Shown here: in pieces, positions 1 through 64,000 of the stretch
How positions within the stretch are numbered: position 1 is the first letter of the stretch
Layout: each line of letters opens with the position of its first letter
From: Lentisphaerae bacterium GWF2_49_21
GTDB taxonomy: Bacteria > Verrucomicrobiota > Lentisphaeria > Victivallales > GWF2-50-93
Length of the DNA stretch: 64,000 bases
Assembly: GCA_001804805.1 (NCBI GenBank)
Contig: MHBH01000005.1
Coordinates: 62,001-126,000, forward strand
Direction: 5' to 3'
Notes under the pieces: generated by a model
Told to the model about the DNA's origin: nothing
What the model saw: the letters and a program-made list of their open reading frames with translations, nothing else
Database searches by the model: none
Made by a program: the position numbers and the translations under genes

Positions 1-89
1 CGGACGCCCCTTCTGACTAGGTTTTCAAAGAGGAGCTGTATCAGCTCTCTGGAAAGTTTGTCATAAGCAATGACATGGTAACCATTCAT
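1..89 (-). CDS. Possible partial ORF running off the left edge
   Basis: An open frame of about 30 codons from an ATG at 89 continues off the left end on the minus strand (it begins MNGYHVIAYDKLSRELIQLL). The frame stays open for further codons upstream of this ATG. Composition is protein-like, but I recognise no family and see no clear Shine-Dalgarno. It could be the start of a gene whose body lies outside the window, or a chance frame. Confidence 0.2.
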   Translation of the reverse strand, partial: MNGYHVIAYDKLSRELIQLLFENLVRRGV

Positions 90-146
90 TTTGCAAACAG
101 CATCGTAGATACTAATAGTCTCGTAATAGAATGGACATAAATTAAC

Positions 147-196
147 GGAGGGTGGACTTTCCAGGCCGCCTTGGCGGGTTGGAAAACCCGCCCTCC
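147..196. repeat. Nested hairpin repeat, intergenic
   Basis: Nested inverted repeats: GGAGGG (147-152) with CCCTCC (191-196), TTTCCA (158-163) with TGGAAA (180-185), and CCGCC (166-170) with GGCGG (173-177). They fold into one long interrupted hairpin with a 2-nt tip. It lies downstream of the hicB-like gene on its strand and has no coding signal. It may act as a terminator-like structure or be one of the dispersed palindromic repeats seen elsewhere in the window. Confidence 0.55.
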
Positions 197-250
197 TTTG
201 CAGTGTCAATACAATTGTGCAACTATTAGTATCAAGAAACTGAGGAGGGA

Positions 251-433
251 TCAGGGAGACATCTGTGGGCGTGATTTCACAGGAAACTCTTCAAGATACA
301 ATTCCGTTGCTTCTCTCAAGTTGGCAATCGCCTCCTCAATAGTGTGCCCTTGGCTCGCAGTGCCAATTTCAGGACACTCGGCAACATAAAGTTTTTTTTC
401 TTTATGTACAATGGCTGTAAATGATTGTGTCAT
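251..433 (-). CDS. HicB-family antitoxin-like protein (orphan)
   Basis: A 60-residue protein with the typical HicB fold pattern: a first beta strand (SFTAIVHKE), the YVAECPEIGTASQG segment, then a helix (TIEEAIANLREATELYLEE). The start at 433 is preferred over 478 because GGAG lies about 9 nt upstream and the family normally begins just before this strand. The family member usually pairs with a HicA RNase toxin. No HicA-like frame is visible on either side, so this is an orphan or belongs to the short HicB-like group without a DNA-binding tail. Family call is by motif. Confidence 0.75.
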   Translation of the reverse strand: MTQSFTAIVHKEKKLYVAECPEIGTASQGHTIEEAIANLREATELYLEEFPVKSRPQMSP

Positions 434-527
434 TTGTGAATTTCTCCGCTTTATCCATTGAATTAAGCCAGCAAACAAGAAAAATCAAGAGTTATAAAAT
501 GCGTCACAGTTCCGACAGTGCCGTATT

Positions 528-1676
528 TTATCTGCTAACCGTCTTCGCTGCGATCTTCGCAGGATTTACGGCGCAGAGGCGTATGATGCCGGCTAGATCG
601 GCTTCGGTTTCAGTCAGGCCTTTCATCCAGCCGCCCTTGAGCCTGGAAGCAAGTTCGATCGAGATGGTGAGCGCACAGCAGCAGTTTCTTACGAACTTCT
701 TCCTGCATTCGTCAGCATTGTCCGGATCTGCGTCGGTGCGGAGCATGTGGCAGTCGAATTCAACCACGCCTTTCCAGCCAACCTGGTCGAGCAGCCAGAA
801 CATCTGCACTGTCTCCTTGAGACCCTCGGGGCCGATCAACGGCGGGAAGTCGTTGTCGAACTGCGCCTTTATCTGACTTCCGAAATGGAGGAAGGAAAGC
901 TTGTTCATCGTTGTCAGATAACCGAGCGCCTGGACGCCGTTCATCAGCGCCATGCTTTCGTGCTGGAGGAGTTCGGGATTGACGCCCCAGAAATCTGGAT
1001 TCCTGAGTTTTCCGCAGATGAATCCGACAGCGTGTCCGGATGTCGGAAGATACATGTGCCCTCGGGGTTCGTTCGGCTTGGGCTCGATTGTCGCGCCGAT
1101 GTAGTTCTTCAATCTTTTCGCCTTGATGTAGTCATAGACGTGGTCGAGTCCTTCTGCAAGCCAGTTGTATACTTCTTTCCATTTCACGGCCACAGGAACT
1201 TCGAATCCGTCGCGCGCAACCCAGTAGGTATAATGTTTTGCGCCGAAGAAACTGCCGATGCGGAGAGTCCTTTCGACCTTCTTCCTCGCAAGCGCGCGGA
1301 TCTTCGGATCAGGATTTGTGAGACCGCCGTTGCGGAAGACCGGATTGCCGTGGAGGCTGCAGGTGGCGGTATTGACAGAAATGCCGGCCTCGTCGAGCAT
1401 GGACTTTATTGTCTTCATCGTGGAGTAGGCACTGCTGTTCTTGTCGAGATCGTCTTCGGGATTCTTCGGATCCCATGGAACGAGATCGTCGTCGTGGAAG
1501 CTTGTCGCTTCGATAAGCCCTTCATCGGCCGCCCAGCAGAGGATCTTTGCGACCTCGATTGAAGATATTCCTGGGAGGACCTTGCCGCCGAACGGATCCG
1601 CGAGCGGATTCCCGACGCACCAGAACGGCATTGAACGCATCGTTGCCGGACCATGATTATAAGCTTTCCTCTTCAT
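528..1676 (-). CDS. Xylose-isomerase-like TIM-barrel protein
   Basis: 382 residues, the length of the actinobacterial-type (class I) xylose isomerases. Recognisable blocks are FHDDDLVPWD near the N-terminus, IGATIEPKPNEPRG (with the metal-ligand Glu and active-site Lys), GVNPELLQHESM, FDND and EFDCHMLR. The start at 1676 follows a perfect AAAGGAG at 9-nt spacing; the longer ORF-track version is not needed. Two features are unusual: the NPE-to-His spacing is one residue longer than usual, and the segment matching the FHIDLN block reads FLHFGS, so the usual Asp ligand seems absent. The substrate may therefore not be xylose. The SDR gene upstream (1739-2449) is probably co-transcribed. Confidence 0.8.
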   Translation of the reverse strand: MKRKAYNHGPATMRSMPFWCVGNPLADPFGGKVLPGISSIEVAKILCWAADEGLIEATSFHDDDLVPWDPKNPEDDLDKNSSAYSTMKTIKSMLDEAGISVNTATCSLHGNPVFRNGGLTNPDPKIRALARKKVERTLRIGSFFGAKHYTYWVARDGFEVPVAVKWKEVYNWLAEGLDHVYDYIKAKRLKNYIGATIEPKPNEPRGHMYLPTSGHAVGFICGKLRNPDFWGVNPELLQHESMALMNGVQALGYLTTMNKLSFLHFGSQIKAQFDNDFPPLIGPEGLKETVQMFWLLDQVGWKGVVEFDCHMLRTDADPDNADECRKKFVRNCCCALTISIELASRLKGGWMKGLTETEADLAGIIRLCAVNPAKIAAKTVSR

Positions 1677-1716
1677 CTTGACTTGCTCCTTTGTCTTTTT
1701 GATTTGTTCTATAGAC

Positions 1717-1742
1717 ATAAATTTTCCGTCCGGAAAATTTAT
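1717..1742. repeat. Perfect 12-bp palindrome at the SDR stop codon
   Basis: ATAAATTTTCCG, a TC loop, then CGGAAAATTTAT. It includes the TAA stop of the minus-strand SDR gene and lies just before the Shine-Dalgarno of the isomerase-like gene. It has no T-run, so it is not a textbook terminator; it could be a processing or stabilising hairpin between the two genes. Confidence 0.7.
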
Positions 1743-2449
1743 AAGTGCTGGCCGCCGTCCACGAAAATTATCTGACCTGTGATTGAATCGGTTTCCGCCA
1801 GGAAGATGCAGGCCTTTGCGACATCTTCCGGTGTCGGCGCCTTTTTCATGGGTGTCATGGCGATCTGGATCTTCATCTTTGATTTTTCCATTCCGCGCGG
1901 AGGCAGCACGGCTCCCGGGGCGACACCGTTCACCCGTATCCTCGGTGCCCACTGCAGGGCGGCCGTTGTTGTAGCTTTAGCGAGGGCTTTTTTAGACAAG
2001 GCATATGAGCCATCATCAGGGAACGTTTTTGTGATGCGGCGGTCAAGCAAGTTGATGATGCAGCCTTCCTTTATATTCTGCTGCTGGAACTTTTTCATAA
2101 GTATGAGAGGGGCGCGGAAATTGATGTCCAGCTGATGCTTTGCGCCAGCAATATTTTCCTTGGCCAAAGGACAAGGAAAATATATTGAGGCATTATTGAT
2201 TAAAATATCTATTTTTCCAAGTGACGGGATGAGTTTTTCAGCCGCTTCGAGATCGGACAGCTCGCATTTTACTGTTTTGTGTCCGGCTTTTTTGCCGCCG
2301 AGTTCTTTCAGGAGTTTTTCAGCCTCCTTGCCGGAATTATTGTAATGGATTGCGAGTTTCGCACCGGCTTCAGCGAAGGCAACGCAGATCGCCCTGCCGA
2401 TCCTGACGGCTCCGCCTGTGACAAGTACAATTTCATTTTCCAAGTTCAT
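1739..2449 (-). CDS. Short-chain dehydrogenase, pteridine-reductase/FolM-like
   Basis: A classical SDR of 236 residues. The cofactor motif is TGGAVRIGRAI, matching the TGxxxRxG form typical of pteridine reductase and FolM, followed by NNAS and the catalytic YALSKKAL. The end (TGQIIFVDGGQHL) is the usual SDR C-terminus. I chose the start at 2449 (MNLENEIVLVTGG), which matches family N-termini; the 2479 ATG adds ten residues and neither has a good Shine-Dalgarno. It could reduce a pterin or a sugar/acyl substrate; the isomerase-like gene downstream makes a sugar role possible. A 12-bp inverted repeat (2150-2183) lies inside the coding sequence. Confidence 0.8.
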   Translation of the reverse strand: MNLENEIVLVTGGAVRIGRAICVAFAEAGAKLAIHYNNSGKEAEKLLKELGGKKAGHKTVKCELSDLEAAEKLIPSLGKIDILINNASIYFPCPLAKENIAGAKHQLDINFRAPLILMKKFQQQNIKEGCIINLLDRRITKTFPDDGSYALSKKALAKATTTAALQWAPRIRVNGVAPGAVLPPRGMEKSKMKIQIAMTPMKKAPTPEDVAKACIFLAETDSITGQIIFVDGGQHL

Positions 2450-2597
2450 TGGAAAATAAAATAATGCACCCGCGTTCATAAATCAAGTAATTTTTGAACG
2501 GGTATCTCCTCCGTAAGGCCTTGCCGGGCATTCTTGACTTTATGAAAATGCAGCGGTATGATTAGGGAAATGTAAAAATTACAAAGGGGAAACGCCA

Positions 2598-3503
2598 GTG
2601 GAAAAAATTCTGATTGATACCGATCCCGGACAGGATATAGACGATCTTCTGGCTATAATATTCGCCTTGAAACGGCCGGAGCTCGACATAAGGGCGATCA
2701 CGACCGTGACCCAGCCCTCCTACAAGCGCGCACGGATCATAAAGCGGCTCCTGCGCTACGTGGACCGCATGGATATTCCCGTCGCATCGGGAATGGATTT
2801 GCCGATGAGGCAGCTTTCCGCTGAAGAACTCAGGTTCCAGGATGATCCTAAGAACACGATGAACCACTACGCTTTTGCCGAACCGGAGGATACTGCCGAT
2901 GAACCGGACGGCGAGGACGCCGTCGACCTGATAATAGATACTGTTGAGGAAAGCCCGGGAGAAATAGTCCTTGCCTGCATAGCGCCTCTTACGAATATCG
3001 CCTGTGCCCTCAGGAAAAGACCTGATTTGGCGGGTAAGATCAAATACATCGCGATGATGGGCGGAGAACTGAACCTCAACCGCGCTGAACACAATGTCGC
3101 CTTCGACTACATAGCCTCGGACATCGTGTTGAATTCAGGGGTCAAGATCTACATGGGGACATGGGAGGTGACACGCCGATTCTCCTTTACGATTGAGGAG
3201 TGCAAGGCATTCCACAACCATCATGCCCCGGTGAGCAAGGCGCTGGGCAGGGCCATCGACCTCTGGTATCCCGGCAGCAGCAACTGGAAACCTGGACCGG
3301 TCATGTACGACATCTTTCCTATGATCCATCCTTTCGACCAGTCGTATTACACCCTCAAGCACACGTTCGTGCAGGTCGAGACCAAAGGTGATTTCACCAA
3401 GGGGATGACTGTCCGCGGAGGCAGCAACCCGAACATCGAGGTAACCACCGACATCAAGGCCGCCGAAGTCAAGGAACTCTACCTGAAGACGGTGTTGGGG
3501 TAA
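2598..3503 (+). CDS. Inosine-uridine-preferring nucleoside hydrolase
   Basis: 301 residues with the diagnostic N-terminal Asp cluster (DTDPGQDIDD) that binds Ca2+ and the ribose in the IUNH family. Further family blocks are LACIAPLTNIA, MMGGELN and a C-terminal HPFDQSY region. The enzyme hydrolyses the N-glycosidic bond of (deoxy)ribonucleosides for base salvage. Translation starts at GTG 2598, with AAAGGGG about 8 nt upstream. The gene stands alone, divergent from the SDR gene. The precise nucleoside substrate cannot be read from the sequence. Confidence 0.9.
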   Translation: MEKILIDTDPGQDIDDLLAIIFALKRPELDIRAITTVTQPSYKRARIIKRLLRYVDRMDIPVASGMDLPMRQLSAEELRFQDDPKNTMNHYAFAEPEDTADEPDGEDAVDLIIDTVEESPGEIVLACIAPLTNIACALRKRPDLAGKIKYIAMMGGELNLNRAEHNVAFDYIASDIVLNSGVKIYMGTWEVTRRFSFTIEECKAFHNHHAPVSKALGRAIDLWYPGSSNWKPGPVMYDIFPMIHPFDQSYYTLKHTFVQVETKGDFTKGMTVRGGSNPNIEVTTDIKAAEVKELYLKTVLG

Positions 3504-3521
3504 AGGGGCGATTACACGATC

Positions 3522-3551
3522 GCAATCGACTGCAATCGATAGCGATCGAGA
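3522..3551 (+). repeat. Three tandem 10-bp units ahead of a four-helix gene
   Basis: Units GCAATCGACT, GCAATCGATA and GCGATCGAGA start at 3522, 3532 and 3542, an exact 10-bp period (about one helical turn). The array ends just before the TAGGAGG Shine-Dalgarno of the next gene, so it lies in its 5' leader. Confidence 0.7.
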
Positions 3552-3568
3552 ATTTAGGAGGAAATCGA

Positions 3569-4324
3569 ATGGAAATTTTCCGGAAATCAGCCGGATACCG
3601 CTTCCTGGATGCATACGTGCTCGCAAATGTGGTGGAGCTTGGCACGGGGCATTTCTGCAGCAGCTTTCTCAATATGAGGAATGATCCTGGCGGGCGTACC
3701 TACTCGCAGATGACCCATGCGGCGCGGTCTGGATGCCGGAACTTCGCCGAAGGCTCCGAGCGGCTGATGACTTCCTACGCTACTGCGTTGGAGCTCCTTG
3801 ATGTGGCACGGGCAAGCCTCTGCGAACTTCGCGATGACTACAGCAAGTTTCTGATGATGAACTGGCAGGCGCCATGGCCGATGAATAGCGAAGAAGCCAA
3901 ACGCATCTATGCTGTCCGCCTCGATGCGCCGGACTATGGAAACGATATCAACCGCGGAATCTGCCTGCATGTAATGGGACAATACAAGAAATTCGATCCC
4001 GAACTTTCCTCGGAAGACGGGATTGTCAGGGCGAACACCCTCTTAATCCTTATTACACGCACACTCAACATGCTGGACAAATACATCAAGAATATCGGGG
4101 AAGAGTTTGTTGAGAAAGGTGGGTTCCGTGAACGCCTGGGCACAGTTCGCAGCGAAGCGAGAACAATGCAGAATCATGAACCGGCGGAAGTTCCCAAATG
4201 CCCAAAATGCGGATCGCCGACACGCTTGAGGAAGACTAGAAAGGACAATAAGCCGTTCTGGGGATGCGCTGAATATCCTGCTTGCAAAGGAATCGTGGAA
4301 TATTCAGAGCGGGAAAAGGCTTGA
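3569..4324 (+). CDS. Four-helix-bundle suffix protein with topoisomerase-type zinc ribbon
   Basis: 251 residues. Positions 1 to about 190 are helical and contain MTHAARSGCRNFAEGSER, the signature of the 23S rRNA intervening-sequence (S23/IVP-like) four-helix bundles, in the longer 'suffix' form. Positions about 207-245 form a zinc ribbon (CPKCGSPTRLR ... WGCAEYPACKGI) like the C-terminal fingers of DNA topoisomerase I. The start has a strong TAGGAGG. S23-family proteins were first found encoded in rRNA insertions, and their biochemical role is unclear; the attached ribbon suggests nucleic-acid binding. A 10-bp tandem repeat precedes the gene. Confidence 0.75.
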   Translation: MEIFRKSAGYRFLDAYVLANVVELGTGHFCSSFLNMRNDPGGRTYSQMTHAARSGCRNFAEGSERLMTSYATALELLDVARASLCELRDDYSKFLMMNWQAPWPMNSEEAKRIYAVRLDAPDYGNDINRGICLHVMGQYKKFDPELSSEDGIVRANTLLILITRTLNMLDKYIKNIGEEFVEKGGFRERLGTVRSEARTMQNHEPAEVPKCPKCGSPTRLRKTRKDNKPFWGCAEYPACKGIVEYSEREKA

Positions 4325-4456
4325 AGTAGTAGAACATTCCTTGATTAGCGTTCATTATGAAATCGCGCGAAATTGATGTTGAATTTCATTCTATTCCGCC
4401 TATTTTAATTTTCAGATGGAATTTCATGAGACAATATTTTCATGCCAGGGGTGCTT

Positions 4457-7429
4457 ATGCCAGTCAAGGAATTCAAGTTCAAGCTGAAGGATGTCAAGGA
4501 CAGGAAACTTTCACTTCTCTACGATGATGACGATCACAGTCTGCAGGTTCTTGTCGACGGAGTACTCGCAGGCAGGGACGAGCAGGGGACCAGATATGTC
4601 ATCGAGGATGACAGTGGCAACGAGATAAGATTCGAATCCGGCCTCGATGAAAATTGGAAACCATGGCTTAAGGCAAACGGTGAAGATGTCAAATTGGCCT
4701 CGGCTCTCGCCTGGTACCAGTGGGTATGGATAGGACTACCAGTTGTTCTTGTTTTCACGGGAGGAATGATTGGTGGCATGTTCGGAGGAGCGGCCACATA
4801 TCTGAACTATGTGATAATGCAATCGAGCCGGTCTGCTGCAGTGCGCTATGGCGTGACCATGGCCTTGAGCATTTCCGCATTCTTCTGCTATGTAATCGCC
4901 GTCGTCCTCATGAATATCGCATTTGGAACGCAGCAGGGGAGATCCTTTGTCGACGCATTCAAGCAGGGATACAGCAGCGCGTACGAGTCCGTAACGCCCG
5001 ATCCAGCAAAGCCTGAAGGCATACCGAACGTCTATGTTGATAATGGTTCTACATCGTTTCTGGAGTTTTCCGTCGACGGCAAGGCGCAGGGCGAAATAAA
5101 GCCATTCGAATATAAATCCCTGAACCTGAAGCCCGGGAAGCATAAATTCGTTTTTAATGAGAACAAGAAGGAATTTGACACCATCGGGGCTGAAGTGGTA
5201 AAGAACAAGGTGTGCATCATAAATCCGAAGGCGCTTTCAAATTTTGTAATTGAGAAGGCCTCATTCAGTTCATTCAACCTCGTCCCTGGCGCCGGCGGGA
5301 CTTCATTTGAGAATATAAAAGGACAGAAGACTGCGAGTGCTGACTATGGTCTTCTCGAGGGAGTGCCGGAAAAGATACAGGTAAAATCCAAGGCCGGCGA
5401 AATGGGCAAGATTGAATATCGCACGAAGCTTCTCAAGGCCTTTCCGGAGAACCTTGGCAGCCAGCAGGCATATGCGATCCTCAAGGATGAGGCCAACAGC
5501 CTGAAAATATTCTATTATGACGACAAGGATAAATTTATTATATGGCTTTTGAATGCACTCGGCAAGGAGCCTAGGAAGCCTGAATACAGGGATATGCTGC
5601 TGGATTATTCGAAGAAGACTGAAAAATATGTGCTCGAAGCCGCGTTGAAATCCCTCAATAACTATGTTGAAGAAATTCCTGACGATACGCTTGTCGCACT
5701 TGCATTGGCCGATGAAAAAGTCAATTCGTCGGGGATGTCATCCGACAGTCCTGCAATCGATGGAAGAACTGGCTGGGCGATGAAAGCTCTTCTCAAGCGG
5801 GGCAAGCTTGCCCTTATTGCAAAGGATTTTCCAAAGTTGAAGAAGAGCCAGCAGGCCACCATGCTCAGGATCGCCCTTATGGAAGGTTCGGATTCCCTGA
5901 AGAAATCCCTCATTGATGCGGTACTTGATTCCCCGGTGCTCCAGGACGAATTCATGCTCAGCAGCCTCCTGGGGATTGTCGCATCGAAGGAATTTGTGCC
6001 GGACGAGGTGCAGATGGAGAAGATAGACGCCATGATCTCAAAGATCGAAATGGACAGGGTGAAGAAGCACTGGGAGAAGACATGGCAGGAGAAGCTCCAG
6101 GCAATAGCGGCAGACGGTGCCAGCAATAGTTACCTCGACAAGAAGATCATGGAGACATTCAAGTCCCCGGACCGACAGGACTTCAAGCTTCTTGTCTCAT
6201 TTGTGAAGAAGGGGAACTATAAGCCGGTACTGGAGCTGTTCAAATCTCTTCCGGGATACGCCAAGCTTGACGTGCTCAGGGCCCTTCCTTATTCAAAGAG
6301 TGAAAAAGTGCCGCAGGAGGCGATCGAGCTTGCGTGGATAGGGGTCAATGACGGGAGCGACGATCTCTGGAGGTATGGCCTGCACTATCTTTCAGCAAAC
6401 TATCCTTCCAGATCCGAGTTCCTGAAGAAGTCATGGGAATATTACAGCAAGATCCCCGATGAGAAAAAAAAGAAGGAATTTGCCAGGGAGCTATGGTCCT
6501 GTTCTTATTCGCATATTGACAGGATGACCGTACAGGAGTTGTGCATGGTTGCATCTGAATCTCCAACCGAGGATTTTGTAAAGGCGGCGATAGGGAAGCT
6601 TGACAGGGACCGTGACAAGCGTGCTGAAAACTTCACAGAGCTCGCAAAGGTTTATCCCTCAACAGGAAACGAAGCCAGCAGGGCGATGATGATGCGGCAG
6701 ATGAAGGAGGTGTCATATCTCCAATTCGCATTCCGCAAACAGGAGGACTTCAAGGCAATCAAGGATCTGATACAGCTTGGGCTTGAAGACAAGTCTGCAT
6801 CGGCAAGAGAACCTGCACTCGAGGCGGCCTTCAAGATGGAAAACACGGAATTTCCAGCAGAAGAGGCTGCATTGAAGATAATCTCCGGAGCGGATGAACA
6901 GACAAGGAAGAACCTCCAGAACGGGTTCGACAGGTGGACCTGCGAGATATGGCGGAACAAGACGAGTGACAGGAACGAAAGAGCTAAGGCGCTTTCAAAG
7001 ATTACTGCCGTCCTCGAGCGCACCGAAGACAAGGAAATTGCGAAGTTCGCAAACAATTCACTGGCGAATCCCGACGAGTCGGAGAAGACATATGTTGAGG
7101 CTCTCCTAAGGATCGCCGACAAGAACAAGCTGCCAGATGCCAGGGAGGATTCGCTGAGGCGCCTCGCGAGCCTGGACGTCCAGAAAAGTCCTGCAGTGCT
7201 GGCGCAGATTCTGAAATCACTGGAAGATCCGGATCTGAAGGTCAGATATAATGCATTTTGCCTTGCCGCGCCAAAAAGCCGTGATGACAAGGAGGGGAAA
7301 ATCCTTGCAAAGCTCAAGTCGGTTTCCGCGAAGGAGACGGATCCGAAGACCAAGTCCGACATGGAAAGGATCTTGAAATCATATCTTCCGTCGGCTCCGC
7401 AACCGGCCAAGGCACCGGCAAAGAGATAA
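4457..7429 (+). CDS. Large membrane protein with PEGA-like and HEAT-like regions
   Basis: About 990 residues. The N-terminal ~85 residues are soluble and rich in beta strands. Two transmembrane segments follow (around residues 90-115 and 130-155; the second contains MALSISAFFCYVIAVVLMNI). Next is a beta-rich PEGA-like region around residues 195-235 (VYVDNGSTSFLEFSVDGKAQ). The remaining ~650 residues are charged and helical, resembling degenerate HEAT/armadillo repeats. I prefer the ATG at 4457 (AGGGG 5 nt upstream) over 4442. No enzyme motif is visible; a scaffold or envelope role is inference. It stands alone between the four-helix gene and nifJ. Confidence 0.6.
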   Translation: MPVKEFKFKLKDVKDRKLSLLYDDDDHSLQVLVDGVLAGRDEQGTRYVIEDDSGNEIRFESGLDENWKPWLKANGEDVKLASALAWYQWVWIGLPVVLVFTGGMIGGMFGGAATYLNYVIMQSSRSAAVRYGVTMALSISAFFCYVIAVVLMNIAFGTQQGRSFVDAFKQGYSSAYESVTPDPAKPEGIPNVYVDNGSTSFLEFSVDGKAQGEIKPFEYKSLNLKPGKHKFVFNENKKEFDTIGAEVVKNKVCIINPKALSNFVIEKASFSSFNLVPGAGGTSFENIKGQKTASADYGLLEGVPEKIQVKSKAGEMGKIEYRTKLLKAFPENLGSQQAYAILKDEANSLKIFYYDDKDKFIIWLLNALGKEPRKPEYRDMLLDYSKKTEKYVLEAALKSLNNYVEEIPDDTLVALALADEKVNSSGMSSDSPAIDGRTGWAMKALLKRGKLALIAKDFPKLKKSQQATMLRIALMEGSDSLKKSLIDAVLDSPVLQDEFMLSSLLGIVASKEFVPDEVQMEKIDAMISKIEMDRVKKHWEKTWQEKLQAIAADGASNSYLDKKIMETFKSPDRQDFKLLVSFVKKGNYKPVLELFKSLPGYAKLDVLRALPYSKSEKVPQEAIELAWIGVNDGSDDLWRYGLHYLSANYPSRSEFLKKSWEYYSKIPDEKKKKEFARELWSCSYSHIDRMTVQELCMVASESPTEDFVKAAIGKLDRDRDKRAENFTELAKVYPSTGNEASRAMMMRQMKEVSYLQFAFRKQEDFKAIKDLIQLGLEDKSASAREPALEAAFKMENTEFPAEEAALKIISGADEQTRKNLQNGFDRWTCEIWRNKTSDRNERAKALSKITAVLERTEDKEIAKFANNSLANPDESEKTYVEALLRIADKNKLPDAREDSLRRLASLDVQKSPAVLAQILKSLEDPDLKVRYNAFCLAAPKSRDDKEGKILAKLKSVSAKETDPKTKSDMERILKSYLPSAPQPAKAPAKR

Positions 7430-7699
7430 ACTCCCCGGGATTCCGACTGCTGTGCCCATATTAAAATCCGGCGGCTCTTGAAATTTTAAGGCGGTGGAAT
7501 TTAAAATGATAAATTTTTAACAATTAATTTGGAAAATTGCTTCTTCCTGTGTTAGCTTACCAAGTTTTTCGGAGATTGTCTATACTCTGCAGGGAAACAG
7601 ATTGACAACCCCCACGTTTTTCAATATTGAGTCCAGGGGGTAATCGTGCTTAAAGCTGAACAATAATTTAAATTCATATTCAAACTAAGGAGAATTAAA
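7430..7699. promoter_or_regulatory. nifJ upstream region with candidate promoter
   Basis: A 270-bp gene-free gap. The best sigma70-like match is TTGACA at 7602-7607, a 17-bp spacer, then TATTGA at 7625-7630. This would give a leader of about 60 nt before the AAGGAG Shine-Dalgarno of nifJ. The rest is AT-rich with no clear operator or riboswitch. Confidence 0.35.
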
Positions 7700-10600
7700 A
7701 TGGCTGGAAAAATGGTGACGATCGACGGGAATTATGCCGCAGCGCATGTGGCCTACGCCTTCAGTGAAGTAGCGGCGATTTATCCGATCACCCCGTCTTC
7801 GAACATGGGTGAGTATGCAGATGAATGGATGAGCCAGGGGAAGAAGAATCTCTTCGGCAAGCCTGTAGATGTCATTGAAATGCAGTCCGAAGCCGGTGCC
7901 GCCGGTGCCGTCCACGGTTCACTTAGCGCCGGAGCGATGACAACTACTTTCACGTGCTCGCAGGGGCTTATGCTGATGATTCCCAACATGTACAAGATCG
8001 CAGGTGAAATGATCCCGACGGTCTTCCATGTGTCCGCACGTTCGCTTGCATGCCAGTCGCTCTCGATCTTCGGAGATCATGGGGACGTGATGGCTGTCCG
8101 CCAGACCGGTTTTGCGTTGATGGCCGCCAGTTCGATCCAGGAGACCATGGATCTTGCACTTGTCTCACATCTTGCAACACTCAAGGCTCAGATACCCTTC
8201 CTCAACTTCTTCGACGGATTCAGGACCTCGCATGAAGTCCAGAAAGTCTATGGGATCAGCCAGGAAGACATGCTTAAGCTTGTTGAACCCGAATATATCG
8301 AACTGTTCCGCAGCCGTGCAATGAAACCTGAGAATCCCTTTATCAAGGTAGCTGCCCAGAATCCTGACGTATATTTCCAGGGCCGTGAGACTACGAACAA
8401 GCAGTACGCCGCCTGTCCGGTAATTGTTCAGGAATACATGGATAAGGTCGCGAAGGTGATTGGCCGCCAGTACCACCTCTTCGACTACTACGGTGATAAG
8501 AACGCCGAGAACATCATAGTCTCAATGGGCTCAAGCTGCGAGACCATCGAGGAAACTGTTGATTATCTCAACAAAAAAGGTGCGAAGGTCGGCCTCATCA
8601 AGGTCCGCCTCTACCGTCCGTTTGCAACAGAAGCTTTCCTTAAATCAATTCCAGCTAGCGTCAAGAAGATCGTCGTCCTGGACAGGACAAAGGAACCCGG
8701 ATCGATTGGTGAGCCGCTCTATATGGATGTAGTAACTGCGCTCCAGGGCAGGAGCATCAAGGTCATAGGCGGACGATACGGCCTCTCCAGCAAGGAATTC
8801 ACGCCGTCAATGGTCAAGGCTGTATACGACCACCTCAATGGCAAATGCACGCACAACTTCACCGTCGGTATCGAGGACGATGTCTCGAATCTTTCACTTC
8901 CGGTCAAAGAGCAGATCCACACGGAGCCTGAAGACACCTTCAGCTGTATGTTCTGGGGGCTCGGATCAGACGGAACAGTCGGTGCGAACAAGGAGTCAAT
9001 CAAGATCATCGGCGACAACACCGACATGTACGCGCAGGGATATTTCGTATATGATTCAAAGAAGTCATACGGAATCACAGTATCGCATCTTCGTTTCGGA
9101 AAAAGCCCGATCCGTTCGCCCTACCTCGTCTACAGCCCGAACTTCGTGGCCTGCCACAACCCGGCATACATTGGCCGTTATGACATGCTCGAAGGTATCA
9201 GGGAAGGCGGGGTTTTCCTCCTGAATTCCGAATGGGACAGGCAGGACGTCTTCAACCATCTGACCGAAGACATGCAGAAGACAATCATTTCAAAGAAACT
9301 CAAGTTCTACAATATCGACGCCCTCAAGATCTCCGAAAAGGCTGGTCTTGGCGCAAGGATCAACACCGTCATGATGACTGCGTTCTTCGCAATCTCCGGC
9401 GTCCTTCCCAAGGAGAAGGCGATCGAGCTGATCAAGAATGCCATCAAGAAGGCCTATGGCAGGAAAGGCGAGGACATCGTCAAGAAGAACTGGGAATGCG
9501 TTGACGCCACAAACGCAGCTCTTGAAGAAGTCAAGGTGCCTGCGAGCATTACCTCCTCGTATAAGCCCGGGAAACTCATAGCAGACGATGCTTCGGACTT
9601 CGCCAAGGACGTCATCAGGCCTCTCATGCATCTCAAGGGAGACACGGTTCCAGTTTCCAAGATGTCGTTTGACGGTATCATTCCGACCGGTACGGCCGCT
9701 TTGGAAAAACGCTGTATCGCTCCGCGCCTTCCGAAATGGATTCCGGAGAACTGCATACAGTGCAACATGTGCGTCATGGCATGTCCGCATGCCGTGATCC
9801 GTGCAAAACAGATTGATCCGGCGAACCTCAAGAACAAGCCGGCTTCGTTTACGACCATTAAGTCCAAGACAAAGAACGACAAGAACCTTGATTACAAGAT
9901 CCAGCTCTATGTGGACGACTGCACAGGCTGCGGAGTCTGCGTGGAGACATGCCCGGCAAAGGTCAAGGCCCTTGAGTTCTCTACTCTCGAAGACGAGCAC
10001 AAGAAGGGTGAGATCGAGAACTACAAGTTCTTCGATGCGCTTCCTGACAATGTACTTGACGGCGCCGGTGAAGACACCGTAAAGGGTGCGATGTTCAAGA
10101 AGTCGCTCTTCGAGTTCTCAGGCGCATGCGCAGGCTGCGGCGAGACACCTTATGTAAGGATGCTCACACAGCTCTTCGGCGAAAACATGGTTGTCGCGAA
10201 TGCTACGGGATGCTCCTCGATCTATGGCGGAACATTCCCGACCGTCCCATATTGCAAGACGAAGGAAGGACGCGGCCCGGCATGGGGCAACTCCCTCTTC
10301 GAGGATAATGCCGAATACGGATTTGGAATGCGTCTCGCGGTCGACAGCAACCGTGCGCTTCTGAAGATGAACGTTGAAAAGCTGCTCCAGCTCGGAACTG
10401 CCGCCGATCTCAAGGCAGCTCTCGAAAAGTGCATAGGGCTCTGGGACAGCAGGAAGCAGGATGCGATTGCCGCACAGGATGCCGTCAAGAAGCTGATCCC
10501 TGCGGCTCTGAAGCAGGCTTCCGGAGAAGCACAGGGTGTCCTGAGGAAGATAAAAGAGCTCCAGGATTATTTCGTAGACAAGAGCGTATGGGGCATCGGT

Positions 10601-11224
10601 GGCGATGGCTGGGCCTATGATATCGGATACGGCGGCCTTGACCACGTCGTTGCGATGAACAAGGATGTGAACATCCTCGTCCTCGACACCGAAGTATATT
10701 CGAACACCGGCGGACAGGCCTCCAAGTCGACGCCTATCGGCGCAGTTGCGAAGTTCGCAAATGCGGGAATGCGCCTGACGAAGAAGAACCTCGGGTTTAT
10801 GTGCATGAGCTACGGCAACGTATATGTCGCTTCAATCGCCATGGGCGCGAACAGGCCTCAGACCTTGAAGGCGTTCCAGGAGGCGGAGGCTTACAAGGGG
10901 CCGTCGCTTATCATAGCTTACTCCCCATGTATTGCTCACGGAATCGACATGATGAAGTCGCAGACCGAGGAGAAACGTGCGGTTGAAGCCGGCTACTGGC
11001 CGCTCTTCCGCTACAACCCGATGCTTGTGAAGGAAGGCAAGTCACCGTTTATCTGGGAGACAAAGGATCCTTCAGCGAGCTATATGGATTTCATCAAGAG
11101 CGAACGCCGCTACACTGCACTGCTCAAGACAGCTCCTGCCGAGGCCGAGGCGGTCTTCAAGCTTGCCGAAGAGGACGCCAAGAGAAGGATGACCTTCTTC
11201 AAGAAGCTCGGAGAAGTGATGTAA
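7700..11224 (+). CDS. nifJ: Pyruvate:ferredoxin (flavodoxin) oxidoreductase
   Basis: 1174 residues, the full length of single-chain homodimeric PFOR. It oxidatively decarboxylates pyruvate to acetyl-CoA, CO2 and reduced ferredoxin in the cytoplasm. Visible domains in order: N-terminal pyrimidine-binding region with YPITPSSNMGE, a gamma-type domain, two 4Fe-4S motifs (CIQCNMCVMACP around residue 684 and CTGCGVCVETCP around 740), the GACAGCGETPY cluster/TPP region (around 807) and the GGDGWAYDIGYGG TPP/Mg motif (around 967). AAGGAG precedes the ATG. It is monocistronic, with a stop-codon palindrome and two terminators behind it. Its presence suggests anaerobic or fermentative carbon metabolism. 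Confidence 0.97.
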   Translation: MAGKMVTIDGNYAAAHVAYAFSEVAAIYPITPSSNMGEYADEWMSQGKKNLFGKPVDVIEMQSEAGAAGAVHGSLSAGAMTTTFTCSQGLMLMIPNMYKIAGEMIPTVFHVSARSLACQSLSIFGDHGDVMAVRQTGFALMAASSIQETMDLALVSHLATLKAQIPFLNFFDGFRTSHEVQKVYGISQEDMLKLVEPEYIELFRSRAMKPENPFIKVAAQNPDVYFQGRETTNKQYAACPVIVQEYMDKVAKVIGRQYHLFDYYGDKNAENIIVSMGSSCETIEETVDYLNKKGAKVGLIKVRLYRPFATEAFLKSIPASVKKIVVLDRTKEPGSIGEPLYMDVVTALQGRSIKVIGGRYGLSSKEFTPSMVKAVYDHLNGKCTHNFTVGIEDDVSNLSLPVKEQIHTEPEDTFSCMFWGLGSDGTVGANKESIKIIGDNTDMYAQGYFVYDSKKSYGITVSHLRFGKSPIRSPYLVYSPNFVACHNPAYIGRYDMLEGIREGGVFLLNSEWDRQDVFNHLTEDMQKTIISKKLKFYNIDALKISEKAGLGARINTVMMTAFFAISGVLPKEKAIELIKNAIKKAYGRKGEDIVKKNWECVDATNAALEEVKVPASITSSYKPGKLIADDASDFAKDVIRPLMHLKGDTVPVSKMSFDGIIPTGTAALEKRCIAPRLPKWIPENCIQCNMCVMACPHAVIRAKQIDPANLKNKPASFTTIKSKTKNDKNLDYKIQLYVDDCTGCGVCVETCPAKVKALEFSTLEDEHKKGEIENYKFFDALPDNVLDGAGEDTVKGAMFKKSLFEFSGACAGCGETPYVRMLTQLFGENMVVANATGCSSIYGGTFPTVPYCKTKEGRGPAWGNSLFEDNAEYGFGMRLAVDSNRALLKMNVEKLLQLGTAADLKAALEKCIGLWDSRKQDAIAAQDAVKKLIPAALKQASGEAQGVLRKIKELQDYFVDKSVWGIGGDGWAYDIGYGGLDHVVAMNKDVNILVLDTEVYSNTGGQASKSTPIGAVAKFANAGMRLTKKNLGFMCMSYGNVYVASIAMGANRPQTLKAFQEAEAYKGPSLIIAYSPCIAHGIDMMKSQTEEKRAVEAGYWPLFRYNPMLVKEGKSPFIWETKDPSASYMDFIKSERRYTALLKTAPAEAEAVFKLAEEDAKRRMTFFKKLGEVM

Positions 11225-11246
11225 TTTTTCACTGCGTGAAAAATTA
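11222..11246. repeat. Perfect 11-bp palindrome at the nifJ stop codon
   Basis: TAATTTTTCAC, loop TGC, GTGAAAAATTA; the first three bases are the nifJ stop codon. It lies ahead of the two canonical terminators, so it is an extra structure at the mRNA 3' end. Confidence 0.7.
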
Positions 11247-11261
11247 GACGATAAAAACAAG

Positions 11262-11292
11262 GCGGCGCGGAGGATTCCGCGCCGCTTTTTTT
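11262..11292 (+). terminator. Rho-independent terminator of nifJ
   Basis: Stem GCGGCGCGG / CCGCGCCGC with loop AGGATT, followed by seven T. This is a textbook intrinsic terminator for the plus strand. Confidence 0.92.
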
Positions 11293-11298
11293 GAAGTA

Positions 11299-11328
11299 GG
11301 GACGGCCTTTAGGCTGTCCCATTTTTTT
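11299..11328 (+). terminator. Second tandem terminator behind nifJ
   Basis: A nine-pair stem (GGGACGGCC / GGCTGTCCC with one G-T pair) and TTTA loop, followed by A and eight T. It backs up the first terminator and insulates the convergent gene region. The TTTA loop resembles that of the dispersed hairpin family found elsewhere in the window. Confidence 0.75.
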
Positions 11329-11332
11329 TCAA

Positions 11333-11458
11333 TTGACAAGTAAAGCGGTAATCAAAGGAAGGGTGAGATTGGAATTTTGCCATCATAATCCTGATATAAG
11401 AATGCCTGAAGACTGGCCGGAAAAGTATAAGCTCCAGATTAAGGAGCCTAAGAAATAG
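11333..11458 (+). other. Short protein-like open frame, possible gene remnant
   Basis: A 41-codon open frame (TTG start possible at 11333) ends at TAG 11456-11458. Its C-terminal part, MPEDWPEKYKLQIKEPKK, looks like genuine protein sequence rather than a shadow, but no convincing ribosome site or homologue is recognised. It may be the tail of a decayed gene or a small protein. Confidence 0.25.
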
Positions 11459-11498
11459 ATATTTGTCAATGAAAATCCGGGAAAAGTCTTGCGGGTTT

Positions 11499-11915
11499 TC
11501 ATTTGATGAAATACCCCGCCGCCTTCCAGGAGCCGTCCTTTTCAAGCATCACGGTGACAGTTTCGACGGCCGACTTCTTGTTCTCAAAGGAGCTTTTGAA
11601 CTGGAGGATATAATATTCTCCGTCCGGGGCACCGGGAAGTTCTGTCGCGTAGGTCTTGGTGTCGATTTCCCGGGAGACAAGCTTGCCGAGAGGTTTTCTT
11701 ATAGGACTGACCATCTCCTGCCATTTGTCCTTTTTTACTGCGTTCCTGAAGTATTCGGCGGCGGCATCCCAGCTTTCATTGTATTTTTCAGAATCAACAA
11801 GCGTGAGCCAGGCTTTGGCGGCCTCGACGGCCTTGTTTTCCTTTTCATCGGCGGCGAGAAGATTTGATGATGCGAACATGCAGAGTAGAAGTGCGGCGTA
11901 AATCAGCGTTTTCAT
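11499..11915 (-). CDS. Secreted DUF4019-family protein
   Basis: 138 residues with a signal peptide (MKTLIYAALLLCMFASSNLLA, cleavage near AADE). The mature part has the pattern of DUF4019 proteins: AAKAWLTLVDSEKYNESWDAA near the start, then the VSPIRKPLGKLVSRE block and a final beta region. Function is unknown for the family; the protein should be periplasmic. The start is supported by GGAGG about 6 nt upstream. It is a single gene, with no functional partner evident nearby. Confidence 0.8.
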   Translation of the reverse strand: MKTLIYAALLLCMFASSNLLAADEKENKAVEAAKAWLTLVDSEKYNESWDAAAEYFRNAVKKDKWQEMVSPIRKPLGKLVSREIDTKTYATELPGAPDGEYYILQFKSSFENKKSAVETVTVMLEKDGSWKAAGYFIK

Positions 11916-11992
11916 AGGACCTCCGGTTTAAGTGACAAATGTAATGTGATTGTTCGCATCTTCAAATTGTATGATCTTTCTAAATTCGGAAT

Positions 11993-12061
11993 ACGTTTGT
12001 AGTTAATGTCGCAAGACATGTTCTTGGAGGAAAGATACATAAGAACAGCTCTTGCGAGCTT
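11993..12061. repeat. Pair of inverted GCAA-loop hairpin repeats
   Basis: A forward unit has the core ATGTC-GCAA-GACAT (12006-12019), preceded by TTCGGAATACGTTTGTAGTT. A reverse-oriented unit lies at 12047-12060 (reading AGCTC-GCAA-GAGCT on the minus strand). A third copy lies at 46938-46951. The arrangement resembles REP/BIME pairs. It sits just downstream of the FitB-like toxin gene. Confidence 0.65.
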
Positions 12062-12063
12062 GA

Positions 12064-12540
12064 CTAAGCTGGTCTTTTTCTCCTTTTTCCATACGCTTCC
12101 CTTTTCTCCTTCACGAACTTGAAATCATTTCCTTTGGCGAAGGATTCCATCGAGACGGCGGTTTCCGGGAATTTCCTGAGGAGTTCCCTGTCGGCGGTGA
12201 TGAGCTTGACATCCAAGTCTTTTGCCAATGTAACAAATTGGGCATCATATGCGGAAATTCCATTATTGACGGCAAGGTCAAGGGCGTTGGACAAATCAAC
12301 CGGAGTTTCACTTTCCGAGAAAAGATTTAGGGTATCATGCCAGATTGACTGGTATTGGTTGAAATCCCTGCCTTGTTTTTTATTTTGAATGTGAATTACA
12401 GTCAAGGCGTTGATAAATTCATGTTTCCATAATGATGGAACAATCCATTCCGGATCCTGTTCTTTGACTTTTTGGGCAAGGGCGGTGTTTTCCCCTTCAA
12501 TCATATAGTAGACGAGAATGTTTGTGTCGACAACAATCAT
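12064..12540 (-). CDS. PIN-domain toxin (VapC/FitB-like)
   Basis: 158 residues from the ATG at 12540. PIN-fold acidic residues are visible in VVDTNILVYYM, the LWKHEFINAL helix, SAYDAQFVTLAKDL and LITADREL. Toxins of this family are Mg2+-dependent endoribonucleases neutralised by the antitoxin encoded just upstream. The ATG overlaps the antitoxin stop by 4 nt (ATGA), indicating translational coupling, so the ORF-track start at 12552 is unlikely. It has a basic C-terminal tail (EKREAYGKRRKRPA). Confidence 0.88.
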   Translation of the reverse strand: MIVVDTNILVYYMIEGENTALAQKVKEQDPEWIVPSLWKHEFINALTVIHIQNKKQGRDFNQYQSIWHDTLNLFSESETPVDLSNALDLAVNNGISAYDAQFVTLAKDLDVKLITADRELLRKFPETAVSMESFAKGNDFKFVKEKREAYGKRRKRPA

Positions 12541-12755
12541 TTGCGCCCCCATCTCTTGGCGGCATTCAGCCAGGCATCGTTGATTTTGAAGTCAATCTTA
12601 TATGGTTTGAAATCCCTTATAGGTTTTATGTGAAGAAGGCCGGTTTCAAGCTCAGCTATCGCCTGCTTGGTCATGGACCTGTGGTTTTTCACGGCCTCGG
12701 CCTTCAGCCTCCTATGGATTTCCGGCGGCAGATTCTTAATTACTAAAGATGGCAT
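12537..12755 (-). CDS. Ribbon-helix-helix antitoxin (FitA/StbC-like)
   Basis: 72 residues beginning MPSLVIKNLPPEIHRRLKAEA, the characteristic FitA/StbC ribbon-helix-helix start (beta strand then helix). The C-terminal part (KPIRDFKPYKIDFK) would wrap the toxin. GGAGGA lies about 6 nt upstream of the ATG. It forms a two-gene operon with the PIN toxin. Such antitoxins repress their own promoter; two tandem candidate operator half-sites lie upstream at 12794-12815. Confidence 0.87.
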   Translation of the reverse strand: MPSLVIKNLPPEIHRRLKAEAVKNHRSMTKQAIAELETGLLHIKPIRDFKPYKIDFKINDAWLNAAKRWGRK

Positions 12756-12793
12756 GATGTCCTCCGTTTATAATATTTTGAATAGTATAGCAT

Positions 12794-12815
12794 AATGCTA
12801 GCAAAATGCTAGCAA
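12794..12815. promoter_or_regulatory. Candidate FitAB-like operator, two tandem 11-bp repeats
   Basis: AATGCTAGCAA occurs twice head to tail with no gap (12794-12804, 12805-12815). Each copy contains the palindrome TGCTAGCA. The repeats lie 39-60 bp upstream of the antitoxin ATG, next to a TATACT -10-like box on the minus strand, as expected for autorepression by a ribbon-helix-helix dimer pair. Confidence 0.6.
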
Positions 12816-12963
12816 CGGTAAATGGGCACCTTTTTAATATGAAATGTTCAGGAAGGGACTATTTTGTGCCTCGAGATTGAAAACAGGTGAATTTTAAAGG
12901 ATATTGCAAGTTTGTAAGTAATTTAAGAAATATGGAATTAAGAAATGCTAAAGCTGGATAACA

Positions 12964-13125
12964 ATGTTTAAAACAATCTGTAATTTCCTGAAACTGTTTC
13001 TTCTTGCTGGCGGTATGATGTCGGTCTGCACTGCTTGCAGCCTTATTGGACTGCCTGTTGAGGTTGCTGAGGATGCGATCGTGGATACTGAAGTTATTGT
13101 CGAAGACGTAGGGGAGGCGCTTTGA
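12964..13125 (+). CDS. Small lipoprotein upstream of rdgB
   Basis: A 53-residue protein too short for the ORF track. It has a basic N-terminus, a hydrophobic stretch (LKLFLLAGGMMSV) and a lipobox-like CTAC-S, then a short acidic tail (PVEVAEDAIVDTEVIVEDVGEAL). This matches small entericidin-like lipoproteins in layout, though I do not recognise the sequence. Its TGA overlaps the TTG start of rdgB by 4 nt, so the two are probably translated in a coupled way. The ribosome site is weak. Confidence 0.55.
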   Translation: MFKTICNFLKLFLLAGGMMSVCTACSLIGLPVEVAEDAIVDTEVIVEDVGEAL

Positions 13126-13844
13126 GAATACTCGCTGGAACAAACAACGTCCATAAGATATTGGAGTTCAAAAGCATCCTGCAGGACAGCGGAACCATGA
13201 TAGTCTCTCCTCCTGAACTTGGCATCAGCCTGCCGGATATTCCGGAGGACGGCTCTACTTTCGAGGAGAATGCAGGGATAAAGGCCCTTGGATTTGCGAA
13301 GTTCGCAAAAATGACTGTCATAGCCGACGATTCAGGGCTCGAAATTGACGCCCTTGGCGGTGCGCCAGGAATCCATTCTGCGAGGTATGCCGGAACAAAT
13401 GAAAAGAGGATTGAGAGGGTGCTTCGTGAGATAGAAGAAAAATGCCAAGTGAAGAAATCGAACTCCCAACATCGAACATCGAACATTGAACATCGAAGTG
13501 AAAGCATCAATCAAAGATCAAAAATTAAAAATGCCGACGACCGACGGCCCTTCGACTATGTTCAGGGTGGGTTGATGACTGACAACCGTACTGCCCGGTT
13601 CGTATGTGTAGTAGCCCTTGCCGAGCCTGGGAAAGTGATCGCGACGTTCCGCGGCGAGGTACGGGGCAGGCTGGGATATGAAGCCAGGGGCGCCGGAGGA
13701 TTCGGTTATGATCCGATATTCATTCCCGACGGATATGAGAAGACATTCGCGGAGCTCGGAGGGGAGATAAAGGACAAGATAAGCCACAGGGCCAATGCAT
13801 TGAAGAAGCTGGAAAAATATCTGAAAGGGGGAAAAATATCATGA
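13122..13844 (+). CDS. rdgB: XTP/dITP pyrophosphatase (RdgB/HAM1)
   Basis: 240 residues. House-cleaning enzyme that hydrolyses dITP and XTP to monophosphates. Family motifs are LAGTNNVHKILEFKSIL, DIPEDGSTFEENA, VIADDSGLEIDALGGAPG, SARYAG, GAGGFGYDPIFIP and SHRANALKKL. The start is TTG 13122 with AGGGGAGG just upstream. The protein is about 40 residues longer than usual: residues about 109-155 are an in-frame insertion of repeat-like sequence (QHRTSNIEHRS..., then RPFDYVQGG) replacing a short variable loop before the RTARFVCVVAL strand. All catalytic blocks lie outside it. The 3' end overlaps the next gene by ATGA. Confidence 0.93.
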   Translation: MRILAGTNNVHKILEFKSILQDSGTMIVSPPELGISLPDIPEDGSTFEENAGIKALGFAKFAKMTVIADDSGLEIDALGGAPGIHSARYAGTNEKRIERVLREIEEKCQVKKSNSQHRTSNIEHRSESINQRSKIKNADDRRPFDYVQGGLMTDNRTARFVCVVALAEPGKVIATFRGEVRGRLGYEARGAGGFGYDPIFIPDGYEKTFAELGGEIKDKISHRANALKKLEKYLKGGKIS

Positions 13845-14761
13845 ACAGGCCTTTTTTCAGGAAGTCATTTTTTATTGAAATAGTTTTCATCGTTATAATT
13901 CTGGCATCTTCTCTTCTGCCAGAATTATCAGCCGATGAGGCGAAGCAGAAGATCAAGTTCTTCAGGCCTTCCGAGCCGGGGAATGTGATGGTCTGCGACA
14001 TAGGGGCGGAGGCGAAGGCAGTGACAGTAATGACCAATAATGATGGCACCAAGGCCGAGAAAGTGCTCAGCAACAAGATAGCAGTTTCCGGAGTGCTTAC
14101 GGTTATGACTGTGACCGACTATGGGCGTCCAGCCACAATTGAGTTCAAGATTGAGAAGGTGGAGGGTGATTTGAGTGGCAGGGAAGTCAAGTTCGCCTGT
14201 GATAATAAAGTCCTCAAGATCAATCTTGAAACCAAGCCATGTGAATTCCGCATAAAGGACAGCGATGCGGAGATCGGAAGGGAGGAAATCCTGCTTCTTT
14301 CGCTTGTTTTCAGGAGGACAAGGAAGGAGAACATGTCCGATTTCATCGGAACTGAAAATGCAGTCGGCGTCGGTGACGAATGGAAAACACCGCTTACCCC
14401 CCTCCAGGATGAATTCGAGAAACGCGGACTCAAGGCTGCGGATCTCAAGATGAACGGCAATGTTAAACTTATGGAAAAGAAGGCGGTTCATGGCTATGAC
14501 TGCTGGATACTCGACGCGAACCTGGATGCGAGCAAGGATGAGGAGTTTGTCTTTGAGTTCAAGGCGGAAATCTGTCTGCCTGTGGATGGAAAGACGGGAG
14601 CTGTCAAGATTTCCCGTCTAAGCTCTGAAAAGTTCAGCAAGAAGGTGGACGACAGGAATAATGCCTTAATGCCTGACGTGAAAGAAATCACCATGACAAT
14701 TACCGACAAGATGGCAACGGTGATGGTTCCCGTGGAAAGAAAAGGGGATAAATCGAAATGA
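13841..14761 (+). CDS. Secreted protein of unknown function
   Basis: 306 residues, not recognised. The N-terminus is a signal peptide or membrane anchor (FFIEIVFIVIILASSLLPELSA). The rest is predicted mostly beta, with alternating charged and hydrophobic residues and no cysteine-rich or catalytic motif. It overlaps rdgB and larC by 4 nt each (ATGA), placing it firmly in this operon. A periplasmic location is inferred from the N-terminus. Confidence 0.7.
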   Translation: MNRPFFRKSFFIEIVFIVIILASSLLPELSADEAKQKIKFFRPSEPGNVMVCDIGAEAKAVTVMTNNDGTKAEKVLSNKIAVSGVLTVMTVTDYGRPATIEFKIEKVEGDLSGREVKFACDNKVLKINLETKPCEFRIKDSDAEIGREEILLLSLVFRRTRKENMSDFIGTENAVGVGDEWKTPLTPLQDEFEKRGLKAADLKMNGNVKLMEKKAVHGYDCWILDANLDASKDEEFVFEFKAEICLPVDGKTGAVKISRLSSEKFSKKVDDRNNALMPDVKEITMTITDKMATVMVPVERKGDKSK

Positions 14762-15969
14762 AGGACAGGAAAATTCTTTATATTGAACCTTTTTCCGGCG
14801 CGGCCGGCGATATGCTTGTCGCTGCCCTTCTCGGCCTTGGCGCCGACTGCAAGAGGTTCTGGAAGGGGATTGCCAGTCTTCCATTGAAAGAGAAGCCTGA
14901 AATCAAAATGGCCAAGGTCGGGCGCAACGGAATAGCCGCACTTAATTTCAAGGTCATTCTGAAGGAAGGCCATCATGATCATCATTTCCACAGGACTTTC
15001 GCTGATATTGAAAAAATAATCCGATCCGCCGGCAAACTTTCACCGGCAGTGAAAAAAAGATCCATTGGCATATTCAGGAGGCTTGCTGAGGCCGAGGCCA
15101 AAGTCCACGGTTCCAATGTCAGGCACGTTCATTTCCACGAGGTGGGTGCGGCGGACGCCATCATTGATATTGTCGGAGCCGTCCTTTGCCTTGAAATACT
15201 CAAAGTTGACAGGATAGTGTCAGCTCCAGTGGCGCTTGGTTCAGGCACGATAAGATCCGCCCATGGGATATTGCCGGTCCCAGCTCCGGCAACGGTGGAG
15301 ATCATCAAGGGGTGTCCGACATATTCCGGAGCTGTGGCCTGCGAACTGACAACTCCGACCGGTGCTGTAATGCTCAAATCAATTGTCGATGAGTGGGGGA
15401 TGCCTCCGGCCGGAGCCATAGTCGCGGTATCATGCGGGGCTGGGACAAAGGACTTTAAGGTCCAGCCGAATGTCCTCAGGGTTTCGATCATGAAATGTCC
15501 GGTTCCGCAAAGTTCCGGCCGTGAGAAGATAGCGGTGCTTGAATGCAACATCGACGACATGCCCGGGGAGGCGTTTTCATATGTGTGTCCCGAGCTTTTA
15601 AAAATGGGAGCCCTTGACTACGCACTCATTCCTGTGTATATGAAGAAGGGAAGGCCGGGAATTATCCTGCAGGTCATCTGCAGGCCGGAGGGGATTGCGA
15701 AGTTCGCAGAATTCATCCTCGGGGAGACCAGCACGATAGGAGTCAGGTACAGGCTTGAGGACAGGGAATTCCTCAGGAGGGAGGCGCGGGAGTATGAGAC
15801 GCCATGGGGGCTTGTCGGTGCCAAGCTTGCGTTTGACAGGAATGGCAATATGATGAAATATAAACCTGACTTCGAGAGCTGTGCCAGACTGGCAAAAACT
15901 TCCGGCAAAGGGTATCTTTCAATATCTGGTAAAATAAGGGATCATATAAATAAGAGGGTGAGGATATGA
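14758..15969 (+). CDS. larC: LarC, nickel pincer cofactor biosynthesis protein
   Basis: 403 residues, the full LarC length. LarC inserts nickel into the pyridinium bis-thioacid mononucleotide cofactor used by lactate racemase-type enzymes. Diagnostic blocks: EPFSGAAGDMLVAALLGLG, VRHVHFHEVGAADAIIDIVG, TPTGAVMLKSI, NIDDMPGEAFSY and MKKGRPG. In Lactobacillus plantarum LarC needs a ribosomal frameshift to join two frames; here it is one continuous frame. No larA, larB or larE is seen in the window, so the rest of the pathway must lie elsewhere. It is coupled by ATGA overlaps on both sides. Confidence 0.93.
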   Translation: MKDRKILYIEPFSGAAGDMLVAALLGLGADCKRFWKGIASLPLKEKPEIKMAKVGRNGIAALNFKVILKEGHHDHHFHRTFADIEKIIRSAGKLSPAVKKRSIGIFRRLAEAEAKVHGSNVRHVHFHEVGAADAIIDIVGAVLCLEILKVDRIVSAPVALGSGTIRSAHGILPVPAPATVEIIKGCPTYSGAVACELTTPTGAVMLKSIVDEWGMPPAGAIVAVSCGAGTKDFKVQPNVLRVSIMKCPVPQSSGREKIAVLECNIDDMPGEAFSYVCPELLKMGALDYALIPVYMKKGRPGIILQVICRPEGIAKFAEFILGETSTIGVRYRLEDREFLRREAREYETPWGLVGAKLAFDRNGNMMKYKPDFESCARLAKTSGKGYLSISGKIRDHINKRVRI

Positions 15970-16163
15970 GCTTGATAAGGAAAGAACTTCTTGAGATACT
16001 TGCGTGTCCGGTGGACAAGGCTCCGCTCAAGGAACTGGAAAATGAGAAGAAGCTGCTTTGCACGGCATGTGGCAGGAAATATCCGGTGAAGGAAGGGATA
16101 CCGGTCATGCTTGTCGACGAGGCGGAACTTCCTGAGGGTAAAGAGGGTAAAAAGGGAAGCTGA
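15966..16163 (+). CDS. Trm112/YcaR-family small zinc-binding protein
   Basis: 65 residues: LLEILACPVDKAPL, then LLCTACGRKYPVKEGIPVMLVDEA, the bacterial Trm112 (UPF0434) pattern. The second Cys of the first pair is replaced by Asp (CPVD), a change I recall in other members, leaving three Cys. Eukaryotic Trm112 activates methyltransferases; the bacterial role is less clear. It overlaps larC by ATGA and has a basic, Lys/Gly-rich tail. Confidence 0.88.
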   Translation: MSLIRKELLEILACPVDKAPLKELENEKKLLCTACGRKYPVKEGIPVMLVDEAELPEGKEGKKGS

Positions 16164-16199
16164 CTTTTGCAATTGGCTCAACTTGGAATGGAGACCTGA

Positions 16200-17663
16200 A
16201 TGGCCAACGACGGTAAGAAAAATGACAAGGACAAGAAGGATTCAGCTTCTCAAGCTGGTGCGGAGAAGTCTTCTCCTTCAGAAAAAAGCGCCGCTACGGA
16301 TGAACCTGGGCGGAAACCTGCCGCGAAGATTGCGCCAATCGCCCGTAAAAGGTGCAAGCCGAAGTTCAAGGAGGATGATTTCAGGAGCGCTGAATTTTCA
16401 ATGGAAAGCATCTTTGAGCAGGGCAAAAAGTCCAGGCCGGGCTTCGCCAGGTTCGCAGTCGCCTTTTTTATAATTATTTTCCTGTTCGTGGGCGTTGTCG
16501 TGGGATTATACGTATATCGGGGAATGCAGGCTGAGGCCGCCCTGAAGAAGAAGATCGAAGGGGTGGAGAAGCAGATCGGGAAACTCGAAGAGAAAATATC
16601 AGCCTCCGAAGGTTATGCGAAATACAAGACCGCGCTTGATGCGATAATCTGGATCGATTCTGGAGCCGCCATGGATCCTGGAAATCCCGACAAATGGAGC
16701 GAACTCAGGGAAAAATATGTCAAGCTGCTTGAAGGCGCCAGGCCGGTAAAAGGCTCCGACTTCGTAGTTCCGACTTCCCTCGTGGACATGGCCTTCATTC
16801 CGCAGGGCAGGTTTTTCATGGGAAGGAAACCAAATGAGCCGGGAGGGCATTCCGATGAAGTTCCGAGAAGGGCCGTTACCCTGGCCTATGATTTCTGGAT
16901 GGGACGGACTGAAATTACGAACCAGCAGCTAAAGGAATCTTACCCGGGGCACAGGACGGAACCATGGAACATGTATAAGCTCAACAAGCCCTTTCAGCCG
17001 GCTGTAATGGTTGACTGGCATATGGCTTCGACCTGTTGTCTGATGATTACCAGGAAAGAGGAGAGGGCTGGGCGGATACCGGAAAATTATGAATACCGTC
17101 TTCCTACCGAGGCTGAATGGGAATACGCCTGCAGGGCAGGGACTGAAACGAGCTATTACTGGGGTGACAGCTTCGGGGAGATTGGTGCGCAGTATGCGAA
17201 TACGAGGGATTTCAGGACTACGAAGATCCTCGTCTGGAATGGGGAGAAGGGAATGCCTTCGGACGACGGGAATGTCGTGTCTGCGTCTGTCGGTTCCTAC
17301 AAGCCCAACGCCTTCGGCCTTTATGACATGATCGGCAATACCTGGGAATGGTGCTGGGACTGGTATAATCCAACGGCGTACAAGGAGCTTCCCGGCGTGA
17401 ATCCTGTACAGGTGAAACCAATTGTCTCCTCTGTTGAAGTAAGGGCGGGCTATGACAACAGATATTTTATCGAATCCCCAAGCAAGGTCATCCGTGGCGG
17501 CTCATGGGGGAATGTCCCTTCGGAATGCCGGGCCTCCGGAAGAGATTCAGTTCTGGCTGAGAGCAAGGATACCGGCATGGGATTCAGGATCGTCCTGGCT
17601 CCAAAGATATCAGTGCTGGCGGCGTCCCCGGAAAAGGCGGCGGTGGATAACAAGTCCAGATAG
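16200..17663 (+). CDS. Membrane-anchored FGE/sulfatase-modifying-factor-fold protein
   Basis: 487 residues. Residues 1-80 are charged and probably disordered; one transmembrane helix follows (around 84-108, VAFFIIIFLFVGVVVGLYVY), then a coiled coil (about 110-135). Residues about 190-470 form an FGE-sulfatase domain: FIPQGRFFMG, RTEITNQQ, YRLPTEAEWEYACRAG, NAFGLYDMIGNTWEWCWDWY, VIRGGSWGN and GMGFRIV. The last block has one Cys (SECRAS) rather than the pair of formylglycine-generating enzymes, so enzymatic activity is doubtful; many such domains serve binding roles. GGAG precedes the start. It is convergent with the ftsB-like gene. Confidence 0.88.
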   Translation: MANDGKKNDKDKKDSASQAGAEKSSPSEKSAATDEPGRKPAAKIAPIARKRCKPKFKEDDFRSAEFSMESIFEQGKKSRPGFARFAVAFFIIIFLFVGVVVGLYVYRGMQAEAALKKKIEGVEKQIGKLEEKISASEGYAKYKTALDAIIWIDSGAAMDPGNPDKWSELREKYVKLLEGARPVKGSDFVVPTSLVDMAFIPQGRFFMGRKPNEPGGHSDEVPRRAVTLAYDFWMGRTEITNQQLKESYPGHRTEPWNMYKLNKPFQPAVMVDWHMASTCCLMITRKEERAGRIPENYEYRLPTEAEWEYACRAGTETSYYWGDSFGEIGAQYANTRDFRTTKILVWNGEKGMPSDDGNVVSASVGSYKPNAFGLYDMIGNTWEWCWDWYNPTAYKELPGVNPVQVKPIVSSVEVRAGYDNRYFIESPSKVIRGGSWGNVPSECRASGRDSVLAESKDTGMGFRIVLAPKISVLAASPEKAAVDNKSR

Positions 17664-17672
17664 GCCGCAGGA

Positions 17673-17981
17673 TCATTTCTTGTCGGCAGGAACGTTTTGT
17701 CCGGACTTTGCCTTGTAGATGTAGATGACCTCATCCCTTTTGCAGAGGCCGAATTTCTCCCTTGCGACTTTTTCCACGGCCTTGGGATTTGACTCGAGAT
17801 CATTGAAGAGCTGGCGCAGCTCGAGGCACTCCGCCTGTTTCTCCTCAAGCTCCTTCTTCAGTTCCTCGTTGCTGCTTTTCACCTTCTTGAGATTGGTGTA
17901 GGCCGGGAAGAGGAGGACGAACGAAATGATTATTAAAATTGCGAATACCGCAAAGTAAAGCAGTTTTAGAAACTTGTCCAA
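17673..17981 (-). CDS. FtsB/DivIC-family septum formation protein
   Basis: 102 residues with the standard layout: a short cytoplasmic N-terminus, one transmembrane helix (LLYFAVFAILIIISFVLLF), a periplasmic coiled coil (about 30-65) and the conserved NPKAVEKVAREKFGLCKRDEVIY end. FtsB/DivIC joins FtsL and FtsQ/DivIB in the divisome. It starts at TTG 17981 with GAGGAGG about 8 nt upstream. It is the last gene of the coaE-rho-zinc ribbon operon on the minus strand. Confidence 0.87.
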   Translation of the reverse strand: MDKFLKLLYFAVFAILIIISFVLLFPAYTNLKKVKSSNEELKKELEEKQAECLELRQLFNDLESNPKAVEKVAREKFGLCKRDEVIYIYKAKSGQNVPADKK

Positions 17982-18017
17982 ATAACTTTCCTCCTCGGTG
18001 AAACGGGGCGAAGCGGG

Positions 18018-18260
18018 TTACTCCTTCTCCTCGTCGAACTCTATATCTTCAATATCTTCGAAATCGATGTCGCCTAGGTTGTCGAAATTCTCGGTTCCTT
18101 CTTCGGCCTCGGTTTCGAGATCATCAGCTTCATCGTCATCGTCCAGCATGATGGATGAACTTGTGATTACCGAGCCGCATTCCGGACAGTATCCGTCTTC
18201 GGCTTCGACAGCAGCCATGCTTATCTCCATATTGCAGTAGGGACAGGACATCATTCCCAT
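18018..18260 (-). CDS. Small zinc-ribbon protein with acidic tail
   Basis: 80 residues: an N-terminal zinc ribbon (CPYCNMEI ... YCPECGSVI) then a strongly acidic tail (DDDDEADDLE ... EDIEDIEFDEEKE). AAGGAGG lies 6 nt before the ATG. I do not recognise the family. The acidic tail could mimic nucleic acid or bind basic proteins. Its position between rho and ftsB suggests constitutive expression. Confidence 0.75.
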   Translation of the reverse strand: MGMMSCPYCNMEISMAAVEAEDGYCPECGSVITSSSIMLDDDDEADDLETEAEEGTENFDNLGDIDFEDIEDIEFDEEKE

Positions 18261-18317
18261 TTAAGCCTCCTTAAGCTTTTTATCTTGTTATTTGATTAAT
18301 TTCCTGAATTTCACGTA

Positions 18318-19970
18318 TTATACTTGAAGAGTCATCAAAAATTCAATGTTAGTTTTAATTTTTTTCAATTTTCCTATCAAAAGCTCCATGGCTTCGACCG
18401 GGGGGACCCCGTTCATGGCCTTCCTGAGGGTCCATACGCGCTGGAGTTCATCGGGATGTAGAAGGAGCTCCTCCTTCCTGGTTCCGCTCTTCTCAATGTT
18501 GATCGCCGGATATATGCGCCTGTCGACAAGATGCCTGTCCAGATGCAGTTCCATGTTGCCGGTGCCCTTGAATTCCTCGAATATGACTTCATCCATGCGG
18601 CTGCCGGTATCTATGAGCGCGGTGGCTATGATTGTGAGGCTTCCGCCGGTTTCGATATTCCTTGCAGCGCCGAAGAATCTCTTCGGCTTGTGCAGTGCAT
18701 TCGCATCGACACCGCCTGACAGTATCTTTCCGCTGTGGGGCTGCAGCGTGTTATAGGCCCTTGCAAGACGGGTTATGCTGTCGAGCAGTATGACTACGTC
18801 CTTCTTGTATTCCACCATGCGCTTGGCTTTTTCGATGACCATTTCCGCGACTTGGACATGCCTCTCCGGCGGTTCATCGAAAGTAGAACTGACGACCTCG
18901 GCATTGACGTAGCGCTTCATGTCGGTCACTTCCTCAGGGCGTTCATCGATGAGGAGGACGATCATGTATGTTTCCGGGCTGTTTTTAAGAATGCTGTTTG
19001 CGATCTTCTGCAGCAGGACGGTCTTTCCGGTTCTTGGCTGGGCGACGATAAGGCCGCGCTGCCCTTTTCCTATTGGAGTGATAATGTCGACCACTCGTGT
19101 TGCGATCTCCTCCGGCTCCCTTTCAAGGATGAACCTCTTTGTCGGGAAATAGGGCACCAGGCTTTCAAACGGAATAATCTCCTTCTTCTTCTCCGTAGCC
19201 TCGTGGTTGATGGATTCGACCTTGAGCATCGCGAAGAAGCGTTCCTTCTCCCTTGGAGGCCTGATCTGGCCTGCGACATAGTCTCCTGTCTTGAGCGAGA
19301 ACCTTCTAATCTGGGACGGACTGAGATAGATGTCTTCGGGGGAGGGCAGGTAGCAGTAGCTGGGGGAGCGGAGGAATCCGAACCCATCAGTAAGGACTTC
19401 GAGATATCCGCTTCCATACATAAGGCCGTTCTTTTCGGCGTTCGCCTTGAGTATTTCGAAGATAAGCACGGATTTCTCAAGGGCGCCTATGCCTTCGACT
19501 CCGAGTTCGCTTCCCATTTTGGCAAGGTCTTCCATCCCCTTTTCCTGGAGTTCGGTGATGTTGAGGCTTGGCGCCGTCTTGTCCCTGATGGGCATATCGC
19601 CGTTCCTGAAGTTGTCCTGGCCGTTCTTATCCTCGCCCTGCTGTATTTGCTGGGCATGCTGGCCTTGCTGCGGCGGGAGGGCTTCGGATTCGGGCTTGGG
19701 TTTTATAGATTCATTGGACGAGCTTGGATGCGGCTGTACGGAATTTGCTGGATCATTGGCGTGTTCCATGGAGCCTCCTCTGTTTCCATATCCTCTGCGA
19801 TGATAAGGGCGTCTCTTGTATCTTGAGTCGGAGTCGGACGGACGTCTTTCCCTTTCATTTGCGAGGGGATCGTAGTATTCGGGGCGCTTGTCGGAACGGA
19901 TGCCGCCTGCCTGGCCTTCCGATGATGCCGACCTGTGTTTTCTTTCTTTTTCTTCAGCAGATCTTTCCAT
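18318..19970 (-). CDS. rho: Transcription termination factor Rho
   Basis: 550 residues, longer than E. coli Rho (419) because of a ~125-residue charged N-terminal extension rich in Arg, Gln and Glu ([14 protein letters not shown]). Then come the Rho N domain ([18 protein letters not shown]), the RNA-binding cold-shock-like domain ([29 protein letters not shown]) and the ATPase core with Walker A ([10 protein letters not shown], around 313), [13 protein letters not shown] and the Q/R-loop region ([15 protein letters not shown]). AAGGAAG precedes the ATG. The start overlaps the end of coaE by 17 nt. Confidence 0.97.
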
Positions 19971-20553
19971 AATGCTTCCTTATATTTTTATTTAATGATT
20001 TGCATTGTTCAAAGAGGGATTTAAGGCTTCCGTTGTTGATGATTGCGAAATCAGCAAGTCCTAATTTGTCTGCGGGTGAAAGCTGAGATCTGCATCTTCT
20101 TGATATTTCCTTTTCGGACCATCCCCTTTTCTTCAGGCGCTCATGCTGGATTTCCTCGTCCGTCCATATTGAGACCACGCAGCCGAATTCCTTTTTCCAT
20201 CCTGCTTCGAAGAGAAGCGGAACTGCGAAGATGACATCCTTGTTAGTGGATTCCCTTGCTTCCTTCCTGGCTTTTTCAAGGACCTTGGGATGCAGCAGCG
20301 AGTTGAGCCACAGGATCTCTTTCCTGTTCCTGAAGACTATGTCCGCGATTTCCCCCCTGTTTATCTTACCATCCGGAAAGAAGACCTTCTTCCCCCATCT
20401 TTTCCTTACGGCCCCTGGCACCCCGCTGGCTGGATCATCATAGAGCTCATGGCATATCCTGTCTGCATCAAGAGTTTTCCAGCCGAAAGAGGAAAAGCAT
20501 TCAAGTGCAGAAGTTTTGCCGCAGCCAGTGCTGCCAGTTAAACCAACAAACAT
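19954..20553 (-). CDS. coaE: Dephospho-CoA kinase
   Basis: 199 residues from the ATG at 20553 (the ORF-track M at 20556 is a TTG directly before it). It catalyses the last step of coenzyme A synthesis. It shows the P-loop [13 protein letters not shown], the [10 protein letters not shown] substrate site, [11 protein letters not shown] and a lid region ([15 protein letters not shown]). It is the first gene of the coaE-rho operon; I recall the same adjacency in Chlamydiae, which supports a PVC affiliation. Confidence 0.94.
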
Positions 20554-20769
20554 CAATTTGAAACTCTGTTACGGATTAAATATAAAAATTGAATAAGAGA
20601 CATGTAGTTGAAGAGCCGGGTTTCTATAAAAATGTAAAAAGTAAATGTTTTCTGCAGTGTTATGATTGTTCTGATTTTTTCTTAATCTATTGTTGCCTTT
20701 TTAAAATGCAAATAGAATTCAAGAAGATATATTCTTTTATTTTAAAGGCCGCGTCAAACGGGGATTTGC

Positions 20770-21351
20770 ATGGACAAGCAGAAAATAGTTTCAAGGAAAA
20801 GGATAGCATCCGGGAAATGGCTCTTCCTTGAGGAAGTCGCCTACATAGGCCATGATGGCGTCAGGAGGACCTGGGATTGCTCAATGAGGAGGAGGGGGGC
20901 GGCTGGCGCGGTCGCAATTGTCGCTCTGCTCAGGCCTTCCATGCGACTGGTGCTTGTCCGGCAGTTCCGCCCTCCGGTGGGCGGATATGTGATCGAATTC
21001 CCCGCCGGGCTTGTCGATAAGGATGAAAAACCCGTGGCAACTGCTAAAAGGGAGTTGTACGAGGAGACAGGATATTTTGGGAAGATAATGGATGTGTCAC
21101 GTCCTATATACAGCTCTCCCGGCATGACAGGGGAGTCTGTCCGCATCGTGAGGATGGAAGTCGATGAAAGGACTGCCAGGAACAGAAGGCCCAGAACTGC
21201 TTTTGACGACGGCGAACACATAGAGACCTTCCTTGTCCCCTTGAAGGGGCTTGGGGCTTTTCTTGAAAAGGCCTATGGAAAAGGAGATCTTCTTGATGCG
21301 AAGGTTGTGAGTTTTGCCAAAGGAATGCAGCTAGCAAAGGAGTTTGGATGA
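20770..21351 (+). CDS. NUDIX hydrolase, ADP-ribose pyrophosphatase type
   Basis: 193 residues. The Nudix box is complete: G-LVDKD-E-KPVATAK-RELYEETGY, fitting GX5EX7REUXEEXGU. The upstream VRQFRPPVGGYVIEFPAG block and the downstream SSPGMTGE block are typical of ADP-ribose pyrophosphatases (NudF/YqkG type), which split ADP-ribose into AMP and ribose 5-phosphate. GGGGAT lies before the ATG. It is a single gene, divergent from coaE. Substrate specificity is inferred. Confidence 0.9.
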   Translation: MDKQKIVSRKRIASGKWLFLEEVAYIGHDGVRRTWDCSMRRRGAAGAVAIVALLRPSMRLVLVRQFRPPVGGYVIEFPAGLVDKDEKPVATAKRELYEETGYFGKIMDVSRPIYSSPGMTGESVRIVRMEVDERTARNRRPRTAFDDGEHIETFLVPLKGLGAFLEKAYGKGDLLDAKVVSFAKGMQLAKEFG

Positions 21352-21365
21352 GGAGGTCAGGTGTC

Positions 21366-21431
21366 ATGCTTGCCCCACGTCACGTAGTTACGCTAAAGCG
21401 GACGGAGTGGGGTGTCAGGGAAGACAAGCAT
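21366..21431. repeat. Long interrupted hairpin repeat
   Basis: Arms ATGCTTG (21366-21372) / CAAGCAT (21425-21431) and CCCCAC (21373-21378) / GTGGGG (21407-21412) surround a central CGC-TAAA-GCG hairpin (21391-21400). No coding signal. It resembles other structured intergenic elements in this window and lies between the NUDIX gene and the SGNH pseudogene. Confidence 0.55.
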
Positions 21432-21450
21432 ATAAGATGAGAAGGACATA

Positions 21451-21624
21451 TTGAAGTTTGAGCAGAAGGACAAGGAGAATCCTCCTCAAAAAGGCGGGAT
21501 AGTCTTTGCGGGAAGCTCCACTTTCACGAAATGGAGGAGCATGGGCGACGACTTCAAGCCGGTGCTGGATATAGAATACGGCCCTGTCAACGGCCCCATC
21601 AATGAACCAGTCAAAATAGTTTAG
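21451..21624 (+). pseudogene. Remnant of an SGNH/GDSL hydrolase
   Basis: A 57-codon open stretch reads FEQKDKENPPQKGGIVFAGS then STFTKWRSMGDDFKP, closely resembling the N-terminal block of GDSL/SGNH esterases (the GSS nucleophile motif followed by a K/RxW segment). After about 40 residues the similarity ends and the frame stops; the remaining ~150 residues of such an enzyme, with the G, N and H blocks, are missing. It is therefore a truncated, non-functional copy. It lies in a repeat-rich gap between the NUDIX gene and the ycfL-like gene. Confidence 0.6.
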
Positions 21625-21647
21625 GCGATCTCAAACTCCCTTGGAAC

Positions 21648-21693
21648 GCCGACCTCCAGGTCGGCATAAGAGCCGGTCTGGAGACCGGCTCTT
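21648..21693. repeat. Two adjacent perfect hairpins
   Basis: GCCGACCT-CC-AGGTCGGC (21648-21665) is followed by AAGAGCCGGTCT-GG-AGACCGGCTCTT (21668-21693). The second ends in CTTT and could terminate plus-strand transcription. Both contain a GGTC/GACC core with short loops and look like two copies of one unit. Confidence 0.6.
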
Positions 21694-21738
21694 CTTTAAA
21701 ACAGGAGTTTTGAAATTGCCTCATGTTGAGTACAGAGG

Positions 21739-21760
21739 CAAACTAAAGTTTGTACTCCAA
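21739..21760 (-). repeat. TTTA-loop hairpin repeat (copy 1)
   Basis: On the minus strand it reads TTGGAGTA then the hairpin CAAAC-TTTA-GTTTG. It is a member of the five-copy family also found at 22305, 34038, 36994 and 63726. Confidence 0.65.
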
Positions 21761-21812
21761 CGGGCAAGGTTGCGTAATAACAGTTCTTAGGAGTTGTGTA
21801 ATCAGTTCATAT

Positions 21813-21847
21813 ATATTTTCTCAAGGCGTCCTGCCTTGAGAAAATAT
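21813..21847 (-). terminator. 15-bp perfect palindrome at the ycfL-like stop
   Basis: Arms ATATTTTCTCAAGGC / GCCTTGAGAAAATAT with a 5-nt loop. The arm reaches into the TGA stop codon of the minus-strand ycfL-like gene. It is strong enough to end transcription, although only an AU-rich tract, not a U-run, follows. Confidence 0.6.
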
Positions 21848-22269
21848 CAGTCCAGCGCCCTGGTCATCAGCTTGAAGTCCTTGCATCTTTCATTGGGGGA
21901 GACCGCTGAAAGGAAGAATTCCTCGCCGCCGTAAACAAACTTTTCGATCCAGGTGGTGGAGGCGGTAGCGACTTCCATGCCGGACTCATTGAACCACTGG
22001 AACCTGTAGGCGAACTTGTAGTCTGATTTACGTGCGTTCTTGAAGGTCACCTGGACTTTCATGAGGCCGCCGGTGATTTCCTGCTTGTCGACGCTGACGA
22101 TCTGCAACCTGTCGCTGAGAGTCTCGTCTGTCACGACCCTCTTGTTCCTCACGAAATCCTTCTCCATCGTCTTGTCAGTGTTCTCCACCGTGTTGACCGG
22201 GGAGTAGCAGGCTGGGATGAATATCACAAGAGCCAGGGCGGGAACCAGGAGAAGTTTCATTGTTTTCAT
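21847..22269 (-). CDS. YcfL-like (DUF1425) lipoprotein
   Basis: 140 residues with a lipoprotein signal ending in the lipobox IPAC. The mature domain matches the YcfL pattern: LQIVSVDKQEITGGLMKVQV, YRFQWFNESGMEVATASTTW and SAVSPNERCKDFKL. YcfL genes commonly sit beside lpoB, the outer-membrane activator of PBP1b. Here it follows the COG3014-like and CsgG/LpoB-like genes on the same strand. GAGGTG precedes the start. A role in peptidoglycan-linked envelope maintenance is inferred from this context. Confidence 0.82.
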   Translation of the reverse strand: MKTMKLLLVPALALVIFIPACYSPVNTVENTDKTMEKDFVRNKRVVTDETLSDRLQIVSVDKQEITGGLMKVQVTFKNARKSDYKFAYRFQWFNESGMEVATASTTWIEKFVYGGEEFFLSAVSPNERCKDFKLMTRALD

Positions 22270-22304
22270 CAGAGCACCTCGTTAATTTGAATTTCTGTTA
22301 ATCT

Positions 22305-22329
22305 ACACGCTAAAGCTGTGAACTCCAAC
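22305..22329 (-). repeat. TTTA-loop hairpin repeat (copy 2)
   Basis: On the minus strand it reads GTTGGAGTTCACAGCTTTAG then CGTGT, nearly identical to the copy at 34038-34062. It lies between the COG3014-like and ycfL-like genes. Confidence 0.65.
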
Positions 22330-22387
22330 TTGAAAAATCCAGACTTCTTCATTTATAAATTCCGGAAGGTCTTTGCCTTTGCGGAAT

Positions 22388-23863
22388 TTATTCGAACTCG
22401 AACACCCTTGCTGAAATTCCAGTCTGCAATGTGTTGCGCACGTGTATTATGGCCCGTCTTTTCCCGACAGATATCTCAATCGGTTCTGCGGAGACCGTTG
22501 TGCCGTCGCGGGATACCGTCATCACCTTGAGCTTCCCGTCAGCAGGCCGTGGCAGCTGGGCGACCTGGTATTCGCAGGGAAGAGTCTGCCAGCAGCGTGT
22601 GTCAGCGGTGTTGAAAGTATACTTGTAGATGCTGGTTCCGATTACTGTTCCTATCAACACTATTACGCCTTCAATTCCTCCGACCTGGCTTGCGGCCACG
22701 ATTGCCGCCGCGCTTGCGCCCTCCTTGATTATTGTAGATATTACGAGCCGGGTTATCATTCCCGGGAAAATAACCTTGTATTCCTGGGATACGACCGCGT
22801 CCATCGATGATATTGTCGCAGTCTTGTATGTTTTCCCGGATGAGTCAGTGATTTCCAGGCATCCTGTCGGGACATTATAGTATTCCAGGTCGGAATAGGC
22901 TATCCCGGAATATCCCGTCGGAAGGATAATCTGGAACTTCTGTTCGCGGAGCGCCGGTGCAAGCCCGTTCTCGAAGATGACATAAATGATGTTTCCATCA
23001 AGCGGATGATTAAAGGGTGGGGCTCCAGAGAGTTCCTTTGGCGGGCTGCTTCCTGCCCTTTGCGCGACCGTGACATAATATCTTTGGGCAAGCTTATTTT
23101 CAACGTCCATCTTGTAGAGGTTCCTGAAATCGACCTCCGCCTCCCCGAAATTCCCGTCCAGCAGATAACGTATGCCCGACATATAGGTCACGAACGGATT
23201 CATCAGATCCCCGTACGTCTTGTTCGACTTGGACTTCATGTCGTCGAAGGACTTCTTGACTTCCGGGTGTTCGTTCTGAACTCCTTCGAAGCTTACGCTC
23301 TGTCCGGCCTTCTCCGACTCCTTCTTATTCTCATCCTCCTGTTTTTTTATCTGGTCCGCGAACTTCTTTTCAGCCTCCTTCTGCCGTTCATATGCGCGGC
23401 GGAGTTCCACGCCCGCATCATTGGGATTCCCGAGGGCGTAATAGTTGAGCGCCTTGTAGGTGTTGACGAGTATCCTGTCGTAGTTGAAACCGCTGTATGG
23501 AAGGGCGTTCTGGTTTGTGAAGGCGGCACCTGTTTCGGCGCCAGCCTCGCGTAAATTGATGGCGGCGCGATCATCATATTCCTTTATCAGGGTCTCGCAC
23601 TTTTCGAAGGCCGCAAGGCTTCCCTTGTAGTCGCCAGTATCAAACTTGATCTTGCCCTGTTCGAGCCTCCACATCAACTCGTCCCCGGTACCCTCATGCT
23701 TTTCGGCCTTGCTGTCTATCAGCTTTGTGGCCTCGTCCAGGTTTCCGGCCATATATGCCGTCATCAGCGACTCTTTCTGGGATCTGGACGTGTAGATGGT
23801 GGAACATCCTGTGGAAAGAAGCAGGATAAGGACAAATGAATATTTGAAAGGATTAAAAGTCAT
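22388..23863 (-). CDS. COG3014-type lipoprotein
   Basis: About 491 residues from the ATG at 23863, chosen because it gives a clean lipoprotein signal (FVLILLLSTGC). Residues about 30-190 are TPR-like helices (AYMAGNLDEATKLIDSKAE, GDYKGSLAAFEKCE, LNYYALGNPNDAGVELRRAYE), then a charged coiled coil. The C-terminal half has a beta domain with NTADTRCWQTLPCEYQVAQL, the hallmark of the uncharacterised COG3014 group encoded beside YcfL and LpoB. It is probably an outer-membrane lipoprotein facing the periplasm. Confidence 0.82.
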   Translation of the reverse strand: MTFNPFKYSFVLILLLSTGCSTIYTSRSQKESLMTAYMAGNLDEATKLIDSKAEKHEGTGDELMWRLEQGKIKFDTGDYKGSLAAFEKCETLIKEYDDRAAINLREAGAETGAAFTNQNALPYSGFNYDRILVNTYKALNYYALGNPNDAGVELRRAYERQKEAEKKFADQIKKQEDENKKESEKAGQSVSFEGVQNEHPEVKKSFDDMKSKSNKTYGDLMNPFVTYMSGIRYLLDGNFGEAEVDFRNLYKMDVENKLAQRYYVTVAQRAGSSPPKELSGAPPFNHPLDGNIIYVIFENGLAPALREQKFQIILPTGYSGIAYSDLEYYNVPTGCLEITDSSGKTYKTATISSMDAVVSQEYKVIFPGMITRLVISTIIKEGASAAAIVAASQVGGIEGVIVLIGTVIGTSIYKYTFNTADTRCWQTLPCEYQVAQLPRPADGKLKVMTVSRDGTTVSAEPIEISVGKRRAIIHVRNTLQTGISARVFEFE

Positions 23864-23954
23864 AATTCTTGAGAATTTACAGACACGGAACATATGGAAC
23901 CATTGAATCCCATGCTCATCAATTCTCCAATCCGCCGGTTTGCCGGTTATTCTA

Positions 23955-24917
23955 TCACCATCCGGGAGTCGCTCTCGGAGTGGCGGGTTCTACGTCTTTT
24001 TCCTTCTTTTCAACCTGCCTGCAGATGCCGCCGACTTCCAGAACGCCTTCGGATTTGAGTATCTTCGCCTTCGAGAATTTCTGCTGGACGGAAGTGACTT
24101 CGATAAGTCCGATCTTTGTCTCCTCTGATCCGATGGATTCGCCGGTGTCCGGGTCCTTGACGATATCACCCTGCGAGTAGACTTCGTACTGCCCGCCAAC
24201 AACAAGACCTGTGCCTTCACCGCGGTTCAGGACAAGTTCCTCGCCCTGGACAGAGGCTATTTTTACAGGATATATCCCTTCAAGGATATAGTTTGATGCA
24301 GACACGGCGCAGTCGGTGAAAAGCCTGTCCCTGTAGTCGCCGCCGGTCATGTTCCTGCGTTCAGCGGCCGGAATATCCCTGCTGTCGAGTTTCCTCGTGA
24401 TCGTGTTGGCGCATACCACTTTGCCGGACTTGGTTTCAACTACCCTGAAGTGGACTTTCATTGTGCCCTTGAGCCTTATGGAAGTCTCCTTGGTTATCTC
24501 GATGTATTTGCTTTCGACTAAGAATTCAACTCTGTCGACATGTCCTACCACGAGAAAATCTGCGACGAGGAGTTTTCCGATGCGCTGTTCCTCACCGGGT
24601 TTGCAGTATTCGGACTCGGTCAGCTTGTTCTCCTTCATTATCTTTTCGACGAATGATCTTTCAAGGACTGAGAACTTGCGGGACTTCACGAGGTTCTGGA
24701 GGAGCTGGTCGGCGAATTCGCTTTCGACCACCTGGATCTTCATTTCGCTCTCATTGACATTGATCTGGATGTTCCTCGGCTCAAGCACGAACGGCAGGAC
24801 GGCCAGTGTCGGTTTCTCAGGTTTTGCCGGTGCCGCAGCCTTCTCCTGGGCGAAAATGCCTGCCGATGAAGCAGTGAAGATGAAAAGCATCATTGTGATT
24901 CTCAGAAAATTTTTCAT
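23955..24917 (-). CDS. CsgG/LpoB-like periplasmic protein
   Basis: 320 residues from the ATG at 24917, which has a GGAGG site; the longer ORF-track start lacks one. The signal peptide ends near SSAGIFAQ. Residues about 35-215 match the CsgG/LpoB fold: PTLAVLPFVLE, FADQLLQNLVKSRKFSVLERS, ADFLVVGHVDRVEF. A C-terminal beta domain (GLVVGGQYEVYSQGDIVKDP, IGLIEVTSVQQKFSKAKIL) resembles the end of FlgT-like proteins. It is first in the operon with the COG3014- and YcfL-like genes. By analogy it could activate a penicillin-binding protein; that is inference. Confidence 0.78.
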   Translation of the reverse strand: MKNFLRITMMLFIFTASSAGIFAQEKAAAPAKPEKPTLAVLPFVLEPRNIQINVNESEMKIQVVESEFADQLLQNLVKSRKFSVLERSFVEKIMKENKLTESEYCKPGEEQRIGKLLVADFLVVGHVDRVEFLVESKYIEITKETSIRLKGTMKVHFRVVETKSGKVVCANTITRKLDSRDIPAAERRNMTGGDYRDRLFTDCAVSASNYILEGIYPVKIASVQGEELVLNRGEGTGLVVGGQYEVYSQGDIVKDPDTGESIGSEETKIGLIEVTSVQQKFSKAKILKSEGVLEVGGICRQVEKKEKDVEPATPRATPGW

Positions 24918-25009
24918 ATGGCCTCCAATAGGTTTATTTATTTGAGCGGGAATATACATCCATACCTGCCGAATTCAATATGGATAAGTTTATGCTGCAA
25001 TCAAGATTA

Positions 25010-25080
25010 TATAACCACAGAACACACGGAACACACAGAATAATATAACCACGAAATACACTAAATACACGAAAAAGGCA
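25010..25080. repeat. Degenerate ACCACRGAA/ACACGAA repeat text
   Basis: Imperfect repeats of ACCACAGAACACACGGAACA and ACCACGAAATACACTAAATA in a 310-bp gap without a gene. Similar text (minus-like CTTTGTGCCTCTGTGCCTTTG) occurs at about 46840. No function is evident. Confidence 0.45.
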
Positions 25081-25201
25081 TTGTTAGGGTTTTGCTGTGC
25101 AAAAACTTAACAATATGCTTTCAAATAGACGTGCATAAAAAACAAGAAAATGACGGATAGTAGTACAGACGACGCAGAAATAATAAACGCACATGGAAGT
25201 T

Positions 25202-25229
25202 ATAAAATATTGCGCACGCAATATTTTAT
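25202..25229 (-). terminator. 13-bp perfect palindrome at a stop codon
   Basis: ATAAAATATTGCG-CA-CGCAATATTTTAT. The right arm touches the TGA stop of the minus-strand zinc-ribbon gene. It may terminate its transcript; no long U-run follows. Confidence 0.6.
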
Positions 25230-25546
25230 CAGAAGTCGTCTTCCTTTGGCGGCAGCGGCTTGGCCTGTCCGTCGAAATTGAATTTGTCCTTCATGGTGGG
25301 GATCATCCCAATGGAAGTCCGGGAGAGCCTTACCGTGCCTTTCGCGATCGTCTCATTGATCTCAACGCCGGTGATGGTGCCGGTTTCAGTGATATTGTAG
25401 TTCTCTGTTTCAGCCTGGTCCGGCTTCGGGATCTCGAAGACGAATTCGCATTCCGCGCATTCGGCAGCCTCTCCGGCAAACTCAAGCGGAACGGAGAACA
25501 CCGCCTTGCACTTCGGGCATGAAACTTTGAATTCCTTGCTGTCCAT
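25229..25546 (-). CDS. Zinc-ribbon domain protein
   Basis: 105 residues. The N-terminus has a CPKCKAVFSVP ... CAECEFVFEIP zinc ribbon of the MJ0042-like type often placed at the start of bacterial regulatory or secretory proteins. The rest (about 45-105) is polar with alternating beta residues and no recognised domain. No clear Shine-Dalgarno is present. Function unknown. It is divergent from valS. Confidence 0.7.
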   Translation of the reverse strand: MDSKEFKVSCPKCKAVFSVPLEFAGEAAECAECEFVFEIPKPDQAETENYNITETGTITGVEINETIAKGTVRLSRTSIGMIPTMKDKFNFDGQAKPLPPKEDDF

Positions 25547-25781
25547 ATATATATTCTGTGTTTTCCGGTAAAAATGTTATTTGAGAAGATAAAATTTAAT
25601 GTGGCTTTATTTAAATTCCAGTGCACACAGGAAAATATATTACTATGTTTTGAAACATAATGCTTTTTTTGCTCCGGGACGGATATCTCCGGCAAATTTC
25701 CTCCTCTTGGTTGATATTCACATAAATAAGCTTAAATTTTCGGGTTTGATTTGCTTTAATTTACATTTAAGGAATAGGAAT

Positions 25782-28454
25782 ATGAGCACAGAAGAGATGC
25801 CAAAGGCGTATGAGCCGGGCAATATTGAGAACAAATGGTACCCGATCTGGGAAGAACGGGGTTGTTTCAAAGGGAATCCGGATTCCGGAAAAAAACCATA
25901 TTCAATTGTAATACCGCCACCCAATGTCACCGGGATACTGACAATGGGGCATGTCCTGAACAACACCCTGCAGGACATCCTTATCCGCTGGCGCAGGATG
26001 CAGGGATACGAGGCCTGCTGGTTCCCCGGAACCGATCATGCTGGAATCGCCACCGAAACCCGTGTCGACAAACAACTCCGCGAAACAGAAGGCCACGGAC
26101 GCGACCACTATGGCCGCGAAGAGTTCGTCAAACGCGTCTGGCAATGGAAGGAACAGTACGGTGGAACTATAATCAAGCAGCTGCGTAAGCTCGGAACGTC
26201 CTGCGACTGGGAACGCGAACGCTTCACGATGGACGAGGGCTTGAACAACGCAGTCCGTCTCGTCTTCGTAAAACTTTATGAAAAAGGTTATCTCTACCGC
26301 GGATGCCGCATGATCAACTGGTGCCCGGTTTCAAAGACAGCCCTCTCCGATGAGGAAGTCATACACAAGGAAGTCCACGGATATTTCTATCATTTCAAGT
26401 ATCCCCTTTCGGACGGCTCGGGACATCTTGTGATCGCAACCACACGCCCGGAAACAATGCTTGGAGATACTGCAGTCGCCGTCAATCCCGCCGACGAACG
26501 CTATAAGAATATTGTAGGAAAGACTGTCGACCTGCCGCTTACCGGAAGAAAAATTCCTGTCATTGCGGATGAACACGCCGATCCTGCGTTCGGAACTGGC
26601 TGCGTGAAGATAACGCCCGCCCACGATCCGAACGATTTCAATGTCGGCCTCCGCCACAAGCTCCAGATCCTGAATGTCATGAACGCCGACGCCACCATGA
26701 ACGAGGCCGCAGGCGAGGAGTTTGTCGGACTCGACCGCTTCGAGTGCCGCGAGAAGATCGTGAGGCTCATGCAGGATGCGAAGCTTGTTGTCAAGATCGA
26801 GGACCACATGCACAGCGTCGGATATTCCGAACGCGGCGACGTTCCGATCGAGCCGCGCGCCAGCGAACAGTGGTTCGTCCGGATGGATGAGCTTGCGAAA
26901 CCCGCAATCAACGCCGTCCGTTCCGGCGAGATCAAGTTCTATCCAGACCGCTGGACCAAGACATATTTCCACTGGATGGAGAACATCAAGGACTGGTGCA
27001 TAAGCCGCCAGATCTGGTGGGGGCACCGCATTCCCGCCTGGTACCACAAGAAGACCGGGAAGATATTTGTCGGTCTCGAAGCTCCGAAAGATATTGAGAA
27101 CTGGACGCAGGACGAGGATGTGCTTGACACCTGGTTCAGCTCCTGGCTCTGGCCTTTCTCCATCATGGGATGGCCGGATGAGACGAAGGAGCAGAAGTTC
27201 TTCTATCCTACGAGCGATCTGGTTACAGGACCCGACATTATTTTCTTCTGGGTCGCCAGGATGATTGTCGCAGGATACGAGTTCAAGGGGGCCCTGCCTT
27301 TCAAAAACGTCTATTTCACAAGCATCATCCGCGATGAAAGCGGACGCAAGCTGAGCAAGTCACTTGGGAATTCGCCGGATCCTCTGGACGTGATAAAGAA
27401 CTACGGAGCGGACGCACTACGCTTCTCAATAATATATATAGCGCCGCTTGGAATGGACATCCGGTACAGCAACGAGAAATGCGAACTTGGCAGGAACTTC
27501 GCCAACAAGCTCTGGAACGCCTCGCGTTTCCGCCGCATGCAGGGCGACCCCGGCAAGCCGGTTTTCGACTTTGACTCTTTGACTGCCGAACAGTTGTCTT
27601 CTGACGACAAATGGATTCTTGGCAGGCTCAACCAGGTTGTGACCTCCGTGAACGATTCCCTGGAGAATTTCAGGTTCCACGACGCAGTGCACGGCCTCTA
27701 CGAATTCGTCTGGGGTGAGTTCTGCGACTGGTACATCGAAGTGGCGAAGGAGAATTTCTTCAGCAAGGACAATCCTGAGAAGCGCAACAGGGGGCTCGGG
27801 CTCTTCGACTATGCGATGTTCACGATCCTGAAGCTCCTGCATCCGTTCATGCCGTTTGTCACCGAGGAGATATCCCATCAGATGGGATATCTAAAGGAAG
27901 ATGAAAGCATAATGCTTGCCGAATTCCCGAAGCCTGTGGAACCTGCGAAACTCGCAGTCCTCGGCATAAGCGAGGAACTGATAAAGCGCGTTGTTGCGAA
28001 GTTCGCAATAATCAGCGCCGGCAGGAATCTGCGCGTCAGCTGCAATATCGCGCCGTCCCTGAAGATAAAATATTTCATCAAGCCGATCGATACCGGAACG
28101 GAGAAGTTCCTGCAGGAGCAGAAATCGTCCATCGAGATGCTGCTGCGCGCCGAAAGCGCCGTCATAGATGCGGACTTCGCAGCTTCTGGACCGGCTCCGT
28201 CGATCGTCACGGACGCCGGCACGATCTTCCTTCCTCTCGACGGACTTGTCGATGTCGCTGCGGAACTCGCAAAGCTCCAGAAGCAGAAGAAGGATCTTGA
28301 AGGCTGGATCGCCGGTTCGAAGGCGAAGCTGTCCAACGAGAGATTCGTCAGCAAGGCTCCGCCAAAGGTCATAGAGGACTCCAAGAAGATGCTTGCCGAG
28401 AACGAGGACAAGTTGAAGCGCGTGGAAGACATGATAACGGCCTTGCGCCGATAA
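25782..28454 (+). CDS. valS: Valyl-tRNA synthetase
   Basis: 890 residues from the ATG at 25782 (AAGGA about 8 nt upstream); the ORF-track N-terminal extension is upstream leader. It charges tRNA-Val. Class I motifs: the HIGH-like TMGHVLN (around 52) and KLSKS (around 523). The editing domain shows TTRPETMLGDTAVAVNP and GTGCVKITPAHDPNDF. The anticodon-binding domain and the C-terminal coiled-coil arm (LAKLQKQKKDLEGWIAGSKA) are complete. It is alone, followed by a stop-codon palindrome. Confidence 0.97.
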   Translation: MSTEEMPKAYEPGNIENKWYPIWEERGCFKGNPDSGKKPYSIVIPPPNVTGILTMGHVLNNTLQDILIRWRRMQGYEACWFPGTDHAGIATETRVDKQLRETEGHGRDHYGREEFVKRVWQWKEQYGGTIIKQLRKLGTSCDWERERFTMDEGLNNAVRLVFVKLYEKGYLYRGCRMINWCPVSKTALSDEEVIHKEVHGYFYHFKYPLSDGSGHLVIATTRPETMLGDTAVAVNPADERYKNIVGKTVDLPLTGRKIPVIADEHADPAFGTGCVKITPAHDPNDFNVGLRHKLQILNVMNADATMNEAAGEEFVGLDRFECREKIVRLMQDAKLVVKIEDHMHSVGYSERGDVPIEPRASEQWFVRMDELAKPAINAVRSGEIKFYPDRWTKTYFHWMENIKDWCISRQIWWGHRIPAWYHKKTGKIFVGLEAPKDIENWTQDEDVLDTWFSSWLWPFSIMGWPDETKEQKFFYPTSDLVTGPDIIFFWVARMIVAGYEFKGALPFKNVYFTSIIRDESGRKLSKSLGNSPDPLDVIKNYGADALRFSIIYIAPLGMDIRYSNEKCELGRNFANKLWNASRFRRMQGDPGKPVFDFDSLTAEQLSSDDKWILGRLNQVVTSVNDSLENFRFHDAVHGLYEFVWGEFCDWYIEVAKENFFSKDNPEKRNRGLGLFDYAMFTILKLLHPFMPFVTEEISHQMGYLKEDESIMLAEFPKPVEPAKLAVLGISEELIKRVVAKFAIISAGRNLRVSCNIAPSLKIKYFIKPIDTGTEKFLQEQKSSIEMLLRAESAVIDADFAASGPAPSIVTDAGTIFLPLDGLVDVAAELAKLQKQKKDLEGWIAGSKAKLSNERFVSKAPPKVIEDSKKMLAENEDKLKRVEDMITALRR

Positions 28455-28475
28455 AATCCGCTCCGCGTATTTTAT
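28451..28475. repeat. Palindrome at the valS stop codon
   Basis: ATAAAATCCGC-TCC-GCGTATTTTAT, an 11-bp arm with one mismatch; bases 28452-28454 are the TAA stop of valS. Confidence 0.6.
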
Positions 28476-28487
28476 ATTTTGACATAT

Positions 28488-28512
28488 CGGAGCGCCGGCG
28501 TCTCGCCGGCAA
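28488..28512. repeat. GCCGGC hairpin repeat (copy 1)
   Basis: CGGAGC then GCCGGCG-TCT-CGCCGGC then AAG. Further copies lie at 32371 and 33915; the latter has a compensating base-pair change. Confidence 0.65.
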
Positions 28513-28573
28513 GTTGAGTTGTAAAGGATTCCTTGACAACTTCAGAAAAGTATTTAACCAGGAAAGAAGCGTT

Positions 28574-29539
28574 ATGGATCGGCTTGAAATTCCACATGAA
28601 GATGTTGCAATGCAGAAGCAGCATGCAAGGATAATGTATGAAGCCGTGGCCGCCTATATTGGAAAAGCGGAAAAGCCATTCACGTACGATGAGATTTGTG
28701 ATGAGATGGAAGCCAGGTTCCAGTTTCTTGATCCTGACGCTGTGATTGAATTCATCGAACTCTCACTCAAGCTCAACCCTCATATCGTCAAGGTTGAAAA
28801 TGCGCCCGAGGATCCGCTGTTTACACCAGCCAATGTCTTTTACAAAGGCGCATCATTCTGCCTTGCTCTATTTGATGAAGGAGTTGAAGGTGGCAGTTTT
28901 TTCCCGGGCTTCATGTTTCAGCCGTACATAAGCGAAGAACTTACAGGGACGGAGGCAAGCATCAGACCAGAGGATTGCGAAATTGAAATTGGCAGGAAGA
29001 CTGCAAGGATTTCCTTCAGCGAGCTTTCCTTAAGCTGCTACAATGACAGTTTTGGCATGTCATTAGTAAAGAACGCAAAAGAGCTTTTTACCGCTGAAAG
29101 GCCAAATGATGATATCAATGCCGATATCTACGACGTTGAGGTTTACGACTTGAAGGAATATTTCGAGAAGGTTTCATTCAGCGAGGGAGACGTGCTTGTC
29201 TTTACGGTCGAAGACTATTTTGGAGGGAAGCTGAAATTCCACAGACTTGCAAAGGAGGAAAGACATCGGGATATTGATAAATGCGTAGAATGGAGTCTTA
29301 AATATTTTGAGGCATTGAAAAGAGTTGCTGACAAGGATGGGTTCGGCACCGGACTTTATGTCCAGCTCCAGGATGTGTTCCTTGACAATCCGGGGCTTCT
29401 CGCCAATCCGCTTTTCAGCCTGCAGGAGGTCATGATCTTTTCTGAGGAACTCATATTTGTTGAAAATCATGACGACCTGCCTGCAATATGGCGCAAGGGA
29501 AAACCACTGCCAAAGGATAAAAGTCCAGATGGAAAATGA
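28574..29539 (+). CDS. Unknown protein, paralogue of the gene at 30763
   Basis: 321 residues from the ATG at 28574, which has AGGAAAG upstream; the TTG at 28514 lies at the edge of a hairpin repeat. The first ~75 residues (IMYEAVAAYIGKAEKPFTYD) are helical and could form a winged helix. Next comes a beta-rich block around FYKGASFCLALFDEGVEGG and SFFPGFMFQPYI. The C-terminal part (VYDLKEYFEKVSFSEGDVLV ... IWRKGKPLP) aligns along its length with the protein encoded at 30763. Family not recognised. It stands just upstream of a YhcG-type nuclease gene. Confidence 0.75.
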   Translation: MDRLEIPHEDVAMQKQHARIMYEAVAAYIGKAEKPFTYDEICDEMEARFQFLDPDAVIEFIELSLKLNPHIVKVENAPEDPLFTPANVFYKGASFCLALFDEGVEGGSFFPGFMFQPYISEELTGTEASIRPEDCEIEIGRKTARISFSELSLSCYNDSFGMSLVKNAKELFTAERPNDDINADIYDVEVYDLKEYFEKVSFSEGDVLVFTVEDYFGGKLKFHRLAKEERHRDIDKCVEWSLKYFEALKRVADKDGFGTGLYVQLQDVFLDNPGLLANPLFSLQEVMIFSEELIFVENHDDLPAIWRKGKPLPKDKSPDGK

Positions 29540-29578
29540 ATGTCAACAGGTTACAGTTAAGGAAAACGGAGTTCGAAT

Positions 29579-29731
29579 ATGCCAAAATCTTTCCATGATA
29601 GATTGATAGACCTCCTCAACAAGAATCAGCTCTACGTGAACCTCTCCGAAATAGATGATGGACAGTTCAAGGTAAGCGAAGAGGACAAGAAGCTGAACCG
29701 CGAATTCTATGGGGATGCTTATGAAGGCTGA
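29579..29731 (+). CDS. Small ORF between paralogue and nuclease gene
   Basis: A 50-residue open frame (starts MPKSFHDRLIDLLNKNQLYV, ends EFYGDAYEG), too short for the ORF track. GGAG lies 7-8 nt upstream of its ATG, and composition is protein-like. Its end overlaps the start of the YhcG-type nuclease gene. It may be a genuine small protein or the surviving N-terminus of a gene displaced by the nuclease. No homologue recognised. Confidence 0.45.
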   Translation: MPKSFHDRLIDLLNKNQLYVNLSEIDDGQFKVSEEDKKLNREFYGDAYEG

Positions 29732-30749
29732 ACTTTTGCCAGTAAAGCAGTTCGATGAAGTTGTCCGGCTGATTCAAAAAGCCAGGGAGAAGACTTTTGC
29801 TTCAGTCAACAAGGAACTGATAACCCTCTATTGGAATGTCGGGGCATATATCAGCCGCAAGGTTAAATCTGCGGAGTGGGGCGAGAAAACCGTTGACCAA
29901 CTCGCAGGATATATAAACCATCTGTATCCTGAACTCAAGGGTTTTGACCGGAGAGGCCTTTACAGGATGAAGCAATTCCATGAAACTTACGCCGGTTCTC
30001 CAATTGTGACACCACTGGTGACACAATTAAGCTGGACGAACAACCTCGTGGTGATGTCGCGTTGCAAGGCAATGGAGGAGAAGCTGTTCTACTTGAAGCT
30101 TTCTGCAGGGGAGAAGTATTCGAAACGAGAGTTGGAACGGCAGATAAATTCTGGAGTATATGAAAGAACTGTTCTAGCTAAAAAGAAACTCGCGACAGTG
30201 TCGCGAGAAATGCCGGCAGAGGCTACAGATGTCTTTCGAGACAGTTATGTGTTTGATTTTCTTGATATTCCTGAAAGACATTCGGAGCATGACCTTAGGA
30301 ACGCCTTGATACATCATTTACGTGACTTTATCCTTGAATTAGGGAAAGACTTCACTTTTGTCGGCGAAGAATACAAATTGAAGGTTGGGAAAAGCGACTT
30401 TGCTGTGGATCTGTTGTTTTTCCACAGAGGGCTTCAGTGTCTTGTTGCAATAGAACTGAAGATTGACAAGTTCAAACCTGAATATCTTGGAAAACTGGAA
30501 TTCTATCTTGAAGCACTTGACAGGGATGTAAGAAAAGTACATGAGAAGCCGAGCATCGGGATCTTGATTTGCAGGGACAAGGATCACGAGGTAGTTGAAT
30601 ATGCATTAAGCAGATCGCTAAGCCCGACCGTCATAGCCGAATATGAATCAAAACTCATATCCAAGAAGCTGTTGAAGAAGAAGCTTCATGAGTTTTTACT
30701 TCTTGAAGATTCAGTTGTTAAGGAAAACTTATGTTCTTTAATACAATAG
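29721..30749 (+). CDS. YhcG/DUF1016-family PDDEXK nuclease
   Basis: 342 residues. The N-terminal DUF1016 domain has LIQKAREKTFASVNKELITL, YWNVGAYIS and LSWTNNLVVMSR; the C-terminal PDDEXK nuclease domain has DFAVDLLFFHRGL and the catalytic VAIELKIDKFKPEYLGKLEF. YhcG proteins are widespread in accessory regions and probably cut DNA; their biological role is not settled. I prefer the ATG at 29721 (GGGG 6 nt upstream) among three in-frame ATGs. It lies between two paralogous unknown genes, overlapping a small ORF. Confidence 0.9.
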   Translation: MKAELLPVKQFDEVVRLIQKAREKTFASVNKELITLYWNVGAYISRKVKSAEWGEKTVDQLAGYINHLYPELKGFDRRGLYRMKQFHETYAGSPIVTPLVTQLSWTNNLVVMSRCKAMEEKLFYLKLSAGEKYSKRELERQINSGVYERTVLAKKKLATVSREMPAEATDVFRDSYVFDFLDIPERHSEHDLRNALIHHLRDFILELGKDFTFVGEEYKLKVGKSDFAVDLLFFHRGLQCLVAIELKIDKFKPEYLGKLEFYLEALDRDVRKVHEKPSIGILICRDKDHEVVEYALSRSLSPTVIAEYESKLISKKLLKKKLHEFLLLEDSVVKENLCSLIQ

Positions 30750-30762
30750 ATAACTTGTCTAA

Positions 30763-32265
30763 ATGAAAAAAACAAAATCAAATTCCAAGTTGGAGAAGGC
30801 GCTGAAGGATTTCATCGGTAAGACCGACAAGGCTTTCACCGCTGAAAATGCGGCTGAGTCGATTGCGCTTTCACTGAAGGTCGATGCCGGGAAGATAGTC
30901 CCGGAAATCGAAAAGCTGCTTCTCGTCGACAATTCCCTGCTCGACATCACCAAGGGGGAGGAGCTCCGTGAAACCTATGTTACGCGGACAAATTTCTTCG
31001 ACAAGGCTGAGTTCTGCATTTCACCGGCACAGGATGAGATCGACAATGGGATCCTTTTCCCGGGCCACAGGTTCATGCCGTTCCTCAATCCCGAAATCCC
31101 GCCGTTCGAAGCCATCCTGAAGCCTGATGAATTGGATATGGAATTTGAATTGAAGACCGTCAAGGATTTTACATCGGAAGATCTTGAACTCTATCATTCG
31201 CTTATGGGGATTGAGATGATTCTCCAGTACTACGCTCTCAACGACAAGGCGAATGCCGAAGTGCTTAAGGAAAAGCATTCCCAAAAGACGAAACTCAATA
31301 TGAAGGTCTTTGACATGAAGGAATTCTACAGGAAACATTCCTTCAAGATGGGAGACTCGCTTATATTGAGCGTTGATAGTTCCGACAAGGGCATCTTCTG
31401 CTTCAGCTTCCTTCCAGGCTCGGAGAAGCAGGAGCATCTTGCAGACATACAGAGCTGGGTTTTGTGCATGGAGGAGGCGCTCTTGGGAGTTTTCGAAGTA
31501 TTCGGTCCGGACATCGACATCCAGTTACAGCTCGAACAGGCCCTCATAGCAGATCCGTCGCTCATGGAAAATGTCTATATAAGCTATGGCGAATTCCTGA
31601 AGGTCAGCCAGAAGATATGGATTAAACCCGTCGGGACCGGTAAAAGCGTGCTATGGCGCAAGGATGAAAACCCGATCGACAGCCTTCCATTCAAGCCGGA
31701 ATTCTCGGTTTCCACCGGCAGTGTTGATAGCCTTGACAAGATTTTGCAGGATCTCGGGATCGGATTCCAGTCCTACGAGATTGAGGCGTTTATGAGAGAT
31801 GAACTCTACAATGGCAGGAAATTCGTCGATGGCGCCAGGAAGCGTTGTTTTGCCGGACGCGAACTTGCTTTCCGTGACGAGGCCCAGCGTGTAGCCTTCG
31901 AAAACTTCATAGACGAACTATGGGAGGAGGTCATCGTAGACTACAACAGGTCTGCCGACGAGGGAAATGGGAAACTCCGGAGCAGGTCTCTCGCCATCCT
32001 TGAGGATCAGATTGTGTTCATGCGCCGTCTTGACAGCCTGAAGGTGAACCCGGACCAGCTTCCAAAGGAGGAGATTCTTTCCTTCTCCGACATAAGCATT
32101 GTTCTTGGACAGCTTCTGAATGTGCTGAACAATTCCGGGAATCAGTTTGAGAAGGAGGAGATTGACAGGATGCTCGAGATGCTCGATCAGACCGTCGAAA
32201 CAATAAGCAACATCAAGATCCTGATGATAAAGAAAGTTCCGGGGCTGGGAGAAGGGGCTGGATGA
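30763..32265 (+). CDS. Unknown protein, paralogue of the gene at 28574
   Basis: 500 residues. Positions 1 to about 300 correspond to the whole 28574 protein: a helical N-terminus (LEKALKDFIGKTDKAFTAEN), a block around FFDKAEFCISPAQDEIDNGI and LFPGHRFMPFL, and VFDMKEFYRKHSFKMGDSLI through VLWRKDENP. The extra ~190 C-terminal residues are helical and charged, and end with ILMIKKVPGLGEGAG. No catalytic motif recognised. It starts 13 nt after the nuclease stop, with no clear Shine-Dalgarno, so it may depend on coupled translation. Confidence 0.75.
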   Translation: MKKTKSNSKLEKALKDFIGKTDKAFTAENAAESIALSLKVDAGKIVPEIEKLLLVDNSLLDITKGEELRETYVTRTNFFDKAEFCISPAQDEIDNGILFPGHRFMPFLNPEIPPFEAILKPDELDMEFELKTVKDFTSEDLELYHSLMGIEMILQYYALNDKANAEVLKEKHSQKTKLNMKVFDMKEFYRKHSFKMGDSLILSVDSSDKGIFCFSFLPGSEKQEHLADIQSWVLCMEEALLGVFEVFGPDIDIQLQLEQALIADPSLMENVYISYGEFLKVSQKIWIKPVGTGKSVLWRKDENPIDSLPFKPEFSVSTGSVDSLDKILQDLGIGFQSYEIEAFMRDELYNGRKFVDGARKRCFAGRELAFRDEAQRVAFENFIDELWEEVIVDYNRSADEGNGKLRSRSLAILEDQIVFMRRLDSLKVNPDQLPKEEILSFSDISIVLGQLLNVLNNSGNQFEKEEIDRMLEMLDQTVETISNIKILMIKKVPGLGEGAG

Positions 32266-32272
32266 CCCGGCT

Positions 32273-32297
32273 TTGCCAAGAAGCTACGCCGTGGCAA
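32273..32297. repeat. AGAAGCTA-loop hairpin (copy 1)
   Basis: TTGCCA / TGGCAA arms enclose AGAAGCTACGCCG. A related hairpin at 36890-36917 shares AGAAGCTA in its loop but has TCCGCC/GGCGGA arms. Confidence 0.45.
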
Positions 32298-32370
32298 GTT
32301 GGATGGATGGTTGATTGAATACAAGATGCATGATGCTGGAAACTTGTAACTTGAAATTGGAAATTTTCAA

Positions 32371-32394
32371 GGAGCGCTGGCGTCTCGCCGGCAA
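32371..32394. repeat. GCCGGC hairpin repeat (copy 2)
   Basis: GGAGC GCTGGCG-TCT-CGCCGGC AA, preceded by AACTTGTAACTTGAAATTGG text as in the copy at 33915. It ends about 8 nt before the start codon of the protease-like gene and replaces any Shine-Dalgarno. Confidence 0.65.
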
Positions 32395-32401
32395 TAATAT
32401 T

Positions 32402-33877
32402 ATGAAATTGATTGTTCCAATGGTTATATTTTTTTCCGCTTTTCTGGGCTCTGCACAGAATGAAAGCGAAAAAAAATATTTAATTGAGGATGTTCCAGCC
32501 GTCCTTCAGAGAGCCGATTTCTGCGGAGAGGCCTGCATCGAGATGTATTTGAAGAAACTCGGGGTGGAGGTCACCCAGGACGATGTGTTCAACGTGTCAG
32601 GTCTTGAGCCCGCACTTGGACGAGGATGTTATACACGTGAGTTGCTAAATGCGATGAAGGCCCTCGGATTCAAGCTTGGGGATCTTTCCACGACATGTCC
32701 CAAGGTGAATCCTGCGAAACCTGAAGAAATCGAAAAATGTTTCAATGATATGATTGCCGATTTGAAGAGGGGCAAACCCTCCATAGTCTGTACGCATTAC
32801 AATGACGCCGCCAATTCGTCGGAGCATTTCCGGCTGATCCTCGGATATGATCCCGCCAGCGATGAAATCCTCTACAACGAACCGGCCGAGGAGAACGGTG
32901 CCTACAGGAAGATGAAAAAGGAGGTTTTCCTGAAGCTCTGGCCGTTGAAATATTCCGCAGACGAATGGTCGATCATCAGGATCGTCCTCGATATCGAAAA
33001 GTCGAAGGTCAAGATTCCGGAACGCAAGAAGCCTCAGGTGAAGAAGATTATCGGGAAGACCGGTGCTGTCGAGGAAGTCAGGTCGCTTCCACCGACCAAT
33101 GCGGATCTCATGCAGCATGTAAGGAACCTGAAGCAGAAGTATGCCGGCAGGAAACTGAATTATATTGTCGAACCGCCATTCGTGGTCGTCGGCGACCTTG
33201 ATGCTGTTACGCTGAAAGGATTTTCCGAGAAGACCATCCGTTGGACCGTCAATATGCTCATGAAGAGCTATTTCGAATATTATCCGTCGAGGATACTGAC
33301 GATATGGCTGTTGAAGGACGCTGACAGCTTTGGCGAATACTGCAAGCTGATCACGGGGAATGATCCGCATACGCCGTACGGATTTTATTCCTCGCAGAAC
33401 GATTGCCTGATAATGAACATCGGAACTGGAGGCGGGACTCTCGTGCATGAGATCGTACATCCGTTCATAGAGGCGAACTTCCCCGGATGCCCTTCATGGC
33501 TCAATGAAGGGCTTGGCTCCCTCTACGAACAATGCTCTGAGCGTAATGGGCAGATCGCAGGATTGACGAACTGGCGGCTCGCAGGCCTGCAGAAGGCGAT
33601 CAAGCGGAATGATCTTCCTGATTTCGAGACGCTTACCGGCTACAGTGTAAATGAATTCTACGGTGGCACCAAGGGCGACAATTACGCCCAGTCAAGATAC
33701 CTCTGCTATTATTTGCAGGAAAAAGGGCTCCTCGTCAAGTTCTACAAGGAATTCAACGCCAACTACCATGACGATCCGACCGGCTACAAGTCCCTCATGA
33801 AAATCCTGGACGTCAAGGACATGAAGCAGTTCCAGTCCGACTGGCAGAAATACGTGATGAAGCTGACTTTTCCATGA
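32402..33877 (+). CDS. Secreted papain-like C39 + HExxH two-protease protein
   Basis: 491 residues from the ATG at 32402, which gives a signal peptide (MKLIVPMVIFFSAFLGSAQ). Residues about 35-190 look like a C39/papain-like cysteine-peptidase domain: Cys in RADFCGEACIEMYLKKLG and His in SSEHFRLILGYD followed by YNEPAEENG. Residues about 250-490 contain TLVHEIVHPFIEANFP (HExxH) and LNEGLGSLYEQ, the zinc ligands of a gluzincin metallopeptidase. A protein joining two protease types is unusual. Peptidoglycan or protein substrates in the periplasm are possible; the sequence does not decide. No Shine-Dalgarno is visible. Confidence 0.72.
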   Translation: MKLIVPMVIFFSAFLGSAQNESEKKYLIEDVPAVLQRADFCGEACIEMYLKKLGVEVTQDDVFNVSGLEPALGRGCYTRELLNAMKALGFKLGDLSTTCPKVNPAKPEEIEKCFNDMIADLKRGKPSIVCTHYNDAANSSEHFRLILGYDPASDEILYNEPAEENGAYRKMKKEVFLKLWPLKYSADEWSIIRIVLDIEKSKVKIPERKKPQVKKIIGKTGAVEEVRSLPPTNADLMQHVRNLKQKYAGRKLNYIVEPPFVVVGDLDAVTLKGFSEKTIRWTVNMLMKSYFEYYPSRILTIWLLKDADSFGEYCKLITGNDPHTPYGFYSSQNDCLIMNIGTGGGTLVHEIVHPFIEANFPGCPSWLNEGLGSLYEQCSERNGQIAGLTNWRLAGLQKAIKRNDLPDFETLTGYSVNEFYGGTKGDNYAQSRYLCYYLQEKGLLVKFYKEFNANYHDDPTGYKSLMKILDVKDMKQFQSDWQKYVMKLTFP

Positions 33878-33914
33878 AGGGGATGTAACTGGCAACTCGT
33901 AACTTGAAACTTGA

Positions 33915-33940
33915 CGGAGCGCCGGCATCTTGCCGGCAAA
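33915..33940. repeat. GCCGGC hairpin repeat (copy 3)
   Basis: CGGAGC then GCCGGCA-TCT-TGCCGGC. Relative to copy 1 the loop-closing pair changed from G-C to A-T on both arms. Confidence 0.65.
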
Positions 33941-34037
33941 ATCTACATAATTCCTGAACATCGAATATCCAACGTCGAACTTCCAACTTCGAATAAAAGA
34001 AGTTGTGCAGGTGTCTTGGCGGCTGGATTTACCTTTT

Positions 34038-34062
34038 GTTGGAGTTCACAGCTTTAGCGTGT
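34038..34062 (+). repeat. TTTA-loop hairpin repeat (copy 3)
   Basis: GTTGGAGTTCACAGCTTTAG then CGTGT; nearly the same as the inverted copy at 22305-22329. Confidence 0.65.
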
Positions 34063-34110
34063 CTTCCAGTAAAATTGCCTCCTAAATCAAGGTTTAAGAC
34101 AAATCCCTTC

Positions 34111-34153
34111 TTGACTTTTCAAGAATCAAGTGTACACTTCAGAGTGAACACTT
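34111..34153 (+). promoter_or_regulatory. Promoter and operator of the Phd-VapC pair
   Basis: TTGACT (34111-34116), a 16-bp spacer and TACACT (34133-34138) form a good sigma70-like promoter. A perfect palindrome AAGTGTACACTT (34128-34139) covers the -10 box, and a second related site AGTGAACACTT (34143-34153) follows 14 bp later. This fits autorepression by the Phd-type antitoxin. The second site runs to within a base of the GGAGGTG ribosome site. Confidence 0.6.
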
Positions 34154-34163
34154 GGAGGTGAAC

Positions 34164-34403
34164 ATGAATGCGACAGTCCTTGATTTGAGGAAGAACATGA
34201 AGAGCGTTCTTGCTGCGATTGACCGCAATGAATCCGTTGTGCTTACATGCCGTGGCAGGGAAAAGGCTTCAATAGTGCCTTGTGGCAGACAGCGTTCCCG
34301 GAAAAAGGTCTCGGAATGTGCTGCATTTGGAATCTGGGCCGACAGGAAAGACATGGAAGATGTCCCCGCTTATGTCCGGACCATTCGGAAAGGACGCTTC
34401 TAA
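34164..34403 (+). CDS. Phd/YefM-type antitoxin
   Basis: 79 residues from the ATG at 34164, with GGAGGTG about 6 nt upstream; the ORF-track start at 34152 is a TTG within the operator. The N-terminus (MNATVLDLRKNMKSVLAAID and VVLTCRGREKASIVP) matches the Phd/YefM DNA-binding fold. The basic C-terminal half would bind the toxin. The stop overlaps the toxin ATG by one base (TAATG), so translation is coupled. Confidence 0.85.
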   Translation: MNATVLDLRKNMKSVLAAIDRNESVVLTCRGREKASIVPCGRQRSRKKVSECAAFGIWADRKDMEDVPAYVRTIRKGRF

Positions 34404-34780
34404 TGCTGTTCGATACAGATGTCCTGATATGGGCCTTGCGTGGAAATACCAAGGCAGCGATGGTGATCGACAAATGCCCCGAGCTCCAGATTTCAGCCGT
34501 TTCATACATGGAACTGCTGAAGGGGGCGCGTAACAAGGAAGAACTGCTTTCGATAAGAAAGTTTTTGGCTGACTTGGGATTCCAAATCCTTCCATTGGAC
34601 GAGAACATCTCCCATCGGGCGATGATCTACATCGAGGAACATGCACTCAAATCGGGAATGGACATTGCAGATGCCCTGATAGCCGCCACTGCCTCGGAGC
34701 GATCCCTGACGATATGTACCGGAAACAACAGGCATTACAGTGTCATCCCAGGGCTCCAGCTGTCCGTCTTCCGGCCTTGA
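34403..34780 (+). CDS. PIN-domain toxin (VapC)
   Basis: 125 residues starting MLFDTDVLIWALRGN. PIN residues are visible: FDTDVLIW (first Asp), SYMELLKGARN (Glu), MDIADALIAATA (Asp) and the CTGNNRHY segment. VapC toxins are endoribonucleases, often cutting initiator tRNA or rRNA. It is paired with the Phd-type antitoxin upstream; a candidate terminator follows at 34797. Confidence 0.9.
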   Translation: MLFDTDVLIWALRGNTKAAMVIDKCPELQISAVSYMELLKGARNKEELLSIRKFLADLGFQILPLDENISHRAMIYIEEHALKSGMDIADALIAATASERSLTICTGNNRHYSVIPGLQLSVFRP

Positions 34781-34796
34781 GATGGTTTTATCAGGT

Positions 34797-34828
34797 ATTT
34801 CACCCAGTTCAGGGTGAGATATTATTTT
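34797..34828 (+). terminator. Candidate terminator of the Phd-VapC operon
   Basis: Stem ATTTCACCC / GGGTGAGAT (one G-T pair) with a 6-nt loop, followed by the T-rich ATTATTTT. Confidence 0.45.
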
Positions 34829-34966
34829 GATTGATAAAAGTAAGATAATATAAGTCCAGTCCTGCCTTCATATAGAAGATTATGCCATTCAATGGTTTAA
34901 AAATCCTGTTTCTGGTTTATTTTATTTCGACAAATGATGGCATGCCATCATAAGGAGAAATAAAAT

Positions 34967-36874
34967 ATGTCTTTGAATATCATTGCAGAACTTTCAAGGC
35001 TGTACGGGGCTGACCCGCGCTTCGTCCTCGCTGGCGGTGGAAACACCTCATACAAGGACGAGAAGAACCTCTACATAAAGCCCAGCGGAATCGCCCTCGC
35101 GGAAATCACTGAAAAGGATTTCGTGAAGATGGACAGGGCCAGGATCCGCGAACTCTTTACAATCATCCCCCCGCTGGAATCCAAAGAACGCGAGTCGCTC
35201 GTCAAGAGGGTTATGGAGATCGCGGTATGCCCGGACAGTTCCGGAAGGCCTTCCGTCGAAGCGCCGCTCCATGAGGCTATGAATTCAACTTTCGTGGTGC
35301 ACCTCCATCCCGCGCTTGTGAACGGAATGACCTGCGGCAAGGATGGAAGAGAGAAGTGTTCTGAACTTTTCCCCGACTCGCTGTGGATAGATTATATTGA
35401 TCCGGGATACTCGCTGGCGATGTATGTCCAGAGGGAGATTGCGAAGTTCGCAGAGACGAAAGGCAAACAGCCGGAAGTGATCTTCATCCAGAACCACGGC
35501 GTCTTCGTGGGCTGCAACAGCGCCGACGGGATCAAGCGTATTTACTCGCATATGATGGACAAGCTTATGTCCTATTATGATGAGAAGAACGTCAAGATAG
35601 AACTTGAAAAGGATATTGCCGACTCGAAGACAGTGGTAGAACTTTCACCGAAACTCAGGACCTGGCTTGGCGATGGAAGCTCAAGGATGATTGTTAAAAG
35701 TTCAGCTACGATGAAGGTGGCCGAAGGGCCTCTGACACCCGACCATATTGTCTATGCGAAGTCCTTCTCCTTGATTTCCAACAAGATTGATTCCGCGGCA
35801 ATTGCGAAATTCGCAGAGCAGAAGGGATACAAGCCGCTTGTGGTTTCAATTCCTGAGAAGGCTGTCTTCACAGTTGCTCGGACTCTCAAGGATGCCAGGA
35901 CAGTTGAACTGCTTGCCGGTGATGCGGCACTTGTCCAGCAACTGACTTCTGCATTCGGCGGGCCGAACTATCTGCTCGGAAAATCGTATAAGTTCATAGA
36001 AAACTGGGAAGTCGAATCATACAGGAAGAAAGTCGCGTCCGGAGGAAATCTCGGCAGGCTTTACGGAAAAATCGCGGCAGTTACAGGAGCCGCACAAGGA
36101 TTCGGTCTTGGCATTGCGGAAGGACTCGCCGCCGAAGGCGCGGTTGTTGCAATTGCCGACATCAACCTTGACGGGGCGCAGAAGGCCGTGGACGGAATTT
36201 GTGCGAAGTTCGGGAAGGACAAGGCTTTCGCAGTGGAAGTGAATATCGCCAGGGAGGAATCCGTCTCCGACATGCTTTCAAAAATTGTCGGACAATGCGG
36301 CGGGCTCGATCTTTTCGTCGCGAACGCAGGAGTCCTGAAGGCAGGACCGGTGAAGACCTTCTCGAAGAAGGACTGGGATTTCGTGACGGAAGTCAACTAC
36401 ACCGGATATTTCGTCTGCGTCAAGCATGTCTCGAACCTGATGTCAATACAGAATGCGGAGGATGGCCTCTGGACCGACATAGTGCAGGTGAATTCGAAGA
36501 GCGGACTCGAAGGCAGCAGCAGGAATGCGGCATATGCCGGAAGCAAGTTCGGAACGATCGGTATGACGCAGAGCTTTGCGCTTGAACTTATTGATGACAA
36601 GATAAAGGTAAACAGCATATGTCCCGGGAATTATTTCGAGGGTCCGCTCTGGAGTGATCCGAAGAACGGCCTGTTTGTCCAGTATCTTAACAGTGGAAAA
36701 GTTCCGGGCGCGAAGACGATTGAAGATGTGAAGAAGTCATATGAAGGCAAAGTTCCGATGGGGCGTGGATGTTGTCCTGAAGATGTGGTGAAGGCGATAA
36801 TCTACTGCGTCGAACAGAAATATGAGACCGGACAGGCGATACCCGTCGCCGGCGGACAGGTCATGCTGAACTGA
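34967..36874 (+). CDS. Class II aldolase / short-chain dehydrogenase fusion
   Basis: 635 residues with two domains. Residues 1 to about 350 are a class II (fuculose/rhamnulose-phosphate type) aldolase: AGGGNTSYKD, KPSGIALAEI, the zinc His pair in VVHLHPALVNGM and FIQNHGVFVG. Residues about 365-635 are an SDR: AAVTGAAQGFGLGIAEGLA, VANAGVL and the catalytic YAGSKFGTIGM. The architecture is that of the bifunctional RhaD-type aldolase/dehydrogenases of deoxy-sugar degradation, though somewhat shorter than the ~690-residue members I know. AAGGAG precedes the ATG. The exact sugar is not determined. Confidence 0.9.
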   Translation: MSLNIIAELSRLYGADPRFVLAGGGNTSYKDEKNLYIKPSGIALAEITEKDFVKMDRARIRELFTIIPPLESKERESLVKRVMEIAVCPDSSGRPSVEAPLHEAMNSTFVVHLHPALVNGMTCGKDGREKCSELFPDSLWIDYIDPGYSLAMYVQREIAKFAETKGKQPEVIFIQNHGVFVGCNSADGIKRIYSHMMDKLMSYYDEKNVKIELEKDIADSKTVVELSPKLRTWLGDGSSRMIVKSSATMKVAEGPLTPDHIVYAKSFSLISNKIDSAAIAKFAEQKGYKPLVVSIPEKAVFTVARTLKDARTVELLAGDAALVQQLTSAFGGPNYLLGKSYKFIENWEVESYRKKVASGGNLGRLYGKIAAVTGAAQGFGLGIAEGLAAEGAVVAIADINLDGAQKAVDGICAKFGKDKAFAVEVNIAREESVSDMLSKIVGQCGGLDLFVANAGVLKAGPVKTFSKKDWDFVTEVNYTGYFVCVKHVSNLMSIQNAEDGLWTDIVQVNSKSGLEGSSRNAAYAGSKFGTIGMTQSFALELIDDKIKVNSICPGNYFEGPLWSDPKNGLFVQYLNSGKVPGAKTIEDVKKSYEGKVPMGRGCCPEDVVKAIIYCVEQKYETGQAIPVAGGQVMLN

Positions 36875-36889
36875 GATGAAACATGAACA

Positions 36890-36917
36890 TCCGCCGTCGC
36901 TGAGAAGCTATGGCGGA
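36890..36917. repeat. AGAAGCTA-loop hairpin (copy 2)
   Basis: TCCGCC / GGCGGA arms with AGAAGCTA in the loop; compare 32273-32297. Confidence 0.45.
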
Positions 36918-36993
36918 CACAGTCGAACATCCAACTTTGAATGAAGGCGGAACCGGAGAAACGGAGTGCTGGCTTGTTGGGAAGGTATAATTC

Positions 36994-37016
36994 GTTGGAG
37001 TACAAACTTTAGTTTG
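36994..37016 (+). repeat. TTTA-loop hairpin repeat (copy 4)
   Basis: GTTGGAGTA then CAAAC-TTTA-GTTTG. It is identical over at least 22 bases to the inverted copy at 21739-21760 and lies just before the GYF-RDD gene. Confidence 0.65.
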
Positions 37017-37053
37017 GTTTTGAATCAAATGCTCGATTAAAGAAAGATGATTT

Positions 37054-37812
37054 ATGGCTTTGAGCTGGAACTACAAGTCGGCAGATGGAATTGAAAACGG
37101 GCCCTTCGATGAAGTCCGAATGAAGCAGTTTGTGCTTGAAGGGGCGCTGAAGGCTGATACTCCCGTATGGTCAGAGAAGCAAGGGGAGTGGAAAAAGCTT
37201 TCAGAATCCGAACTTGCCGGATTGTTCGTGCACTTGCTCGGAGCTGAGCGTGAAAACCGGAAATGCAAGATGTGCGAAAGGATTTCCAATCCTGACGAAC
37301 TCGTCGAAATCGAAGGGCTCCCATGCTGTGCTGAATGCAAGCCTGTCCTTATAAGGAGGCTGCAGGAGGGAAGCGTTATTCCCGGGTATATTGTCTATGG
37401 CGGATTCTGGGTGCGGACACTGGCGAAGATATTGGACTGGATAATCATCGGGGTGATCCAGATACCATTTACGATTGCGTATGTTATTTCCCTGTCCTTT
37501 TTCCCGGAGAGCATCATTACAGCCCTGATAATGTTTGCATATTTCATCCTGAGCATGGTGGTAGGCGTCCTGTTCAACATATTCTTCCTGACAAAATACA
37601 GTGCAACTCCTGGAAAGATGGCCTTCGGGCTTGGCCTGATAAATGCCGATGGAACAGAGAAAATCAGCTGGCAGAAGTCTATGGGACGCTATTTTGCTGA
37701 AATCCTCGGAGGCATGATGATGTATATAGGATATATCATCGTTGTCTTTGACAAGGAAAAGCGCGCACTTCATGACTATATGTGCAAGACAAGGGTGGTG
37801 TATAAAAGATGA
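37054..37812 (+). CDS. GYF_2 / zinc-finger / RDD membrane protein
   Basis: 252 residues, three parts. Residues 1-65 are a GYF_2 domain (WNYKSADGIENGPFDEVRMK, DTPVWSEKQGEWKKL). Residues about 72-92 form a CxxC zinc finger (CKMCERIS ... CCAEC). Residues about 110-252 are an RDD membrane domain with several helices, an ATPGKMAFGL motif and KRALHDYMCKTRVV at the end. It is the first gene of a ten-gene operon ending at 46180. RDD proteins are poorly characterised; some transport ions. It resembles the GYF-RDD protein at 59373. Confidence 0.85.
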   Translation: MALSWNYKSADGIENGPFDEVRMKQFVLEGALKADTPVWSEKQGEWKKLSESELAGLFVHLLGAERENRKCKMCERISNPDELVEIEGLPCCAECKPVLIRRLQEGSVIPGYIVYGGFWVRTLAKILDWIIIGVIQIPFTIAYVISLSFFPESIITALIMFAYFILSMVVGVLFNIFFLTKYSATPGKMAFGLGLINADGTEKISWQKSMGRYFAEILGGMMMYIGYIIVVFDKEKRALHDYMCKTRVVYKR

Positions 37813-38384
37813 AGCAGAACTTCTGTGTAAAATGCAAGACTGCGCTGCCGATGGATGTAGTTCTCGAATACGGCTCCTGTAAATGTCCGGCCTGCGGGAG
37901 GAAGCATGCCATTGAAATTTTCCCGGCCATCCTGAAGTCTCCGGAAAAGGGTGTCGCCCCTGAAAAGATCATAAGCGAAGGTGATTCCAGCTGCTTCTAC
38001 CACCAGGGCAATGCGGCATCCTCAATCTGCGGCACCTGTGGCTGCTATCTCTGCAGCCTTTGCAACATCGAGATTGAAGACAAGCACTACTGCCCTAAAT
38101 GTTTCAAGACGTCCAAGGACAATATCGGGACGCTCAACAGCAGGACGGTGCTTTATGATGAAATCCTGCTTTCCTTGTCGGTGCTGTCTTTTCTGATCTG
38201 CTATCTCGGCCTGGCGTTGTCGCCAATCGTCATAATAGCCGCCTTTTTCCTGTGGAAGAAGATGAAGACGCCGTATCCCAGGAACAGGTGGAGGTTTGTC
38301 GTGGCGGTCATACTGTCAGTCCTCCAGCTGCTGCTCTGGGCCACGCTGATATGCGTTCTGATTTTTTCCGAAATGTCAAGATAA
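37809..38384 (+). CDS. Zinc-binding (B-box-like) membrane protein
   Basis: 191 residues. An N-terminal zinc ribbon (CVKCKTALP ... CPACGRKH) is followed at about 60-100 by a B-box-like cluster (CFYHQGNAASSICGTCGCYL then CSLCN ... YCPKC). Two transmembrane helices fill the C-terminal part (SLSVLSFLICYLGLALSPIV and VVAVILSVLQLLLWATLICV). It overlaps the GYF-RDD gene by ATGA. B-box-like fingers suggest protein-protein contacts at the membrane; the function is unknown. Confidence 0.75.
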   Translation: MKQNFCVKCKTALPMDVVLEYGSCKCPACGRKHAIEIFPAILKSPEKGVAPEKIISEGDSSCFYHQGNAASSICGTCGCYLCSLCNIEIEDKHYCPKCFKTSKDNIGTLNSRTVLYDEILLSLSVLSFLICYLGLALSPIVIIAAFFLWKKMKTPYPRNRWRFVVAVILSVLQLLLWATLICVLIFSEMSR

Positions 38385-38399
38385 GAATGGGAGCATGCA

Positions 38400-38888
38400 A
38401 TGCCGATACAATATAGGAAGATATGCAAGGGCGGGGATTTCCTCCGCAGCAGCCGCATATATATGGCGGAAGATCATCTTCTGTATGTCTTAAGCAATGG
38501 CTATACCGAGGAATACCGCAGGTTTTTCTTCAAGGACATCCAGTATATCGTGCTTTGTCAGACAAGAAGCTGGTGGGTGTATACCGGCATCTGGGGATTT
38601 ATCGGAGCCGGTATCCTGGCCATGATGTTTTTTGCTGCCAGTGAATTCGGAGAAATGACGGCTTCCGTCATCGCTGTTCTCGGATTCCTGCCTTTGATGG
38701 TGAATTTCCTGCTCGGGACGTCTGCCAGGGCGGTAATCAAGACCATCACCTCCGAGGAGAAGATATCCTTGACTCCAAGATACAGGTCTTCCCTGAAGGT
38801 GCTTGCCGAGATCAAGGCTAAAATTGAAGTTGTGCAGGGGCGCATTGACAAGTCTTCGCTGATACCCGGAGCCGGACAGACAGGATGA
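38400..38888 (+). CDS. Two-helix membrane protein of unknown function
   Basis: 162 residues, not recognised. The first ~55 residues are soluble (IYMAEDHLLYVLSNGYTEEY, then KDIQYIVLCQT, like a PH-type beta domain). Two adjacent transmembrane helices lie at about 60-105 (GIWGFIGAGILAMMFFAAS and VIAVLGFLPLMVNFLLG), followed by a basic cytoplasmic tail. It lies 15 nt after the previous gene in the same operon. Confidence 0.7.
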   Translation: MPIQYRKICKGGDFLRSSRIYMAEDHLLYVLSNGYTEEYRRFFFKDIQYIVLCQTRSWWVYTGIWGFIGAGILAMMFFAASEFGEMTASVIAVLGFLPLMVNFLLGTSARAVIKTITSEEKISLTPRYRSSLKVLAEIKAKIEVVQGRIDKSSLIPGAGQTG

Positions 38889-38915
38889 TCGGACTTTTTC
38901 AGGACATGGGCAAAT

Positions 38916-39248
38916 ATGAGCGGATTCGCAGTGTTGAAAACAATCAGGTGCAGAAACCACCCGGAACGCGAGGCTGTTGCCAGATGTCCGGACTGCGGGC
39001 ATGATTTCTGCCGGGAATGCGTGACGGAGCACGGTGGCAGGATGCTCTGCGCAGGATGTCTCGGCAAGACAAGGAAGAAATTTTTCTACCAGAGGACCAT
39101 CTTCAAGCTCTCAGTGAAAACAGCCCTTTTCATCGTCGGACTTGCCACGGCCTGGCTTTTTTTTTATTTGATAGGATCCATACTTGCCGAAATTCCGGAT
39201 GAATACCACGGCAGCGGACTTGACGGATGGAGCGTGTCAGATGACTAG
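38916..39248 (+). CDS. Small B-box-like zinc-finger membrane protein
   Basis: 110 residues. Residues about 10-50 form a B-box-like zinc cluster (CRNHPEREAVARCPDCGHDF then CRECV ... CAGC). One transmembrane helix follows (LSVKTALFIVGLATAWLFFY) and a short acidic tail. It shares the finger type with the 37809 protein in the same operon, probably by duplication. Its end overlaps the next gene's ATG by 8 nt. Confidence 0.75.
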   Translation: MSGFAVLKTIRCRNHPEREAVARCPDCGHDFCRECVTEHGGRMLCAGCLGKTRKKFFYQRTIFKLSVKTALFIVGLATAWLFFYLIGSILAEIPDEYHGSGLDGWSVSDD

Positions 39249-40923
39249 GGAAAACCGCTCGCGTGAAAAAGATGGGCCCTCATGCAGGTCTGCAGTTGAT
39301 ATCCTGGACGAGACATTTCATTTCCTGAGGATGCATGGCCTGCCGCTGCTGCCGTATTATTTCATAGGGACGGCGCCCTTCGTCCTGGGCCTGCTTTTTT
39401 TTGTGAACGATATGATGAACAGCGCGTACGCCTATGAGAAGCTCGGGCTGTATTCGCTGCTTGCAGCTCTGCTTTATTCCTTCAAGAACCTCATGAACTC
39501 CGTATATTGCAGGAAAGTCCTGGAGGTCCTGAACGGGAAGGCGCACCAGAGGCCTGAAGCAGGAACGCTTGCGAGATCCTTTCTGATCCAGAGCATTTTC
39601 CAGCCGCCGATGCTTTTCATACAGCCCCTCGCTTTCCTGTTCATGCTCCCTGCGGCCTGGACCATGGCTTTTGCGAACAATCTCGTAGTGCTGGGCTGCT
39701 GGGGGAATGATACCGTGTCAGGGACGTTGAAGAAATCCTGGCGGCAGATGATCAATAATCCGGTCCAGAATCATTTTCTTCTTGTCATGATTGGATTTCT
39801 GGCGTTTGCAGCCGTGCTGAACGTCGCCATCCTGGTGCTGTTGATACCGTTCTTCATGAAAATGTTCTTCGGGCTTGAAACGGTTTTCAGCCGGGCCGGC
39901 GATCCTTTCCTGATTCTGAGGCTGGTTTTCAATTTGACGTACTGGTCGGTGGTGATGACGGCGGCCTACATGATTGTCGATCCTGTCCTGAAGACTGCTT
40001 ATGCGGTCCGCGTATTCTATGGCGAGTCCATCCATGCCGGAAACGATCTTCTTGCGGAAATCGCAAAAAGGTCGAAGGCGGGTAAGAAGCTCAAGGTGGC
40101 CGCGGGATTTGCAATCATGGTCTTCCTTGCCTTGCCTGCAGTATCTGTGTCCGGCGAAATCGTTCCTGATGCAGATATTCCTGCGCCTGCCATGCGCCCT
40201 GAAAACATGTCGGTGAAGAAAACGGAGCTGGAGACGGCTGTCCGGGAAGTCCTCCTCCGCCGGGAGTATTCCTGGAGAGCTCCCGGCGAGGAGAAGGGCG
40301 CCCATCGGAAGAGCGAGCTCGAATCATATCTGGAAGCGATATTCGGAAGCATAGGGGACTGGGTGAAGAATATGCTTGATAAGATTGCCGGTTGGTTCCC
40401 CTCTGGTGATACGCCCGAGGGCGACGGCTTCAGCCTGGGCGCCTTTTCAAGGGAGAATTACCTTTTGATACTTTCCTCGGTGTGCCTGCTTTCCGTTCTT
40501 TTTGCCGCAATGATCTATTTCAGGAGAAGGGGAAGAAGGCGGATCAGTCCCGTGAGCGTGCCGATTGCAGCTGCGTTGCCAATTGATATTGAAAATATGA
40601 CGGCCGACGAACTCGCAGAGTCAGAGTGGATGAAGATTGCCGGGGAATTTTCCGGAAAAGGCGATTTCAGGACTGCGTCAAGGGCTGTGTTCATGGCATG
40701 CATTTCGGCGCTCTCGCAGAAGAACGTCCTTACCGTAGCGAAGCATAAGACCAACCGGGAATATTATTATGAGGTTAAGAGGCGATACCACATAAGGCCC
40801 GATGCTGTCACGGCCTTCAATGAGAATACCGGCCTCTTTGAGAGGATATGGTATGGGACGCTCCGGGCTGACGGGGAGACCATGGATTATTTCATCCGGA
40901 ACTATGACAGGATCAGGAGCTGA
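39241..40923 (+). CDS. Multi-pass membrane protein with DUF4129 domain
   Basis: 560 residues from the ATG at 39241 (GGAG 8 nt upstream; the ORF-track start lies inside the previous gene). About six hydrophobic helices occupy residues 30-270. A helix at about 298-315, with the look of a second signal segment (AAGFAIMVFLALPAVSVSG), precedes an extracytoplasmic region. A further helix at about 415-435 leads to the C-terminal DUF4129 domain (RTASRAVFMACISALSQKNV, KTNREYYYEVKRRY, FERIWYG). DUF4129 proteins regularly accompany MoxR and DUF58 genes, as here. Enzymatic role unknown. Confidence 0.82.
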   Translation: MTRENRSREKDGPSCRSAVDILDETFHFLRMHGLPLLPYYFIGTAPFVLGLLFFVNDMMNSAYAYEKLGLYSLLAALLYSFKNLMNSVYCRKVLEVLNGKAHQRPEAGTLARSFLIQSIFQPPMLFIQPLAFLFMLPAAWTMAFANNLVVLGCWGNDTVSGTLKKSWRQMINNPVQNHFLLVMIGFLAFAAVLNVAILVLLIPFFMKMFFGLETVFSRAGDPFLILRLVFNLTYWSVVMTAAYMIVDPVLKTAYAVRVFYGESIHAGNDLLAEIAKRSKAGKKLKVAAGFAIMVFLALPAVSVSGEIVPDADIPAPAMRPENMSVKKTELETAVREVLLRREYSWRAPGEEKGAHRKSELESYLEAIFGSIGDWVKNMLDKIAGWFPSGDTPEGDGFSLGAFSRENYLLILSSVCLLSVLFAAMIYFRRRGRRRISPVSVPIAAALPIDIENMTADELAESEWMKIAGEFSGKGDFRTASRAVFMACISALSQKNVLTVAKHKTNREYYYEVKRRYHIRPDAVTAFNENTGLFERIWYGTLRADGETMDYFIRNYDRIRS

Positions 40924-40926
40924 ACA

Positions 40927-42144
40927 ATGAATGCCATTGTGAACAAGATCATCTTTGCGGCGGCCGCGATACTGCTTGCGCTCTTCCTCTATTCCGCCTT
41001 CGAGATCTTCTCCCTGCGCTTTTCCAAGGGCGATGTGTATCCGGACTATTCAACCCTGAATTCCGATCCCAAGGGGTGCAAGGCCCTTTTTGAAGGCCTT
41101 TCCGAAATCAATGGCGTAGGAGTCTCAAGGCTGATGACCGGAAGCGGGGAGATTGCTGTTGAAGACGAAACTGTGCTTTTCAAGATTGGCGCTCCCGCCT
41201 ATTCAGTCAAGGGGAACAGCGACCTATATGATTTTGTCTTCAAAGGCGGGCGTGCAGTCGTGTTCTTCCATCCGGATTCCTTTGAGGCAGGAGCTGTTTC
41301 CCCCAGGGTGAAATCAAAGACCGGGAAAAAAGCCATCGATGCGGAACTGCCGGATGGAAAGGCATCCCGCAATATGAAGAAATGGATCCGGGAATGGGCG
41401 TTCACCCTCCGCAGGAGCAGGACTATGCCGCTTCCAGGACAGAAAGCAGTTCCGGAACCTGGCTATATGGAGAAATATTCCTTCACTGGTTTTCCAATGT
41501 ATTCCGCCAGCTATTTCGAGGTTGCCGATCCTGGATGGCTGACAGTATATTCGTCCAAGGGAAAGCCTGTTGTCATTGAGAGGAGGCTCGGCAGTGGAAC
41601 TGTTGTTTTGTCATGTGTCCCATATCCGCTTTCGAACGAGGCTCTCAGAAAAGATTTTTCTCCGGAGCTCATCTGCTGGCTGGTCGGTGAAAAGAAGAAG
41701 GTGCTTTTCGACGAAGGCGTCCATGGGATGCGCGAGGAGAAAAACCTTGTATGGCTCCTGAAGAAATACCGGCTCGAAGTGCTTGGTGCGAATCTCCTTC
41801 TTGTTATAATCCTCCTGCTGTGGCGGAACATGTATTCGGTGGCGCTCCGCGAGGTGGCCGGTTCCGATGGCGGCTGGAGCCCCGTGAACCCGGGCTGCAG
41901 CAGTTCGTCCGGGCTCGGAAACCTCCTCCAGAAGGCGGTTCCGAAGAAGGACATTGTCAAGGCGTGCTATGATGAATGGCTCAGGATAATACGCTACCAC
42001 AATGTCAATCGCGAAAAGAAGAAGGAGATTGATGCGATAATGGAAAAGGGAAGATCATCCGCCGTAAAGGCTGTTGAGACATACAATGAAATAAATACTG
42101 TCATAATGAAAAAGAAAACAGGGAGCGCCTATGGAAAAGCTTGA
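40927..42144 (+). CDS. DUF4350-family membrane protein
   Basis: 405 residues. An N-terminal helix (IIFAAAAILLALFLYSAFEI), then an extracytoplasmic DUF4350 domain with PDYSTLNSDPKGCKALFEGL and RAVVFFHPD, then a second helix near 285-300 (LEVLGANLLLVIILLLW) and a cytoplasmic tail. DUF4350 proteins are typical neighbours of DUF4129, MoxR and DUF58. It begins 3 nt after the previous stop and overlaps moxR by 14 nt. Confidence 0.82.
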   Translation: MNAIVNKIIFAAAAILLALFLYSAFEIFSLRFSKGDVYPDYSTLNSDPKGCKALFEGLSEINGVGVSRLMTGSGEIAVEDETVLFKIGAPAYSVKGNSDLYDFVFKGGRAVVFFHPDSFEAGAVSPRVKSKTGKKAIDAELPDGKASRNMKKWIREWAFTLRRSRTMPLPGQKAVPEPGYMEKYSFTGFPMYSASYFEVADPGWLTVYSSKGKPVVIERRLGSGTVVLSCVPYPLSNEALRKDFSPELICWLVGEKKKVLFDEGVHGMREEKNLVWLLKKYRLEVLGANLLLVIILLLWRNMYSVALREVAGSDGGWSPVNPGCSSSSGLGNLLQKAVPKKDIVKACYDEWLRIIRYHNVNREKKKEIDAIMEKGRSSAVKAVETYNEINTVIMKKKTGSAYGKA

Positions 42145-43093
42145 AGAAATCAAAACTGTCCTTTCGGAAGTGAAGAAGGAAGTGTCAAAGGTCATAATAG
42201 GGCAGGAACAAGTCGTCGATCTCGCCCTGGTCACCATCTTTTCGAGGGCGCATGCCCTGGTTGAAGGTGTGCCGGGCGTTGCAAAGACGCTGCTGGTGAG
42301 GACGCTTGGCAAGACAATGAACTGTGATTTCAAGAGGATACAGTTTACGCCTGATCTGATGCCGAGCGACATCACAGGTACGAACGTCTACAATTTCCAC
42401 CGCCAGGAATTCAACCTTGTCAGGGGGCCGGTCTTCACGACATTCCTGCTTGCCGACGAGATAAACCGTGCGCCGGCGAAGACCCAGTCGGCGCTTCTGC
42501 AGTGCATGCAGGAGAGGAAGGTGACTATCGACGGCGAGGATTATCCCCTCAGCGGGACCTTCACTGTGTTTGCAACACAGAATCCGATCGAATATGAAGG
42601 CACGTATCCGCTGCCAGAAGCTGAAAAGGACAGGTTCATGCTGAAGATACCGATGAGCTATCCTGATGAAGGCGGTGAGAAGGAGCTTGCCAGGAGGATG
42701 ATGGTCAACGATTCGCCTGAGAAGACGCTCGAGGCCGGAAAAGTTTCACAGATCATTGCAATGGACAAGCTCTTCTCATTCCAGGAATCCTTCGCCGGGT
42801 TCACGATAAAGGAGGAGATCGTCGATTATCTGGTGAAGATAGTCAGGCTGACCCGTTCACATGATTCTGTCCTTGTCGGTGCAGGGCCCAGGGCCACACA
42901 GGCCTTCCTAATCGGATCGAGGGTTCTTGCCGCCCTTAACGGCAGGGATTTTGTGACGCCCGACGATGTGAAGTTCCTTGCGGAACCGATCCTCGGACAT
43001 CGTCTTGTACTTAGGCCTGAATATGAGATTGAAGGCCTTACAGTGTCGGAGGTCATCAGAAGAATACTCGAGGAGGTTGCGATACCAAGATGA
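42131..43093 (+). CDS. MoxR-family AAA+ ATPase
   Basis: 320 residues. Walker A is EGVPGVAKTLL (about 45-53); Walker B and sensor blocks are FLLADEINRAPAKTQSALLQ and FATQNPIEYEGTYPLPEAEK, as in MoxR ATPases. These act as chaperones or remodelling factors, often with DUF58/VWA partners, in assembly of enzymes or the envelope. Here the DUF58 gene follows directly with an ATGA overlap. The protein is cytoplasmic. Confidence 0.95.
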   Translation: MEKLEEIKTVLSEVKKEVSKVIIGQEQVVDLALVTIFSRAHALVEGVPGVAKTLLVRTLGKTMNCDFKRIQFTPDLMPSDITGTNVYNFHRQEFNLVRGPVFTTFLLADEINRAPAKTQSALLQCMQERKVTIDGEDYPLSGTFTVFATQNPIEYEGTYPLPEAEKDRFMLKIPMSYPDEGGEKELARRMMVNDSPEKTLEAGKVSQIIAMDKLFSFQESFAGFTIKEEIVDYLVKIVRLTRSHDSVLVGAGPRATQAFLIGSRVLAALNGRDFVTPDDVKFLAEPILGHRLVLRPEYEIEGLTVSEVIRRILEEVAIPR

Positions 43094-44406
43094 AGCTGAT
43101 TCCAAGGAACATCATAATATGGACAGCGGTGCTCCTGCCGTTTTCCGCAGCCGCCATGCACAATGCCGCCGCATGCGCCTTCCTTGTTTCAGCCTTCCTG
43201 ATCCTTCTCGCCATGGCGGTACTGGACTTCCTTTTTTTAAGCAGGAGCATGCGGAAGATCAGTGTTGAAGCTCCGGAGATATCACGGTTCTCGCTTCTTC
43301 ATGAGAGCCAGATCGACTTCAGGCTCCTCAATACCGGAGACAGTCCTGCAACAGTGCGTTTTGCGGCGCTCATGCCTTCAGCTTTCAAGAATGTGGAGAC
43401 GGATTTCCAGACCGTAGTCCCGGGGGCGTCGATGGTCAAGGCCGGCTGGAGATGTATTCCACAGGAGAGGGGGCTGGTCTCTTCCCTCAGATGCATTGTC
43501 GAGATGAACTCCATGATAGGGCTGTGGACAGGACGCGCCGACAGGAATGTCGCCACGGAAATCAGGATCTACCCCGACATCCATTCCGAGAGGAAAGGCC
43601 TGGCGGCATATCTTCTCAACAGGAATTTCTACGGCGTCCACGTATTCAAAATGTTCGGGCAGGGCAGGGAGTTCGACAAGCTCCGCGACTATATCCACGG
43701 CGACAGCTACAACATAATCTCATGGAAGGCGACAGCCAGGAAATCCGTTCCGGTGAGCAAGGTCTTCCAGGTTGAAAGGACCCAGGAAATCTATGCGATA
43801 ATGGATACCGGCAGGTTCAGCGGGCGCACTACCGGAGGCTGCGCGGTTATTGAAAGATATCTCTCTTCGGCGCTGGTGCTCGGACTTGCCGCTGAAAGGC
43901 AGGGGGACCTTTTCGGACTCATGTCATTCGATAAGAAAGTCGAAAACTTTGTGCGCGCCAGGAACGGAAAGACACACTATAATTCCTGCAGGGAGGCCGT
44001 CTTCAGGCTGAAGCCGAAGCCTGTCTCCCCTGATTATCATGCGCTTTTCTCCTTCATAAGGACACGTCTCAGGAGAAGGGCGATGCTTGTGTTCCTGACA
44101 GATCTGGACGACTCGGTGCTTGCCGAATCATTCGCTGAAGGAATAGGACTTATAAGCAGGCAGCATCTATGCCTCGTCCTTTCGCCATCCGCTCCCGCCG
44201 CCGGACCTATGTTCGAAGGGGAGCCGGTCAAGTCTGTCGATGAGATCTACGGCCGGCTCGCAAACCATATGAACTGGGCCGACATGATGATCCTGAAAAA
44301 CAACCTTTCAAAAAGAGGCGTCCATTTCCAGCTCGTGAAACCTGATGATCTGGGACGCAGCGCCATCGCTGCATATCTCCAGATAAAGGAAAGGCAGCTC
44401 ATATGA
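43090..44406 (+). CDS. DUF58 domain protein
   Basis: 438 residues. Two N-terminal transmembrane helices (about 8-50) precede a beta-rich region and the DUF58 core: GQGREFDKLRDYIHGDSYNI then ISWKATARKSVPVSKVFQVE. A VWA-like segment follows (IYAIMDTGRFSG, AMLVFLTDLDD). DUF58 proteins partner with MoxR ATPases. Its ATG overlaps moxR, and its end overlaps the SpoIIM-like gene by ATGA. A role in envelope assembly is inferred from the cluster. Confidence 0.93.
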   Translation: MKLIPRNIIIWTAVLLPFSAAAMHNAAACAFLVSAFLILLAMAVLDFLFLSRSMRKISVEAPEISRFSLLHESQIDFRLLNTGDSPATVRFAALMPSAFKNVETDFQTVVPGASMVKAGWRCIPQERGLVSSLRCIVEMNSMIGLWTGRADRNVATEIRIYPDIHSERKGLAAYLLNRNFYGVHVFKMFGQGREFDKLRDYIHGDSYNIISWKATARKSVPVSKVFQVERTQEIYAIMDTGRFSGRTTGGCAVIERYLSSALVLGLAAERQGDLFGLMSFDKKVENFVRARNGKTHYNSCREAVFRLKPKPVSPDYHALFSFIRTRLRRRAMLVFLTDLDDSVLAESFAEGIGLISRQHLCLVLSPSAPAAGPMFEGEPVKSVDEIYGRLANHMNWADMMILKNNLSKRGVHFQLVKPDDLGRSAIAAYLQIKERQLI

Positions 44407-45419
44407 TCCTTGACGTGGAAAGATTCATTTCAAACAATGAGCAGTCCTGGAAGGAGCTCGAGGAGCTTCTGGACGTGTTTGACGCCGGCGTCGGGAGCGG
44501 AATACCACTCGAAAAAGCAAGGCGTCTCCACTATCTCTATGAAAAGGTGTCGGACGACCTTGTGAAGATTTCCACGTTGTCAGGTGAGAAGGTGCTGACG
44601 AAATATCTGGGCAACCTGGTTTCAAGGGCGTATTCCAGGATACACACACGGAAACACGGCATGGCCGACATTGCACTGAAGAAATGGTTTTTTGAGACTT
44701 TTCCGCGGACCTTCAGACGGAATATCCTGTTCTTCCATCTTTCCCTTTTCATCACGATGTTTGGCTTTGCCATAGGAGGCGTCGCACTTTTCGCAGATCC
44801 TTCTTCAAAGGAGATCCTTATCCCGGAACAGTTCTATCATCTGAGGATCAGCCCCAGGGAGAGAATAGTCAGGGAGGAGAAGAACAATGGGGCAAAGATG
44901 CTTGAAAACAGGCAGTCGCAGTTTGCCGCATTCCTGATGACAAACAATATAAGGGTGTCGATAAACGCATTTGCCATGGGAATACTTTTCGGACTCGGCA
45001 CCGTCCTGATACTTTTCTACAACGGTGTCCTGCTGGGGGCAATATGCATCGATTATATCAGCGGAGGCGGATCTGCATTCCTGTTCGGCTGGCTGCTGCC
45101 CCATGGAGTGGTGGAGATTCCGGCCATCCTGATAGCCGGACAGGCCGGTCTCATCCTCGGGAAATCGATACTTAAGCCTGAAGGGACGGGCAGGATTGCA
45201 AGCCTGAAGAGGCATATGGGGGATCTCGTCACACTCATTTGCGGCTGTGCGATGCTGCTGGTCTGGGCGGGAATAGTGGAATCTTTTTTCTCGCAGTACC
45301 ACTGGCCGGTGATCCCGTATTACGCAAAGATAACTTTTGGAATCGTAGAGCTGGTCGTGCTGTCCTGCTACCTGATGTTTTCAGGCGCGGAATCAGCCCG
45401 GATCGAAAAGGAGAAGTAA
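44403..45419 (+). CDS. SpoIIM-family (stage II sporulation M-like) membrane protein
   Basis: 338 residues. The N-terminal ~90 residues are helical and soluble. Several membrane helices follow, with the family signature NNIRVSINAFAMGILFGLGT and LLPHGVVEIPAILIAGQAGL. SpoIIM in Bacillus works in engulfment, but homologues in non-sporulating bacteria occur in this MoxR/DUF58 setting. No sporulation genes are seen here. Both ends overlap neighbours (ATGA and TAATG). Confidence 0.9.
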   Translation: MILDVERFISNNEQSWKELEELLDVFDAGVGSGIPLEKARRLHYLYEKVSDDLVKISTLSGEKVLTKYLGNLVSRAYSRIHTRKHGMADIALKKWFFETFPRTFRRNILFFHLSLFITMFGFAIGGVALFADPSSKEILIPEQFYHLRISPRERIVREEKNNGAKMLENRQSQFAAFLMTNNIRVSINAFAMGILFGLGTVLILFYNGVLLGAICIDYISGGGSAFLFGWLLPHGVVEIPAILIAGQAGLILGKSILKPEGTGRIASLKRHMGDLVTLICGCAMLLVWAGIVESFFSQYHWPVIPYYAKITFGIVELVVLSCYLMFSGAESARIEKEK

Positions 45420-46180
45420 TGGTTGGTGCAAGGACAAATCTTCTTGAGGTCGCGACGCCGGAAGGTGTGAGCTTCTCCATTGCTCTTGCCGGGCCCGCAT
45501 CCAGATGCACAGCCTGGCTCATAGATCTCGCATGCATCATCGCCCTCCAGAGCTTGCTGACCCTTCCCTTGAAGCTGCTTAATCTCATATCGGTGGATTT
45601 CGCCACCGCCCTTTCCATAATACTCTATTTTGCCATAAGCATCCTTTATGGCATCATGCTGGAATGGTTCTGGGATGGACGCACTGTCGGAAAGAGAATC
45701 CTCCATCTGCGCGTGATGGACATGGAAGGATTGAGGCTCCAGTTCTCACAGGTGATGGTAAGGAACCTCCTCCGAGTGGTTGATGTCCTTCCTGCCTTCT
45801 ACCTGCTTGGTGGAACATTCTGCCTGGTTTCAAGAAATTACCAGAGGCTCGGGGATCTTGCGGCACGGACTGTTGTGGTCAGGGAGACCAGGACCGACGT
45901 GCCGGATATAACCGGGATCATGCCGGAAAAATATAACTCCTTCAAGGCGTATCCCCACCTTGTCGCCAGGGCCAGGGAGAACATATCCCCGGAAAATGCG
46001 GCCCTCCTCCAGGACGCCCTCCTCAGGAGGAATACACTTTCACCGGAGGTGAGGAACGAGGTATATGCGGAATTCGCCGGGTATTTCAAGGGACTGTGCG
46101 AGTTTCCCCAGGAGGCGACTGATGGCCTCTCGGACGAACGATATCTGAGAAACCTCGTGGAAATACTTTTTGTGAGGTGA
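45419..46180 (+). CDS. RDD-family membrane protein
   Basis: 253 residues from the ATG at 45419, which overlaps the previous stop (TAATG) and has AAAAGGAG upstream; the ORF-track start at 45239 is inside spoIIM. RDD features: ASRCTAWLIDLACIIALQ, WDGRTVGKRILHLRVMD and QRLGDLAARTVVVRET. The C-terminal ~85 residues are a soluble helical domain. It is the last gene of the MoxR operon; RDD proteins are regular members of such clusters. Confidence 0.9.
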   Translation: MVGARTNLLEVATPEGVSFSIALAGPASRCTAWLIDLACIIALQSLLTLPLKLLNLISVDFATALSIILYFAISILYGIMLEWFWDGRTVGKRILHLRVMDMEGLRLQFSQVMVRNLLRVVDVLPAFYLLGGTFCLVSRNYQRLGDLAARTVVVRETRTDVPDITGIMPEKYNSFKAYPHLVARARENISPENAALLQDALLRRNTLSPEVRNEVYAEFAGYFKGLCEFPQEATDGLSDERYLRNLVEILFVR

Positions 46181-46284
46181 CATGTTTCAAGGAATTACCG
46201 GATCCCTGAGATGAAAAAAGGCACAGAAGGTATAGATTAGGGGAATCCCTGGAAATTGAAAATATTTTTGAAAGGATATTACAT

Positions 46285-46797
46285 ATGGAAAAGAAACAGC
46301 ACACAATATCGGTTCTCGTCGAGAACAAGTTCGGAGTCCTTGCGAGAGTCGCAGGACTTTTCAGCGGAAGAGGCTACAATATCGAGTCCCTGTCGGTCAA
46401 TTCGACAAATGATCCCGCAGTCTCCAAGATGACCATTGTCACGGTTGGCGATGACGCCATAATCGAGCAGATCGACAAGCAGCTCAACAAGCTTGTCGAC
46501 GTGATCAAGGTCATCGATCTCACCGGCAGCGAATTCATCGAGCGCGAACTCATGCTCATCAAGGTAAAGGCCTCCGGGAGGAACAGGGCCGAAGTCATAC
46601 AGATCACCGAGATCTTCCAGGGGAAAATAGTCACTGTCCACAAGAACGAGCTTGGCATCGAGCTTTCCGGATCAGCGCAGAAGATAGAGGACTTCATTAA
46701 CATGATGAAGGACTTCGGCGTCATTGAGCTGGCCCGTACCGGCCGTGTCGCGATCGCCCGCAATCCCGGCGACAGCGCGAATTATTCGAAGAAATGA
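46285..46797 (+). CDS. ilvH: Acetolactate synthase small (regulatory) subunit
   Basis: 170 residues. An N-terminal ACT domain (HTISVLVENKFGVLARVAGL, FSGRGYNIESLSV) and the conserved C-terminal domain are complete. It binds valine and regulates the catalytic subunit IlvB in branched-chain amino acid synthesis. AAAGGAT precedes the ATG. No ilvB or ilvC is adjacent in this window, which is unusual because ilvB-ilvH are normally together. It lies alone 104 nt after the MoxR operon. Confidence 0.95.
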   Translation: MEKKQHTISVLVENKFGVLARVAGLFSGRGYNIESLSVNSTNDPAVSKMTIVTVGDDAIIEQIDKQLNKLVDVIKVIDLTGSEFIERELMLIKVKASGRNRAEVIQITEIFQGKIVTVHKNELGIELSGSAQKIEDFINMMKDFGVIELARTGRVAIARNPGDSANYSKK

Positions 46798-46888
46798 TAT
46801 TCGGAAGAGAGGGGGCTCAATGGTTTCATACAATATAACTTTGTGCCTCTGTGCCTTTGTGGTGAAAGCATGAAACATGCCTCACGGC

Positions 46889-46960
46889 ATTGACTACAAA
46901 CGAATTGCAAAAACAATTCGGAATTTGTTCGTAGTTAAGCTCGCAAGAGCTGTTATTGTG
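46889..46960. repeat. GCAA-loop hairpin repeat with palindromic leader
   Basis: ACTACAAACGAATTG (46892-46906) faces CAATTCGGAATTTGTTCGTA (46914-46933), then the core AGCTC-GCAA-GAGCT (46938-46951). It is related to 11993-12061 and lies in the gene-free leader of the phosphodiesterase-like gene. The ORF-track extension upstream of 47057 is a translation of this repeat. Confidence 0.6.
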
Positions 46961-47056
46961 TTCTTCTTTGTTTGTCCTCCTTTGAAGGCTGGAACTTGTT
47001 TGAGATTTGGGTGTTTGGAATTTGGAACTTGTAAAACGAGATATGACGGTGCAGAC

Positions 47057-48334
47057 ATGAAGCTTTTAGTCGTCCAGGTTGCCGCCCTCAGCTATGATTT
47101 CTGGCAGAAGCACGCCAGCGCGGACTTCTGGAAAAAACTCAACAAGAAAAACATCAAGACAATTTTTCCCGCTCTGACGTGCCCTGTCCAGGCAAGCTTC
47201 CGTACTGGACTCCCTCCCGCCGAACATGGTATGATCGCAAACGGTTTTTTCTACAAGAAGCTCTGCAAGACTTTTTTCTGGGAGCAGTCGTCCGCCATAT
47301 ATGACGGTAAGAGGATATGGGACAAGTTCCGCAGAAACGGCGGGACTGTCGGGCAGATATGCTGGCAGCAGAGCATCGGGCGCGACAGCGACCTGATCCT
47401 GTCGCCTGCGCCGATACACAAGCATCACGGGGGCATGATACAGGACTTCTATTCCAAGCCGGACGGACTTTATTCCCTGCTGTGCACCGAGATAGGGCAG
47501 GATTTCAACCTGCGTTCATACTGGGGGCCGTTTACTTCGATTGAATCGACAAAGTGGATCGCATCGGCTGCGGCCAAGCTCCTTGTCTCTGACGGGGCTA
47601 CGGATCTGTTGCTGGTCTATCTTCCTCATCTCGACTACGATCTCCAGAAATTCGGGCCTGACAGCCAGAAGGCAAAGGATGCTTTTATACAGGCTGAAAA
47701 GGAAGTAGAAAAGCTTTTTGCCGCGGCAAAACTTGCCGGATATGAGATGCTGCTCTTTGGAGATTACGCCATAACAGCGGCGGAGCAGCCGATATTTCCG
47801 AACAGGATCCTGTGGGACGCCGGATTCTTCGTGGAAAGGAATGTCCAGGGTCGTTTATATCCAGACCTGTACGCCTCAAGGGCTTTTGCGATGGTGGACC
47901 ACCAGATCGCCCACATCTACCTTGCAGACAAGAGCGAGATCGGAGCCGTGGCAGAACTTTTTGACGATGTCAAAGGCCTCCTGAGGATCCTTACCCGGAA
48001 TGAAATGAATAATGAACGATGCGGCGACATTATCATGGAAGCGGCTGCGGGCAGCTGGTTCTCCTACAAGTGGTGGGACCATCCTTCCGAAGCCCCGGAC
48101 TATGCGACTCATGTCGACATCCACAACAAGCCCGGCTTCGATCCCTGCGAGCTTTTCATGTCCCTCTGGCCGCCGATGAGCGTTGAGCAGGACGATACGA
48201 AGATCAAGGGAACCCACGGCTCCTCGTACCTTCCGGAGCATGACGTCTTCTGCGGCACAACCTTTGAACTGGACAGCAATATCTCCTCGCTCCTCGACGC
48301 GTCGGTGATGGTCGGAGCGATGCTGGAGAAATAA
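47057..48334 (+). CDS. Alkaline-phosphatase-superfamily phosphodiesterase/pyrophosphatase-like
   Basis: 425 residues from the ATG at 47057. The fold signature is present: the nucleophile Thr in FPALTCPVQASFRTGLPPAE then HG; metal ligands in YLPHLDYDLQK, LFGDYAI, MVDHQIAHIY and GTHGSSYLPEHD. These match type I phosphodiesterase/nucleotide pyrophosphatase relatives. There is no signal peptide, so it is probably cytoplasmic. Substrate unknown. The upstream part of the ORF-track frame is repeat sequence and is excluded. Confidence 0.85.
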   Translation: MKLLVVQVAALSYDFWQKHASADFWKKLNKKNIKTIFPALTCPVQASFRTGLPPAEHGMIANGFFYKKLCKTFFWEQSSAIYDGKRIWDKFRRNGGTVGQICWQQSIGRDSDLILSPAPIHKHHGGMIQDFYSKPDGLYSLLCTEIGQDFNLRSYWGPFTSIESTKWIASAAAKLLVSDGATDLLLVYLPHLDYDLQKFGPDSQKAKDAFIQAEKEVEKLFAAAKLAGYEMLLFGDYAITAAEQPIFPNRILWDAGFFVERNVQGRLYPDLYASRAFAMVDHQIAHIYLADKSEIGAVAELFDDVKGLLRILTRNEMNNERCGDIIMEAAAGSWFSYKWWDHPSEAPDYATHVDIHNKPGFDPCELFMSLWPPMSVEQDDTKIKGTHGSSYLPEHDVFCGTTFELDSNISSLLDASVMVGAMLEK

Positions 48335-48467
48335 GGAAAGACGGAATGACCAATATTCAACAAGGAATTTCCAATATCCAAATGAATCGACAAATTAATT
48401 TTCTCTTGGATTGCACTTCATCATTCGATGTTCCGTGTTCGATATTGGATATTCGGAAGGATTGATC

Positions 48468-49442
48468 ATGAGCAGTTCCGTCCAGTGCAGCCTGTGCCCG
48501 AGATACTGCATCATCATGCCCGGACAGAGCGGGGAATGCAGGGTCAGGGTGAACATCGACGGCAAGCTGACCTCGGTTGTCTACGGCTTTCCTTGCTCCA
48601 TAAACGTAGATCCAATAGAGAAGAAGCCGTGCTTCCATTTCTTCCCTGGGACAAAGTCTCTTTCCACGGCGACCGTCGGATGCAATCTGCACTGCCTGAA
48701 CTGCCAGAACTGGGAGATCTCGCAGACCAATCCCGAGGACAGCGAAGCCTACAGCTGTCCGCCGGAAAAACTCGTTGAAGCCGCTGCGAAACACAAGTGC
48801 GAGAGCATTTCCTACACGTATACGGATCCCGTGGTCTTCTATGAATATGTTTTGGATACTGCGAAACTCGCACAGGAAAAGAAGATCAGGAACGTCCTGG
48901 TGACGGCAGGATATATAAATACCAAGCCATGGAAGAATCTGCTGAAGCATGTTGATGTCGCCAGGATCGATCTGAAAGGGATCACCGAGGAATTCTACCA
49001 GAAAGTCCCGCAGGCCACCCTCAAGCCGGTTCTTGATGCGCTGGTGACCGCCAGGGAGGCCGGTGTCCATGTCGAAGTAATCAACCTGCTCATACCGACT
49101 TTGAACGACAAGTCCGAGGATATCAGGAAGCTCGTCCAGTGGATCGTGAAGAATATTGGTAAACAGACACCGATGCACTTTTCCAGGTTCTTTCCCATAT
49201 ACAAGATGAAGAATCTTCCGCCGACGCCCCTTGAGACTCTTGACCTTGCCAGGAAGATCGCCATGGAGGAGGGGCTTGAATACGTCTATATCGGCAACAT
49301 AGCGAGCAGGGAAGGACAGAACACATACTGTCCGGCCTGCAAGAAGCTTCTGATAGAACGGAATGGCTACACACTCCTGCAGAACAACCTCAAGGATGGC
49401 AAATGCCCATGCGGCAGGGAGATTTACGGCGTATGGAAATGA
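48468..49442 (+). CDS. AmmeMemoRadiSam system radical SAM enzyme
   Basis: 324 residues from the ATG at 48468 (AAGGA about 7 nt upstream). N-terminal cysteines (CSLCPRYC ... GECRVR) and the IEKKPCFHFFPGTKSLSTAT block precede the radical SAM cluster motif GCNLHCLNCQNWEIS (CX3CX2C). A C-terminal CPACKK ... CPCGREI region could bind a second cluster or zinc. The family always occurs with Memo and AMMECR1 proteins; its reaction is not established. Its stop overlaps the next small gene by ATGA. Confidence 0.93.
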   Translation: MSSSVQCSLCPRYCIIMPGQSGECRVRVNIDGKLTSVVYGFPCSINVDPIEKKPCFHFFPGTKSLSTATVGCNLHCLNCQNWEISQTNPEDSEAYSCPPEKLVEAAAKHKCESISYTYTDPVVFYEYVLDTAKLAQEKKIRNVLVTAGYINTKPWKNLLKHVDVARIDLKGITEEFYQKVPQATLKPVLDALVTAREAGVHVEVINLLIPTLNDKSEDIRKLVQWIVKNIGKQTPMHFSRFFPIYKMKNLPPTPLETLDLARKIAMEEGLEYVYIGNIASREGQNTYCPACKKLLIERNGYTLLQNNLKDGKCPCGREIYGVWK

Positions 49443-49630
49443 ACCGGAGAAGCTTTTTAAAATATTTTTTTATTCTGGCGGGTGCTGGTTGTGCTGCCGG
49501 TGCTGTCGTGTTTGATTTTACAGGAGCATGTGCTAAATCGTCGCTCATTCCCGCCAGAATAAAAGAATATAAGGGTAGAATAAGGCCCATGGGTGATGAG
49601 ATCGGTGCCGAAGGGAAATGGAACGGGTGA
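49439..49630 (+). CDS. Small twin-arginine-signal protein in the AmmeMemoRadiSam locus
   Basis: 63 residues from the ATG at 49439, overlapping the radical SAM stop by 4 nt. The N-terminus NRRSFLKYFFILAGAG fits a twin-arginine signal (RRxFLK plus hydrophobic run with AGCAAG). The mature part is short: about 35 residues, ending YKGRIRPMGDEIGAEGKWNG. I recall similar short Tat proteins with a conserved Trp-Gly ending beside this radical SAM gene in other genomes, but could not check. Its tight coupling suggests it is a partner or substrate of the radical SAM/Memo proteins. Confidence 0.7.
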   Translation: MNRRSFLKYFFILAGAGCAAGAVVFDFTGACAKSSLIPARIKEYKGRIRPMGDEIGAEGKWNG

Positions 49631-49661
49631 TTATAATAGAAATCTTATGTTGGCTGTATTT

Positions 49662-49751
49662 GATGCGTAGCATCTTTGGAGTGCGAAGCCCCTGCTTCGC
49701 TTTGAATTAAAAGCGGCACGGGGGTGCCGCAGTCCAAAGACGCTTCGCGTC
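49662..49751. repeat. Three-way-junction RNA-like repeat element
   Basis: Stems: GATGC/GCATC (49662-49674); outer TTTGGA/TCCAAA (49675-49680 and 49733-49738) enclosing GCGAAGC/GCTTCGC (49683-49700) and GCGGCAC/GTGCCGC (49713-49730); then GACGC/GCGTC (49739-49751). All arms are perfect. It lies between the Tat protein gene and the small ORF at 49810. Confidence 0.7.
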
Positions 49752-49809
49752 ATAAAGCAATATAACGGAAACTAATGCGCGTCCTTGGATGTGTTTATAG
49801 GAGCAAAAC

Positions 49810-49968
49810 ATGAAAAATAATAGTATCTTTGCGGCAGAGGCAAAACAGAAGAAAAAGGCAAGGGAAATCCTTGGTGTTCTAAAGAGGATAAGAAGTAATC
49901 AAGCTGAATGTGTTCCTTCAAATAAATTAACCGCCAGGGAAATGGTGAATGCAGGGAGGAAAAGATGA
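49810..49968 (+). CDS. Small basic protein upstream of the Memo-AMMECR1 gene
   Basis: 52 residues, too short for the ORF track: starts MKNNSIFAAEAKQKKKAREI, ends KLTAREMVNAGRKR. AGGAG lies about 6 nt before the ATG, and the stop overlaps the Memo gene start by ATGA, so it is almost certainly translated. It is rich in Lys/Arg and probably helical. The family is not recognised; it faintly resembles the tails of small antitoxins, but the evidence is weak. Confidence 0.65.
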   Translation: MKNNSIFAAEAKQKKKAREILGVLKRIRSNQAECVPSNKLTAREMVNAGRKR

Positions 49969-51530
49969 AAGCTGGGAATGCATGTAAGACGATATTCTGC
50001 CTTGTGTTTTTCATGTCACTTGTTCTTTTCTGTTTCGCGGAAATAGAAAAAAACTTCAAGTCCACGCTTGCAGGAAGATGGTATCCGGCTGACAAGGCGG
50101 AGCTGACAAAGCTCCTTGACGGGCTTTACTCCAAGGCCGAGGGGAAGGAACTAAAGGATGTCATTGCCCTCATCCAGCCGCATGCCGGATACCAATATTC
50201 GGGAAGGACGGCTTTCTGCGGGATAAAATCACTGGACAGGACTTGCAAGCGGATCGTGATCATCGGGCCGACACATTACCTTCCCATGAGCAATGTCTTC
50301 AGCGTTCCGCGATATGACAGCTTCGAGACTCCGCTCGGGAAGGTTGCGATGGACACGGAATTCATCGATAAGCTGTTGAAGGAAAAATCCCTTTTCAAGG
50401 ATATTCCGGAAGCATTGACGAATGAGCACAGTGTCCAAATCCAGGTTCCCTTGCTCCAGTATGATTTTACAATCAAAAATCAAAAATCGAAAATTGAAAA
50501 TCCCCCTGGCTTCCCCAAGATCGTCTTCATCATCGCGGGGGAATGTTCCTTGGAGACGATTAATGAGGCAGGGAGAATAATAAAAGGTCTTATGGACTCG
50601 GAGACTCTTCTGCTGATAAGTTCGGATTTCACGCACTACGGGGCGAGTTTTGGTTTTGTACCGTTCAAGGACAATATTCCGGAGAAGCTCAAGGAGCTGG
50701 ATACTAGCGTCTATGATTTCATCGAGAAGAAGGATTCAGGAGGATTCCTGAAATACATCAAGGATACTGGCGATACGGTATGCGGCAATATGCCTATAGC
50801 CACTGCACTCGCAATGCTTCCGGAAAATTCAAAGTGCATCAAGCTCTATTATACGACATCTGGTGAAATCAGCGGTGATTACAGGAATTCAGTAAGCTAT
50901 TTCTCTATTGCATTTACTGGAAAATGGGATGGGAAAAAGGAGGCAGTGATGAATGATAATGGAAAGAAGGGATTGACAGACGAGGAGAAATCAAGGTTGC
51001 TGGTTCTTGCAAGGAAGTCAATTGTATATTATCTCGAAAAGGGGCGTGATCCCACAACGGAAGAGCTGGGTATCGAACTGACCGCAGGCATGAAGGAGAA
51101 GAGGGCGGCATTCGTCACTTTGAAGGAGGAAGGCGAACTTCGCGGATGCATCGGCGAGATATTCCCGAGCCAGGAGCTTTACATGTCGGTTATCGTCCAT
51201 GCTATTGCCGCCGCAGTGAAGGATAGGCGTTTTGAACCTGTCCGGAAGGACGAAGTCGACAAGCTTGAGATAGATATCTCGGCCCTCACCCCGCCTAAAG
51301 AGGTGGCCTCCTATAAGGACATCAAGATCGGCACAGACGGAATGGTTCTAAAAAAAGGATTCCGATCCGCCGTGTTCCTCCCCCAGGTCGCAACGGAGCA
51401 GGGATGGAACCTTGAGACGACATTGACCCACCTTGCGAACAAGGCCGGTCTCCCGTCGGACGCATGGAAGGAAGGCGCGAACTATCTGACGTTCCAGGCC
51501 GAAGTCTTCGGGGAGGAAGAAAAGAAATAA
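49965..51530 (+). CDS. AmmeMemoRadiSam proteins B and A fused (Memo-AMMECR1)
   Basis: 521 residues. An N-terminal signal peptide or anchor (CLVFFMSLVLFCFAEI), the Memo domain (about 35-330) with LIQPHAGYQYSG, IIGPTHYLP, NEHSVQIQVPLLQY and ISSDFTHYG, then the AMMECR1 domain (about 345-515) with RAAFVTLKEEGELRGCIGEI and FEPVRKDEVDKLEIDIS. The His/Asp residues of the Memo active-site-like cleft are present. Residues about 168-181 (TIKNQKSKIENPPG) look like an in-frame repeat-derived insertion in a surface loop. The signal puts the protein outside the cytoplasm, matching the Tat-type small protein upstream. Confidence 0.93.
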   Translation: MKAGNACKTIFCLVFFMSLVLFCFAEIEKNFKSTLAGRWYPADKAELTKLLDGLYSKAEGKELKDVIALIQPHAGYQYSGRTAFCGIKSLDRTCKRIVIIGPTHYLPMSNVFSVPRYDSFETPLGKVAMDTEFIDKLLKEKSLFKDIPEALTNEHSVQIQVPLLQYDFTIKNQKSKIENPPGFPKIVFIIAGECSLETINEAGRIIKGLMDSETLLLISSDFTHYGASFGFVPFKDNIPEKLKELDTSVYDFIEKKDSGGFLKYIKDTGDTVCGNMPIATALAMLPENSKCIKLYYTTSGEISGDYRNSVSYFSIAFTGKWDGKKEAVMNDNGKKGLTDEEKSRLLVLARKSIVYYLEKGRDPTTEELGIELTAGMKEKRAAFVTLKEEGELRGCIGEIFPSQELYMSVIVHAIAAAVKDRRFEPVRKDEVDKLEIDISALTPPKEVASYKDIKIGTDGMVLKKGFRSAVFLPQVATEQGWNLETTLTHLANKAGLPSDAWKEGANYLTFQAEVFGEEEKK

Positions 51531-51533
51531 TCT

Positions 51534-51600
51534 TGACAGGATAACTGGATTCACAGGATGAATTAATTTCAGGAAATCATGTAAATCCTGTAATCCTGTC
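51534..51600. repeat. Palindromic GACAGGAT ... ATCCTGTC element
   Basis: TTGACAGGATAACTGGATTC ... ATCCTGTAATCCTGTC: imperfect arms of direct-plus-inverted CAGGATT units. It occupies the whole gap between the Memo gene and the next start codon, leaving no Shine-Dalgarno. Confidence 0.6.
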
Positions 51601-51606
51601 CAATAT

Positions 51607-54321
51607 ATGCTTATGGAAAAACACAGGAAGAATTTTGCGATATTCGCAATCGGGCTTTTCGCGATAGGCTCGCAGACCCTTCTTTTCCGGGAATTCCTCG
51701 GCGCCTTTGAGAGCAACGACATCGCGGTTGCGATCTTCTTCGGCGCATGGTTCCTCTGGATCGCAATCGCCTCATCCTTCGTCTTGTTATTTAAGGAAAG
51801 CTCTGCGAAGCTCGCAATGCGGACGCCTCTTCTCATGCTGGCATATGTTCCGGCGTTCATCCTGCAGTATTACCTGATCCTCCATATCAGGAAATTCTCG
51901 GGAGTCGAAAGCTATGAGCTGTTCCCGCTGGTAAAAATGACCGCCTGGTCCCTGATCGTCAATGCGCCGGTGAGCTTTGTCACCGGTGCGCTATTTCCTC
52001 TCGCGTGCCGCTGGCTCAAGGAAAGTTCGGATGTGCCGGTGGCGAAAACGTTCATCTTCGAATCACTCGGAAGCTTCATCGGCGGAGCCGGAACGACAGT
52101 TCTGCTTTATTTCAGTTGTCCATCCATGCTGGTGTCTTCAATAATATGTTGTCTTATAATTGCAGCTTTTTCTCTTTTCTGCAGCAGGAAGACACAGATT
52201 GCCCTTGCGGGTATCTTAATTCTTGCCCTTGTTTTCAGGATTGACGGTCATTTTTCGAGCCTGCTCAGGCTTGAAAAATGGAACAAGCTGATGCCGGGCG
52301 AGAAATATTTAGGAACATTCAGCACCCCGCAGGCGGAATACCTCTATGGGAGCTACAAGGATGCTTTCACTGTCGTCCGCGAGGGCGGAGTATGCGAATC
52401 AATGCCCGACTCTGAAAGCGCATGGAAGATCATTTCCATCCATCTCAGCCAGAGACCAATCGCATCAAAGATCCTCGTCGTAGGTTCCGGACTCAATATC
52501 TGCAGGGAGCTTCTGCGGATTCCTCAGATCAAGGAAGTCGCCTGGGCGCACTATGACAATGAATATTCCGCCAGGGTGAACAGCTACGCACCAGAAAAAT
52601 TGAGGATAAAAGATAAGCGCTTCCAGCCGGTTCCCGGCGATATAAGGAATTTTCTGCACCAGAAAATTGCTTATTATGATATTGCGATCATTAATCTTCC
52701 GGAAGCCTCAAGTTCAGTGCTTAACCGTTATTTTACCACCCAGTTCTATGAGTTTCTCAGGGATTCCCTCGTAACAGGAGGTGTTGCAGGAATAAGAATA
52801 TCCAGCGGGGAGAATGTCATAGGCCCTGAACTCGCCTTCATCGGAGCGTCCGTGAAGACTACGCTTGGTGGAGTTTTCAAGAATGAAGTCCTGGTCCCCG
52901 GAGACAGCGCATGGTTCATTGTCTCGGACGAGGATGTTATTTCGAACTCTCCGGACATCCTTGAGAGGAATTTTTCCCGGAACAGGGCGGCCGCAAGGAT
53001 ATTTCCGCCGCAGGCCCTGAGATCGCTATATCTGCCGGACAGGGAATCCTGGGCTCTCTCGAAATACGAAGAAGTCGGTCCAGGTAGCGTTGCCATGATC
53101 AACGATGATTCCAAGCCGCTCGGTTTCCTTTTTTCGCTTTTCCTTTCTTCAAGGCAGTCGGGCGCTGACATCACTTCGATCTGCATGAAGGTTTTGCGTC
53201 TTGGAATTCTATTTGTCCTGGTGCCGCTTCTTGTTTTTGTTTTCCTTACTCTGATTTCAGCATTTTCTGAACGTTCCAACGGGGCAGGGGACGCCGGCCC
53301 CTGGCGCATAGTGTTCTGTGCCGGATTCGTGAGCATAGGTACGATAATCATCCTCATGTATCTTTTCCAGACTTCACTGGGAAGCCTGTACCTGAATGCC
53401 GGACTTCTCTCAGCGCTGTTCATGTTCGGACTTGCGGCGGGCGGAATTATTGCGGCTCATCCGACCGTAGAGAAGAAGGCGAGTGCCGGAATTTTGCTGC
53501 TGTCATCGCTGATGGCGCATGTTCTTCTGCTTTTCCTCATCTCGTATCAGTCGCCGGACTTCTGGAATTTCGCCTGGTTCGTCGTTGCGTTTCTATTGTC
53601 CGGGATCTGCTGTGGCACATATTTCCCGATAGCCGCCAGGATCTTCAGGGAATCGGGCAGGGGGGAGATCGAAGCTGGAGGCGGTATTGAGACTTCCGAT
53701 CATGTCGGTGCATGCGCCGGAGCGCTGGTCTGCGGAATTTTCCTCGTGCCTCTTTACGGCACTGAAGGCGCGCTCATGTTTTTCATGATGCTTCTAGCGT
53801 TGAATATTCCCTTGTCCTGCACGAGGATTTTCCTCGGGAGCACCGGACATGAAAGTTCAGCCTCTGCTTTGATATTGCGTCATGGCGCCTATATCCTATT
53901 CGGTGCAGGCGCTTGTTTTGCATTGTGGGGGAAGATTATCTTTAATATGAACATCGCATTTTACATAATGATTGCAGCGGCCGCGCTCTTTGTTTTCCTT
54001 GCCTTCAGGAAGGGAAGGACCAGCAGGTTCATCATGCTTGCTGCGGCGCTTGCCGTAGCAATATCATCCGCAGTTGAATTCTATTCCGCAGTAAAAAGAA
54101 GGGAAACCGAATCTTCCAAGCCAAGACCGCTTCAGATTCTCGAGCAGGCGTCAAAGCCTGCGGCCGAGAAAAAGACGAAGGATGAGGTTTCCTCCGAAAC
54201 TGAGAACATCCCGACCGGCGTGCCCCGCGATGTCAATATGGACAAGCTCAACAGCAAGATCAAGTCCGGCCGTCTCTCCAGCAAGGAAGCAGAATTCTAT
54301 GACAAGCTGGATGGGCAGTAG
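51607..54321 (+). CDS. Membrane-fused spermidine-synthase-like protein
   Basis: About 904 residues. N-terminal helices (about 8-215; FAIFAIGLFAIGSQTLLFRE), then a spermidine-synthase-like Rossmann domain (about 220-460; YGSYKDAFTVV, KILVVGSGLNICRELL, AWAHYDNEYSA, YYDIAIINLPEASSSVLNRY, FTTQFYEFLRDSL). Further membrane helices (about 520-840) follow, and a charged C-terminal tail. The layout matches the fused MFS/spermidine synthase group. Whether it transfers aminopropyl groups is unknown. A second ATG at 51613 is possible. It directly follows the AmmeMemoRadiSam genes. Confidence 0.85.
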   Translation: MLMEKHRKNFAIFAIGLFAIGSQTLLFREFLGAFESNDIAVAIFFGAWFLWIAIASSFVLLFKESSAKLAMRTPLLMLAYVPAFILQYYLILHIRKFSGVESYELFPLVKMTAWSLIVNAPVSFVTGALFPLACRWLKESSDVPVAKTFIFESLGSFIGGAGTTVLLYFSCPSMLVSSIICCLIIAAFSLFCSRKTQIALAGILILALVFRIDGHFSSLLRLEKWNKLMPGEKYLGTFSTPQAEYLYGSYKDAFTVVREGGVCESMPDSESAWKIISIHLSQRPIASKILVVGSGLNICRELLRIPQIKEVAWAHYDNEYSARVNSYAPEKLRIKDKRFQPVPGDIRNFLHQKIAYYDIAIINLPEASSSVLNRYFTTQFYEFLRDSLVTGGVAGIRISSGENVIGPELAFIGASVKTTLGGVFKNEVLVPGDSAWFIVSDEDVISNSPDILERNFSRNRAAARIFPPQALRSLYLPDRESWALSKYEEVGPGSVAMINDDSKPLGFLFSLFLSSRQSGADITSICMKVLRLGILFVLVPLLVFVFLTLISAFSERSNGAGDAGPWRIVFCAGFVSIGTIIILMYLFQTSLGSLYLNAGLLSALFMFGLAAGGIIAAHPTVEKKASAGILLLSSLMAHVLLLFLISYQSPDFWNFAWFVVAFLLSGICCGTYFPIAARIFRESGRGEIEAGGGIETSDHVGACAGALVCGIFLVPLYGTEGALMFFMMLLALNIPLSCTRIFLGSTGHESSASALILRHGAYILFGAGACFALWGKIIFNMNIAFYIMIAAAALFVFLAFRKGRTSRFIMLAAALAVAISSAVEFYSAVKRRETESSKPRPLQILEQASKPAAEKKTKDEVSSETENIPTGVPRDVNMDKLNSKIKSGRLSSKEAEFYDKLDGQ

Positions 54322-54430
54322 AGAGTTTTGCCACAGACTCGCACAGACTAATAATTGGACCACTGCCTTGAAAAGAAATAAGGCTAAGAACAATTTAAAT
54401 TGTATTTAGGAAAAGCTGAAGGAGGGTGAA

Positions 54431-54928
54431 ATGAAGATGTTTGAACAGAAATGCGGATTTCCACGGATCATTCTTTATTCGATTGTCACATCGATGATTG
54501 TTATGTGTTTCGGATGTGGCGACGGCAAAATCGGAAAAGCGACCATGAGCCTGCCGGAGCTTGGCATCACAATAAATGCTCCTGCCGGATGGAAATTTGA
54601 TGGCAGGGATTCAGGAATGTGTACGCATGGAGACTATATTGGCCTGCTTTTGAGCGAACCACTCGACGGCAAAACATTCTCCAAGGCTGTCGAGGCAATG
54701 TCTAAGGAATTCGGCTCGACAGTCCTATCCAGGAAGGACTTGAACATCGGAGGCAGGACGGCCGTGCAGATCTCCATGGACGCCCCCAACGACATGAAGG
54801 TATTACGCCTGTATCTGGATTGCGGCCAATCCATCGCTTATGTCTCATATGCAGTATCGAAGACGGATTACGCCTCTTACGAACAGGCGCTCCTGGAATC
54901 TTTAGCAAGCTTGAGAATTAAGCCTTGA
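54431..54928 (+). CDS. Small lipoprotein of unknown function
   Basis: 165 residues. Signal sequence with lipobox CFGC (SIVTSMIVMCFGCGDGK). The mature domain starts with MSLPELGITINAPAGWKFDG, a pattern of small secreted lipoproteins that fold as a mixed alpha/beta domain (PsbP/DcrB-like), and ends with YEQALLESLASLRIK. AAGGAGGG precedes the start. Anchored in the outer or inner membrane. Function not known. Confidence 0.75.
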   Translation: MKMFEQKCGFPRIILYSIVTSMIVMCFGCGDGKIGKATMSLPELGITINAPAGWKFDGRDSGMCTHGDYIGLLLSEPLDGKTFSKAVEAMSKEFGSTVLSRKDLNIGGRTAVQISMDAPNDMKVLRLYLDCGQSIAYVSYAVSKTDYASYEQALLESLASLRIKP

Positions 54929-54930
54929 CC

Positions 54931-55002
54931 TTACGCCATCCTGTCCTTGGGCATCTTCACTTCGAGGCTTTTGTCGCCGGGGGAATGTGCCCTGCCGAAC
55001 TC
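54931..55002 (-). pseudogene. Remnant of a second GH65 3' end
   Basis: The last ~20 codons (HSPGDKSLEVKMPKDRMA and stop) match the end of the intact GH65 protein at 55696 (YSIGDKPLEVKMPKSRMA), about 75% identical at DNA level over the first ~35 bases and then diverging. The rest of the gene is missing, and a VapBC module lies between the two tails. This indicates an old tandem GH65 copy now reduced to its tail. The ORF track reports it as part of a spurious 60-residue frame. Confidence 0.65.
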
Positions 55003-55018
55003 CGGTTTATGGAGATTC

Positions 55019-55390
55019 CTATGATTGGCGGAGGATTTTGAGGATCTGCTCATCAAAGGTGATGATTTCATCTCCGTTGACCTTGTGATATGCACAGAGT
55101 AGGGCATCCACAAAATCGAGTTTCCTGGACGAATACAATTTCAATCCTTGAAGAATTATTTCAATGTTGAAGACCGAGACATGTGGAGATTCCATGAGAG
55201 AGGTTAACTTGTCCATAATCTCAATGCGTTCAACAGAATAGACCTTTTCAAGGACATATACAACCTCGCAGACGACCTCTGAGGGGATGAATACCTGATT
55301 AGACTCGATTTGTTTTGCTGCCTTGGCAGAAAGCAAAGGATGGTCATCCAGAAGATATCTAAGGATTACGTTCGCATCAACTATGCGCAT
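55019..55390 (-). CDS. PIN-domain toxin (VapC-like)
   Basis: 123 residues from the ATG at 55390. PIN residues: MRIVDANVILRYLLDD, PSEVVCEVVYVLEKVY, KLDFVDALLCAYHK and IITFDEQIL. The ORF-track start adds 13 residues that overlap the antitoxin frame and are not needed. It overlaps the upstream antitoxin gene by 14 nt. Likely an endoribonuclease toxin. It sits between a GH65 gene and a GH65 tail remnant. Confidence 0.87.
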   Translation of the reverse strand: MRIVDANVILRYLLDDHPLLSAKAAKQIESNQVFIPSEVVCEVVYVLEKVYSVERIEIMDKLTSLMESPHVSVFNIEIILQGLKLYSSRKLDFVDALLCAYHKVNGDEIITFDEQILKILRQS

Positions 55391-55628
55391 GTTTAACCTG
55401 CGCGGCCAGACTCCAGGCCTTTTTTTCAAGCTGCATCAGCGAAGGATTGGAGTATTTCCGTAAAGAGCCTCTAATTCTAGGTTTGTTCCGCCTCTTATCG
55501 GAATGAAGAATTTTATTGTTTTCAACTGGCATTATTATAAGCTCGACTTTTCCTGATGAGAAGCCATTAGGCAAATCATACACAATATGATTTGATTTTA
55601 CTTCAACTATGTCCCTGATCGCATTCAT
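55377..55628 (-). CDS. VapB-like antitoxin
   Basis: 83 residues. It pairs with the PIN toxin gene that overlaps its 3' end. The N-terminal half (RDIVEVKSNHIVYDLPNGF, KVELIIMPVEN) looks like a short beta-rich DNA-binding part; the C-terminal half is basic and helical (RIRGSLRKYSNPSLMQLEKK then AW), as expected for toxin binding. AAAGGTGG precedes the ATG. The specific antitoxin class is not certain; the call rests mainly on position and size. Confidence 0.75.
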   Translation of the reverse strand: MNAIRDIVEVKSNHIVYDLPNGFSSGKVELIIMPVENNKILHSDKRRNKPRIRGSLRKYSNPSLMQLEKKAWSLAAQVKHAHS

Positions 55629-55695
55629 ATTCCACCTTTAAAGTTCCCCTTTATATTTAAGGTATATCCAGATCAGGCGAAATCAAATATGCAGA

Positions 55696-57999
55696 TTACG
55701 CCATCCTTGACTTTGGCATCTTCACTTCAAGAGGTTTGTCACCTATGGAATATGACTTGTCAAAGACTTCGACCTTGATTGCTCCCTTCCCGCCGATCTC
55801 GAGACGTACGACCTTCCTGTCGATCCGGACGTTCAATATCCTGCCGAGATAGCGCAGGCTGAACTTGAAGGATTTCCATTTCTTCGGAAGTGACGGCCGG
55901 AATGAAAGACATTCACCATCAGTGCGGAGTCCGCCGAATCCATAGACCACGTTCATCCAGGCTGCGGCCATGGATGTCGTATGGAGTCCCTGGTTCGTAT
56001 TGTTGTTGTAGTCGTCGAGGTCAAGGCGTGCGGCATGGCCCCAGTAGCTGTAGGCCTTGTTGTTCAGCCCGAGTTCGGCCGCCATGATCGAATGGACTCC
56101 CGGCGAGAGGGAGGATTCGTGCGAACATCGCGGTTCGTAGAATTCAAAGTTCGCCTTCTTTACCTTGTCTGAAAATTCCTGTGAATAGAAAAAGAGGATC
56201 AGCATGGCGTCAGGCTGTTTGATCATGTCGGTCCTGAACAGCTTGTAATACGCCCAGTTGTGGTAGAGCGGGAATTCCTCGGGCTTGATCTTGTCCACTT
56301 CGAGATGCGGCATGTCGAAATAGCCATCGTGCTGTTCGTATACGCCTGTCTTCTTGTCCTGCGGAACACGCATGCGCTCCGCCATTTTCATCCAGCCCTT
56401 CATCTCTTCTTTTTTGAGATCTAGTTTTTTGACGATGGCATCGAGTTTGACAGGAGCGGCCTTCTTCATTTCCTCCAGAACTGAGAGAGTGTATTCAAAA
56501 GATTTCTTGACCATGAAGTTGGTGTAGCAGTTGTTGTGGGACATCATGTGGAATTCATCGGGTCCCATGACGCACCAGAAGCCGTATTCGCCGGTGAGTT
56601 GGGCCCAGCCGCCGCGGCTTGCATAGTATCGGCTGATCTCGACGAGCATCTCAATGCCGTGTCCGTAGAGGAAATCCTTGTCTTTTACAAGATGTGAATA
56701 ATGCCAGATGCCGTATGCGACCGCGACAGGGACATGGATTTCCAGATCGCCGTGCTGCCATACCGAGCAAGCCTCGGTGCCGTCAATCGTCTCCATCGGG
56801 TATCTCGCGCCCTTGCAGCCTTTTTCAATCGCACGCTGTTTCGCCTGGGGGAGGGTCAGGTAACGGTACTCGAGTAGATTTTTTGCAGCGGCAGGATTGT
56901 TGAAAATATAGAATGGAAGGCAGTAGGTCTCGGTGTCCCACCAGGTATGACCGTGGTATTCCTCGCCAGTGAGACCTTTTGCAGAGACGTTCAATGATGG
57001 ATCGACTCCGTGATAGGTCTGGTGCAGCTGGAATATCCCGAATCGGACGCCCTGTTGGTTTTCAGGATCGCCTTCTATCTCTATGTCCTGTTCGCTCCAG
57101 ATCTTTTTCCAGCAGGCGACATGTTCTGCACGGACCTTTTCATAAGTAGCGCAGTTCAGCTCCATCGCCGACTTCATGCTCCTGTTCCAGAAATCATCAT
57201 CCTTCAGGGCTTTCTTGTCGGTGAAGTTCACGGCTATGCGGTCGAATGAGGCCTTTTCATTGTTCTTCAGGTTCAGCTTGAAGGAACGGGAAATGATCTG
57301 GTCTCCGGTTTCATTGCAGGACTCGGATTTCGCCGGAGATTTTATTTTCATCGATGAGAAGACTTTCTGGGCGCTCTTCAGCGTGCGTGCCATGATTGCC
57401 GCGACATCTCCGTCATGTTCCTTCCTTATGGTGCTCCAGAAGCATTTATTGCGGTTGTGCTGGAAGTTTGAAAAATCAAGACCGAGTTTGACTTCGGCCT
57501 TCCCTGTAAATCCCATTGATGTCAGGATGATGCGCTGTATCCCGAGATGCGGCTCCACCATGCTGAGGACGCGTTCAAATTCGATCCTGATATCACCTTC
57601 AGCGGCATGCCAGATGAAACTTCTTCTGAGGACGCCCTCACGGAGATCAAGGGAGCGGACAAAATGGCTGAAGCGGCATTTTCCGAGATCGAGCTCCTCC
57701 TTTTCAGTCCTGATCCTGGTGTAGAGCCAGTCGACGGAATTCAGCATGAAATGGAAACGTTTCGGAAAACCGTTGTAGCATACAGGATGGTTGATCGGTT
57801 CCTCCTCGAAAATTCCGTTGAAGAAACTGCCGACGAACCTGTCGACGCTGCAGCCCTCCTCGAAGTATCCGCGCACTCCCATGAACTCGTTTCCGAGAGA
57901 GAAGATGGATTCTGCGACTTTCGCATGTTCAGGCTGGAATCCCTTTTCCTCAATTATCCAGGGATCCGTCGAAAGAAATTTCTTGGCGATTTTTGTCAT
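55696..57999 (-). CDS. Glycoside hydrolase family 65 phosphorylase-like enzyme
   Basis: 767 residues, full length for GH65 (maltose, trehalose or kojibiose phosphorylases). N-terminal beta-sandwich (ESIFSLGNEFMGVRGYFEEG), catalytic (alpha/alpha)6 barrel with GLTGEEYHGHTWWDTETYCL and the general-acid Glu in VMGPDEFHMMSHNNCYTN, then CSHESSLSPGVHSIMAAELG in the phosphate-binding region, and a C-terminal beta domain. It would cleave an alpha-glucoside with phosphate, giving beta-glucose 1-phosphate. The exact disaccharide cannot be read. It follows the YkgJ-like gene on the minus strand after a hairpin. Confidence 0.93.
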   Translation of the reverse strand: MTKIAKKFLSTDPWIIEEKGFQPEHAKVAESIFSLGNEFMGVRGYFEEGCSVDRFVGSFFNGIFEEEPINHPVCYNGFPKRFHFMLNSVDWLYTRIRTEKEELDLGKCRFSHFVRSLDLREGVLRRSFIWHAAEGDIRIEFERVLSMVEPHLGIQRIILTSMGFTGKAEVKLGLDFSNFQHNRNKCFWSTIRKEHDGDVAAIMARTLKSAQKVFSSMKIKSPAKSESCNETGDQIISRSFKLNLKNNEKASFDRIAVNFTDKKALKDDDFWNRSMKSAMELNCATYEKVRAEHVACWKKIWSEQDIEIEGDPENQQGVRFGIFQLHQTYHGVDPSLNVSAKGLTGEEYHGHTWWDTETYCLPFYIFNNPAAAKNLLEYRYLTLPQAKQRAIEKGCKGARYPMETIDGTEACSVWQHGDLEIHVPVAVAYGIWHYSHLVKDKDFLYGHGIEMLVEISRYYASRGGWAQLTGEYGFWCVMGPDEFHMMSHNNCYTNFMVKKSFEYTLSVLEEMKKAAPVKLDAIVKKLDLKKEEMKGWMKMAERMRVPQDKKTGVYEQHDGYFDMPHLEVDKIKPEEFPLYHNWAYYKLFRTDMIKQPDAMLILFFYSQEFSDKVKKANFEFYEPRCSHESSLSPGVHSIMAAELGLNNKAYSYWGHAARLDLDDYNNNTNQGLHTTSMAAAWMNVVYGFGGLRTDGECLSFRPSLPKKWKSFKFSLRYLGRILNVRIDRKVVRLEIGGKGAIKVEVFDKSYSIGDKPLEVKMPKSRMA

Positions 58000-58032
58000 T
58001 GGGAAGATTCCTTATATAAAAATTAGATCACA

Positions 58033-58065
58033 GGCAAGATCCCGCCATCTGGCGGGCCAAGTGCC
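58033..58065. repeat. Hairpin between YkgJ-like and GH65 genes
   Basis: CCCGCC-ATCT-GGCGGG inside outer GGCA/TGCC arms. It lies in the 77-nt gap. A T-rich stretch follows on either side, so it could reduce read-through into the GH65 gene. Confidence 0.5.
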
Positions 58066-58076
58066 CTTTTATATTG

Positions 58077-59333
58077 TTACGGCAGAGGTTTGAGCAGGGA
58101 TGCGAGCGTGCCTTCGGTGCACAGGATGGCTGTCATCCTCTTCACATAACCGATCGCGAACAGCTGGGAACGGGAGAAGGTATGGTCGATTATTATAAGG
58201 GCCTTTGAAACGTCATCCTTCGTAATGTTTCCGCGTTTGTCCGCTCTTGCGGAGAGGGCGGAGATGGACGCCAGGACAGGATAGCTGATTATCAGGTGCT
58301 GCATTCCTTCCTCGAAGGTCAGGCCGAGGCATGGGAATCCGCAGAAGTGCAACGATTCGAGCCTGGAACCGATATAGTTCCAGTAGATGTCGAGGGCGTC
58401 CTCATCCCACTTCATTCCTTTCACCGCTTCAAGCGGATCAATCCCGGAGGTTTCAGGCAGCTGGGCGCAGAGTTTTCCAAGCGACCCGGAACCGAGTGAG
58501 AACTTGAGGATCTCCTTTACCCTGGACAATCTGGCGAAGGGAAGGATTTTCATTGCATATTCCTCGTCGGACCTGATGAAGCCGCCCACGAGGAACCTGA
58601 AGATCATTTTCTCATGGAGGTTCAACGGGGCCGGTTCAGAGAGGATGAATTCGAGATCTTTGATGCTCCTCTTCACGAGCTCCATCGCATCCCTGCTGAA
58701 GAAGCTGCCGGCTTCAAGTACGTCGACCGAGTTTTCAGGCCTGGAATGGAACTCGATCAGCTTTGCTGCTGCGAATATCCTTATTGTCGGACGGAACCTG
58801 GTGTCAAGGAGGAAATTCTTATAAGCTTCGGCGATTATCCTGAGGTTTGAGAGCTTCGGCTTGAGTTTCCTGTTGTATCTGGCATCGGCGAACTTCCTTT
58901 TCTTGTAGAGCTCCTTTGCAAGGGCGCTGATGTCCGTTCCGAAGGAGCAGATCTTTTTTCCGGACTGGGAACAGACGGCGGGGCAGTCGTATCTCAGCGT
59001 GGCGCTTGTGACATCGTCGTCCCAGTTGATGATGTCGAACGGATATATCCTGCATGTCAGAGGCTTCAGTTGTTCGCCGTGGTGCTTGTGGATCAGGCAG
59101 AGCTTGTCGGCGCCGAGGAAGATGCAGCACCTGTTTTTCTTGTTGATGACGTAGAGGCTTTTGTGTTTTTTGTTCTTTGAGAAGATCTTGTTCTTGGAGA
59201 AGTCGATGCCGGGGATGGAGAGCTTTTCAATCCTCTCTTTTTCCTCCTGGGTCAGGGGGACTTCCCATATGCCGCAGCACTTTCCACAGTTCTTGCATGC
59301 AAAATACTGGTCTGCGAAAAATTTCAGTGGCAT
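58077..59333 (-). CDS. YkgJ-type cysteine-cluster protein
   Basis: 418 residues. The N-terminus has the YkgJ cluster CKNCGKCCGIWEVPLT, followed by CCIFLGADKLCLIH and PLTCRIYPFDI, the pattern that binds a metal (Fe-S or zinc) in this family. The remaining ~290 residues are helical with no recognised domain; the total length is close to the related FliB-type lysine methylases, but no flagellar gene is present. Function unknown. It is co-oriented with the GYF-RDD gene upstream (39-nt gap). Confidence 0.8.
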   Translation of the reverse strand: MPLKFFADQYFACKNCGKCCGIWEVPLTQEEKERIEKLSIPGIDFSKNKIFSKNKKHKSLYVINKKNRCCIFLGADKLCLIHKHHGEQLKPLTCRIYPFDIINWDDDVTSATLRYDCPAVCSQSGKKICSFGTDISALAKELYKKRKFADARYNRKLKPKLSNLRIIAEAYKNFLLDTRFRPTIRIFAAAKLIEFHSRPENSVDVLEAGSFFSRDAMELVKRSIKDLEFILSEPAPLNLHEKMIFRFLVGGFIRSDEEYAMKILPFARLSRVKEILKFSLGSGSLGKLCAQLPETSGIDPLEAVKGMKWDEDALDIYWNYIGSRLESLHFCGFPCLGLTFEEGMQHLIISYPVLASISALSARADKRGNITKDDVSKALIIIDHTFSRSQLFAIGYVKRMTAILCTEGTLASLLKPLP

Positions 59334-59372
59334 GGCGGTATTTTCACTGGGGTTGCATTATGGGTTTGCATG

Positions 59373-60287
59373 TCAGGCTTTGGGTCTTGCAGCAATTTTT
59401 ATCATCATGGTCCCGCTGAGCATTTCATGGAGGGCCCTCTTGTATGGATTTACTAGGACCATAATAGGAGTGAGTATTCCCAGGATGAACATGAGGACTG
59501 TGAAGAGGTAGGCTCTTCCCATGTATACCTCTTCCAAATTGGAACATGATATCATGATTCCCCAGAACCACATTCCGAAGGTCTGCGCGAAAAGCCCCAG
59601 TGAAATTCCATAGTACAGGAGGACGCCTATTACAAAGATGCAGCAGTGTTTTTTGAAGGAGGCGTTCAATTCCGGGTTATTGGCTATGGGTGCCGCGGGA
59701 GCTATGGCTGTTGCTGTTTCTGGAGCAGGTGCGGACGCAGGAGCCGGTGTGGGTACAGGTGCGGCTACAGGTGTCCCGGCAGGAGCCGGAACTGCAGTTT
59801 TATCAGGAGCCTTTGCATCCTGTTGGACTGTGGCATCCGGCAGCTTAGGCGGTTCAATTTTTGGTGGAGGCAGTGATTGTGCAAAGGAAAGCAGCAGTAT
59901 GAATCCAAAGAAAAGAAGGACCAAGAGATCGAACGCCATGGCCGAAAGGCGCTGGCCGAGGGTCGCCGGATCGTGGACATATTTGTTTTTGAAGGCGGTG
60001 GCGTATGGCGTGAGCGTTTCAGGAGTCTTCTTCCTTCCGCCGATGATGATGTTGAGGCGCTCGGAGAATTTCTCCACGGGATTCTTCTCCTCTTCAACCC
60101 TGGTCTGCTGCAGTGCGAATGCGGGTTTCAGGAAGTCGAAGTCGGTAGCCTTGTTCCATTTGCGGATCAAGGTGTTGCGGACCTGGGTGTGCGGGAGTAT
60201 CCTCCCCGCCTCAGTCCATTTCCGGAGGGTTTCCTCGTCGACCGGGCCGTATTCCTTCTCGTCGTCGCCTTTGACAATGTATTTCAT
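59373..60287 (-). CDS. GYF_2-RDD membrane protein with Pro/Ala linker
   Basis: 304 residues. An N-terminal GYF_2 domain (EYGPVDEETLRKWTEAGRIL), an RDD helix (QRLSAMAFDLLVLLFFGFIL), then a ~45-residue Pro/Ala-rich linker (PAPAGTPVAAPVPTPAPASA) inserted between the first and second membrane helices, and the rest of the RDD domain ending VNPYKRALHEMLSGTMMIK. It shares its architecture with the 37054 protein of the MoxR operon but has no zinc finger. The linker probably lies outside the membrane. Function unknown. Confidence 0.82.
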   Translation of the reverse strand: MKYIVKGDDEKEYGPVDEETLRKWTEAGRILPHTQVRNTLIRKWNKATDFDFLKPAFALQQTRVEEEKNPVEKFSERLNIIIGGRKKTPETLTPYATAFKNKYVHDPATLGQRLSAMAFDLLVLLFFGFILLLSFAQSLPPPKIEPPKLPDATVQQDAKAPDKTAVPAPAGTPVAAPVPTPAPASAPAPETATAIAPAAPIANNPELNASFKKHCCIFVIGVLLYYGISLGLFAQTFGMWFWGIMISCSNLEEVYMGRAYLFTVLMFILGILTPIMVLVNPYKRALHEMLSGTMMIKIAARPKA

Positions 60288-60434
60288 GTGTTCCGATAAA
60301 GTATAACTTTAGTTCAAAATAGGATATCAAAATTATTGTAACCTATCTTATTCTGTTATATTTTTCAACATGTTCCATATAAATTGTTAATCATCATTTG
60401 CGATCATCCAGGAAAACAACTAATAAGGCAGGGC

Positions 60435-61145
60435 GTGGATTTGGATCCGGAACGAGTTGAAAAAGCATTGTCAGGCAACGAACCAGCTCCGCACGGGGCA
60501 TTGGCGCCAGAGCTGGCGGCGATTGAAAACATCAGGTTTTTCAGGGCGCTCGACAGCATGATTGCCGGGCTGATCCTTCTCATCTTCCTCCTGAGCCTGA
60601 AAAGGATGATGGATGTCCTTCCAATACCCTACATACAATATTTCTATATAATACCCGTCTATCTGGTATTCTACGGGGCGATCAGTCTTCCGGCCACCGG
60701 ATTCAAGCTTTTCCTATATGGGAAGGCCTGCGCCAGGTTGAAATGGTCGGCTTTCATGGTGCTCCTGCTCTCCCCGTTCCTCCATTGGTGGTTGGAAGAT
60801 CCGGAAAGTACCTACCTCCTGGTGAATTTCATAGGTCTCTGCATAGCGGCTGCGATTTTCATCGTGAGCCTCTCTAATCTGGTATATGCTGTCTCCAAGG
60901 AGGACAATCTGGTGCTCATATCCGGAATGTCCAGGCTCGCGAGATTCTCGTCATTATACCTGATGCTTGCGCCGGTGCTGGCGTTTTTTGTCACAGTAAT
61001 TTTTGGAAAATCCTCAGGACAGGATATATTCATGTTTGTTGTGAAAATTGAAAGATGGGAACTTCTCGTTTTCTTTTTTCCAGTTATTCTGAGTCTCGGC
61101 ATGCTGATGCAGTTAAGATACGCCAAATACAGGAAGCTAAAATGA
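60435..61145 (+). CDS. Multi-pass membrane protein of unknown function
   Basis: About 236 residues from a GTG at 60435 that has AAGGCAGGG upstream; the ORF track starts at TTG 60384. A short charged N-terminus (DLDPERVEKALSGNEPAPHG) is followed by about six hydrophobic helices (DSMIAGLILLIFLLSL, YIIPVYLVFYGAISLP, MVLLLSPFLHWWL, FIGLCIAAAIFIVSL and others). I do not recognise the family. Its stop overlaps the HEAT-protein start by ATGA, so they are coupled. Confidence 0.7.
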   Translation: MDLDPERVEKALSGNEPAPHGALAPELAAIENIRFFRALDSMIAGLILLIFLLSLKRMMDVLPIPYIQYFYIIPVYLVFYGAISLPATGFKLFLYGKACARLKWSAFMVLLLSPFLHWWLEDPESTYLLVNFIGLCIAAAIFIVSLSNLVYAVSKEDNLVLISGMSRLARFSSLYLMLAPVLAFFVTVIFGKSSGQDIFMFVVKIERWELLVFFFPVILSLGMLMQLRYAKYRKLK

Positions 61146-62959
61146 AAATTACAAAGCTCTTCGCCTTCTTCCCCCTGGTGCTCCCGATCTGGGAGAAAGT
61201 CCCGTTCGACATAGAAAATACAACCGTGCCTGAACCGCCGTTCTATGCAGATGAGGCCTCCATCAATATGCAGTATGATTATTTTACCAGGACCCAGGAC
61301 AGCCGCCTCCGTTCGAAGATTGCAGTGACCCTCTCCTATTCAAACAATCCCGTGGCGATAAACCTCCTTGAGAAATGCCTTGAAAACGAGAAGAATGATT
61401 TTGTTCAGGCCGACATCCTGAACGCGCTCTACAATCTCAGGTCCCTGGGTGGCTGCAAGAAGGTTTCCTGCCTGAAAGGGCTCCTGAAATCCCCCAATCA
61501 GTCCGTGAGGGCGCTTGCCGCCGCCCTGTATCTCAAGGCGACGAATGATCTCGCCGCCATCAATGAGCTGCTTTCCTCCGAGAATTCCGAATATGTGATT
61601 AATTTCGTCTGGAACCAGATCATCTCAGACAAGCAGCTGACGAAACATTCACGCGATTCGGATATTGACAAGTTCCTCAGTTCGGAGAATTACCTGCAGA
61701 GAGCCGGCGCCTTGAAGACGGCTGTCCTCAGGAGCGAGGAACCGGACAAGGATCCACGCTTCAGCAGGAGCATCTCCGACAAGAATATATTCATCAAGGC
61801 TGCACTGGCTTCGGCGCTGGCGTCAAGGGACAAGGGAGGCATAGGCCTTTTGAACACGCTTTCACTGGACAAAGATGTGTCTGTCCGCGCTTTTACGGCT
61901 TCAGCTGTCCCAATCCCGGAAAGGCTCCAGGTATTCATCAAGCTTTCTGCAGATCCCGACGAGGAGGTCCGCAGGCTGGCCTGTGTTTCACTCGGAGCAT
62001 TCAAGGATGCGGCTGCAATAGAAGCTCTTGTCATGAGGATAGGCGACAAGTCGCTGCAGGTCAGGACTGCAGCCGAAAGATCCCTGATCAGGATCAACCC
62101 CTCCCAGGAAGTACTCAAGCGCATTGGAGATGAATTCCTTGGTGACAAGGAAGCCAGGGCCGCAGCAGTGACAATCCTCGGTGAGTTGAATGACAGGAGA
62201 TATTCAGCTGCGATCGAGAAACTGCTCGGAAGCCTGGAAGATTCCGAGGCGGACCTGATAAGAAGATGCGTCTACGCCCTAGGCAGTCTTGATTACAAGG
62301 AGTCCTGGAAGACTGTTTCATCCAAAACGGAGCACAAGGAGGATTTCGTCAGGGAATCTGTTGCTTCCACCCTCGGGAAGCTCAAGATCAAGGATTCCTA
62401 CGAGACGATAGTCAAGCTCAGCGACGACAAGGTGGTCAAGGTGTCCACGCAGGCATTCGAATCCATGGGATGGATTGCGGACAGCTATTTCAACGGTGTT
62501 CTTCTGAAGGCGATGAAGAAGACCGTGGCGGAATATCCCACCGATAACCGGTCCTATGCCTGTTGGTCGATTGCCAGGATAAACAAGCCGAACCAGGATA
62601 TACTCAACCAGCTGGACGCGCTTTGCATGAAGATGGTCTTGAAAGTCCCGATGTCCCCGAACACCTATGATGCCGACAGCGTCAGGATTTCCGCGCTTTT
62701 CGCGCTTATCGATTTTGGCAGGACGGACATTCTTGCCAAGGAGAAGGCCGAGGATATAGCCAAGGCCTTCCTGAGTCCGCCAAAGAATGATTCGGGTTTT
62801 GCATCCATGGTCGGCGACGGGCTCAGGGATTATGCACGCCAGGCCAAGGCATACATGAACAATGAAAAGGTGGGCCAGTTTGAAGTCAAACCGAGGAGCC
62901 CCTTGTTCTTAATAGAGGAGCTGAGAAAGAGAAATGAACAGCAACCGCCACCGCAGTGA
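61142..62959 (+). CDS. HEAT-repeat protein
   Basis: 605 residues from the ATG at 61142. A hydrophobic N-terminus (KITKLFAFFPLVLPIW) may be a signal peptide. The body is a series of HEAT-like helix pairs about every 30-35 residues (SVRALAAALYLKA, EVRRLACVSLGAFKDAAAIE, QVRTAAERSLIRI, ARAAAVTILGELNDR, VRESVASTLGKLK). Such solenoids bind proteins; the partner is unknown, possibly the membrane protein encoded just upstream. It overlaps pyrF by 26 nt. Confidence 0.8.
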   Translation: MKITKLFAFFPLVLPIWEKVPFDIENTTVPEPPFYADEASINMQYDYFTRTQDSRLRSKIAVTLSYSNNPVAINLLEKCLENEKNDFVQADILNALYNLRSLGGCKKVSCLKGLLKSPNQSVRALAAALYLKATNDLAAINELLSSENSEYVINFVWNQIISDKQLTKHSRDSDIDKFLSSENYLQRAGALKTAVLRSEEPDKDPRFSRSISDKNIFIKAALASALASRDKGGIGLLNTLSLDKDVSVRAFTASAVPIPERLQVFIKLSADPDEEVRRLACVSLGAFKDAAAIEALVMRIGDKSLQVRTAAERSLIRINPSQEVLKRIGDEFLGDKEARAAAVTILGELNDRRYSAAIEKLLGSLEDSEADLIRRCVYALGSLDYKESWKTVSSKTEHKEDFVRESVASTLGKLKIKDSYETIVKLSDDKVVKVSTQAFESMGWIADSYFNGVLLKAMKKTVAEYPTDNRSYACWSIARINKPNQDILNQLDALCMKMVLKVPMSPNTYDADSVRISALFALIDFGRTDILAKEKAEDIAKAFLSPPKNDSGFASMVGDGLRDYARQAKAYMNNEKVGQFEVKPRSPLFLIEELRKRNEQQPPPQ

Positions 62960-63665
62960 ACTGATAGTCGCACTTGATTTTGAAAGCTTGAAACCGGCTC
63001 TGGATTTCGTCGGAACCGCCGGCGATTCGGTGACTTGGTACAAGATTGGCAGCCAGCTTTTCTGCAGCGCCGGTCCTGCTGCCGTTGCAGAACTCAAGGC
63101 GAGGGGGAAGAAAGTCTTCCTCGATCTCAAGTTCCATGACATCCCCAATACTGTCGCAGGCGCGGTTGCTGAAGCCGTGAAGATGGGGGCCGACATGGTG
63201 AACGTGCACGCCTCGGGCGGCAGGGAGATGATGAAGGCGGCTGTCAAATCCGCCAATGAACGCTCGAAGCTTGGCGCCAGGCCTCTCGTCATCGCCGTCA
63301 CCGTCCTCACCAGCATGGATGAACTTGCGCTTTCCGATGTCCTCAACCGCAAGGACGCATATGCACCTTCTTCGCATGTCCCGCATCTTGCGAAACTCGC
63401 AAAGGATTCGGGCATGGACGGCGTTGTCGCATCAGCGCATGAGATAGATTTCATCAGGAAAGCCTGTGGAGAGGATTTTGTGCTTGTCATACCGGGGATA
63501 CGGCCTGCCGACAGCAGCACTGACGACCAGAAGAGGATAATGACTCCCGGCGAAGCCGTGAGGAAGGGAGCCAATTTCCTGGTCGTCGGAAGACCCGTCC
63601 TCAAGGCCAAAAATCCGGCTGAAGCCGCCCTTGCCATCAAGACCGAGATGGAAAAAAACATGTGA
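62934..63665 (+). CDS. pyrF: Orotidine 5'-phosphate decarboxylase
   Basis: 243 residues. It decarboxylates OMP to UMP, the last step of de novo UMP synthesis. Motifs: LIVALDFESLKPALDFVG, the catalytic Lys/Asp block FLDLKFHDIPNTV, VNVHASGG, IPGIRP and FLVVGRPVLKAKNP. The start overlaps the end of the HEAT gene by 26 nt. It is the last gene of the operon, followed by a hairpin repeat and tRNA-Gln. No other pyr gene is nearby. Confidence 0.96.
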   Translation: MNSNRHRSELIVALDFESLKPALDFVGTAGDSVTWYKIGSQLFCSAGPAAVAELKARGKKVFLDLKFHDIPNTVAGAVAEAVKMGADMVNVHASGGREMMKAAVKSANERSKLGARPLVIAVTVLTSMDELALSDVLNRKDAYAPSSHVPHLAKLAKDSGMDGVVASAHEIDFIRKACGEDFVLVIPGIRPADSSTDDQKRIMTPGEAVRKGANFLVVGRPVLKAKNPAEAALAIKTEMEKNM

Positions 63666-63725
63666 TTGCCAATTGCCTATTTCCAATTTCCGATTTTAAG
63701 TCTAGGAAGGATATGCATTTATAAT

Positions 63726-63752
63726 GTAGGAGTTCACAACTTTAGTTGTGTG
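63726..63752 (+). repeat. TTTA-loop hairpin repeat (copy 5)
   Basis: GTAGGAGTT then CACAAC-TTTA-GTTGTG then TG. It has a perfect six-pair stem, with bases differing from the CAAAC/GTTTG copies in a compensating way. Confidence 0.65.
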
Positions 63753-63813
63753 TATTTTACTTTTCCTGCTTGATAAATCGGTCTTGTTTGCTAAAATATA
63801 GGCCTGTAATATT

Positions 63814-63887
63814 TGCCCTGTGGTGTAATGGTAGCACAACTGCCTCTGGAGCAGTTTGTCTTGGTTCAAATCCAGGCAGGGCAGCCA
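63814..63887 (+). tRNA. tRNA-Gln (anticodon CUG)
   Basis: 74 nt including encoded CCA. The acceptor stem TGCCCTG/CAGGGCA, the D arm (GTGT AATGGTA GCAC), the anticodon stem ACTGC/GCAGT with loop CTCTGGA (anticodon CTG at 34-36, U33 present) and the T arm CTTGG-TTCAAAT-CCAGG all pair. It reads the glutamine codon CAG. Confidence 0.95.
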
Positions 63888-63972
63888 CTCATAACATTTT
63901 TGATTTGGTGATTGCCGATTTATGATTTTTCAAGCTCCGCCCGGCACTGAAATAAATACAGCCGCAGATATT

Positions 63973-64000
63973 TTATTCCAGTTCGAATTCAATTCCGCCT
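63973..64000 (-). CDS. Possible C-terminal end of a gene off the right edge
   Basis: On the minus strand the last 28 bases read GGIEFELE then TAA. This looks like a normal protein C-terminus, but only eight codons are visible, so it is a weak call. The product cannot be named. Confidence 0.3.

Follow-up and report, generated by a model that had tools for sequence, protein, structure and literature searches.

Where does an AmmeMemoRadiSam system act when its genes carry signals for export? The question is raised by a locus within the window (the whole stretch of 64,000 nucleotides analyzed here). The system is widespread, with human relatives MEMO1 and AMMECR1. So far as is known, every radical SAM enzyme is intracellular, since that is where SAM and strong reductants are found. 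We know of no radical SAM enzyme outside the cytoplasm and no periplasmic source of SAM, and none was found in the literature searched.

Genes of the locus

The original prediction grouped five consecutive genes. Four of them (for the radical SAM enzyme, the Tat protein, the Memo-AMMECR1 fusion and the membrane protein) are kept as members of one system, while the small basic ORF is not:

48468..49442, + strand: AmmeMemoRadiSam radical SAM enzyme (TIGR04337, 375.1 bits against a cut-off of 220)
49439..49630, + strand: 63-residue twin-arginine protein ending in KWNG (W-x-G type), overlapping the radical SAM gene by ATGA
49810..49968, + strand: 52-residue basic ORF, apparent remnant of a PhdYeFM antitoxin, outside the system
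49965..51530, + strand: Memo-AMMECR1 fusion with an N-terminal export signal (hydrophobic N-terminus MKAGNACKTIFCLVFFMSLVLFCFA), over the cut-offs of TIGR04336 and TIGR04335
51607..54321, + strand: 904-residue membrane protein with 7 transmembrane (TM) segments, a spermidine-synthase-like domain predicted to lie outside, at least 7 more TM segments and a predicted periplasmic tail (family profile, AF2 model, positive-inside analysis)
52303..53121, + strand: the spermidine-synthase-like domain (residues ~233-505), lacking aminopropyltransferase residues
54220..54318, + strand: C-terminal tail of the membrane protein, VPRDVNMDKLNSKIKSGRLSSKEAEFYDKLDGQ, with the EAxFY segment absent from the radical SAM enzyme

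The three families of the known system are all present: two genes from the radical SAM gene, the fusion scores 194 bits against 26 for TIGR04336 and 173 against 99 for TIGR04335. The H/H/H/C residues of Memo are conserved, as are the core radical SAM residues. The predicted ATGA overlap of the radical SAM gene and the small Tat gene agrees with their coordinates.

The small basic protein had been counted as part of the system. Its ORF is found in the same genus only, and the equivalent site of a genome of that genus (L037) holds an intact PhdYeFM antitoxin with a PIN toxin. The ORF aligns only with the C-terminal part of that antitoxin, a PF02604 protein, and the PF02604 profile itself finds no match in the 52 residues. 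Even the ATGA overlap with the Memo-AMMECR1 gene resembles the overlap of antitoxin and toxin. As a component the ORF was ruled out, and it is best regarded as debris of a Phd/YefM antitoxin.

Two clades of the radical SAM enzyme

In a survey of 146 loci with a TIGR04337 enzyme, the tree divides the family into a cytosolic and an exported clade (support 99), and the window enzyme falls in the latter. In the cytosolic clade, export signals are absent from every protein, and spermidine-synthase-like genes are absent from the neighborhood; one of its members (L024), scripted as a fusion, owes this to an artifact of reading upstream. Core radical SAM residues are kept in both clades. The window enzyme is a truncated form, beginning directly at VQCxLCP and lacking the EAxYY N-terminal segment of its cytosolic relatives.

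In the exported clade, the export signal stands in one of two places. By script, 35 enzymes carry Tat and 11 carry Sec or TM N-termini, none with a small gene beside them, and 51 loci have a small gene, none with a signal on the enzyme. After correction by hand, there are 48 loci in which the enzyme begins with a Tat, Sec or membrane-anchor sequence of its own and 55 in which a signal-less enzyme is followed by a small Tat gene. The two are mutually exclusive, occurring together at 0 of the 146 loci. The loci are related, and about two split events suffice for the tree, so these counts are not independent. For seven truncated enzymes there is no signal and no small gene either; one of these loci (L130) has masked bases and is therefore uninformative.

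The small Tat protein

The small gene, encoding 47-74 residues, lies directly 3' of signal-less radical SAM genes, and its product ends either in W-x-G, as in the window (36 loci), or in EAxYY...LAG (19 loci). The same overlap and the same terminal W-x-G recur in several phyla, so the ORF is, judging by this recurrence, not a product of chance; none was found at 20 cytosolic control loci. Recurrence of a small Tat ORF beside radical SAM genes, on which the original prediction was to stand or fall, is seen at the 55 survey loci. Among aligned small proteins (31 of the W-x-G type, 20 others), the twin-arginine motif and the hydrophobic stretch after it are kept, though the window's own ORF scores 12.4 bits with Pfam TAT_signal, under the gathering score of 22.7. 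TatC is encoded in 30 of 32 genomes with an exported-clade enzyme, including that of the window (173 bits). One of the two genomes without TatC has a membrane-anchored enzyme. In G142 the enzyme is of the Tat type, yet TatC was not found.

The EAxYY...LAG ending is equivalent to the linker of fused Tat-enzymes and to the N-terminal segment of cytosolic enzymes. In an AF2 model of a natural Tat fusion (L062), the signal helix and linker are of low confidence and the EAKFYEPLAG block reaches a pLDDT of ~97; the block is therefore part of the enzyme's fold.

Might the small protein instead be the enzyme's substrate, modified at W-x-G in the cytoplasm and sent out through Tat to serve as a cofactor or signal derived from the peptide? 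The operon overlap would suit such a role, as would a short conserved peptide whose terminal W-x-G is strict in 31 aligned sequences. PflA is the best PDB relative of the enzyme family by sequence and by fold (closest solved fold 3cb8, TM-score 0.82 by target), and activases of this type act on a glycine. The family differs from PflA in having extra N- and C-terminal Cys clusters, and the window enzyme scores 58.4 bits with the PflA activase model TIGR02493, far below the cut-off of 231.75. Against a substrate role, the exported clade includes 48 enzymes that carry the signal in cis and do without a separate small protein. The other type of small protein is found at 19 loci, in most cases terminating in the segment that elsewhere forms the enzyme's N-terminus. 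A substrate role would also leave the co-exported Memo-AMMECR1 and membrane proteins unexplained, and it seems to us improbable. A general role as RiPP substrate was rejected, fused signals taking the place of the small protein in most other lineages.

Probable export of the Memo-AMMECR1 protein

Of 49 exported-clade loci, 46 have an export signal on Memo, versus 0 of 9 in the cytosolic clade. The original prediction placed the pathway outside the cytoplasm, and the survey of export signals lends this support. It had put only the Memo-AMMECR1 and Tat proteins there, which now appears too narrow: the survey indicates that the radical SAM enzyme would be exported as well.

Alternatively, the radical SAM enzyme might be tethered to the membrane and never exported. 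The Tat-like segments could be signal anchors, holding the radical SAM enzyme on the cytoplasmic face of the membrane, near SAM and electrons. SAM and reductants are, after all, cytosolic, and some exported-clade enzymes (L045, L046) have a plain TM anchor. But anchors with a basic N-terminus would put the enzyme outside, and tethering does not fit the signals on Memo-AMMECR1, confined to the exported clade, nor the topology predicted below, which puts outside both the FMN domain and the tail bearing the segment that the enzyme lacks. Tethering without export is therefore unlikely in our judgment.

The spermidine-synthase-like membrane protein

Spermidine-synthase-like genes recur near radical SAM genes, a recurrence on which the original prediction likewise hung. 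An ortholog of the window's membrane protein (E <= 1e-135) is encoded in 31 of 195 genomes, all 31 with an exported-clade enzyme, and is a neighbor at 0 of 20 cytosolic loci. The family profile matches spermidine synthases (3anx, E 1e-36), and the AF2 model (pLDDT 84, fold match 1uir) gives the domain a spermidine synthase fold.

From this resemblance came the idea that the protein confers a polyamine-like group on an exported substrate. The fold is genuine and the domain is predicted to be outside, where such a substrate would be. The residues tell otherwise: the acidic residue of GGGDG is absent in 57 of 57 aligned homologs, the catalytic Asp is replaced across the 57, mostly by Asn, and the ribose-binding Glu is retained in 0 of 21 members of the window lineage. 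With the residues for aminopropyl transfer lost, a polyamine role is unsupported, and we consider it very improbable.

Loops predicted to be inside contain 2.6-4.1 K+R and those outside 0.7-1.1. By this charge pattern, the synthase-like domain and the tail are predicted to be outside. Residues 891-904, overlooked earlier, contain the EAxFY motif of the radical SAM N-terminus. The motif is found in the tails of 22 of 27 homologs from the W-x-G lineage but in none of 33 from fused or 13 from EAxYY-split lineages (0/46 together). From the short motif and this distribution, we infer that the tail is homologous to the N-terminus of the enzyme. In three loci (L089, L091, L103), the EAxYY segment lies on a separate neighboring gene; a search for it in L056, L060, L070-L072, L075, L088 and L092 gave no match.

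A possible mechanism

Taken together, the locus looks like a variant of the AmmeMemoRadiSam system relocated outside the cytoplasm, differing from the known one by its export signals or split Tat escort, its constant membrane partner and its displaced EAxYY segment. The comparisons of sequence make it probable that the system is extracytoplasmic, with the small protein as the radical SAM enzyme's escort through Tat. The enzyme, folded and with its iron-sulfur clusters, would leave the cytoplasm by Tat. Export would be driven by a signal at the enzyme's own N-terminus in most of the exported relatives that have no small gene. In the window, the 63-residue protein would bind the enzyme, probably through the W-x-G tail, and carry it by hitchhiking, and the Memo-AMMECR1 fusion would go out by Sec. 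Outside, the enzyme may dock on the tail of the membrane protein, which would provide EAxFY in trans and keep the enzyme beside the synthase-like adenosyl-binding domain. The multi-TM part of the membrane protein is the best candidate for supplying SAM outside.

There is a somewhat better than even chance that the entire exported clade is active outside the cytoplasm, receiving SAM and electrons by way of a dedicated multi-TM protein, its N-terminal segment having moved among four carriers: the enzyme, a Tat-signal fusion, a separate Tat escort and the membrane-protein tail. If so, it would be the first known case of a radical SAM enzyme acting outside the cytoplasm, and both SAM and low-potential electrons would have to be found there. 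AmmeMemoRadiSam, long unsolved, would gain a new handle in named, testable partners, a compartment and a physical tether.

Hitchhiking through Tat has precedents in the tyrosinase MelC1/MelC2 (PMC2758597) and hydrogenases (PMC10924467), where too the twin-arginine signal is on the partner of a signal-less folded metalloprotein. Here a radical SAM enzyme would take the place of that cargo. The escort is short, at 47-74 residues, and fused forms exist among relatives. The membrane protein recalls the fused MFS/spermidine synthases (NF037959), in which membrane halves likewise flank a synthase domain. One homolog (L149) passes that model (58.3 vs 40 bits), and the window protein does not match it. 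The window family differs in its lost aminopropyltransferase residues, an NR[FY][YF]TxEFF motif, the EAxYY C-tail and, in many members, a NosR-like extension.

Possible sources of electrons

Many homologs of the membrane protein add a NosR-like flavin/iron-sulfur conduit, FMN_bind plus Fer4_5 (e.g., L065, L053), or DsbD_2 modules, and the positive-inside rule places the FMN domain outside. The long homologs share FMN_bind and Fer4_5 with the trans-membrane electron conduits NosR/NapH, but here the domains are fused to a synthase-like membrane protein. Both are missing from the window copy, and no FMN_bind protein was found in the window genome. In relatives, such a conduit or an adjacent DsbD-like gene could bring electrons to the radical SAM enzyme. 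All-against-all clustering of neighbors gave, outside the core, no specific-looking gene that recurred at more than a few loci, save the DsbD-like genes, which adjoin the system in four Omnitrophota loci.

Architecture and recurrence of the locus

The locus is best read as an AmmeMemoRadiSam system predicted to operate outside the cytoplasm. Its genes lie in the window where the original prediction placed them:

48468-49442, radical SAM gene (TIGR04337, 375 bits against a cut-off of 220)
49439-49630, small twin-arginine (Tat) ORF, 63 aa, with an ATGA overlap with the radical SAM gene
49810-49968, basic ORF, 52 aa, outside the system, matching an antitoxin C-terminus
49965-51530, Memo-AMMECR1 fusion (TIGR04336 and TIGR04335, both over cut-off)
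51607-54321, membrane protein, 904 aa, with a spermidine-synthase-like middle

The N-terminus of the fusion reads as a hydrophobic export signal, and the small Tat protein scores under the Pfam TAT_signal cut-off. A Pfam search with the window membrane protein alone gave no match; a profile of its family matches spermidine synthases over the protein's middle (3anx, E 1e-36). Upstream of the radical SAM gene is a type I phosphodiesterase gene (PF01663, 46877-48334), a family without a match among the conserved neighbours at related loci.

Loci were drawn from TIGR04337 matches in 91 of the 195 genomes of the phylum and from 80 named loci of many phyla (among them Lentisphaerota, Verrucomicrobia, Planctomycetota, Hydrogenedentota, Omnitrophota, Bacteroidales, Deltaproteobacteria, Magnetococcales, and Altiarchaeota), and their neighbours were examined. 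Tat and transmembrane (TM) calls were made by simple pattern rules, every localisation being a prediction from sequence. The small Tat ORF does recur: among 146 distinct loci, 55 have one immediately 3' of the radical SAM gene, most commonly at an offset of -4 or -10. Thirty-six of these proteins end W-x-G (one assigned by its N-terminus, as masked bases break its ORF), and 19 carry or resemble EAxYY...LAG.

The basic ORF, also proposed as a component, has to be set aside: in L037, a genome of the same genus, a complete PhdYeFM antitoxin and PIN toxin occupy that spot, and the window ORF aligns to the C-terminus of that antitoxin. The operon gap that holds the intact pair in L037 (9695-10401) holds an antitoxin remnant in the window. 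Elsewhere in the window, the 3' end of gene 55696-57999(-), by eye GH65-type glycoside phosphorylase-like, is duplicated as a direct repeat of 69 nt at 75% identity (region 54931-55764). The copies flank two minus-strand ORFs, 55019-55429 (PIN-like in appearance) and 55377-55628, as if a toxin-antitoxin pair had been inserted at the 3' end of that gene.

Two clades of the radical SAM enzyme

Built from 146 radical SAM domains, the tree splits into a cytosolic and an exported clade (support 99), both keeping the core radical SAM residues; events on the tree are few, and the counts are not independent. The cytosolic clade comprises 31 rows plus L024, a locus scored as fused through an upstream-reading artefact. 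In the exported clade, 48 enzymes have their own Tat, Sec, or TM N-terminus and 55 have the small Tat gene, with no locus having both. A further four run off the end of a contig, and seven truncated enzymes have neither signal nor small gene (one, L130, has masked bases and is uninformative). Five of the seven make up a single clade. Since Memo and AMMECR1 of one member, L075, likewise lack signals, and since the membrane-protein ortholog is absent from its genome and from the other genomes of that clade (G035 giving a weak generic match only), the components appear to have gone back to the cytosol in concert.

A signal precedes Memo in 46 of 49 exported-clade loci versus none of nine cytosolic ones. 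Of the Memo ligands, H, H, H are kept without exception across 67 sequences, and C in 62. Thirty of the 32 genomes of exported type encode TatC. The two lacking it are G040, whose enzyme is TM-anchored, and G142, an unexplained case. In a Chloroflexi-labelled MAG, a fused Tat radical SAM gene (L123, 3174-4475) has a CNACH motif in its signal-to-domain linker, possibly a c-type haem site.

The membrane protein and the moving segment

The spermidine-synthase-like gene recurs as well: an ortholog (E 7e-136 or better) is found in 31 of 195 genomes, 30 with a demonstrable exported-type enzyme. In the 31st, G010, an EAxYY-bearing enzyme, possibly of exported type, adjoins the membrane protein. Where the exported enzyme is encoded away from it, the membrane protein is present in the genome all the same; the sole apparent exception, G101, has a diverged, interrupted copy with the tail. 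None of 20 cytosolic enzymes has the membrane protein as neighbour. The association (Fisher p 3e-35) makes no correction for relatedness and takes the other genomes, not classified one by one by hand, to have no exported enzyme.

Averaged hydropathy and charge predict a cytoplasmic N-terminus, seven TM segments, the synthase-like domain outside, seven more TM segments, further segments, and the tail outside. An AF2 model (pLDDT 84) bears out the synthase fold and is uninformative on orientation. The aminopropyltransferase acids are lost from that domain. Long homologs resemble NosR in adding FMN_bind and Fer4_5 domains.

At the start of cytosolic enzymes, ahead of CxLCP, is a segment such as LHEARWWQPEQGNK; in fused Tat-enzymes it follows the signal and precedes the core (LHEAKFYEPLAGKK in L062), and EAxYY-type small proteins carry it at their C-terminal end. 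AlphaFold2 confidence in the L062 fusion, about 97 for the segment and low for signal and linker, indicates that in the model the segment is part of the enzyme fold. Neither enzyme nor small protein has it in the W-x-G lineage, to which the window belongs. There the segment ends the membrane protein (GRLSSKEAEFYDKLDGQ in the window) in 22 of 27 homologs, and in three of the other five it is on a neighbouring gene instead; it ends none of the 33 fused-type or 13 EAxYY-split homologs.

Proposed mechanism

In the window lineage, the radical SAM enzyme would leave by Tat hitchhiking (a mode with precedents: PMC2758597, PMC10924467, PMC4273604) on the small protein, and outside would dock onto the membrane-protein tail. 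The membrane protein may bring SAM across, and electrons may come from NosR-like or DsbD-like parts; these roles and the reaction itself are inference. FMN_bind is absent from the window genome. In the literature examined, which covers the relevant papers in part, we found no description of an exported radical SAM enzyme.

A DsbD-like (DsbD_2/CcdA-like) membrane gene directly adjoins the exported radical SAM or Memo-AMMECR1 genes at four Omnitrophota loci, L105, L108, L134, and L140; the two checked are DsbD_2. In G110 and G020, a more distant radical SAM gene (L206 and L211) adjoins copies of the synthase-like membrane protein, perhaps as a related second system.
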